The notes below the pieces were generated by a model. That model saw only the letters and a list, made by a program, of their open reading frames with translations, did no database searches and had not been told where the DNA came from. From a virus: 33,933 nucleotides of DNA. The stretch is taken from positions 1 to 33,933 of the IMG/VR virus record IMGVR_UViG_3300025769_000430. The stretch is one strand, 5' to 3'. The translations under genes and the position numbers were made by a program. Positions within the stretch are counted from its first letter, which is position 1; each line of letters opens with the position of its first letter. This document shows, in pieces, positions 1-33,933 of this stretch.

Positions 1-1563
1 GTTATGCAGATGCATGACATGGTTAGGAGGGGGTGTCCTACTATACAGGGGGAAGCTATCTACAGTTTTCTGAACAAAATTCAGAAGACTGCCTTCACCC
101 TAAATAAGTTTGTTGTTGATGTTGCAGAACAACTGGAAAAGACAGGACGGAGTGTTGGTAAGTTTATACCAGCAACAGATCTACTTGAACTTCCTAACAA
201 ACCACTTGACATCGACACAAATGAAGAAGCAAAAAAGGACTACAAGCGTAAGCGTAGGGATGTAGAGAACCGTAATCGTATACACACACAGAAGTGTGTA
301 AGGACACGCATGACAATGGAATGTGTGCGTAGGTTCAATAAACATGATAAGTGGTATCTGCCATGGTCGTACGATTACCGTGGAAGATGTTATCCAGTTG
401 CTGCGTTTCTGACACCACAAGATACAGACTTTGGTAAGTCATTACTACGTTTCTATCAAGAAAGTTTTGTCGATGAGACTGCCATTGATTGGTTGAAGTT
501 CCATGTCGCTACACAATTTGGTTTAGACAAGGCGCCAATCAAAGAACGTATCAAATGGGTAGAAGATAACGAGGAACTAATTACTAAAATTGCTACTCAC
601 CCTATTGAGAATCAACATGAGTGGGAAGTAGCTGATGAACCTTGGCAGTTTCTAGCTGCATGTGAGGAATACTATGCTTGTGTCATTTCTTGTAGTCGTC
701 ATTACACTGGCTTGCCTATTGCTGTTGATGCGACCTGCTCTGGTTTGCAGATCCTGGCTGGGCTTGCACGCGATGCATCAACGGCTAAGCTCGTTAATGT
801 CTTACCTAGTGACAAACCACAAGACGCCTACAAGGTGATAGCTGAGGCTAGTAAGCCTAACATTCCTGAGTGTCTGCATGATGTATGGGACAGAAAATGT
901 ACCAAACGTACAGTGATGACCGTACCTTACAATGCAAAACCTTTTAGCAATCGAGGCTACATCAGGGAGGCACTAGCTGAAAAACATGTAGAAGTGCACA
1001 AGGATGTGCTAACCAAGGTTGTGTCTGCTGTAAGACAAGCTATGGATGAGGTTGTTCCTGGTCCCATGGCTGTAATGAAGTGGATAGAATCTACTGTTGC
1101 TGAGTTAATTAAGCAAGGAGCTACGCAGATAACTTGGACTACACCATCGGGATTCACAGTCACGCAACGGCTGATGAAACCAGATGTAGAGAAATTACGT
1201 TTAAAGCTACTTGGCACTGTAACTAAAGTGCATGTTGCAGTAGGTGACTCTGATGAGGTTGACCTTATGCATCACAAGAATGCAACCGCGCCCAACCTTA
1301 TACACTCACTTGATGCAAGCTTACTCCACTTATCTGCGCTCCGCTTCGACGCTCCGCTGGCCCTCATACACGATTCGGTTCTATGCCGCAGTAGTGATAT
1401 GTCTATTTTGTCAGCAATCGTACGAGAAACTTACATGCACCTTTTTGCGGAGCATGACTACCTAAACGAATGGGCCGAGCAAGTCGGCGCAACCACCAAA
1501 CCACCGATCATTGGTGACCTTGAACCGTCATCAGTGATTGAATCAACCTATTTTTTCTGTTAA
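1..1563 (+). CDS. Single-subunit T7-type RNA polymerase (5' partial)
   Basis: DNA-dependent RNA polymerase that transcribes the phage middle and late genes. The reading frame is open at the window edge, so only the last ~520 residues are present; T7 RNAP has 883, so the N-terminal domain and start lie upstream. Counting from the ATG at position 4, the palm motif VDATCSG carries Asp242 (T7 Asp537), TKRTVMTVPYNAK carries Lys301 and Tyr309 (T7 Lys631 and Tyr639), and LIHDSV carries Asp457 (T7 Asp812). The YDYRGRCYP motif (T7 DWRGR) and NLIHSLDAS (T7 His784 region) are also present. The C-terminus reads YFFC instead of T7's FAFA foot. The stop overlaps the next start as TAATG. Family assignment is secure; promoter specificity cannot be read from the fragment. 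Confidence 0.97.
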   Translation, partial: VMQMHDMVRRGCPTIQGEAIYSFLNKIQKTAFTLNKFVVDVAEQLEKTGRSVGKFIPATDLLELPNKPLDIDTNEEAKKDYKRKRRDVENRNRIHTQKCVRTRMTMECVRRFNKHDKWYLPWSYDYRGRCYPVAAFLTPQDTDFGKSLLRFYQESFVDETAIDWLKFHVATQFGLDKAPIKERIKWVEDNEELITKIATHPIENQHEWEVADEPWQFLAACEEYYACVISCSRHYTGLPIAVDATCSGLQILAGLARDASTAKLVNVLPSDKPQDAYKVIAEASKPNIPECLHDVWDRKCTKRTVMTVPYNAKPFSNRGYIREALAEKHVEVHKDVLTKVVSAVRQAMDEVVPGPMAVMKWIESTVAELIKQGATQITWTTPSGFTVTQRLMKPDVEKLRLKLLGTVTKVHVAVGDSDEVDLMHHKNATAPNLIHSLDASLLHLSALRFDAPLALIHDSVLCRSSDMSILSAIVRETYMHLFAEHDYLNEWAEQVGATTKPPIIGDLEPSSVIESTYFFC

Positions 1564-2132
1564 TGGCACGAACCACCTTCGTAACTGAAGAGCCCGTAGT
1601 TCTTGAAGGCTACCAGGCTGTACTGAAACCTTCCCAATATGGCTATTCACTGTCTGCTGTTGTTGATGCGGACATGGTTGAAAAGCTTGAGGATGATCGA
1701 GTAGAGACCCTTAAGTGGGCTGAATCAAAACTAAAGAACCCCAAGCGTTCCTCTCTCCGCCCTGAGCCTTGGGAAGAAGTATCTGAGGGTAAATATAAAG
1801 TCAAGTTCTCTTGGAATGAAGAGACTAAACCACCTGTTGTAGATACTGAGGGCTCACCTGTCGTTGATAACGGCACGCCTTTGTATTCTGGATCGAAAGT
1901 CAAGCTGGCTTTCTACCAAAAGCCTTACATCCTCAAGGATGGTGTCACCTATGGCACGTCACTGAAGCTGCAGGGTATTCAAGTTGTTACGCTCAGCGGT
2001 GCTGCTGGTGTAGACACTGGCGACCTAAGTGATAGCGATGTTGCAAAACTTTTTGGAAAAACACAAGGATTCAAAGCAGGTGACCCAAACATTACCGTCA
2101 CTGCCGATGAAGGAGCAGAAGATGACTTCTGA
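1563..2132 (+). CDS. gp2.5-like single-stranded DNA-binding protein
   Basis: A 189-residue protein directly after the RNA polymerase gene, where T7 carries gene 2.5. The body has the mixed beta character of an OB-fold, and the C-terminus ends in an acidic tail closing on phenylalanine (EGAEDDF). This is the hallmark of gp2.5-type SSBs, whose tail contacts DNA polymerase and helicase. In T7 the protein coats single-stranded DNA at the fork and promotes annealing. The start is fixed by the TAATG overlap with the RNAP stop. The assignment rests on size, tail and synteny more than on residue-by-residue similarity, but no alternative fits as well. Confidence 0.9.
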   Translation: MARTTFVTEEPVVLEGYQAVLKPSQYGYSLSAVVDADMVEKLEDDRVETLKWAESKLKNPKRSSLRPEPWEEVSEGKYKVKFSWNEETKPPVVDTEGSPVVDNGTPLYSGSKVKLAFYQKPYILKDGVTYGTSLKLQGIQVVTLSGAAGVDTGDLSDSDVAKLFGKTQGFKAGDPNITVTADEGAEDDF

Positions 2133-2313
2133 CGTGGTGATTACTAAGGACCCAGACCTTGGACTCTGGGAGTGTCGGCTTACTATTGAGCTGCCTACTA
2201 TTACAGTTACTCGACACAAGAAAGACAAGTCTGACTTTCGTTATGAGATGGCACGTGCTGTTACGGACGTGGTTGAACAAATCGTTGAGGGACTTATCGA
2301 AGATGAGTGCTAA
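2122..2313 (+). CDS. Small hypothetical protein (63 aa) between ssb and endonuclease
   Basis: The ATG at 2122 has an AGGAG sequence at 2111-2115 with a six-base spacer, and lies inside the last codons of the SSB gene. The gene ends in a TAATG overlap with the endonuclease start, so it is tightly packed in the operon and very probably translated. The product has a charged beta-like N-terminal half (ELPTITVTRHKKDK) and a probable C-terminal helix. I recognise no family. T7 has small genes such as 2.8 near this position, but I see no similarity to cite. An in-frame upstream ATG at 2029 lies deep inside the SSB gene and lacks such a ribosome site. Confidence 0.72.
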   Translation: MTSDVVITKDPDLGLWECRLTIELPTITVTRHKKDKSDFRYEMARAVTDVVEQIVEGLIEDEC

Positions 2314-2666
2314 TGGCATTCAGATCCAAGCTGGAGGAGCGGGTTGCTGACCTGCTCACCAATCTTGGTGTCTCGTATGAGTACGAAAGCACAAAGATCC
2401 CGTACGTTATCCAGCACACATACACGCCTGACTTTGCCTTGCCTAATGGCATTTGGCTAGAGACAAAAGGCTACTGGGATGCTAAAGACCGTAAGAAAAT
2501 ACTAGAGGTTATCAAACAAAACCCTCTTGTTGACTTGCGTATGGTCTTCCAAGCACCTTACAATACAATATCTAAGAAATCTAAAACTACCTACGCGCAG
2601 TGGTGTGATCGCCACGGAATTAAATGGAGCTCATATGCTACCATCCCAATTGAATGGCTCACCTGA
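2313..2666 (+). CDS. Endonuclease I-like Holliday-junction resolvase (T7 gp3)
   Basis: A 117-residue relative of T7 endonuclease I (149 residues), which cuts branched DNA and helps degrade host DNA. The catalytic pattern is visible: a glutamate in the first helix (KLEERVADLL), then YTPDF (T7 Asp55) and WLETKGYWD, giving the Glu-x-Lys pair (T7 Glu65 and Lys67). The ATG at 2313 overlaps the previous stop as TAATG; the GTG two codons upstream at 2307 is less likely. The C-terminus overlaps the primase-helicase start by 32 bases. No T7 gene 3.5 lysozyme gene follows, unlike in T7. Confidence 0.92.
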   Translation: MAFRSKLEERVADLLTNLGVSYEYESTKIPYVIQHTYTPDFALPNGIWLETKGYWDAKDRKKILEVIKQNPLVDLRMVFQAPYNTISKKSKTTYAQWCDRHGIKWSSYATIPIEWLT

Positions 2667-4242
2667 TAGTGAGTTTGTACGGCATGAGCCGTGTGAAAAC
2701 TGTGGCTCATCAGATGGTAAATCTCTTTACTCTGATGGGCACACTTTTTGTTTTGTCTGTCACCATTATGTACACGGTGACGGCACTGTTAATAACAATG
2801 TAATGACCACCAATGTTCAACTCCAAGGATCAGCCGGACGGCTGCAGAAACGAGGAATCTCTGAGCAAACCTGTGAAAAATTCAAGTGCTACAGAGACGG
2901 AGAAAAGTTACGCTTCTATTATTTCAGCAGCGACGGAGCGCTTATTGGCGCGAAAGTAAAAGGCAAGGATAAGACATTTACCTGTGAGGGTAAGGTCAAC
3001 TCTTTGTTTGGTATGCAGCTATTCAGGCACAAGACAACCAACAAGACAAAGAAGCTTGTAATCACTGAAGGTGAGATGGATTGTCTTTCTGTTTGGGAGG
3101 CACAACCCCACTGGGATGTAGTATCTATCCCTAACGGAGCACAGGCTGCAAAGAAAGCGATCCAAAATCACTATGAATGGATCAATCACTACGATAAGAT
3201 TGTCCTCTTTTTCGATAACGATGAGGCAGGCCGTAAGGCTGCTGAAGACTGTGCCGGTGTCCTACCACCAGGCAAGGTATTCATCGGTGCTCTAGAGGAA
3301 CACAAGGACGCCTCAGAGGCATTACAAGCAGGGGATGCCGAGGCTATACGAGCTGTCTGTAACTATGACCATGTGTTGTATAGACCAGACGGGATTGTCG
3401 ATGGCAAAACTCTGCTCGACTTAGTAACCAAACCTTCCAAACCTTGCGATCATGAATACCCTTTTACGGGACTCCAAAAACTCACTCACGGTGTTAGATA
3501 CGGTGAGCTTGTCACTATTACTGCAGCGACTGGCGCAGGAAAGTCAAGCTTCTGTAGAGAACTTTGCACTCACTTCCTACAAAATGGGGAACGGGTTGGT
3601 TACCTGGCGCTTGAAGAAAGTAACCGACGAACAGCACTCGGCTTAATGAGTTCTGCCGTTGGCAAACCACTACACATTGGGGAACATGACAAGGCATCGC
3701 TTCAGGATGCATATGGTCGGACAATGGCTACTTGGAATCTTTATTTGTATGATGGTTTTGGTAGTTACGATCCTGATGTTATCTATAATCGCATTGAGTA
3801 TCTGGCAAGCGGACTCGATTGCCGTATTGTTTTTCTGGATCATCTCTCTATCCTTCTTAGCGGTCTTGAAGGTGACGAGCGGCGAATGATTGACACAACC
3901 ATGACTAAGTTAAGGTCATTGGTTGAGCGCACTGGCATTGCTTTGTTCCTTGTATCACACTTACGCCGCACACAAACAGATCATGCACATGAAGAAGGCG
4001 CACGAGTTACGATTGGACAACTTAGAGGAAGTGCAAGCATTGCTCAACTTTCTGACGGAGTTATCGCACTCGAAAGGGATCAACAAAGTGGACCTGAACA
4101 CTCTACTACAACTGTTAGAGTCCTCAAGAATAGATACTCTGGCGAAACAGGTGTGGCTGGACAGCTCGCCTACGATCTAGACACTTGTAAATTTACTGAA
4201 CATGAAGCTGAACCCGATTTCAACCCGGCTACCGATTTCTAA
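2635..4242 (+). CDS. Bifunctional primase-helicase (T7 gp4)
   Basis: A 535-residue replicative helicase with an N-terminal primase, close to T7 gp4 (566 residues). The N-terminus has a Cys4 zinc site (CENC, then CFVC) in a GSSDGKSLYSDGHTFC context nearly identical in style to T7. The TOPRIM domain shows VITEGEMD and FFDNDEAGRKAA. The RecA-like hexameric helicase has Walker A TGAGKSSF, Walker B IVFLDHLS, an RGSASIAQLSD motif, and a likely arginine finger in KNRYSGETG. The tail is acidic and ends in phenylalanine (EPDFNPATDF), as in T7, where it docks on the polymerase. I chose the ATG at 2635 because GGAG lies six bases upstream and the protein begins like T7 gp4; the open frame extends upstream to 2527 within the endonuclease gene. 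Confidence 0.96.
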   Translation: MLPSQLNGSPDSEFVRHEPCENCGSSDGKSLYSDGHTFCFVCHHYVHGDGTVNNNVMTTNVQLQGSAGRLQKRGISEQTCEKFKCYRDGEKLRFYYFSSDGALIGAKVKGKDKTFTCEGKVNSLFGMQLFRHKTTNKTKKLVITEGEMDCLSVWEAQPHWDVVSIPNGAQAAKKAIQNHYEWINHYDKIVLFFDNDEAGRKAAEDCAGVLPPGKVFIGALEEHKDASEALQAGDAEAIRAVCNYDHVLYRPDGIVDGKTLLDLVTKPSKPCDHEYPFTGLQKLTHGVRYGELVTITAATGAGKSSFCRELCTHFLQNGERVGYLALEESNRRTALGLMSSAVGKPLHIGEHDKASLQDAYGRTMATWNLYLYDGFGSYDPDVIYNRIEYLASGLDCRIVFLDHLSILLSGLEGDERRMIDTTMTKLRSLVERTGIALFLVSHLRRTQTDHAHEEGARVTIGQLRGSASIAQLSDGVIALERDQQSGPEHSTTTVRVLKNRYSGETGVAGQLAYDLDTCKFTEHEAEPDFNPATDF

Positions 4243-4372
4243 TACTGATTTAGATCTACGCCGTCCACATCCACCTACGGCTGAAGCAGTTAAAAAAGCT
4301 AAGTTCGTAGACAAAACATACAATTGGAAAAATGCTGGTATTCGACCTGGAGACAAACGGACTCCTCAATGA
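4202..4372 (+). CDS. Small hypothetical protein (56 aa) bridging helicase and polymerase genes
   Basis: An open frame from ATG 4202 to TGA 4372 fills the gap of about 90 bases between the primase-helicase and the exonuclease ORF, overlapping both ends by about 40 bases. The product is basic and proline-containing, with motifs such as RRPHPPTAEAVKKAK and NWKNAGIRPGDKR. It has no hydrophobic segment and no domain I recognise. T7 also has small genes (4.3, 4.5, 4.7) at this spot, but I see no direct homology. There is no good ribosome site, so expression would depend on coupling to helicase translation. Existence is plausible because nothing else explains the gap. Confidence 0.5.
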   Translation: MKLNPISTRLPISNTDLDLRRPHPPTAEAVKKAKFVDKTYNWKNAGIRPGDKRTPQ

Positions 4373-4847
4373 TTTTACCCACATACATTGCCTTGCAATC
4401 TACGATTCTGAGACAGATGAGACGCTTGCATACAATGACAGCGGTACTCAAGCTCCCATCTCTGCAGGTGTTACAAGGTTGGAGGAAGCAGATCGAATAG
4501 CAGGACACAACATTATATCTTTTGATATACCCTGTATCAAAAAGATCTTTTCATTTTTTGAGCCACAAGGAGAGGTTATTGATACCCTTCTGTTGAGCCG
4601 GCTCTACCACCCTAATATGCTTGGCTTAGATAAAAAACATCAGTGGAAGCATATGCCACTGCAGCTGTATGGACGCCACTCGTTGGAATCATACGGTTAC
4701 AGGCTCGGTGAATACAAAGGAGGCTTTGCTAAGGACACTGATTGGCAAGAGTGGAGCCAAGAGATGGAAGACTATTGCGTACAGGATGTAAACGTGACAG
4801 TCAAACTATGTCAACATTTCCGCCCTTACCTGACTGGGTTGCGCTAG
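4332..4847 (+). CDS. DNA polymerase, separate 3'-5' exonuclease (proofreading) ORF
   Basis: A 171-residue ORF equal to the N-terminal proofreading domain of T7 gp5. Exo I is VFDLETNG with Asp5 and Glu7, as in T7; Exo II is HNIISFDIP with Asp65, the same number as in T7; Exo III is DYCVQDV with Tyr148 and Asp152 (T7 Tyr170 and Asp174). All catalytic residues are therefore intact. The frame stops at TAG 4845-4847, just after Exo III, and the polymerase part continues in the -1 frame. Either two polypeptides assemble into one enzyme, or the frames are joined by frameshifting, or an indel is present. I infer an active exonuclease from the intact motifs. Confidence 0.92.
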   Translation: MLVFDLETNGLLNDFTHIHCLAIYDSETDETLAYNDSGTQAPISAGVTRLEEADRIAGHNIISFDIPCIKKIFSFFEPQGEVIDTLLLSRLYHPNMLGLDKKHQWKHMPLQLYGRHSLESYGYRLGEYKGGFAKDTDWQEWSQEMEDYCVQDVNVTVKLCQHFRPYLTGLR

Positions 4848-6088
4848 AGCACCAAGTCGCACAATTAATGTCTAAACAGGAGGCACATGGATGGTATTTT
4901 GATGAACGCGCTGCATGGCAGCTTGCATCGGCTCTCCAAAAAGAGCTGGAAGAAACTAAAGAAGTACTACGCCAAAGGCACCCTTTCGTCCAAGGCGCGA
5001 CGTTCAATCCTAAAAGAAATAACAAAAGCCAAGGATACTTTCAAGGCTGCGAGTCCGTTAGACTCAAAGAACTAAACCCAACATCGCGTGACCATATATC
5101 ATGGATCCTTTCCACATTCTATGGCTGGACTCCGACCCAGATGACCAATACTGGGAAGCCGGTTATAGACGAGACCATATTGAAGGAGATTGCCTCAGAT
5201 GGGATCTCGATTGCCGGGGACTTCGCGAAGTGTCTGGATATTACGAAGAAATTGGGGATGATCTCGGAAGGCACGAACGCATGGCTCAAGCTTGTTACGA
5301 CTGCTAATCGAGTACATCACCATTGTTCAGTTGGGTGTGCGACTTTTAGAATGTCACACAAAAACCCCAACCTAGCTCAAGTACCTAGTGACCCTAGATT
5401 CCGACAATTATTTATACCAACTCCGGGTCAGATTATGGTCGGCGCTGATCTTGCTGGCATTGAGCTTCGCATGTTGGCACACTATCTCGCCCGTTACGAC
5501 GGTGGTAGATACGCCGACATCTTGCTTAACGGAGATATCCACCAAGTAAACGCCGATAAGATCGGTATATCACGTAAATTAGTCAAGACAGTTACTTATG
5601 CATTTTTGTACGGTGCTGGAGACATTAAGATCGGATTAAGCTATGACTCATCTCTCAGCTCATCTAGAGCTAAATCCAAAGGTAAGGAGATTCGCTCTGC
5701 ATATGTGGAAGCGATTCCTGGTCTTGATTCGCTCCTTACTGCTGTTAAAGCTGCGGGTGATCGAGGGTATGTTAAGGCGATTGACGGTCGCCGAATCCCG
5801 CTCGACTCACCACACAAATCCCTCAATTTCCTATTACAAGGATCAGCAGGGGTTTTGGCGAAAAGGTGGCTTCTACTAAACCAACAAACAGTAAACGAAA
5901 CTAAACTATGCTGCTCACAACTGGCGTTCGTACATGATGAACTACAGTTTGAGTGCGATCCTAAACATGCAAAAGATTTATCAACATCCCTGGTATACAG
6001 CGCTGCAGCGGCGGGAGAGTATTACAAACTCAGAATCCCAATCGCAGCAGAAGCCAAAATCGGGGACAACTGGGCCGAGGTGCACTGA
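4808..6088 (+). CDS. DNA polymerase, family A polymerase ORF (T7 gp5 C-terminal part)
   Basis: A polymerase domain of 426 residues from the ATG at 4808. Motif A is GADLAGIELRMLAH (T7 Asp475), motif B is RKLVKTVTYAFLYGAG (T7 Lys522, with a tyrosine at the T7 Tyr526 position) and motif C is FVHDELQFECD (T7 His653-Asp654). All three are intact. The segment WVALEHQVAQLMSKQEAHG matches the start of the T7 thumb region, which directly follows the exonuclease domain. The ORF overlaps the exonuclease ORF by 40 bases in the -1 frame. The ATG at 4808 has no clear ribosome site; an in-frame ATG at 4742 would add 22 residues that do not look polymerase-like. The stop overlaps the next start (TGATG). Confidence 0.94.
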   Translation: MSTFPPLPDWVALEHQVAQLMSKQEAHGWYFDERAAWQLASALQKELEETKEVLRQRHPFVQGATFNPKRNNKSQGYFQGCESVRLKELNPTSRDHISWILSTFYGWTPTQMTNTGKPVIDETILKEIASDGISIAGDFAKCLDITKKLGMISEGTNAWLKLVTTANRVHHHCSVGCATFRMSHKNPNLAQVPSDPRFRQLFIPTPGQIMVGADLAGIELRMLAHYLARYDGGRYADILLNGDIHQVNADKIGISRKLVKTVTYAFLYGAGDIKIGLSYDSSLSSSRAKSKGKEIRSAYVEAIPGLDSLLTAVKAAGDRGYVKAIDGRRIPLDSPHKSLNFLLQGSAGVLAKRWLLLNQQTVNETKLCCSQLAFVHDELQFECDPKHAKDLSTSLVYSAAAAGEYYKLRIPIAAEAKIGDNWAEVH

Positions 6089-6867
6089 TGAAACTGTACA
6101 TCGACGCTGATTATATTGTCTATAAAGGATGTGCTGCGGCAGAGACAGAGATTGACTGGGGATCCGATGTGATCATGGTTACATCTAAATTCTCTGATGC
6201 TTACAAAAACATCCTCAAAGATATTAATAGAATAGTTGGAGAGTTTGGTGGGTTCAGTGAGCCTGTGCTTTTCTTCTCTGACTCTGTAAACTTTCGTAAG
6301 GACATACTCCCATCATACAAGGGACACCGTAACCGAAAGAAACCATGTGGATACAGACGTGTGATTAACCAGCTCAAGACTGAGTATGAGGTTGTGATCA
6401 TGGATACCCTAGAGGCAGATGATGCCATGGGGATTTTTGCCACAAAATTTTCAGGCAATGTCATAGTATCACCAGACAAGGACATGCGACAGATCCCCGG
6501 ATTTTTGTATAACCTTGACGAACGTGTGACTGTGAATAAAGCCGATGGTGCTAAGTGGCACCTGATTCAAACACTTGCAGGTGACCAAACAGATGGTTAT
6601 GCAGGTGCACCTGGGGTAGGTGTGAAGCGAGCAGAAACACTGTTCGATAAGCACGGCTACAGCTGGGAAACCGTAGTCAATGCATTTAAGGAGAAGGGTC
6701 TCAGCGAAGAGATTGCTCTACAAAATGCAAGGCTAGCTAAGATCCTTACCGTAGATGACTATGACTTCAACACCAAACGACCAATACTATGGTCCCCCGC
6801 CTCCAGTTATAGAGTTGACGATGGAGCAGAGCTTCAAGATGAGAAGGATGAGAGACATGCTGCCTGA
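6088..6867 (+). CDS. 5'-3' exonuclease, FEN-like (T7 gp6)
   Basis: A 259-residue flap/5'-nuclease of the T7 gp6 type, which removes RNA primers and degrades host DNA to supply nucleotides. Visible motifs are the N-terminal DADYIVYKG, PSYKGHRNRKKP, the acidic cluster DTLEADDAMG, VSPDKDMRQIPG, and the H3TH-like GDQTDGYAGAPGVGVKRA. The catalytic-looking core ends near PILWSP. The last ~22 residues (DDGAELQDEKDERHAA and nearby) come from DNA that also encodes the next gene in another frame and may be a non-essential extension. The start is fixed by the TGATG overlap with the polymerase stop. Confidence 0.94.
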   Translation: MKLYIDADYIVYKGCAAAETEIDWGSDVIMVTSKFSDAYKNILKDINRIVGEFGGFSEPVLFFSDSVNFRKDILPSYKGHRNRKKPCGYRRVINQLKTEYEVVIMDTLEADDAMGIFATKFSGNVIVSPDKDMRQIPGFLYNLDERVTVNKADGAKWHLIQTLAGDQTDGYAGAPGVGVKRAETLFDKHGYSWETVVNAFKEKGLSEEIALQNARLAKILTVDDYDFNTKRPILWSPASSYRVDDGAELQDEKDERHAA

Positions 6868-6994
6868 GGCTAGCAAGGAGGATCTCATTACTATCTTGGA
6901 TGCTCTGCAGCATCAAAACTTTTGTTTATGTAACACCGTTAGTAACCTAGTAAAAAATTGGCCCGCCCGTCCTACTACACCCGAGGAACAATAG
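6755..6994 (+). CDS. nblA: NblA-like phycobilisome degradation adaptor
   Basis: NblA is a small cyanobacterial protein that binds phycobiliproteins and the ClpC chaperone and triggers phycobilisome proteolysis. The segment IELTMEQSFKMRR, then ASKEDL, then NLVKNW aligns without gaps to my recollection of the cyanobacterial NblA pattern (xxLSxEQQFxL...SREDLxxLxxE...LxK), and the preceding PPPP also fits. The conserved IELT lies before the internal ATG at 6821, so translation should begin upstream, at ATG 6755 or 6761 (79 or 77 residues). The gene overprints the last 113 bases of the exonuclease gene. It has no clear ribosome site. The C-terminus carries an L-V-K triplet where NblA has the Leu-x-Lys implicated in phycobiliprotein binding. 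Function is inferred from the family. Confidence 0.75.
   Translation: MTMTSTPNDQYYGPPPPVIELTMEQSFKMRRMRDMLPEASKEDLITILDALQHQNFCLCNTVSNLVKNWPARPTTPEEQ
6952..6958 (+). promoter_or_regulatory. Candidate -1 slippery heptamer A_AAA_AAT in nblA
   Basis: In the nblA frame the codons read GTA AAA AAT TGG, giving X_XXY_YYZ with A_AAA_AAT. Slipping back one base continues as AAA AAA TTG GCC, which is exactly the DUF3310 frame. A six-base hairpin, GAAGTC/GACTTC at 6994-7008, lies about 36 bases downstream, farther than usual for a stimulator. Function is untested. Confidence 0.35.
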
Positions 6995-7233
6995 AAGTCT
7001 GGGACTTCATCCGTGATCAAGAGCTCAACTACTTTCTCGGGAACGCAATTAAATACATCTGCCGTGCTGGTTTTAAAGACAGCCGTGTAGAAGATCTAAA
7101 AAAAGCTATCACCTACCTAGAGAAAGAATTAGAAAATGTCATTGCTATCGAACCAAGCCATCGAATTCCGCCAAGCGTACAATATACGGAACGATTTGAG
7201 TTCCCGCTCGATGCAGAAGAATTTGATCGTTGA
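6958..7233 (+). CDS. DUF3310 protein (T7 gp1.7 nucleotide kinase-like)
   Basis: A 91-residue protein with the DUF3310 signature: YYTRGTIEVWDFI, then NYFLGNAIKYICRAG, then VEDLKKAITYLEKEL. In T7 the related gp1.7 is a nucleotide kinase active on dGMP and dTMP, so a role in deoxynucleotide supply fits the neighbouring MazG-like and ribonucleotide reductase genes. The only start before the domain is a TTG at 6958 without a ribosome site; the frame opens at 6946 after a TAA. It overlaps the nblA end by 37 bases. An alternative is expression as a -1 frameshift fusion from nblA. The C-terminus overlaps the next gene by about 100 bases. Confidence 0.83.
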   Translation: MARPSYYTRGTIEVWDFIRDQELNYFLGNAIKYICRAGFKDSRVEDLKKAITYLEKELENVIAIEPSHRIPPSVQYTERFEFPLDAEEFDR

Positions 7234-7504
7234 GGAATTCAAGGAGTTTCTTCAGGCTGACGCAGATATGGTGCTCATGCACCCACAAGATCGGGAAGCT
7301 TGTTTGAAAGAGCTAGCTGATCTAGTTTATGTGTGTGCTCAGTACGCTGAGAACATGGATTGGGACATTGAGCAAGCATTGCGCCGTGTCCATCAATCAA
7401 ATATGTCCAAGCTTGGTGAAGACGGTAAACCGATCTACCGCGAGGACGGAAAAGTCCTCAAAGGACCTAACTATCAACCACCTGATTTGTCAGATCTTGT
7501 TTAA
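7136..7504 (+). CDS. MazG-like nucleotide pyrophosphohydrolase
   Basis: A 122-residue all-alpha NTP pyrophosphohydrolase of the MazG/PRA-PH type. The metal-binding pattern is visible as VEEFKEF (Glu33, Glu34, Glu37) followed by LKELADLVYV (Glu59, Asp62). The C-terminus ALRRVHQSNMSKLGEDGKP is typical of the phosphoribosyl-ATP pyrophosphohydrolase-like subgroup in phages. Such enzymes hydrolyse nucleoside triphosphates to monophosphates; in cyanophages they are usually linked to nucleotide pools or alarmone control, but the substrate here is unknown. The gene sits between DUF3310 and ribonucleotide reductase and ends in a TAATG overlap with the latter. Confidence 0.87.
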   Translation: MSLLSNQAIEFRQAYNIRNDLSSRSMQKNLIVEEFKEFLQADADMVLMHPQDREACLKELADLVYVCAQYAENMDWDIEQALRRVHQSNMSKLGEDGKPIYREDGKVLKGPNYQPPDLSDLV

Positions 7505-8874
7505 TGTCTAAACTTATTTCCCGTACTGGTCGCGTCCAAGCATGGATGGATGACCCAACATCACGGCTGCCAGTGTCGTGCACAATCTTCAACGTTATGG
7601 ACTCTTGCGAGGGTCCAGATGGTATTGAAGCTAGCTGGCGTTTTGCATCACACGCTCTACGCAATGGAGCTGGTGTTGCTATTCACCTGTCCGATCTTCG
7701 ACCGAAAGGAACTGAAAATGGAAAGGGACTTGTCGCTAGCGGCCCGGTTTCATTTGGCCAAATCTATTCGACCCTTAACTCTGTACTCCGACGTGGTGGA
7801 GTCTATAAGAACGGCGCTGTGGTGTTGCATATCGACCTGTGCCATCCTGATGCTCTTGAATTTATACAAGCACCACGTCATGAGCTCCCTTGGGCTAAGC
7901 GATGCATCAACATTACAGATGAATGGTGGGAGGCGTGCACTTTTAAGGAGGAACTACTCAATGGTATTAAGTCCGGTGACATTTGGCTCAACAAAGTAAA
8001 GTATGACAAACAAGGCAACCGTATTCGAGGCAACGTTTGTCTCGAAGTGTACCTGCCTAGCAGAGGAACCTGTCTCCTACAGCATGTTAATCTTGGAGCC
8101 TGTGAGTTCGATGACATTCCAAGAGCTTTCGTCGAAGGTATGTCTGAACTGTGTGCACTGCATGCAACCACTGGAGTTGGTGAGAGTGGTGAATACCTCC
8201 CACCCGAGACGGATCGACAAGTCGGCCTTGGAATGCTCGGACTTGCAAATCTCCTTCGACGTGTAGGTGTAACTTATGAACAATTTGGACGTGCACTTGA
8301 CCAATACAACAATGGCGAAATCGTACAAACACCAGCATTTGAATTGGTATCACAATTCGCAAGTGGAATCGACTCGGCAGCAAGCATTGCACGTAGTTAC
8401 TCGATGGAACGAGCTTTCGCAATCGCTCCTACTGCTAGCTGTAGCTACCGCAGTCAAGATGTAGATGGATATACTTGTACACCGGAGATTGCACCGCCGA
8501 TCTCCCGTCACATTGACCGTGACTCTGGCACCTTTGGTGTGCAGAGCTATGATTATGGTGATGTAGAAATTGCATCTGAAGTTGGCTGGGACGCATACAA
8601 GCGTGTCGCTGATGGACTCATGACGATGCTAAATAACACTGGGCTTCTTCACGGGTATAGCTTCAATAGCTGGAGTGATGTTGTTACTTATGACAACGCC
8701 TTTATCGAAGAGTGGCTAAAGAGTCCCCAGACTTCCTTGTATTATTCGCTTCAAGTAATGGGCGATACACAAGATAAATCTGATGCATATGCCGCTCTCG
8801 ACTCAAAGGAAGTAGACGACTATCTTGCAGATTTACTAAATGAAAAAGAACCTACCTGTGACTGTCAAGAATGA
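7504..8874 (+). CDS. nrdA: Ribonucleotide reductase alpha subunit, compact class I (cyanopodovirus type)
   Basis: Catalytic subunit reducing ribonucleotides to deoxyribonucleotides. At 456 residues it lacks the N-terminal ATP-cone of cellular NrdA (~760 residues). Active-site residues are present: Cys26 in PVSCTIFN, Asn177-x-Cys179-x-Glu181 in GNVCLEV (the E. coli Asn437/Cys439/Glu441 set), Cys200 in VNLGAC, and the phosphate loop APTASCSY. A C-terminal CDC pair (Cys452, Cys454) would re-reduce the active site. SLYYS with Tyr413-Tyr414 matches the Tyr730-Tyr731 radical pathway of class I enzymes. With the beta-like gene next door, this argues for class I rather than B12-dependent class II, the label that related cyanophage enzymes have often carried. 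The start is fixed by the TAATG overlap. Confidence 0.9.
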   Translation: MSKLISRTGRVQAWMDDPTSRLPVSCTIFNVMDSCEGPDGIEASWRFASHALRNGAGVAIHLSDLRPKGTENGKGLVASGPVSFGQIYSTLNSVLRRGGVYKNGAVVLHIDLCHPDALEFIQAPRHELPWAKRCINITDEWWEACTFKEELLNGIKSGDIWLNKVKYDKQGNRIRGNVCLEVYLPSRGTCLLQHVNLGACEFDDIPRAFVEGMSELCALHATTGVGESGEYLPPETDRQVGLGMLGLANLLRRVGVTYEQFGRALDQYNNGEIVQTPAFELVSQFASGIDSAASIARSYSMERAFAIAPTASCSYRSQDVDGYTCTPEIAPPISRHIDRDSGTFGVQSYDYGDVEIASEVGWDAYKRVADGLMTMLNNTGLLHGYSFNSWSDVVTYDNAFIEEWLKSPQTSLYYSLQVMGDTQDKSDAYAALDSKEVDDYLADLLNEKEPTCDCQE

Positions 8875-9590
8875 GAAAACATCCTTATCAAAAACTATTA
8901 GAGCGCAAGCGGACATGGACTCCTGTGGCTACTACCAAAGGGAAGTGCAAGGAGGGTGCGGAGGAGACTCTGCGCCGTGCACTTGCCTTGCGACATATGG
9001 AACTACCTGTGGGAGATTTTATTCGTGATGCGCTCGCCTCTGAAGTTCCATTTCTCTCACGTGAAATATTGGAGAGCAATGTCCAAGACGAAATTAAGCA
9101 CGACAGGGCTCTGGGTTATGTCGCCGATGCTTGGGGAGTTGATCCGAAAGCTGAGCGGGAAGCCCTCGCACTGCGTGATGCCTGGACAGAACATCCTGAT
9201 CACACTATCCTTAAAGCCATGGTTGCTGAGCGTGCAATCTTTTTCGTCTTACTACCCTTCATGCGGTTTGCTGGTGACGCAGGGATGCGAACCGTCAGCG
9301 CTGACATTAGTAGAGACGAACAAGTTCACGTCGCAACAAATAGCTTGGTATGTAGAGAGCTTGGGCTGGAAACTTCGCCGTCTTTGGATAAACTTCGTAA
9401 GGCGACTATTGCCTGGGTCATGCAACCACTAGGCAAGTCTGAAGATAAATATTTGGACAAAAAATTTTGGCTCGATTCTAGCGATCGGCTGATGTATGAG
9501 GGTAAAGCACCACAACTTGCTGACACACAGCGAGCTCGTATGCCTGCCTTCTTTGAACACGCTAATCAAAACCTCCCACAATATGCTTAA
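8871..9590 (+). CDS. nrdB: Ribonucleotide reductase beta subunit, ferritin-like dimetal protein
   Basis: A 239-residue helical protein that starts inside the alpha-subunit stop (ATGA). Six dimetal ligands can be proposed: Glu44 (MELP), Glu74 and His77 (DEIKH), Glu120 (MVAER), and Glu150 and His153 (DEQVH), with ExxH spacing as in NrdB and Glu44-Glu74 spacing close to E. coli Asp84-Glu115. The position four residues after His77, where E. coli has radical Tyr122, is Leu81 here, so a canonical stable tyrosyl radical is unlikely. Cellular NrdB is ~375 residues, so this is a minimal form. Overlooked beta subunits beside cyanopodovirus RNR genes are known (P-SSP7); I assign this one to that type. 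Confidence 0.82.
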   Translation: MRKHPYQKLLERKRTWTPVATTKGKCKEGAEETLRRALALRHMELPVGDFIRDALASEVPFLSREILESNVQDEIKHDRALGYVADAWGVDPKAEREALALRDAWTEHPDHTILKAMVAERAIFFVLLPFMRFAGDAGMRTVSADISRDEQVHVATNSLVCRELGLETSPSLDKLRKATIAWVMQPLGKSEDKYLDKKFWLDSSDRLMYEGKAPQLADTQRARMPAFFEHANQNLPQYA

Positions 9591-9741
9591 CTTTCTGACA
9601 CCTGAGAAGCTGTTGGCAGAGTTAGAAGAAACCTTTCCACCACCTTTTACAGGACCAGAAGACAAGATCCAACACATCATGTTTACGGCTGGTCAACAAT
9701 CCATTATTCAATGGATCAAACAACGTATTACTGAAGACTAA
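9583..9741 (+). CDS. Small hypothetical protein (52 aa) after ribonucleotide reductase
   Basis: Starts at ATG 9583, overlapping the last eight bases of the RNR beta gene, and ends in a TAATG overlap with the next gene. The product begins MLNFLTPEKLLAELEE and is helical and amphipathic, with FPPPFTGPEDKIQHIMF in the middle. No domain is recognised. The overlap at both ends argues that it is a real operon member. An in-frame ATG at 9496 would lie deep inside the RNR beta gene and is less likely. Confidence 0.68.
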   Translation: MLNFLTPEKLLAELEETFPPPFTGPEDKIQHIMFTAGQQSIIQWIKQRITED

Positions 9742-10049
9742 TGTTCTACACTAAATCAGAACTTTATGAAGGTAACCGTAATGGTATGCCTTTAGACCCT
9801 GGGCTGTATGACATCAGCATGAAGCATCACTTCGGTGGTGGTATTCAAGCTCCTGCTACACCAGCACCACCTCAACAAACTAATGCTACCATCGCTTCTG
9901 TCGGTGAATCCATTCGTCGCCCTAAAGGCAAGCGTAAAAAAACAAACCTTGCTAGCCTGAGGATTGCTCCTAAAGCTGTTATTAACAAGCTAGTTGGAGG
10001 CAACATTGGTGGCGGAGGTACTGGTCTAAACATTGGGAGTTTCGGATGA
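9741..10049 (+). CDS. gp7.3-like virion/tail assembly protein
   Basis: A 102-residue protein immediately before the portal gene, the place of gene 7.3 in T7. The C-terminal half is strongly basic (RRPKGKRKKTNLASLRI) and ends in a glycine-rich segment (GGNIGGGGTG), resembling the basic, Gly-rich end of T7 gp7.3, a virion protein implicated in tail assembly and host recognition. The N-terminal half is proline/alanine-rich. The assignment rests on position and composition; sequence similarity is weak. Its stop overlaps the portal start (ATGA). Confidence 0.65.
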   Translation: MFYTKSELYEGNRNGMPLDPGLYDISMKHHFGGGIQAPATPAPPQQTNATIASVGESIRRPKGKRKKTNLASLRIAPKAVINKLVGGNIGGGGTGLNIGSFG

Positions 10050-11617
10050 CAGCTAAATCGAGGTACGATGCACTAAGCAGTGGCCGTACATCGTTTCTAG
10101 ACGTTGCTGTTCAATGCTCTGAGCTTACACTTCCTTATCTCATCCAACGTGATGAGCATAGGACTTCCCATAAATCTCTCACACAACCTTGGCAAAGCGT
10201 AGGCGCTAAGGCGGTAGTTACCCTTGCATCTAAGTTGATGCTGGCTCTGCTGCCGCCTCAGACTACGTTCTTCAAGTTACAAATTGCTGATGAAAAGCTT
10301 GGGACTGAAATCCCTGCTGAGATTCGGTCTGAACTTGATCTTAGTTTTGCCAAACTTGAGCGTATGGTAATGGAATCTATCGCTGCTTCTAGCGATCGTG
10401 TTACCGTTCACCAAGCTATTAAACATCTTGTTGTTGGTGGCAACGCTTTGTTGTTTATGAGTAAGGATGGGATTAAGCACTACCCATTGAACCGCTACGT
10501 TGTAGAACGTGATGGCAACGGTAACGTAATTGAGATCGTAACCAAAGAACTAATTAACAAAAAACTTTTACCAGCTGAAGTTATCAAAGATCCATTGAAA
10601 ACAAATGATGGATCATTGAATAGCAACAGTGAAGATGTAGAAGTTTATACACACGTACGGCTTGAGAACAATCGTTGGCTGTGGCATCAAGAAGTATACG
10701 ATCGTGTTGTCCCTGGCACACAGGGTAAAGCACCTAAGGAGACATCGCCATGGCTAGTCCTAAGATTCAATGCGGTTGATGGAGAGAACTACGGACGTGG
10801 TAGGGTAGAGGAATTCATCGGTGATCTTAAGTCACTCAATGCACTCTCTCAGGCTATCACAGAAGGCTCTGCAGCAGCTGCTAAAGTAGTCTTCCTAGTG
10901 TCACCATCATCGACCACTAAACCACAGACTCTGAGCAAAGCTGGCAACGGTGCTATCATTCAAGGTAGGCCAGAGGATGTATCGGTTGTACAAGTTGGTA
11001 AGACTGCTGACTTCCAAACTGCAATGCAACAGATGCAGCAATTGGAACGTCGCATCTCTGAGGCATTCCTAGTGTTGACTGTTCGACAGTCTGAACGGAC
11101 TACCGCAGAAGAAGTACGCCTTACACAATTGGAACTTGAGCAACAGCTTGGTGGACTGTTTAGTCTGCTAACTGTTGAGTTTCTTGTACCATATCTTAAC
11201 CGCAAACTCATGATGATGCAACGCAGTGGTGAGCTGCCTAGGTATCCAAAGAACCTAGTTAAGCCTACCATTGTAGCAGGCATCAACGCACTTGGTCGCG
11301 GCCAAGATCGTGAGTCTTTGACTAACTTCATCACTACTATTGCTCAGACTATTGGGCCAGAAGGTATGATGCAGTTCCTCAATCCAGATGAATTTATTAA
11401 ACGTCTGGCAGCTGCACAAGGTATCGATGTACTGAACCTTGTGAAGTCTATGGATCAACAACAGCAAGAAGCACAAGCTTCAGCTGAACAAGAACAACAG
11501 ATGGAAATGATGAAGCAGTCTGCATCTATGCAATCAGCTCCCATTAATGATCCATCTAAAAACCCAGCACTTGCTGCTCAACTAGAAGCACAAGCTGGAC
11601 AACCACCTATGGAATAA
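10046..11617 (+). CDS. Portal (head-tail connector) protein, T7 gp8-like
   Basis: A 523-residue protein (T7 gp8 has 536) forming the dodecameric ring through which DNA enters and leaves the capsid. It is recognised by length, gene order before the scaffold, and segments typical of T7-like portals: the N-terminal TLPYLIQRDEHRTSHKSL, LASKLMLALLPPQTTFFKL, GRGRVEEFIGDLKSLNALS, and VRQSERTTAEEVRLTQLELEQ. The C-terminal ~60 residues are a Gln/Glu/Met-rich, low-complexity helical tail. The ATG at 10046 has GGGAG at 10035-10039, a clear ribosome site. The stop overlaps the scaffold start as TAATG. Confidence 0.95.
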   Translation: MTAKSRYDALSSGRTSFLDVAVQCSELTLPYLIQRDEHRTSHKSLTQPWQSVGAKAVVTLASKLMLALLPPQTTFFKLQIADEKLGTEIPAEIRSELDLSFAKLERMVMESIAASSDRVTVHQAIKHLVVGGNALLFMSKDGIKHYPLNRYVVERDGNGNVIEIVTKELINKKLLPAEVIKDPLKTNDGSLNSNSEDVEVYTHVRLENNRWLWHQEVYDRVVPGTQGKAPKETSPWLVLRFNAVDGENYGRGRVEEFIGDLKSLNALSQAITEGSAAAAKVVFLVSPSSTTKPQTLSKAGNGAIIQGRPEDVSVVQVGKTADFQTAMQQMQQLERRISEAFLVLTVRQSERTTAEEVRLTQLELEQQLGGLFSLLTVEFLVPYLNRKLMMMQRSGELPRYPKNLVKPTIVAGINALGRGQDRESLTNFITTIAQTIGPEGMMQFLNPDEFIKRLAAAQGIDVLNLVKSMDQQQQEAQASAEQEQQMEMMKQSASMQSAPINDPSKNPALAAQLEAQAGQPPME

Positions 11618-12351
11618 TGGCAGAAATTTTTACATCAGACAACAGTGTTAGTCAAGAGGTTATGGAATCTCATAACACTGAGATCGCTGATTCTCTCCGC
11701 GTTGGCGAAGAGATGATGGAAGCTCATGAGCAACGTCTGGCTGGTAAGTATAAAAATACTGAAGAGCTAGAAGCTGCATACCTTGAGCTGCAAAAGAAAC
11801 TCGGGAGTCAAGAAGAAAATGTGCAAACAGAGTCTGAAGAAACTCCTGAAGTCGATTGGCTGGCAGAAGCCCAGCGAGCAATCACAGAAAGTGGAGAACT
11901 CTCAGAAGAACTAGCTCAACAGATCTCCGACATGAATGGCATGGATGTGTTCAATGCCATGAAAGAAGGTAACTTTACTGACTCACGTGATCTGAGTGAC
12001 GCTGAAATGAACGCTGTCTACCAAGCTGTTGGTGGTCAGGATCAGTACGGCAACCTCATTGGTTGGGCTCAAGAGAATTTCACTGATGCTGAAATTGAAG
12101 CCTATGATCAAGTGATTGACTCTGGTAACATTTCACAAATCAATCTTGCATTGCAAGCACTTTACTATCGATACACAGACGCTATGGGACAGGACGGCAA
12201 CCTCTTGCAAGGTAAGCCTGCTGCTGCTGAAACAGTTTTCCGCAGTCAAGCAGAGCTTATCCAAGCAATGAATGATCCACGGTATGACAATGATCCTGCA
12301 TACCGGCAAGATGTTATTAACAAACTAGATCGCTCCGAAATCAACTTCTAA
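11617..12351 (+). CDS. Capsid assembly (scaffolding) protein, T7 gp9-like
   Basis: A 244-residue acidic, mostly helical protein between portal and capsid genes, where T7 has scaffold gene 9 (307 residues). Scaffold proteins guide procapsid assembly and leave before maturation. Features supporting this are the high Glu content, a long probable coiled segment around LAGKYKNTEELEAAYLELQK, and a C-terminus with RQDVINKLDRSEINF. The motif KYKNTEELEAAY is common in T7-like phage scaffolds. It shares TAATG junctions with portal and with hli. Confidence 0.88.
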   Translation: MAEIFTSDNSVSQEVMESHNTEIADSLRVGEEMMEAHEQRLAGKYKNTEELEAAYLELQKKLGSQEENVQTESEETPEVDWLAEAQRAITESGELSEELAQQISDMNGMDVFNAMKEGNFTDSRDLSDAEMNAVYQAVGGQDQYGNLIGWAQENFTDAEIEAYDQVIDSGNISQINLALQALYYRYTDAMGQDGNLLQGKPAAAETVFRSQAELIQAMNDPRYDNDPAYRQDVINKLDRSEINF

Positions 12352-12521
12352 TGAACGACACCCAAATCTGGCCCACTGAACCACGTATGTACATCGACGA
12401 AAACTCCATCCCTCATAACGAACGCGCCGAGCGTCTCAATGGCCGACTGGCTATGCTCGGTGTGATTGCTGCGATTGGATCGTATGCAGTTACTGGTCAA
12501 CTTATCCCTGGAGTATGGTAA
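12351..12521 (+). CDS. hli: High-light-inducible protein (Hli)
   Basis: A 56-residue single-helix protein of the chlorophyll a/b-binding superfamily. The signature ERAERLNGRLAMLGVIAAIG contains the ExxNGRxAMxG motif, followed by a membrane helix ending at TGQLIPGVW. Hli proteins bind chlorophyll and carotenoid in the thylakoid membrane and protect photosystems under excess light; cyanophage copies are thought to keep photosynthesis running during infection. The gene starts in a TAATG overlap with the scaffold stop and ends in another. There is no clear ribosome site, so translation is probably coupled to the scaffold. Confidence 0.95.
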   Translation: MNDTQIWPTEPRMYIDENSIPHNERAERLNGRLAMLGVIAAIGSYAVTGQLIPGVW

Positions 12522-12685
12522 TGCCACAAGGCAAAGGAACTTATGGGTCCCAAGTAGGACGCCCATCTAAGAAAAAGAAACTTTCCCCTGCACAACTGAA
12601 GATTGCTAAGATGTCTGGTGACCCTAAAAAAATGGAGGGTGCTGACTTTAAGAAACTTCGTTCCATGAAGTCTAAGATGGCGTAA
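12521..12685 (+). CDS. Small basic cyanophage protein (54 aa)
   Basis: A 54-residue, lysine-rich protein between hli and the next tiny gene, joined by TAATG at both ends. GGAG at 12510-12513 with a seven-base spacer provides a ribosome site. It begins MPQGKGTYGSQVGRPSKKKK and continues with a probable helix (LSPAQLKIAKMSGDPKKMEG). I have the impression that similar N-termini occur in other cyanophages, but no function is known to me. Its strong positive charge and late position suggest a nucleic-acid-binding or virion role; that is inference only. Confidence 0.75.
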   Translation: MPQGKGTYGSQVGRPSKKKKLSPAQLKIAKMSGDPKKMEGADFKKLRSMKSKMA

Positions 12686-12747
12686 TGGCACACAAAGGCA
12701 AAGGATCTTGCGGAGGCAAGAAAGGTGGCAAAGGCTACAAAAAGTAG
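12685..12747 (+). CDS. Tiny Gly/Lys-rich peptide (20 aa)
   Basis: A 20-codon frame starting in the TAATG junction of the previous gene and ending at TAG 12747. The peptide has six Gly-Lys or Lys-Gly steps and a single cysteine. It overlaps the next gene's GTG start by 23 bases. It could be a real micro-protein, or a short leader that brings ribosomes to the next GTG start. The sequence alone cannot decide. Confidence 0.4.
   Translation: MAHKGKGSCGGKKGGKGYKK
12712..12716 (+). promoter_or_regulatory. Ribosome binding site (GGAGG) that decides a GTG start
   Basis: GGAGG lies eight bases before GTG 12725, the only plausible start of the following 85-residue protein. This is one of the few strong Shine-Dalgarno sites in the island and supports GTG initiation. 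Confidence 0.7.
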
Positions 12748-12982
12748 TACACGTTCTGTCAGTCTGAAGATTGGCAAACACAAATCGCGTACCGGTGGCT
12801 TGACAGCTGCCGGTCGGCGTAAATATAATAGGGAGACTGGTTCAAACCTTAAGGCTCCCCAGCCTGGTGGCGGTCCTCGCAAGCGGTCCTTCTGTGCTCG
12901 TATGAAAGGCAACAAAGGACCGATGCGAAAGAATGGTAAGCCCACCCGTAAGGCACTAGCCCTTCGTAAATGGAAATGTTAA
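12725..12982 (+). CDS. Basic conserved phage protein, DUF6321-like (85 aa)
   Basis: An 85-residue, highly basic protein with a pattern I recall from many phages: KSRTGGLTAAGRRKYNRETG, then a Gly/Pro linker, then RSFCARMKGNKGPMRKNG and PTRKALALRKW, ending in Cys. I recall the family as DUF6321, of unknown function, with moderate certainty. Two cysteines and the Arg/Lys richness suggest nucleic-acid binding or a packaged virion protein; this is inference. It starts at GTG with a GGAGG ribosome site and overlaps the preceding micro-ORF. The stop is one base from the next ATG. Confidence 0.82.
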   Translation: MAKATKSSTRSVSLKIGKHKSRTGGLTAAGRRKYNRETGSNLKAPQPGGGPRKRSFCARMKGNKGPMRKNGKPTRKALALRKWKC

Positions 12983-13147
12983 ATGGCTAAACCTGGCTTA
13001 TACGCAAACATCCACGCCAAGCGCAAGCGTATTGCACAAGGCAGTGGTGAAAAAATGAGGAAGCCTGGCAGTGAGGGTGCTCCCACTGCAGCTAACTTCC
13101 GCCGGTCTGCAAAGACCGCAAAGAAAAACAAACTTAAAATGGCTTAA
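12983..13147 (+). CDS. Small basic conserved phage protein (54 aa)
   Basis: A 54-residue protein starting MAKPGLYANIHAKRKRIAQG, followed by SGEKMRKPGSEGAPTAANFRRSAKTAKK. This MAKPGLYANIHAKRKRI...GSGEKMRKPG pattern recurs, as I remember it, as a small protein or C-terminal module in unrelated phages, often near the previous gene's family. Function is unknown. Net charge is strongly positive. The start context is TTAAATGG without a Shine-Dalgarno sequence. Together with its two basic neighbours it forms a cluster of small cationic proteins between hli and psbA. Confidence 0.82.
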   Translation: MAKPGLYANIHAKRKRIAQGSGEKMRKPGSEGAPTAANFRRSAKTAKKNKLKMA

Positions 13148-13151
13148 TTAA

Positions 13152-14231
13152 ATGGCAGCTACTATCGCACTACAACGGCCCAAGTCTATTTGGGACCGCT
13201 ATTGTGAGTGGGTTAGCAGCACTGAGAACCGGCTTTATGTAGGACACTTCGGTGTCCTCATGATTCCTTGTCTACTGGCAGCGACCACTTGCTTTATTGT
13301 TGCATTCATTGCAGCACCTCCCGTTGACATCGACGGCATCCGTGAACCCGTTGCAGGGTCTCTACTCTATGGAAACAACATCATCTCAGGAGCAGTCGTA
13401 CCCAGCTCCAACGCAATCGGACTACATCTCTACTCCATCTGGGAAGCAGCCAGCCTCGACGAATGGCTCTACAATGGAGGACCCTATCAGCTCGTCGTAT
13501 TCCACTTTCTCATTGGTGTCTTCGCTTACATGGGACGCGAATGGGAACTTAGTTATCGACTAGGGATGAGGCCCTGGATCTTTGTTGCTTACTCTGCTCC
13601 GGTCGCTGCTGCTACTGCAGTCTTCCTCGTCTACCCTTTCGGTCAGGGTTCATTTAGTGATGGTATGCCTCTGGGTATCAGTGGCACGTTCAACTACATG
13701 CTCGTCTTTCAAGCTGAACACAATATCCTCATGCACCCCTTCCATATGTTGGGTGTTGCTGGAGTGTTTGGTGGGTCGCTGTTCTCTGCAATGCACGGTT
13801 CGCTTGTTACGTCCTCACTGGTTCGAGAGACGACTGAAAACGTAAGCCAAAACCAAGGATATAAATTTGGACAAGAAGAAGAAACGTACAACATCGTTGC
13901 AGCGCACGGCTATTTTGGTCGGCTTATTTTCCAGTATGCTAGTTTTAACAACAGTAGGAGTCTCCACTTCTTTCTGGCCGCTTGGCCTGTTGTTGGCATT
14001 TGGTTTACCGCTCTTGGTGTCTCTACGATGGCGTTCAACCTGAACGGCTTTAACTTTAATCAATCGATCCAAGCGTCTGATGGTAGAGTCATCAACACTT
14101 GGGCTGACATTCTAAACCGAGCTGGTCTCGGTATGGAAGTCATGCACGAGCGTAATGCTCACAATTTCCCCCTCGACCTGGCTAGTGTAGAGAGTGCACC
14201 TGTTGCTCTCACTGCTCCGGCGGTCGGCTAA
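13152..14231 (+). CDS. psbA: Photosystem II D1 reaction-centre protein
   Basis: A complete 359-residue D1 protein with five membrane helices. Functional residues fall at standard numbers: Tyr161 (TyrZ), Asp170, His190, His198, His215, His272, Ser264, His332, Glu333, His337, Asp342 and Ala344. A 15-residue extension after Ala344 should be removed by the host CtpA protease. Residue 130 is Glu (MGREWE), the form associated with high-light cyanobacterial D1. In infected cells phage D1 replaces damaged host D1 and keeps electron flow going. There is no Shine-Dalgarno sequence; the start lies in an AT-rich TAATTAAATGG context. The sequence looks intact and of cyanobacterial origin. Confidence 0.99.
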
Positions 14232-14254
14232 TTATACACACACTATTTAAATTA

Positions 14255-14626
14255 ATGAAAAACATTGCTCTTTCTACCCTCGCGGTGTCTTGTTTTGCTG
14301 CTCCCGCTATCGCTGGTCCTTATGTAAACCTCGAAGCAAAGCAGAAGTGGTCTGGTGAAGACTACAAATCAGCCACTCTTGATACACACGTGGGCTATGA
14401 AAACAAGCTCGGTGACAGTGCTACTTGGTATATCCAAGGCGGTCCTCAGATTCGTTTTCCTGATGATGCTGAACAAGTCGGTGCTGCATCTGGCAAAACC
14501 GGTCTGAAGTTCAAAGTCACTAAGCGCCTTAGCGCATACGGTGAAGTCTCTGCTGCTACCAAAGAAGGTTTGGAGTTGGAAGGTCTCGGCGTTGGCACCA
14601 AGGCTGGTCTTAAGTACAAATTCTAA
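14255..14626 (+). CDS. Secreted beta-barrel-like (outer-membrane-protein-like) small protein
   Basis: A 123-residue protein with a clear signal peptide: a Lys near the start, a hydrophobic core, and a likely cleavage site AIA|GP after residue 20. The mature part alternates polar and apolar residues in strand-like segments (SATWYIQGGPQIRF, KTGLKFKVTKRLSAYGEV) and ends with GLKYKF; a terminal Phe is typical of outer-membrane barrels. At ~100 mature residues it is short for a full 8-strand barrel. I have the impression that similar GPYVN-type proteins occur in cyanophages and marine Synechococcus. Role in infection is unknown. The gene directly follows psbA with 23 bases between, and has no Shine-Dalgarno sequence. 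Confidence 0.75.
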   Translation: MKNIALSTLAVSCFAAPAIAGPYVNLEAKQKWSGEDYKSATLDTHVGYENKLGDSATWYIQGGPQIRFPDDAEQVGAASGKTGLKFKVTKRLSAYGEVSAATKEGLELEGLGVGTKAGLKYKF

Positions 14627-14645
14627 GTAACGTACGTTCATCCTT

Positions 14646-14825
14646 ATGGAACATGTTTATCAAATAGAACTAACACCCGATGCCTTGAAGTTGATATACA
14701 AGTCAGTTGACTTTCACCATCAACACTGGGCTGGCGGTGAACCCTGGGAACAAGAAGCTTTGGTTTATCTCAAAGGTCTTCTGTTCAAGTGTGTTCTAGA
14801 AGAAACGTTCCAGCAGGACGCATAA
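14646..14825 (+). CDS. Small hypothetical protein (59 aa) downstream of the barrel-like gene
   Basis: An open frame from ATG 14646 to TAA 14825. The product begins MEHVYQIELTPDALKLIY and continues with an aromatic/His stretch (VDFHHQHWAGGEPWEQEA) and an amphipathic helix (LVYLKGLLFKCVLEE). It has no membrane segment or signal. No family is recognised. It fills the interval between two supported genes with sensible amino-acid composition, so I accept it as probably real. Confidence 0.62.
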   Translation: MEHVYQIELTPDALKLIYKSVDFHHQHWAGGEPWEQEALVYLKGLLFKCVLEETFQQDA

Positions 14826-14828
14826 CAC

Positions 14829-14852
14829 TCACACCATGGAACGGGGGTGTGA
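14829..14852 (+). other. Seven-base-pair hairpin between small genes
   Basis: TCACACC at 14829-14835 pairs perfectly with GGTGTGA at 14846-14852 across a ten-base loop. No T-run follows, so it is not a canonical terminator. It lies just after one stop and before the GGAG that serves the next start, so it could affect mRNA processing or translation. Confidence 0.4.
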
Positions 14853-14872
14853 TACTTCAATGGAGATTTAAC

Positions 14873-14977
14873 ATGCCTAATGTTGAACTGCAAGCTCGCG
14901 TCAAAGAGCAACTTGCTGCTGTCAAGGAAGCAAAGCTGAAGTATCGCGGCGTTACCTATCTCAAAACAAAGCATTAA
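14873..14977 (+). CDS. Micro-protein with DUF4278-like motif (34 aa)
   Basis: A 34-residue protein starting at ATG 14873 with GGAG about eight bases upstream. It consists of a charged helix (VELQARVKEQLAAVKEAK) followed by KYRGVTYLKTKH. The YRGVxY element is the core of DUF4278, a short domain known to me mainly from cyanobacteria and their phages, of unknown function. It ends in a TAATG overlap with the next gene. Small size limits certainty, but the good ribosome site and overlap support it. Confidence 0.62.
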   Translation: MPNVELQARVKEQLAAVKEAKLKYRGVTYLKTKH

Positions 14978-15126
14978 TGGCTCAGCAATCTGAGGGTCTA
15001 GGCATGGCTCATCCGGTCCCATTTCATTTTAATGCAGGACCAAAGCCATTCAAACGCTGTGGACATTGTGGTGATAAAAAAGCACAATGCCGTAAGCAAA
15101 AGAAATGCCTACTAAATAAAATCTAA
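14977..15126 (+). CDS. Small Cys4 zinc-knuckle-like protein (49 aa)
   Basis: A 49-residue protein starting in the TAATG junction. The C-terminal half has four cysteines in CGHCGDKKAQCRKQKKC, spaced C-x2-C-x6-C-x5-C, with a histidine between the first two and many lysines and arginines around them. This suggests a small zinc-binding, possibly nucleic-acid-binding module. The N-terminal half is neutral, with HPVPFHFNAGPKPF. No named family is recognised. It is the last gene before the non-coding capsid leader. Confidence 0.62.
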   Translation: MAQQSEGLGMAHPVPFHFNAGPKPFKRCGHCGDKKAQCRKQKKCLLNKI

Positions 15127-15132
15127 ATAGTT

Positions 15133-15161
15133 GGGAGAGCACCTCAGAGTCGGACTCTCCC
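15133..15161 (+). other. Hairpin with an alternative fold in the capsid leader
   Basis: GGGAGAG at 15133-15139 pairs with CTCTCCC at 15155-15161 across a 15-base loop. Within it, AGAGT at 15146-15150 can pair with ACTCT at 15154-15158 across a CGG loop. The two helices share bases and exclude each other. No T-tract follows, so it is not a standard terminator. Confidence 0.5.
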
Positions 15162-15196
15162 TTCATTGGCGTTGGCCCTTACGAGGATACCCTTCG

Positions 15197-15208
15197 CCGT
15201 CTAGACGG
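15197..15208. repeat. Perfect 12-base palindrome in the capsid leader
   Basis: CCGTCTAGACGG equals its own reverse complement. As RNA it can form a stem extended by wobble pairs on the UUCG and UGGG flanks. It may be a protein-binding site or an RNA hairpin. Confidence 0.5.
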
Positions 15209-15240
15209 TGGGATAGACCACAAAATTTCCAACAAAAAAT

Positions 15241-15254
15241 TCTGAACGTTCAGA
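15241..15254. repeat. Perfect 14-base palindrome 36 bases before the capsid start
   Basis: TCTGAACGTTCAGA equals its own reverse complement. It ends 35 bases before the ATG. It resembles an operator for a dimeric protein or a short transcript hairpin, but nothing in the window identifies a binding partner. Confidence 0.5.
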
Positions 15255-15289
15255 GAGTAAACAACATTTTTATTCTCTTTTAACTTAAA

Positions 15290-16450
15290 ATGGCACAACA
15301 ATCAGGGACGACAGTTGCCGCTAATCACGCGCAACTAACTCGTCCTGGCGCTGATAATGGCGGATCTGACGCCCGCGCCCTATATCTCAAGCTGTTTAGC
15401 GGTGAGATGTTCAAAGGTTTCCAGCGTAACACTATCGCTCGTGACCTCATTATGCGCCGTACTCTTAAGAACGGCAAAGAACTTCAGTTCATCTATACGG
15501 GTCGCACCAAGGCTGAGTACCATACTCCTGGCCGGTCGATTCTTGGTAACGATGATGGTGCACCCCCTGTGGCGCAGAAAACCATCACCTGTGATGACCT
15601 GCTGATCTCCAGTGCTTTCGTCTATGAATTGGACGAGGTACTCGCACACTACGACCTGCGTTCTGAGATCTCTCGTAAGATCGGCTATGCTCTCGCTGAG
15701 AAGTATGACCGTCTGATCTTCCGTGCAATCACTCGTGGTGCACGTGCTGCATCTCCTATCACTAAGACCAACTTTGTCGAGCCCGGTGGTACTCAAATCC
15801 GTGTTGGCACTGCTGCTGACGCTGATGACGCCCTTGATGATGCTAAACTGGTGACTGCATTCTATGATGCAGCCGCTGCTCTCGATGAGAAAGGTGTGTC
15901 TCAAGATGGACGTGTGGGTGTTCTGAACCCTCGCCAGTACTATGCACTTATTCAAGGTGCTTCTAACAACGGTTTGATCAACCGCGACGTTCAAGGCTCT
16001 GCACTGCAGGGTGGTGACGGCGTTGTTGAGATCGCTGGTATCAAGATCTACAAGTCGATGAACATTCCGTTCTTCAGCAAGTATGGTACCAAGTATGCAC
16101 CGTCTTCTAACGCTGCTGCTGCTACCGATCCTGCTACCGTTGATCCTGGTAACACTGGCTCTTTCACTTCTGTTGATGTGGAAGACGCTGCTGCTGATGT
16201 CACTGGCATCAACAACGAGTATGGTGAAGAGACCGAATTCGCTAACAGCTGCGGTCTGATCTTCCAGCGCGAAGCTGCTGGTTGTGTGGAAGCTATCGCT
16301 CCTCAGGTGCAAGTCACCAGTGGCGACGTTTCCGTCATCTACCAAGGCGATGTGATCCTGGGCCGCTTGGCTATGGGTGCTGACTATGTGAACCCCGCCG
16401 CTTGTGTGGAGCTGTTCGCTGGTACCGCTACCAAGCCTGCCGCATTCTGA
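15290..16450 (+). CDS. Major capsid protein (T7 gp10-like)
   Basis: A 386-residue capsid protein (T7 gp10A has 345) expected to have the HK97 fold and to form the icosahedral shell. Recognised by position after the scaffold and typical segments: ALYLKLFSGEMFKGFQRNTI, AEYHTPGRSILG, DDLLISSAFVYELDEVLAHYD, and REAAGCVEAIAPQVQV near the end. A loop rich in Ala, Asp and Thr around residues 265-310 is probably a surface insertion. There is no Shine-Dalgarno sequence; the start is in TTAACTTAAAATGGC, which is striking for what should be the most abundant phage protein. A strong terminator follows 16 bases after the stop. Confidence 0.97.
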   Translation: MAQQSGTTVAANHAQLTRPGADNGGSDARALYLKLFSGEMFKGFQRNTIARDLIMRRTLKNGKELQFIYTGRTKAEYHTPGRSILGNDDGAPPVAQKTITCDDLLISSAFVYELDEVLAHYDLRSEISRKIGYALAEKYDRLIFRAITRGARAASPITKTNFVEPGGTQIRVGTAADADDALDDAKLVTAFYDAAAALDEKGVSQDGRVGVLNPRQYYALIQGASNNGLINRDVQGSALQGGDGVVEIAGIKIYKSMNIPFFSKYGTKYAPSSNAAAATDPATVDPGNTGSFTSVDVEDAAADVTGINNEYGEETEFANSCGLIFQREAAGCVEAIAPQVQVTSGDVSVIYQGDVILGRLAMGADYVNPAACVELFAGTATKPAAF

Positions 16451-16466
16451 TATTACTATCAACCAT

Positions 16467-16494
16467 GGGGACTCTTCGGGGTCCCCTTTTTTTT
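16467..16494 (+). terminator. Strong rho-independent terminator after the capsid gene
   Basis: GGGGACTC pairs with GGGTCCCC (one T-G wobble) around a UUCG tetraloop closed by C-G, followed by eight T residues. T7 has its late terminator T-phi at the same place, after gene 10, giving high capsid expression with partial read-through into the tail genes. Confidence 0.95.
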
Positions 16495-16508
16495 ATTCTT
16501 TGACAGAT

Positions 16509-17129
16509 ATGCCGTTTCCTACAAATGCTGCGTCCACCGAACTGGATGCTGTTAATCAAATATTAAGCAGTGTGGGACAGGCACCTGTCACTACACTAGA
16601 TCTACAAAACCCTGAAGTGTTTACTGCAGTCAATACACTGCGTGAACAAAGCAAGCAAGTACAGATTGAAGGGTGGTCGTTTAACACAGAACGTCACTAT
16701 GTACTGAAACCAGATACAACAACTAAAAAAATCGATGTGCCTAGTAACATGCTAGCTATCGATTCTAATGTTGCTCAGCATCATGACAAATACGATCTAG
16801 TACTTAGAAATGGTTTTGTCTATGACAGATATAACCATACTTACACTTTTGAGGAAGATGTGACTGCAGACGTTCTGTGGTACTGGGACTTCCAATATTT
16901 ACCGCCAGGTATGCAAGCTTACATTACTGCTAAAGCAGCACGTATGGCAGCTACAAAAATGGTTGGCGACGCACAACTTAATCAACTTCTACAAGAACAG
17001 GAAGCTACCACCAGAGCAGCCGTTATCGAAGAAGAATGCAATCAAGGTGATTACTCGTTCTTTGGATTCAGAGATGGGGACAATTACTATAACAGCTATC
17101 AACCGTATCGAGCTCTCTCTAGGCAATGA
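16509..17129 (+). CDS. Tail tubular protein A (T7 gp11-like)
   Basis: A 206-residue adaptor (T7 gp11 has 196) that forms the ring between portal and nozzle. Typical segments are ELDAVNQILSSVGQAPVTTL, QVQIEGWSFNTER, and YWDFQYLPPGMQAYITAKAARM. The ATG at 16509 lies 14 bases after the terminator T-run. The open frame extends upstream through the terminator to 16404, but that part would overlap the capsid gene and is not adaptor-like. The stop overlaps the start of the tail tube B gene as ATGA. Confidence 0.94.
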   Translation: MPFPTNAASTELDAVNQILSSVGQAPVTTLDLQNPEVFTAVNTLREQSKQVQIEGWSFNTERHYVLKPDTTTKKIDVPSNMLAIDSNVAQHHDKYDLVLRNGFVYDRYNHTYTFEEDVTADVLWYWDFQYLPPGMQAYITAKAARMAATKMVGDAQLNQLLQEQEATTRAAVIEEECNQGDYSFFGFRDGDNYYNSYQPYRALSRQ

Positions 17130-20100
17130 CGACACTCTCCCAATCTATACCTAATCTACTGTCTGGCATCTCGCAACAACCCGACAGCAGGAAACGCCCT
17201 GGACAACTTAAAGATGCAGTCAATGCATTCCCTGACTTTGCTCTAGGTCTACTTAAACGGCCGGGAGGTAAGTTTGTTGCGGACCTGCATAACGCACCTA
17301 CTACAGGTAAATGGTTTCCTATTCTACGTGACAATGTAGAGAAATACATTGCGTGTTATGAGAACAATAGATTTCATGTTTGGGATCTTATTGATCGTAC
17401 TGATGCTAATGGGAACGTAACTACACATGCTGGATCAGTGCGTGTAGTTGACATGGGTAACAATACCGGTCAACCTGTTGCTTGTGATCCTGCAGAAGTA
17501 CTGACTGAAGCGAACGAATTGAACGATGAAGTAGATGATACTTCTGAAGAACTGACTGATCTTCATACTGCAGAGACTACTCTGGCTAAAGCCACTGTAG
17601 GACAAACAAGCACTATTAGTCGTTTGTTTGAACTCAGCTATGATTACACTGGTGAGTATGTAAAAGAGTCTCTTAAGTCTGGTATTATTAAAGATGCAGA
17701 TGGTAAATACCTTGTTAAAAACGATGACACTGTAGTAGCTTCTCAAACAACTACACTACCAGCAGGTTATGCTTTAGGTACAGAACGTACTGATGAGCAC
17801 CCATTGCTAGCGTCACAAGGTTATCGAATTTTTGAAGCTCACCTAACTGTTGCCGCTACGCATACAGCACAGAATCTAACTGATGCTGAAAACGCTTACA
17901 ACAACACCACTCCTAACCCAAACACTGGTGCGTTGCCTGATTTCAATGCTGCTGAGACAGCTGAAGCAACAGCACGTACTAACTATGACACTGACTTTAA
18001 CGCCTGTGCTATTGCTACAATCCCTACCAACACGCTAAGAATTACTCAAGCTGGTACTGGACTCGCTAATGGTGTTAGTACTGCACAAGCTACGGCTACG
18101 ACTGGCAATGGTTCTAACATGACTGTTGATGTTCGTGTTGAAGACGGTCAAGTACACATTGCCAACATTAACGCAGCTGGTAGTAACTATAGTCTAGATG
18201 ATACTATCACACTGACTGCTGCTGGTTTTGCTGATGCTGTTCGTATCACAACTGCTGGCTCTGGTCTTAGCAATGGCTCATCAACTGGTGTAGCTACTAC
18301 AGCTATAACTGGCACAGGTTCTGGTATGACAGTAGATATCACTATTTCTGGTGGTGCTGTAACTGCTGCTACTATCAACGCTGCTGGTACAGGTTACCGT
18401 AATGGTGACACTGTTTCAATCGATGGGCAAACTGGCACAGTGTTAACCTTCTCTAATGTAGAGTTAGAGTTTGCACGTCCTGCGTATCTACAGGGTGCTA
18501 CAACTGATGATATTGAATTACTTACACTTAATGATTCTACGTTTGTTTTAAACAAACAACGTACCGTTGCAATGCGAGAAAAGCTATCGCACGCAACTGG
18601 TACAGATGAAAACCGTGCACAAGTTGTTATTGCTGTTGCAGCAAATAGTACTGCTTATGAAGTTCTCCTCACGCAGAATGGTACTACCACGACGTTCTCT
18701 CACACCTCGGGTAGTTCTGGAGCAAGCGCTGATAACATTGCAGACGGTTTGCAGACTGCTATTGATGCTAATTCTGCTTATACTGCAACACAAGTGGGTG
18801 CTAGCGTCTATATTACTAGCACTTCTGCTTTCAATGTAGAGGTTCGTGGTGGTTCTTCTGAATCTGCTATTTTTGCTCTTGCTGATACAATTGGTGATAG
18901 TACTCGTTTACCATTACAAAGCCGAAACGGCTACATTGTACGTGTAGTAAACTCTGAAGATATTGACATTGATGATATGTTCGTTAAGTTCACTACCGAT
19001 AGTGGTAGTAACTTTGGTACTGGTCAATGGGAAGAAACTTTAGAGCCTGGTATTACATATGAGTTTGACAACTTAACTATGCCACACCGGCTAGTTCGTC
19101 AGGCTAATGGTATGTTTACTTATGAAACTGTTGATTGGAATAACCGTTTAGTTGGTGATGAGAACACCAACCCTACACCTAGTTTTGTAGGCGGTACTAT
19201 TTCTCACATTTTCTTTTACAGAAACCGTATGGGTTTCTTGTCAGGACAAAACGTAATTCTTAGTAAAGCAGGTGACCTGTTTAACTTCTGGAATACTTCT
19301 GCTTTGACAGCAACAAACGATGATCCTATTGACATCTCTGCTGCTGGTAAACGTCCTGTTTTCCTACATTATGTAGAGCCGACTTCAATTGGTTTGGTTA
19401 TGTACTCTACCAATGAACAGTTTCTACTGACAACTGACTCAGACATTCTAGCACCGACATCTGCAAAAGTCAACTCAATGAGTGCATACGAGTGTGATGC
19501 TAATGTAGAGTCAGTAAGTTTGGGCACGTCTCAAGCGTTTATTAGTAAAACACCATTGTATACACGTGTGTTTGAACTGAATGATGTTTCTTCAGAACAA
19601 CCACCGTTAATGGCTGATATTACTAATGTTGTACCGGAATTGATTCCAGAGTCTATGAACTCTATGGTTTCATCTCCTGCTCTTTCTATTGTATCACTTG
19701 GTCAAACAGGTACTTCAACTTTATATCAATATCGTTTCTTATCTAAAAACCGTAATGAACGGTTGTTGAACTCTTGGTATAAGTGGGAGCTGACTGGTAC
19801 ATTGCTAGCTCAATTCTTTGACTCCAGTACATTCTATGCTGTCGTCAGGAATGGTACAGATGTATATGTCCAGTCGTTTGATATGACTCAATCTAGTGAG
19901 GAAGGTTTCTTAACCCTACCCACTGGAGAGAAAACTGATGTGTGTCTAGACTTGTTCCACATCAACCCACATCGTACATACGATGATTCTAATGACACAA
20001 CAAGGGTTTTCCTACCATATGACACTGTTACAGGTAAGACATTTAATGTGGTTGTGTTGGGTGGTTACATTGGAGACACCTCTACTATTTCATCTCAATC

Positions 20101-20572
20101 AGTTGGTGCGGTTCTTTCGCCTACAATCGCAGGTAATGCCGGCAGCCGACACGTAGACATTTCTGGTGATTTTAGAGGACGTGATATTATTATTGGTTAC
20201 AATTATGACATGACCGTTGACCTGCCTAAACTGTATAGGTATAGTTCAGCCAACGAGCAAGTAACAAATGATGATGTGTCTAGCCTCATTATTCACAGAT
20301 TAAAAGTTAAAACTGGTCTAAGTGGTCCTGTTGATTACAGGGTTACGATTACTGGTACCAGTCCCTGGACTAACACAATTAGTGTTACCCAACCAAATCA
20401 ATACCAACTTAACAACGTAAACATGCAAGCAAGCTCTACTCACGTTGTTCCTATTTTCCAACGCAACGAGAACCTTGCTATTAGGATCATTGGCAATACG
20501 CCATTCCCCGTATCCCTACTTGGTTTAGACTGGGAAGGAAAGTTAAACCAACGTTTTTATAGGAGGGGTTAA
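17126..20572 (+). CDS. Tail tubular protein B / nozzle (T7 gp12-like, enlarged)
   Basis: An 1148-residue nozzle protein, much longer than T7 gp12 (794). The N-terminal SIPNLLSGISQQPDSRKRPG and FPDFALGLLKRPGGKFVADL and the later NRLVGDENTNPTPSFVGG and FFYRNRMGFLSGQNVILSKA are typical of the family. The additional length includes residues ~305-440, two tandem 68-residue units ending in YSLDDTITL and YRNGDTVSI, and a Ser/Thr-rich beta-like section around 485-570. These are probably surface domains added to the nozzle. A coiled region (EANELNDEVDDTSEEL) lies near residue 130. In T7-like phages this protein carries the fibres and the DNA exit channel. Confidence 0.94.
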   Translation: MTTLSQSIPNLLSGISQQPDSRKRPGQLKDAVNAFPDFALGLLKRPGGKFVADLHNAPTTGKWFPILRDNVEKYIACYENNRFHVWDLIDRTDANGNVTTHAGSVRVVDMGNNTGQPVACDPAEVLTEANELNDEVDDTSEELTDLHTAETTLAKATVGQTSTISRLFELSYDYTGEYVKESLKSGIIKDADGKYLVKNDDTVVASQTTTLPAGYALGTERTDEHPLLASQGYRIFEAHLTVAATHTAQNLTDAENAYNNTTPNPNTGALPDFNAAETAEATARTNYDTDFNACAIATIPTNTLRITQAGTGLANGVSTAQATATTGNGSNMTVDVRVEDGQVHIANINAAGSNYSLDDTITLTAAGFADAVRITTAGSGLSNGSSTGVATTAITGTGSGMTVDITISGGAVTAATINAAGTGYRNGDTVSIDGQTGTVLTFSNVELEFARPAYLQGATTDDIELLTLNDSTFVLNKQRTVAMREKLSHATGTDENRAQVVIAVAANSTAYEVLLTQNGTTTTFSHTSGSSGASADNIADGLQTAIDANSAYTATQVGASVYITSTSAFNVEVRGGSSESAIFALADTIGDSTRLPLQSRNGYIVRVVNSEDIDIDDMFVKFTTDSGSNFGTGQWEETLEPGITYEFDNLTMPHRLVRQANGMFTYETVDWNNRLVGDENTNPTPSFVGGTISHIFFYRNRMGFLSGQNVILSKAGDLFNFWNTSALTATNDDPIDISAAGKRPVFLHYVEPTSIGLVMYSTNEQFLLTTDSDILAPTSAKVNSMSAYECDANVESVSLGTSQAFISKTPLYTRVFELNDVSSEQPPLMADITNVVPELIPESMNSMVSSPALSIVSLGQTGTSTLYQYRFLSKNRNERLLNSWYKWELTGTLLAQFFDSSTFYAVVRNGTDVYVQSFDMTQSSEEGFLTLPTGEKTDVCLDLFHINPHRTYDDSNDTTRVFLPYDTVTGKTFNVVVLGGYIGDTSTISSQSVGAVLSPTIAGNAGSRHVDISGDFRGRDIIIGYNYDMTVDLPKLYRYSSANEQVTNDDVSSLIIHRLKVKTGLSGPVDYRVTITGTSPWTNTISVTQPNQYQLNNVNMQASSTHVVPIFQRNENLAIRIIGNTPFPVSLLGLDWEGKLNQRFYRRG
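18038..18445 (+). repeat. Two tandem 204-base units coding a 68-residue repeat in the nozzle gene
   Basis: Unit 1 is 18038-18241 and unit 2 is 18242-18445. Both encode RIT(Q/T)AG(T/S)GL(A/S)NG, a GSxMTVD strand, an INAAG turn, and a closing strand. The protein repeats are clear while the DNA has diverged, so the duplication is not recent. Confidence 0.8.
20561..20566 (+). promoter_or_regulatory. Strong ribosome binding site (AGGAGG)
   Basis: AGGAGG lies eight bases before ATG 20575 of the gp14-like gene, and is the strongest such site I saw in the window. It contrasts with the neighbouring late genes, most of which lack one. Confidence 0.75.
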
Positions 20573-20574
20573 TA

Positions 20575-21375
20575 ATGTCAGATTTTGGTGGTTCTGCTTT
20601 TGCACCCCCAGCTGCTACACCAGCTGCTACACCGTTTTCAATTGACCCAGTTAGCTTAGGTCTAGCTGCCGTAAATGCTGGCTTGAAAATCTTTGGCGGA
20701 ATGTCAAAGCAACGCCAGCAACATGAAGCACAAAAGCGTCAAGTTAGGGCGCAAAATAGAGCAGCTATTGCTCAACGTAACGCTGCAAACGCTGAAATAC
20801 GCCGTCAGAACTCATACGCTATGTATGAATATGGCGTCAAAAAGCAGATGGCTGAGCAGCAAATGCAGTATAATAAAGAGGCTGCAACTCGTGGGTATAT
20901 CACTACTCAAGAGAACCGCATAATGAAACTAAAGCAGATGGCATTTTCGCGTATCGATAGAGACGCTGAACTGCTAGAAGCTGTTGGTGCGAATGCTGCA
21001 GCCATGGAAGGTGATAACCGATCTGCTGCTCTTGCTGATGCTAAAGCTACTTACGGACGCTTTGGTAGACAACAGGTACAAGATAGAGAAACAGTGATGG
21101 ATGCTAATCGTCAATCCATCAGACAAATGGAAGAGATTAATTTGCAGCACCGCTCACAGGATTTGCAAGCATACTCTCAAATTGCTGTGATGCCTTACTT
21201 GCAACAAGAGCTTGGTGCACCTGCACTGCAACGTATGCCTAAAGGTCCATCTGGTTTGAATACTGCGCTTATGATTGGCGGTGGTCTTATGGCTGGTCTT
21301 GGGACATATAACCAATTTGCAGCACCACATCAACGTATTGGTGGTGGTCCACAAGAAGTTAAAATGGTTAAGTAA
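20575..21375 (+). CDS. Internal virion protein, gp14-like
   Basis: A 266-residue protein (T7 gp14 has 196) following the nozzle gene. T7 gp14 is ejected into the cell and forms the outer-membrane part of the DNA channel. The sequence has a short Ala/Pro-rich start, a moderately hydrophobic segment (VSLGLAAVNAGLKIFGGM), a long helical region rich in Gln, Arg and Ala (residues ~45-200), and a Gly-rich hydrophobic segment near the end (TALMIGGGLMAGLGTYNQF). This architecture and the gene order support the call. Sequence similarity to T7 is low. Confidence 0.85.
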   Translation: MSDFGGSAFAPPAATPAATPFSIDPVSLGLAAVNAGLKIFGGMSKQRQQHEAQKRQVRAQNRAAIAQRNAANAEIRRQNSYAMYEYGVKKQMAEQQMQYNKEAATRGYITTQENRIMKLKQMAFSRIDRDAELLEAVGANAAAMEGDNRSAALADAKATYGRFGRQQVQDRETVMDANRQSIRQMEEINLQHRSQDLQAYSQIAVMPYLQQELGAPALQRMPKGPSGLNTALMIGGGLMAGLGTYNQFAAPHQRIGGGPQEVKMVK

Positions 21376-21379
21376 TTAA

Positions 21380-24034
21380 ATGGCACAAATCCAACGCAGG
21401 AACTTATATCAACCGCAGAATGTAAGCCAAGGCTTCAATCCAGTTAAAGCGGCTGATATAACTCCTTCTCTACGGAGAAACGAACAACAACGTCAGCGGA
21501 ATCAAAAACAAATTGATAGCGCTGCTGCACAAGATTTAAAAACTAAAGAAGTTAATCTAGAGTTAGATGCTATAGAAGCTGACAGAGATCTAAATGCTTT
21601 GTTGGCTTTTGCTCCCAGTGCTCAAGGTTTGTTAGAACAAGGTGCTAAAAATCGTATTGCACAAAAGAAAGCTGATGCTACACAATGGGTTGCTTCTCAA
21701 CAAGAAGAGCGAGCTAGAATTGTAGCAGAGCAAAGTCACCTTACTCAACAACTTAGAGAAGGTAGTATTGACAATGAAAAATACAAAGAAGAGTTAGCTC
21801 GAATCGGTGCACCATTTAACCTGATTGACGAAGCTAATAAATTTAATTCATGGGATCAATACTGGCGTGTTCACGAAGCTGTTAAAAACATCAATGAAGA
21901 TGAATATGATAAATCTATTCGTGAACAGTTTACAAGTAATGAAGAGTTAATCAACGGTAAAAGTTGGAACTCACCTGATTTAGACCCAGATGAACATGCA
22001 TACGGTTTACGTGTTGCTGAGAACAGATTTCTTGTAGCTAACAATCTGAACCAAAAAACAACGCTTGGTTTACAGATGACCGTAGGCCAGCCTATTCGTG
22101 ATAAAGTTAACACTGAATTTGCTGACTCTCATTCTAAAAACTACTACATTAACGAAAGTCATAAGTATGCATTACTGAAAAAGGGTCAAGCATTTGAATT
22201 AAAAGATGCAGCTTCTATCAGTGCTTACCTTAATGCTGAAGCTAGGAAGTTGAAGAGTGATGGTAAAACTATGAATGGTTTTACTGCTGCTCATGATAAT
22301 CTTTTTAAATCATTACTAGAGCTTTCTAAAAGACCTGAAGGAGTTTTACAAGCTAACGAAATTCTTAAAGCATATGGCGAAGTTACTTTAAATGGTCAGC
22401 CATTTAGTAAACTTCATGCAGATAGAATCAATAACTTTAAAGCTCAACATGTAGCAAACATTAAAACTGGTGCTGGTGCTGTTCGTGACATGATGGTTGA
22501 ACAGGCAACAGAAGAAGCCAAACAACTTATTGACACAACTTTAGAACAGTCTGGTGGTGATCTAAGCCGAGCCGGTGCGTTAGCGCTTAAAAAGGGTGCT
22601 ATAGATATCTTTGAAGCTGCTGGTGTTAAAGGTTCATTTGATTCAAAACAACTAGGTTTGGATGATGTTTTCCTTAACTTGACTACTACTGGTCAAGCTT
22701 TGAAAGATTTAGAAGTAGAAGTTAAATACCGTATTACTCATGGTACTTTTAATGAAGAATACTTTGCTACGCTGCCTAAAGAACTTCAAGAAGTATATGC
22801 TAATAAATTAGTATCAACTAAGTTTGAAAAATCTGAAGATGGTAAAGCACTTATTGCTGCACTAGATGGTTATATTTTTCAAAACCATAGAGTTAAAAAC
22901 AGCAAATCTTCAGACCGTGCTGCGTTTGGTGATGTCATGAAAGTTGACGCTCAACGTGAAGTTTCTCGTTTAGCTGAACAAGATCAAAATAGTTCTAGTC
23001 CTAAGTTTAATTCTTACGCTGAAGCCTATTCTCATTTCATGAAACAAAAGATTGATGAAATGAAGTTAGGTATTGATGATCCTAAGAGCATCTACTACCA
23101 CGGCAACGATGGGTATATGAACTACATCGAAAACAAGATTGGTAAGATGGAAGACGTGACTGCTGCACGGCGTCATAAGATTCGTACTTTCTATGCAACT
23201 TACAAAACTATCGGTCAAGGTGTATGGGAAAGCCCGAACAGTGTAGCTAGTGATGATGGTCTGCGTGACTTGAAACAACGTATTGAACAAGGAGATATCC
23301 CTCAATACGTTAAAGATATGAATCGTGTTACTGGCGGTAACCTTCTTAAAAATGTTAACAAACAGCTAGCATTAGCTGGTATAGATCCCATTGAAATGTT
23401 TACAGAATTACCCCCTATGTCACCCAGGGTTGAAGAAGTTATTAATAAAACCCTACAAGGTAGTATTAGTCACGTTCAAGCTTTGCGTGAAACGTATGCA
23501 TTTAGAGGTGTTCGACCACGTGCACAAGAGCAAGGCATGCCTATGCTGGTAGCACAGAATCTTGGTGGTGAGGATCCTTCTGGTTTTGATTGGAGTTCAC
23601 AAAACAACTCTCGTGCAAAAGGTGAGTACTTGTATAAGTACATGACTGAAGAACTCGGTATGTCTAATTTCCATGCTATGGGTTTGTTAGCCAACGCATA
23701 CAGAGAATCTACTTTCCGTACTAATATTGTTGATTCAAGTGGTAGGCCCATTGGCGATCGAGGTCAAAGCAACTATATGTTCCAGTGGCATAAAGAACGG
23801 CTTACTGCTGCTACTAAAGCTATGGGTGAAAATAGGTTTGATCCACGTGTACAAATTAGATACGCCTTAGAGGAACCTAATGAACCTGGACAACAATACC
23901 TACGCATGAAGTTTACTTCTGCACTACAAGCAGCCGACTGGTGGGCTAAATATTGGGAACGTCCTGCTGATTTAACGCGTGATTCTGGCGTTCATAATGG
24001 TTTTATTAGTCGTTGGAACCAGGGAGGCGTATAA
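21380..24034 (+). CDS. Internal virion protein, gp15-like, with C-terminal lysozyme-like domain
   Basis: An 884-residue core protein (T7 gp15 has 747). T7 gp15 forms the periplasmic part of the ejection channel. Most of the chain is helical and charged. From residue ~750 on there is an added domain, EYLYKYMTEELGMSNFHAMG, LLANAYRESTFRTN and NYMFQWHKERLTAAT, that resembles the phage tail-lysozyme fold (GxxxNxxxES...QW..R pattern). Glu776 in YRES would be the catalytic residue. It would open the peptidoglycan during DNA entry. The stop overlaps the gp16-like start (TAATG). Confidence 0.86.
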   Translation: MAQIQRRNLYQPQNVSQGFNPVKAADITPSLRRNEQQRQRNQKQIDSAAAQDLKTKEVNLELDAIEADRDLNALLAFAPSAQGLLEQGAKNRIAQKKADATQWVASQQEERARIVAEQSHLTQQLREGSIDNEKYKEELARIGAPFNLIDEANKFNSWDQYWRVHEAVKNINEDEYDKSIREQFTSNEELINGKSWNSPDLDPDEHAYGLRVAENRFLVANNLNQKTTLGLQMTVGQPIRDKVNTEFADSHSKNYYINESHKYALLKKGQAFELKDAASISAYLNAEARKLKSDGKTMNGFTAAHDNLFKSLLELSKRPEGVLQANEILKAYGEVTLNGQPFSKLHADRINNFKAQHVANIKTGAGAVRDMMVEQATEEAKQLIDTTLEQSGGDLSRAGALALKKGAIDIFEAAGVKGSFDSKQLGLDDVFLNLTTTGQALKDLEVEVKYRITHGTFNEEYFATLPKELQEVYANKLVSTKFEKSEDGKALIAALDGYIFQNHRVKNSKSSDRAAFGDVMKVDAQREVSRLAEQDQNSSSPKFNSYAEAYSHFMKQKIDEMKLGIDDPKSIYYHGNDGYMNYIENKIGKMEDVTAARRHKIRTFYATYKTIGQGVWESPNSVASDDGLRDLKQRIEQGDIPQYVKDMNRVTGGNLLKNVNKQLALAGIDPIEMFTELPPMSPRVEEVINKTLQGSISHVQALRETYAFRGVRPRAQEQGMPMLVAQNLGGEDPSGFDWSSQNNSRAKGEYLYKYMTEELGMSNFHAMGLLANAYRESTFRTNIVDSSGRPIGDRGQSNYMFQWHKERLTAATKAMGENRFDPRVQIRYALEEPNEPGQQYLRMKFTSALQAADWWAKYWERPADLTRDSGVHNGFISRWNQGGV

Positions 24035-27000
24035 TGTACGAAACAGAATACGACGAGCAAGGTTTAACAGAAGAAGAAAGGCAGGCGGCTGCTGATCAAG
24101 CAGTTGCTAGGCAAGATGAGTTGATGGGTCAGGATAAAGAAGAAGCAGAGAGACGGAAGGCTATTGAAGCTGCACGTCCTCAAGCTGCTGATATTGCGCC
24201 TGATCAAGCTGTAGGGCGAAGTGCTGCAAAATCTCGTGAAGATCTACAGCCAGAACAAGAAGAAGAACAACCTGAAGAAGAAGTAGACACCAGAGCTAAA
24301 TATGGTGTTGACGGTTTGATGCGCTATAAAGACGCTGTTACTGGTGGTGCTAAAGCTATTGCTGAAAGCCAAGCAGTTCAAACTGTTGATGAGCTAACTA
24401 AAGCTACTGGTGCTGGTACTTACGATTATGTGCGTGATGTAGTCCGTACCTTTGGTGGTTCTCTACCTGAATACCGTAAGTTTGAATCTGAGTATGCACA
24501 AGCCTCTCGTGAACTTGCATCGTTTATTGTACCTAACATTGTACTAGGTGGAGCTGGTAAAGCACTAGGTGTTGCAGCTAACGCTAAAGTTGCCTGGGGT
24601 CTTGGACAGAGCAAACTGGTCCAACTTATTGGCTCAGCTGGTATGGACATCGGTACTGGTGTGCTGGTTGACTATACCAACAGTCTATCTGGTGAAGGTG
24701 ATAACCTGACAGGTACACTGAAAAAAAACCTTCCTGCTCAGTTTGGTTGGATCTCTGACAACATTGCTACGGTTGATGGTGACATGCCTGACATCAAACG
24801 CAACAAGTCTATTTATGAAGGTGTGGGTCTAGGCATGTTTACTGCGTTTGCTGAGGCAGCCGCTAAACTAGCTAAAGGTTCTATAGGAAAGAAATTTGTT
24901 ACATCTTTCCAAAGTCCTGAAGAAAAAGCAAGTAAAATGTTTCAGGAACTTAACCGTCTTGCTGAGCGAGGGGATGTACCTGAAGACGTTTTTGCACGTG
25001 CTTTAATGCGTACAGAAGAAGCTTTGGATCAGGTTGGTGATTACATTGGAGCTAGAGCAACTAATCTTGATGAGTTGTTTAGTCCTGGTGTGTACAACGA
25101 TTTGTCTATTGATGAGTCTGGTGTACGATCTGCTGACCCTGATGGTGTGTTTGGCGCTAGCGTTGACGCTGTGCGTATTAAGAAAAACTATAACACTCAA
25201 TATGGACGCCTTGGGAGTATCATCACAGAAGGTGCGGCTAAGTATGGACTAGAGATTGATAATCTCACAAAACGTCAAGTAGTCAAGATGATTACTGATC
25301 GACTGAAAGCTGGTGGTAAATACTCTGCTGAGCTTGCTGATGGTCGAAAGATTCCGTTTGAAGAGATTGATGAAGTTGGCACTGAGTTAGCTGAAATCAT
25401 GGTTGACCCTCGTATGGATTCTGGGATGCTAAAAGCCGTCCTAGACGAGTATAAGAGTGTTATCAATGATCTCGGTGTTAAAGGTCGCCAAGAAAAACTC
25501 CTAGGTAAAGCTGGCTACAACGCAGCTATGAAAGCCATCAAAGGCTACATGGATGAGTACATTAACATGGATATGCAGAAAGCATCTGCTTATCTTACCA
25601 CTTCTATGGCTGGTCAGATGTCTGACATTGCTGAGGGTGCTCGTATTATGGAAGGCACAGAAGCGGTAGCACGGGCTCAAGAAATGATCTTGGACCGTAT
25701 GGAGTATTTGATGGTAGAGAAAGGCCTTGCAGCTTATAACTGGGGTGCATCGCTTAACTATTTGAATACTTGGAAACGGTTTAGTAACAATCCTGAGTTA
25801 CTTGCTAAAGCTGGTAAAAATGCTAAGGAACAGACTGATGATGCATTGAAAAGCATTATTAGCCGTGCAAAGAACTCTGCTAACTCGTTGCGTCAAATTG
25901 CTAAGTCACGTCCTGACTTCCTTGTACCATTGCAAATGGCATGGGAATTTTCTGACGGTAACATTGATACGCTGGCAAAACTGCACAACTATGTGAACGA
26001 AAGCCTAGGTACTATCAGTAAAGCATTTATCGATAATGCTCCTGAGATTCCTAGTGTTATTGTACAAGGTGTGTGGTCAAACATCTATAACTCTGTTCTG
26101 TCTGCACTTTCTACGCCAATCAAAGCTTTTGCTGGTAACACTGTGTTGTTAGTGCAGAAACCAATCAGCGTCTTTGCTGGTGCTGCTTTGTCTGGTGATA
26201 TGAAGACACTTAAGCGTGGTGCTTATCAGTACATGGCAGCCGCTGACACGTTTGGTAGAGCTTGGAAGCATATGGGAACAGTGTTCCGTAAAGCTGCTCA
26301 AGATCCGAACTCTGTCGGATACATCATGCGTGAAGAGCTGGTGTACAAAAACGAAGCACAAATGGATATTTTGCAATCCTTTGCTAGTTCCGCACAAAAG
26401 AATGGTGAAGATGGTCCAATGGTTCTGTACAACATGGCAGAAACCATGCAGGACATTGCTAACCATCCGTGGCTACGTTTTGGTGCAAACGCTATGACAG
26501 CACTTGACGGTTTTACACGTGCTGCACTTGCTAATATTGAAGCAAGAGGACGTGTATATGACAAGTTTATGATGGGTGGTGAGCGTGGAATGCTCAACGC
26601 TGATGAGATCGCTCGGGCTGAACGAGAAGTCTATGAAGGCATGTTCGATAAGAACGGCATGATTACTGATAAAGCAGTGGACTATGCCAGCCGTGAGATT
26701 GCTCTCAACTTAGATACAGATCAAGTTAGGTCTCTCAGTGCAATTATCCGTAAAGCTCCATTTTTGAAACCTTTCCTGATGTTCCCGCGTACTGCAGATA
26801 ACATGTTAGGAATGGTTAACAAGTTTAGCCCTATCTCTGTCTTCATCAAAGACTATAATAAACTTGCGTTGCCTGGTAACAAATTTTCTAGTGATGATAT
26901 TGTTAGGATTCTCACTGAACGAGGTTTGCCTGTTGATGTAAACATGGAACAAACGTTCCGTACACTACGTGCTGAAATTAGAGGCCGTAAGGCTATTGGC

Positions 27001-28029
27001 ATGGCAAGTGTTATGGGCGCTGCTTATATGTTTATGGGTGACAACCTGCACGGTAATGGTCACTATGATAAAGAACGTCAAAACGTCCGTCGCAAGATGG
27101 GATGGCAACCACGTAGTTTCCGTGCTGCTGATGGTAACTGGTACAGCTATGACTTCCTTGGCCCTATGGCTGACTTTATCTCAGTCACTGCTGATATTAT
27201 GGACAACATGGACACCATTGATCAACAAGACGGAGAAGCTTTGCTCGGTAAAATGGGTTTTGTCCTTGGTGCAAACTTGACTAACAAATCTTTTGTTGCC
27301 GGTCTAGAACCAATGGGAGACCTGTTTACTGGTAACCCTGCTGCAGTTGCACGTTGGGGTTCTAGTTTTGCTAGCTCTTTGTTGCCTTTGTCAGGTGCAC
27401 GTAATGAACTTGGGCGGCTTATGTCACCAGCATTGCGTGAAGTTAATCAAGAACTGTGGCAATTATTCCACAACCGTAACAAGTTTGTCGATGTAGTTAA
27501 CCCTGATGCTGGACTTCCGATTGCATATGACTGGATGGATGGTAAGCCTGTTGGTTACCCAGAATCTTTCTGGACCCGCATGTGGAACGCTGTGATGCCT
27601 ATGAAGGTGTCTGAAGGAATTAGTCCTGAAAAGCAATTCCTTATTGATGTTGAATACGACTCGCAACCTACTTTTGCTAAGGCACAAGGTGGCATTCAAT
27701 ACACGCCACAAGAGCGTTCTGAGTTGTTTGAACTTATGGGTAAAGAAGGTTATTTTCGTAGAGAAGTACAACGCATTATGCGGACTGTAGACGGTAAGAA
27801 GTTTAGAGCTGCACTCAAAGAAATGCGTGAAACTGGCAACATCATTGATGAACGTGACTTTGCTAATGTTTATTATGAAATTGACGTTGCAATGAGAGAA
27901 GCCAAACGTCGTGCTGAAGATCAACTAAGCAACGCTGCTGAAATTAGGCAACTTCGCTATGAACAGTCAGTCAACGACACAAGAGTCCGTAGAGGACTTC
28001 CACCAGAATTTCCACTCCGTAACCGCTAA
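24034..28029 (+). CDS. Internal virion protein, gp16-like, without a visible transglycosylase
   Basis: A 1331-residue protein (T7 gp16 has 1318) in the gp16 position. In T7 it spans the inner membrane in the ejection channel and carries an N-terminal lytic transglycosylase. Here the first ~100 residues are acidic and charged (EEEQPEEEVDTRAKYG), and I see no transglycosylase motif, which fits the lysozyme-like domain being on the preceding protein. Several moderately hydrophobic segments (ASFIVPNIVLGGAGKALG; AFAGNTVLLVQKPISVFAGA; AIGMASVMGAAYMFMG) could contact membrane. ATG 24034 has a GGGAGG ribosome site at 24022-24027; the upstream TTG at 24013 is less likely. Confidence 0.9.
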   Translation: MYETEYDEQGLTEEERQAAADQAVARQDELMGQDKEEAERRKAIEAARPQAADIAPDQAVGRSAAKSREDLQPEQEEEQPEEEVDTRAKYGVDGLMRYKDAVTGGAKAIAESQAVQTVDELTKATGAGTYDYVRDVVRTFGGSLPEYRKFESEYAQASRELASFIVPNIVLGGAGKALGVAANAKVAWGLGQSKLVQLIGSAGMDIGTGVLVDYTNSLSGEGDNLTGTLKKNLPAQFGWISDNIATVDGDMPDIKRNKSIYEGVGLGMFTAFAEAAAKLAKGSIGKKFVTSFQSPEEKASKMFQELNRLAERGDVPEDVFARALMRTEEALDQVGDYIGARATNLDELFSPGVYNDLSIDESGVRSADPDGVFGASVDAVRIKKNYNTQYGRLGSIITEGAAKYGLEIDNLTKRQVVKMITDRLKAGGKYSAELADGRKIPFEEIDEVGTELAEIMVDPRMDSGMLKAVLDEYKSVINDLGVKGRQEKLLGKAGYNAAMKAIKGYMDEYINMDMQKASAYLTTSMAGQMSDIAEGARIMEGTEAVARAQEMILDRMEYLMVEKGLAAYNWGASLNYLNTWKRFSNNPELLAKAGKNAKEQTDDALKSIISRAKNSANSLRQIAKSRPDFLVPLQMAWEFSDGNIDTLAKLHNYVNESLGTISKAFIDNAPEIPSVIVQGVWSNIYNSVLSALSTPIKAFAGNTVLLVQKPISVFAGAALSGDMKTLKRGAYQYMAAADTFGRAWKHMGTVFRKAAQDPNSVGYIMREELVYKNEAQMDILQSFASSAQKNGEDGPMVLYNMAETMQDIANHPWLRFGANAMTALDGFTRAALANIEARGRVYDKFMMGGERGMLNADEIARAEREVYEGMFDKNGMITDKAVDYASREIALNLDTDQVRSLSAIIRKAPFLKPFLMFPRTADNMLGMVNKFSPISVFIKDYNKLALPGNKFSSDDIVRILTERGLPVDVNMEQTFRTLRAEIRGRKAIGMASVMGAAYMFMGDNLHGNGHYDKERQNVRRKMGWQPRSFRAADGNWYSYDFLGPMADFISVTADIMDNMDTIDQQDGEALLGKMGFVLGANLTNKSFVAGLEPMGDLFTGNPAAVARWGSSFASSLLPLSGARNELGRLMSPALREVNQELWQLFHNRNKFVDVVNPDAGLPIAYDWMDGKPVGYPESFWTRMWNAVMPMKVSEGISPEKQFLIDVEYDSQPTFAKAQGGIQYTPQERSELFELMGKEGYFRREVQRIMRTVDGKKFRAALKEMRETGNIIDERDFANVYYEIDVAMREAKRRAEDQLSNAAEIRQLRYEQSVNDTRVRRGLPPEFPLRNR

Positions 28030-28042
28030 CATTATGTAAGCA

Positions 28043-29998
28043 ATGGCATTTACAACTGAAAACGTCAGGACTGGAGACGGCTCAACAACCGACTTTAGTT
28101 TTACATTTCCCTATATTAATGAGTCGGATGTAAAGGTAACTATTACCGATGCAAACGGCGTACCACAATCAAATACTGCTTTTACCTTTGCCAACGCTAC
28201 TACTCTTTCGTTTACTACAGCGCCTGCAAACAACCGTACTATCCGTATTTTCCGGGACACTAACCTGGACAATGCGGAAGTTACTTACTTTGCAGGTTCT
28301 GCTATCCGTGCAGAGGACCTGAACGATAACCAAAATCAGGTTCTCTATTCCGCCCAAGAAGTAGAGAATAACGCCATTCTGTTGACTGGCGGAACAATGA
28401 CAGGACCGTTGGTTCTGGATGACACTACGCTTCAAATCCAAGAAGGTAGTGATACACTGACTATTGCTGCACCCACTCTTACAGCAGATAGAACTGTAAA
28501 CTTTACAGATGTCGGTGGTGATATTGTAACTACTGGTGACACTGGCACTGTTGCTACTGGCATGATTGCTGATGATGCAGTCACTGCTGCTAAACTAGCA
28601 CACACTGCTGTTACTGCAGGTAGCTACACTACTGCTGACATTACTGTTGATGCACAGGGTAGGATTACTGCTGCTTCTAGTGGCACTGTTGCTACTCCTG
28701 AACTTGTTGATAGTTCTGTAACCACAGCTAAAATTAACGATCTTGCTGTTACTACAGCTAAGATTGCTGCTGATGCAGTTAACGGTACTAAAATTGCAGA
28801 TGATTCGATTAACTCTGAACACTACGTTGATGGATCTATCGATACTGCACACATTGCCGATCTGCAGGTAACAACTGCTAAGATTGCAGCTGATGCTGTA
28901 ACTGGTGCAAAGATTGCCGACGATACAATTAACTCTGAGCATTATGTTGCAGGGTCTATTGATACTGAGCATATTGCTGATGCACAGGTAACGACTGCTA
29001 AAATTGTAGACGCTAATGTTACTACTGCTAAAATTGCAGACTCTGCTGTTACCACAGCAAAAATTGCTGATGCTAGCGTAACAACTTCTAAACTTGCAAA
29101 TGATGCAGTTAGTGGTACCAAGATTGCAGATGCCTCTATTAATTCAGAGCACTATGTAGATGGTTCTATTGACACAGCACATATTGCTGACAGTCAAATT
29201 ACTTCTGCAAAGATTGCTGACGACACTATTGTCAACGCTGACATTAACTCTAGTGCTGCGATTGCTGGTAGTAAAATTAGTATGTCACTCAACCAACTGA
29301 GTGATGTAAACGTCGGCACTCCTGGTTCTAACCAAGACGATCAAGTCCTTGCTTGGGATAACGCTAACTCTGAGTTTTCACTTACTACTGTTTCTAGTGG
29401 TGGTGGTGGTCTTAGCGATATCGTTTCTGACAGTTCACCACAACTTGGTGGGATGTTGGATGTTAACGGCAACTCTATTGGTGATGGTACCCTTGAGCTG
29501 TTGAGTTTTAGTGAAACAGCTTCTGCTGTTAACGAATTTACTATTACTAACGCTGCAACCGGCAATGGTCCTAGGTTCTCCGCTACTGGTGGTGACACTA
29601 ACATTGACTTAGACTTGTTAGCAAAAGGCACTGGAACAGTTACTATTCGTGGTAACGATAACGCTGGTGCAATCACACTTAATTGTGAAAACAACTCACA
29701 TGGTGTAACCATTCGTGGTCCTGCTCACTCAGCAGCTGCTACTTATACACTGACGTTGCCTGTTAATGATGGTGACGCTAACCAGTTTTTACAAACAGAT
29801 GGTAACGGTGTTACTTCATGGTCAACAGTTGACACTTCTGGTGCATCTACGCAAAACATTGCGGTCAACACTCCTACAACTATCGACGCATTTACTATTG
29901 CTTCCAATAGAAATGTCGGTATGATGGGTCCGCTTACCGTTAATGACGGTGAAACAATTACTATCGGTTCTGGTTCTAAACTCGTTATTCTCTCTTAA
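28043..29998 (+). CDS. Tail fibre protein with T7 gp17 N-terminal domain
   Basis: A 651-residue fibre. Residues ~1-135 match the T7-type fibre attachment domain (TTDFSFTFPYINESDVKVTI, NNRTIRIFRDT, GSAIRAEDLNDNQNQVLY), which binds the tail. Residues ~222-412 are a run of degenerate VTTAKIAD-type repeats that probably form a trimeric shaft. The C-terminal ~240 residues have beta-helix-like segments (GTVTIRGNDNAGAITLN) and end in ITIGSGSKLVILS. The tip is not T7-like, as expected for a different host receptor. The two genes downstream are probably partner fibre or adhesin subunits. Confidence 0.92.
   Translation: MAFTTENVRTGDGSTTDFSFTFPYINESDVKVTITDANGVPQSNTAFTFANATTLSFTTAPANNRTIRIFRDTNLDNAEVTYFAGSAIRAEDLNDNQNQVLYSAQEVENNAILLTGGTMTGPLVLDDTTLQIQEGSDTLTIAAPTLTADRTVNFTDVGGDIVTTGDTGTVATGMIADDAVTAAKLAHTAVTAGSYTTADITVDAQGRITAASSGTVATPELVDSSVTTAKINDLAVTTAKIAADAVNGTKIADDSINSEHYVDGSIDTAHIADLQVTTAKIAADAVTGAKIADDTINSEHYVAGSIDTEHIADAQVTTAKIVDANVTTAKIADSAVTTAKIADASVTTSKLANDAVSGTKIADASINSEHYVDGSIDTAHIADSQITSAKIADDTIVNADINSSAAIAGSKISMSLNQLSDVNVGTPGSNQDDQVLAWDNANSEFSLTTVSSGGGGLSDIVSDSSPQLGGMLDVNGNSIGDGTLELLSFSETASAVNEFTITNAATGNGPRFSATGGDTNIDLDLLAKGTGTVTIRGNDNAGAITLNCENNSHGVTIRGPAHSAAATYTLTLPVNDGDANQFLQTDGNGVTSWSTVDTSGASTQNIAVNTPTTIDAFTIASNRNVGMMGPLTVNDGETITIGSGSKLVILS
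28706..29278 (+). repeat. Degenerate ~10-residue TAKIAD repeats in the fibre shaft
   Basis: Residues 222-412 repeat units such as VTTAKIADxA. A longer block, INSEHYVxGSIDTxHIAD, occurs three times, beginning near 28808, 28928 and 29138. Copies one and two are spaced 120 bases apart and copies two and three 210 bases apart, consistent with a ten-residue base period. Confidence 0.82.
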
Positions 29999-30000
29999 CT

Positions 30001-30669
30001 ATGGCTTACGGAAAAATTAAAGCGGATGCACTTATCCGCGACAACGGTGGCACTGATGAAGAAATTACAATGGCCACTATTGTTGGATTAGATACTAACA
30101 AAGCACCTAAAGCTAGTCCGACATTTACAGGCACACCAGCTGCACCTACCGCTTCGGCAAACACAAATACTACGCAAATTGCTACTACTGCTTACGTTCA
30201 AAGTGAGCTAGGTGATATGGCACCTCTTGCTAGCCCTACTTTTACTGGTACTCCTGCAGCTCCTACTGCAAACGCTGGTACAAACACTACGCAAGTTGCT
30301 ACTACTGCATTTGTAACTACTGCAGCTAATGCTCGTGCTGCAACTGCTGCTAACACCTTCAGTGCTGCACAGGCTGTAACTCCTAGCGTGCAAACTTCTG
30401 CTGGTGCGCTTGATATGGATGCTAGTAACTTTATTGAAGTTGCTGGTGTTAGCTATAACACTCAGCCTACCGGCAAAGTTGTTGGTACTTCTGGTTTGTT
30501 TTATTGCGACACTGCAGCACCAACTAACTGGCACTCTGAATTTAAATTTGTAGACGGTGGCTATGTAGCACCTACCACCTTCCCTGCTGTAGCTCCTTGG
30601 TATATTGCTGAAACTGATGAAATTTTAGTTGGAGCCTTTACACAGGGTATTAGCGTTGCAGGTAGTTAA
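30001..30669 (+). CDS. Accessory tail fibre protein with TFTGTP repeats
   Basis: A 222-residue protein two bases after the main fibre gene. Residues 38-66 and 77-105 are two copies of the SPTFTGTPAAPT...TTQ(I/V)ATTA(Y/F)V repeat, common in phage side-tail fibres. The first ~30 residues (MAYGKIKADALIRDNGGTDE) look like an attachment segment; the C-terminal part (NWHSEFKFVDGGYVAPTTF) is predicted beta-rich. It probably forms a second fibre element or connector to the large adhesin downstream. Partner and receptor cannot be inferred. Confidence 0.83.
   Translation: MAYGKIKADALIRDNGGTDEEITMATIVGLDTNKAPKASPTFTGTPAAPTASANTNTTQIATTAYVQSELGDMAPLASPTFTGTPAAPTANAGTNTTQVATTAFVTTAANARAATAANTFSAAQAVTPSVQTSAGALDMDASNFIEVAGVSYNTQPTGKVVGTSGLFYCDTAAPTNWHSEFKFVDGGYVAPTTFPAVAPWYIAETDEILVGAFTQGISVAGS
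30112..30315 (+). repeat. Two 29-residue fibre repeats
   Basis: Copy 1 (30112-30198) and copy 2 (30229-30315) encode ASPTFTGTPAAPT followed by an Asn/Thr-rich segment ending ATTA(Y/F)V, separated by ten codons. The protein match is strong and the DNA is diverged. Confidence 0.8.
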
Positions 30670-30671
30670 AT

Positions 30672-33134
30672 ATGAATAATGCACAATTTTGGGGTGGCGC
30701 ATCAACTGTATATGAAATCGAAAACAGTTTAAGGTTCAACGGTAATACAAACAATTATTTGGAGCGTGCTCAAGTTAGTGGTAGCACAGTTAACGAAAAT
30801 AAAAACTTTACTTTTAGCACTTGGTACAAACATGGTGACCTCCAAGAAAACTGTATTTTTGGACTACACACCTCTGCAGAAAACTGGCTACTAAGGTGGT
30901 CTATTTCAAACGGTTTTGACAGCCGAGATACTAGCGGTGTTACCGCTTTTAACTCTAATCATAAAGCTAGAGATCCATACGGTTGGTACCATTTATTCCT
31001 TACGATGAGTAATGGAACAGTTAGTCTGCGTATTAACAACGTACTACAACCCAGCACTAAAAGTCATGCTGGATTAGACCGTTCTTTTATTCTTGGTGCA
31101 GAAACAAATGGTGGTGCTACTCCTATGGATGGGTACCTAGCTGAAACTTATTTTATTTATGGCAGTGTTAAAGATGCTGTAAATGATAACTTTATTGAAG
31201 TTACTTCTGAAGGTATTGTTATCCCGAAAGATCCTCAACTTTCATCTTCTGATTACGGTGGTCAAGGTTGGTATCTACAGTATAAACCGGAACATTTCAC
31301 AACTTCTGGTGGTACTACTACGTTGGCTGACCAATCTGGTCTTGGCAACAATTTTACTGCTACTAATTTCACTCTTACTGGTGATAACAACGATATTAAA
31401 CAAGATTCACCTACGGTTAACTATGCAACACTAGATCCTCTCTGGTCTCAAGCTGGGTATGGTTCAACTATTAGTGATGGTAACGCACAACTTAATACAG
31501 ATAACTCTGTACGAGCTGGTGTTGGTATCCGTTTCCCTGTTGGTATGAAGGGTAAATATTACTGCGAATGTTCAGCTACCCACACTGGAGCATATAGTGG
31601 CGCACTTTGTGTAGCAGAAGCTGATAGATTTCATGACGGTAACGTAGGTAACATTAACGCTATTGAACAGATATTCCTTTCTGGTCTTAGAGGAAATGGT
31701 TATTCTAAATTTGGCGAAAGTAGCACTACTTCAATTACTTCTGGTGTACCTGGAATTGGCCTAGACTTCGATAAAACTGACGGAAAAGTTGAAATTACTT
31801 ATTACACAGACGGTACTTTGCGAGGTACTGATACTGGAATGGGAGGAAGTGGTGACCATGACCAAGACCTTATGCTGCAATTGCGTGCTTCAGAGGCAGG
31901 TTATAACTCTGTTGTAGCTTACATAGAATGTGGTCAAGACGACCCTACATTTAATAACAGACTTCCTACTGGATTTAAACCGTTAGCAGCAACTAGCATC
32001 CCAACACCTACTATTAAAGATGGTCGCGATCATTTTGACGTTGTTGAATATACTGGTACTTCAAGTGGAACTAAAGCAATCACTAGCTTGAAATTTAAAC
32101 CTGATTTTATTTGGTTTAAATCTAATAGTCACGGCACTGAACATAACCTATTCGATTCCGTAAGAGGTGAGAGTGCTGGTTATTTGCAATTTAACGCTAC
32201 AGATAAAAACAACACTTCAGGCGCAGGCTTAGAAAGTTTTGACGACAATGGTTTTACTGTTAGCGCACCAACCGGTAATGAACTTAACAACGGTGGCGGT
32301 CGGACATATATTGCTCACTGTTGGAAAGCTGGTGGTGCACCCACTGCAACTAATGACAACGCTGCTGGTGCGGCACAAGATGCTGGTTCTGTAAAAGTAG
32401 ATGGTTCAGACGGTTCATTTGCTCACGGCACTATCCGTGCAGATAAAATGAGCGTCAATACTACTGCTAAATTTAGTATTGTTGAATATACAGGCACCGG
32501 TACTGCTGGCACTGTTCCTCATGGTTTAGGTCAAAAACCTCATTTAATTTTTATTAAAAACACAGGACCAAGTTCAGTTACTAACCGAGTTTGGGTTGTT
32601 TACACTAAAGAGTCAGGTAATACTCATTACATGTTACCTCCTAACCAAGATGTGCCAGCTGATGACGCTAACCAATTTAACGATAGCGGTCCTGATGCAA
32701 ATACTTTTAGTATCGGCACCAGTGTAAACGTTAACGAAAGTGGCACCAAATACATCGCTTATGTTTGGTCTATAGTTCCTGGTTTTTTCCATGTTGGTCA
32801 AATTATTAATGCCAACGGCGATGCCGCTGGTCAAACAATAACCCTTGGATTTAAACCTTCTTTCCTTGTTGTTAAACGAGCTTCTGGCGGTAATGGTCAC
32901 TTTTATGGATGGTCTGCTGTTAATGGAGACAACAACACTCCAAATACCGGCGCTTTCCTGTTAAACGATTCTAGTGCCAGTGTTGCTACAGATGATATGG
33001 ATTTTTATTGTAATGGAGCAAAACCAGCTGTAGCTAACAGTGACTTTAACGCTATTAATGATGAGTACATTTACTGGGCTTGGGCGCAACATCCGTTCAA
33101 CGGTAACGGTACATCTCCAGCAACCGCTTTTTAA
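30672..33134 (+). CDS. Large tail adhesin with LamG-like, SPRY-like and repeated C-terminal domains
   Basis: An 820-residue probable receptor-binding protein. Residues ~18-165 resemble a concanavalin/LamG-type domain (SLRFNGNTNNYLERA, FTFSTWYKHGD, GWYHLFLTMSNGTVSLRINN, DGYLAETYFIYG). Residues ~285-425 look SPRY-like (GKYYCECSATHTGAYSGALC, GIGLDFDKTDGKVEITYY). The C-terminal 370 residues hold three related units, each with VEYTGT or VGQI followed by a L(K/G)FKP or LGQKP strand and a W(F/V) core. LamG, SPRY and such repeats in one protein suggest binding to surface sugars. No enzymatic motif is seen. Confidence 0.8.
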   Translation: MNNAQFWGGASTVYEIENSLRFNGNTNNYLERAQVSGSTVNENKNFTFSTWYKHGDLQENCIFGLHTSAENWLLRWSISNGFDSRDTSGVTAFNSNHKARDPYGWYHLFLTMSNGTVSLRINNVLQPSTKSHAGLDRSFILGAETNGGATPMDGYLAETYFIYGSVKDAVNDNFIEVTSEGIVIPKDPQLSSSDYGGQGWYLQYKPEHFTTSGGTTTLADQSGLGNNFTATNFTLTGDNNDIKQDSPTVNYATLDPLWSQAGYGSTISDGNAQLNTDNSVRAGVGIRFPVGMKGKYYCECSATHTGAYSGALCVAEADRFHDGNVGNINAIEQIFLSGLRGNGYSKFGESSTTSITSGVPGIGLDFDKTDGKVEITYYTDGTLRGTDTGMGGSGDHDQDLMLQLRASEAGYNSVVAYIECGQDDPTFNNRLPTGFKPLAATSIPTPTIKDGRDHFDVVEYTGTSSGTKAITSLKFKPDFIWFKSNSHGTEHNLFDSVRGESAGYLQFNATDKNNTSGAGLESFDDNGFTVSAPTGNELNNGGGRTYIAHCWKAGGAPTATNDNAAGAAQDAGSVKVDGSDGSFAHGTIRADKMSVNTTAKFSIVEYTGTGTAGTVPHGLGQKPHLIFIKNTGPSSVTNRVWVVYTKESGNTHYMLPPNQDVPADDANQFNDSGPDANTFSIGTSVNVNESGTKYIAYVWSIVPGFFHVGQIINANGDAAGQTITLGFKPSFLVVKRASGGNGHFYGWSAVNGDNNTPNTGAFLLNDSSASVATDDMDFYCNGAKPAVANSDFNAINDEYIYWAWAQHPFNGNGTSPATAF

Positions 33135-33145
33135 TTTATTTAATT

Positions 33146-33613
33146 ATGCCTTATTTACTTAACGGACAACCAACTATTACTCCTGGGCGGTCTTTTCAAA
33201 CTGCTGACGGTAGCACTGTTACTAACGAATGGACTAAAGTATTTAATACTGAAGAACTAGCCGCCCTTGGAGTTACTTGGCAGGATGACCCTGTTTGGTT
33301 TGACAAGCAGTGGTATATTACTGCTGATACTCCTAAAGATATTGCTGACCTAAAGCCTGTAAAACTGGCTGATCAAAAAGCAAAAGCTGCTTGGCTGCTT
33401 AGCAAATACGATTGGTATGTAACCCGCAAATCAGAAACTGACACTGCTATTCCTGAAGCTGTGACTACCTATCGTGCTGCAGTACGCACTGCATGCTCTG
33501 CACGCGAAGCAGAAATTACTGCAACTTCTACTACTCCTGAGCTTAAGACGCTTATGGAGACTCCTGCCGGTCAATCCGGTGCACTTACACAATGGCCTGA
33601 TGAGCCTTCCTAA
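33146..33613 (+). CDS. Tail fibre assembly chaperone-like protein
   Basis: A 155-residue protein after the adhesin gene. The C-terminal half has AAWLLSKYDWYVTRKSETDT followed by IPEAVTTYRAAVRTACSARE, the pattern of phage tail assembly chaperones (LL..SDW......P....YR..LR). The N-terminal part (YLLNGQPTITPGRSFQTADG) may bind the fibre. Such proteins help trimeric fibres fold and often sit directly behind the fibre gene, as here. The exact family (Phage_tail_APC or a DUF4376-type relative) is not certain. Confidence 0.7.
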   Translation: MPYLLNGQPTITPGRSFQTADGSTVTNEWTKVFNTEELAALGVTWQDDPVWFDKQWYITADTPKDIADLKPVKLADQKAKAAWLLSKYDWYVTRKSETDTAIPEAVTTYRAAVRTACSAREAEITATSTTPELKTLMETPAGQSGALTQWPDEPS

Positions 33614-33615
33614 TT

Positions 33616-33783
33616 ATGATCACCCTTATCCGTCCAATTTTGTTCAGCTTTCTGAACTCTGACAAAGTTAAACTTCTTATCGTTGACATGCTGACTAAAT
33701 TGGCAGAGTCAACTGATAATGAAGTTGACGATAAAGCCGTTGAGTTTATTCGCAACGGTTTGTTCCCTGCTCCTAAGCTGTAA
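33616..33783 (+). CDS. Small hypothetical protein (55 aa) after the fibre module
   Basis: An open frame from ATG 33616 to TAA 33783, joined by TAATG to the next gene. The product begins MITLIRPILFSFLNSDKVKL, moderately hydrophobic, followed by an amphipathic helix and KAVEFIRNGLFP. T7 has holin gene 17.5 and the small terminase near this position, but there is no convincing transmembrane segment pair here, so I do not call it a holin. I have the impression that similar short proteins occur in other marine phages; function is unknown. Confidence 0.6.
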   Translation: MITLIRPILFSFLNSDKVKLLIVDMLTKLAESTDNEVDDKAVEFIRNGLFPAPKL

Positions 33784-33933
33784 TGGATTTAGGGGAGCCA
33801 CCTAAGCTTCCCTACATGGCGATGCCAGAACCGCTTGCATTGCCTGTTCCAATACTGGAGGTACCAGATGCTCATGTACCTAGTTACAAGCCCATTGTGG
33901 TGCCTCCTAGCAGCCTTAGAGCGCCTCCTGGAG
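33783..33933 (+). CDS. Proline-rich protein (3' partial)
   Basis: Starts in the TAATG junction and runs off the window after 50 codons. The visible part is very rich in Pro, Leu and Val, with MDLGEPPKLPYMAMPEPLAL and PSYKPIVVPPSSLRAPPG. I recall this Pro-rich opening with an SYKP(L/I)VVPPS motif from other cyanophages, but no function. No membrane or catalytic motif is visible in the fragment. Confidence 0.65.
   Translation, partial: MDLGEPPKLPYMAMPEPLALPVPILEVPDAHVPSYKPIVVPPSSLRAPPG

Follow-up and report, generated by a model that had tools for sequence, protein, structure and literature searches.

NblA joins phycobiliproteins, which it contacts through a C-terminal motif, to ClpC, which it contacts through an N-terminal motif (PMC4103541, PMC7966870, PMC7760959), and its known layout is a helix-loop-helix (PMC4103541). 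Phage NblAs expressed in cyanobacteria are reported to cause phycobilin loss (PMC9602691), and several NblAs of freshwater cyanophages and marine myoviruses have been reported to be active or expressed (PMC4103541, PMC9602691). In the reported NblA tree, the copies of cyanopodoviruses group in a single cluster that is separate from the freshwater copies, and both the freshwater-phage and the marine-myovirus NblAs fall in clusters other than that of the cyanopodovirus copies (PMC9602691). According to a paper from 2022, nblA had been predicted in 14 cyanopodovirus strains and in S-TIM5 by Nadel et al. 2019 (PMC9602691), and a review from 2026 refers to Nadel et al. 2025 (Nature) for many oceanic cyanophages that degrade the antennae of their hosts with their own NblA (PMC12892361).

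The presence of nblA in T7-like cyanophages has therefore already been reported, and the copy described here, located in a 33,933-base contig of an uncultured oceanic cyanophage that was analysed whole (the window), is an ordinary further example. The 2025 work of Nadel et al. reportedly used a phage with a disrupted nblA, and the gene is said to occur in roughly one third of T7-like cyanophages from the ocean.

Gene context and comparison with known NblAs

The features of the window that are relevant to the nblA locus are the following.

6088..6867, + strand: T7-like gp6 exonuclease (exo), upstream neighbour (5_3_exonuc_N, E 1.5e-9; phrog_107 exonuclease, E 6e-66)
6755..6994, + strand: nblA-like gene, 79 aa, ATG to TAG (Pfam PF04485, phrog_27006, dN/dS)
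6755..6867, + strand: overlap of the nblA 5' part with the exonuclease gene 3' end, 113 nt, different frame (ORF coordinates)
6812..6958, + strand: stretch that matches the NblA domain (ELTMEQSFKMRR...NLVK), predicted to form two helices (Pfam profile 1-49/50; AlphaFold2)
6958..7233, + strand: small downstream gene of the DUF3310 or 'nucleotide kinase'-like kind, starting with TTG (PF11753, E 3.4e-15)
7136..7504, + strand: MazG-like nucleotide pyrophosphohydrolase (PF01503, E 2.3e-7; phrog_671, E 5e-36)
7504-8874: ribonucleotide reductase (RNR), after the MazG-like gene
12351..12521, + strand: hli, high-light-inducible protein (phrog_178, E 1.8e-23)
13152..14231, + strand: psbA, photosystem II D1 protein, 359 aa (translation)

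The nblA-like gene, which could also start at its second ATG (6761), thus lies between the exonuclease gene upstream and the DUF3310, MazG-like and RNR genes downstream, in line with the T7-like replication and nucleotide block in which the preliminary description had placed it. The coexistence of nblA with psbA and hli, claimed in the same description, also holds, with hli and psbA located 5-6 kb downstream on the same contig. The window has the T7-like gene order of clade B cyanophages, with a split DNA polymerase, RNR, psbA and hli, of which psbA and hli together are a described mark of clade B (PMC9381782), and the ORF order parallels that of S-TIP37 and P-SSP7.

Two details of neighbouring genes were observed. 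The split DNA polymerase consists of an exonuclease ORF (4332-4847) and a polymerase ORF (4742-6088), and is likewise annotated in S-TIP37 and P-SSP7. The DUF3310 gene has no ATG at its start; in its frame, which is open from 6946, the TTG at 6958 is the earliest of the usual start codons.

The window copy is 59-67% identical, over most of the protein, to the NblAs of clade B cyanopodoviruses (S-TIP37, S-RIP2/KBS-P-1A, S-SBP1 and S-SRP01), with which it shares the position after exo and the helix-loop-helix family. In addition, psbA and hli are present in the genomes of S-TIP37 and S-SBP1, as in the window. Sequence divergence is the sole difference from these copies, the window copy coming from an uncultured contig. 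The NblAs of freshwater cyanophages (Ma-LMM01, MaMV-DC, PaV-LD) and of marine myoviruses (S-TIM5, S-SCSM1) are phage-borne as well, but reside in myo- or siphovirus backgrounds, unlike the window copy. With cyanobacterial NblA (PF04485; PDB 1ojh, 3cs5, 2q8v, 2qdo), the window copy shares a 49-column gap-free alignment, the E-L-[ST]-x-E-Q-x-F motif, two helices and the terminal L-[VL]-K, but it is only about 24% identical, carries a proline-rich extension (PPPPV) at its N-terminus and has a longer tail at its C-terminus, so that the product comprises 79 aa with extensions, compared with about 60 residues for a typical small helix-loop-helix NblA.

The AlphaFold2 monomer model of the product contains two confident helices, residues 23-34 and 41-68, with a pLDDT of 94-96 over residues 21-60, which supports the two-helix architecture anticipated in the preliminary description.

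Distribution among phages and metagenomes

An orthologue is found by tblastn in 37 public phage records, every one a T7-like cyanophage, and on more than 190 metagenomic contigs overall; close relatives occur on 75 IMG/VR contigs. The earlier framing of phage nblA as rare, known mainly from freshwater with at least one report from a marine cyanopodovirus, is outdated in view of these counts, and is also contradicted by the 14 cyanopodovirus strains for which the 2022 paper reports an nblA prediction (PMC9602691). In the 37 public records and in all 62 metagenomic relatives that could be tested, the gene occupies the same place, where its start overlaps the exonuclease 3' end and the DUF3310, MazG and ribonucleotide reductase genes follow. 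Specifically, exo ends less than 200 nt from where nblA begins in every metagenomic relative whose upstream DNA is long enough (62/62), and RNR lies less than 1.5 kb downstream of nblA in all testable relatives (61/61).

psbA is present in 10 of the 13 viral records checked whole, and the window psbA is 86-97% identical to the psbA of 10/13 viral contigs bearing nblA relatives. psbA and hli occur together in S-TIP37, S-SBP1, DSL-LC07, S-CBP1/3/4, S-B28 and P-SSP2/3/7. T7-like cyanophages of clade B usually have psbA, hli and nblA together, in agreement with the use of psbA and hli as a clade B mark (PMC9381782). The nblA locus has no gene annotation in S-TIP37 and S-SBP1, and its product is a 'hypothetical' or 'uncharacterized' protein in other records. 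No NblA-like ORF was found near exo in the clade A phages Syn5, S-TIP28 and S-CBP42 or in the Tangaroaviruses 9515-10a and NATL2A-133.

When bacterial genomes were searched for the phage-type gene, the matches were confined to MAG contigs with wrong labels and to distant nblA genes of cyanobacteria, so that no recent donor came to light. Two contigs of MAG bacterium TMED88 (L095, L096) and one of a Gammaproteobacteria MAG (L097) carry a phage-type nblA with 53-62% identity, and are probably cyanophage contigs misbinned into bacterial MAGs. A contig of a Planctomycetota MAG (L099:3923-4216) is a T7-like podophage with the order exo, NblA-like gene, DUF3310, MazG and RNR; its DNA polymerase is unsplit, and its NblA-like protein is very divergent.

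Many relatives (L013, L022, L023, L030, L083-L086 and others) carry a conserved C-terminal tail resembling KFGTSSETKD, which the window copy, at 79 aa, does not have. This tail seems to result from out-of-frame reading across the conserved WDFIxDQ of the next gene, and its conservation therefore probably stems from that gene rather than from NblA.

Proposed function and orthologues in Prochlorococcus phages

We consider it highly likely, on the strength of sequence, that the window gene encodes an NblA proteolysis adaptor that, during infection, links the host's phycobiliproteins to the ClpC protease. Reasoning from known NblA biology, from which dimerisation, the binding partners, phycobilisome loss and the benefit to the phage are all drawn, the phage protein would fold as a helix-loop-helix and presumably dimerise, and would use its C-terminal helix to bind phycobiliproteins and its N-terminal motif to bind the ClpC chaperone of the host. 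Host phycobilisomes would in this way be handed to the Clp protease while the phage infects, and their breakdown would release free amino acids and reduce light harvesting, while the phage D1 (psbA) and Hli proteins would protect photosystem II.

A phycobilisome-bearing host is likely for the window phage, because the closest isolates, S-RIP2, KBS-P-1A, S-TIP37 and S-SBP1, infect Synechococcus, in which phycobilisomes are present, and because the window GC content of 44% is inside the range of the sampled Synechococcus clade B phages (43-51%) and above that of the sampled Prochlorococcus phages (39-42%).

Prochlorococcus possesses neither phycobilisomes nor nblA (PMC7439483). Orthologues of the P-SSP7 and NATL1A-7 types, the hosts of which are assigned from the isolates, were found on 121 contigs (loci L144-L264). 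Their median scores against the cyanobacterial NblA profile are 8.0 bits (P-SSP7 type) and 5.5 bits (NATL1A-7 type), versus 18.6 bits for window-like copies, and the tested isolate copies of the two types gave no Pfam match. Both types mostly lack the Lys of LVK, having E, D, A, S or N instead. Loss of this Lys was rejected as a rule for phycobilisome-less hosts, since T or S stands there in S-TIP37, S-CBP1 and S-CBP4, which are Synechococcus phages. Further orthologues of the Prochlorococcus-phage type were seen at L094:10007-10318 and L090:10001-10282.

The orthologues of both types are under strong purifying selection, with a pN/pS of about 0.12 (P-SSP7 type) and 0.25 (NATL1A-7 type), which argues that the family remains useful in the absence of phycobilisomes. 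This selection also favours the reading that the window protein, a ClpC adaptor descended from NblA, acts mainly on targets outside the phycobilisome, for instance on other host proteins, with phycobilisome loss as a secondary effect; but the window lineage retains the NblA sequence features and groups with Synechococcus phages, whose hosts have phycobilisomes, and reported phage NblAs trigger phycobilisome loss (PMC9602691), so that we judge such a shift of target improbable for the window copy. For the T7-like phage NblA family as a whole, a broader ClpC adaptor role that extends beyond phycobilisome degradation is a tentative proposal, unlikely in our estimate: because the Prochlorococcus-phage orthologues are under purifying selection yet drift from the NblA profile, phage NblA may feed other host proteins to Clp. 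For the window gene, phycobilisome degradation is the preferred function.

Assignment to the NblA family

The best family of the 79-aa product is Pfam NblA (PF04485; 29.1 bits, E 1.4e-6), above the curated gathering cut-off of 25 bits, with residues 20-68 aligned to profile positions 1-49 of 50 without gaps; both the homology and the gap-free alignment to NblA that had been proposed from inspection are thereby borne out. This is the single NblA match in the whole contig, and the product also matches phrog_27006 (E 7e-18). Furthermore, a cyanobacterial NblA profile built from 22 sequences singles out 6755-6994 from all 540 frames of 30 codons or more in the window (E 7e-5; runner-up E 1.2).

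The relationship is seen from both sides. A profile of 40 metagenomic relatives places all four NblA PDB entries (3cs5, 1ojh, 2q8v, 2qdo) at the top of 177,635 PDB sequences (best E 6e-5), while the phage HMM recovers the cyanobacterial NblA ORFs, most of them at E-values from 1e-9 to about 0.005 and five, more weakly, at 0.05-0.08. hhalign of the phage family against cyanobacterial NblA gives 95.7% probability over 49 gap-free columns with 24% identity, and pairs the terminal Lys of the phage family with the Lys of LLKHQ. NblA is the commonest Pfam match in all 40 of the relatives (best E 8e-11), across which E24, Q25, D43, L65 and W69 are invariant. In the alignment, ELTMEQ.F is matched to ELSLEQQF at the N-terminus and NLVK to (D/E)xLK at the C-terminus, indicating that the predicted ClpC-side motif (ELTMEQSF) and the predicted phycobiliprotein-side motif (NLVK) are both present.

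A small phage protein unrelated to NblA could resemble it by chance or composition, being short and helical; the single-sequence PDB match is weak (E 0.023), and Foldseek of the model against the PDB returned no NblA entry at E<=10, a 45-residue two-helix hairpin giving little 3Di signal. Such a coincidence is very improbable, however, given that the profiles agree in both directions, that PF04485 is reached by the product and NblA by 40/40 relatives, and that the real sequence, at 18.3 bits against the cyanobacterial NblA profile, outscored all 20,000 shuffles of itself (best 14.4 bits), and we dropped it. The NCBIfam equivalog NF045916 (NblA) was not reached (15.7 bits versus a cut-off of 100), a result that concerns orthology to this narrower group and not PF04485 membership. 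Judged by its sequence, 6755-6994 very probably encodes NblA.

Coding status of the ORF

In addition to the 113-nt overlap with exo, the 3' end of nblA overlaps the start of the DUF3310 gene by 37 nt in a different frame, which leaves an overlap-free stretch of 90 nt. Overlap on both sides and the missing annotation in many records would suit a spurious ORF kept open merely by its neighbours, but this explanation, the least credible of all, was dropped since the overlap-free stretch has a median pS of 0.81 and pN of 0.18 (versus 91 relatives) and a dN/dS that averages about 0.13 (23 comparisons with closer relatives, below saturation). By this substitution pattern, the 6755-6994 frame is a genuine gene under strong purifying selection. 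The family match, the shuffle test and the dN/dS together argue that the gene is real and its match to NblA not due to chance.

Implications

Our analysis adds a well-supported nblA from a lineage that stands near cultured phages of Synechococcus. Hidden in the gap between the exonuclease and nucleotide-kinase genes and mostly unannotated, nblA belongs to the standard gene set of many T7-like cyanophages of clade B, and its correct annotation matters for estimates.
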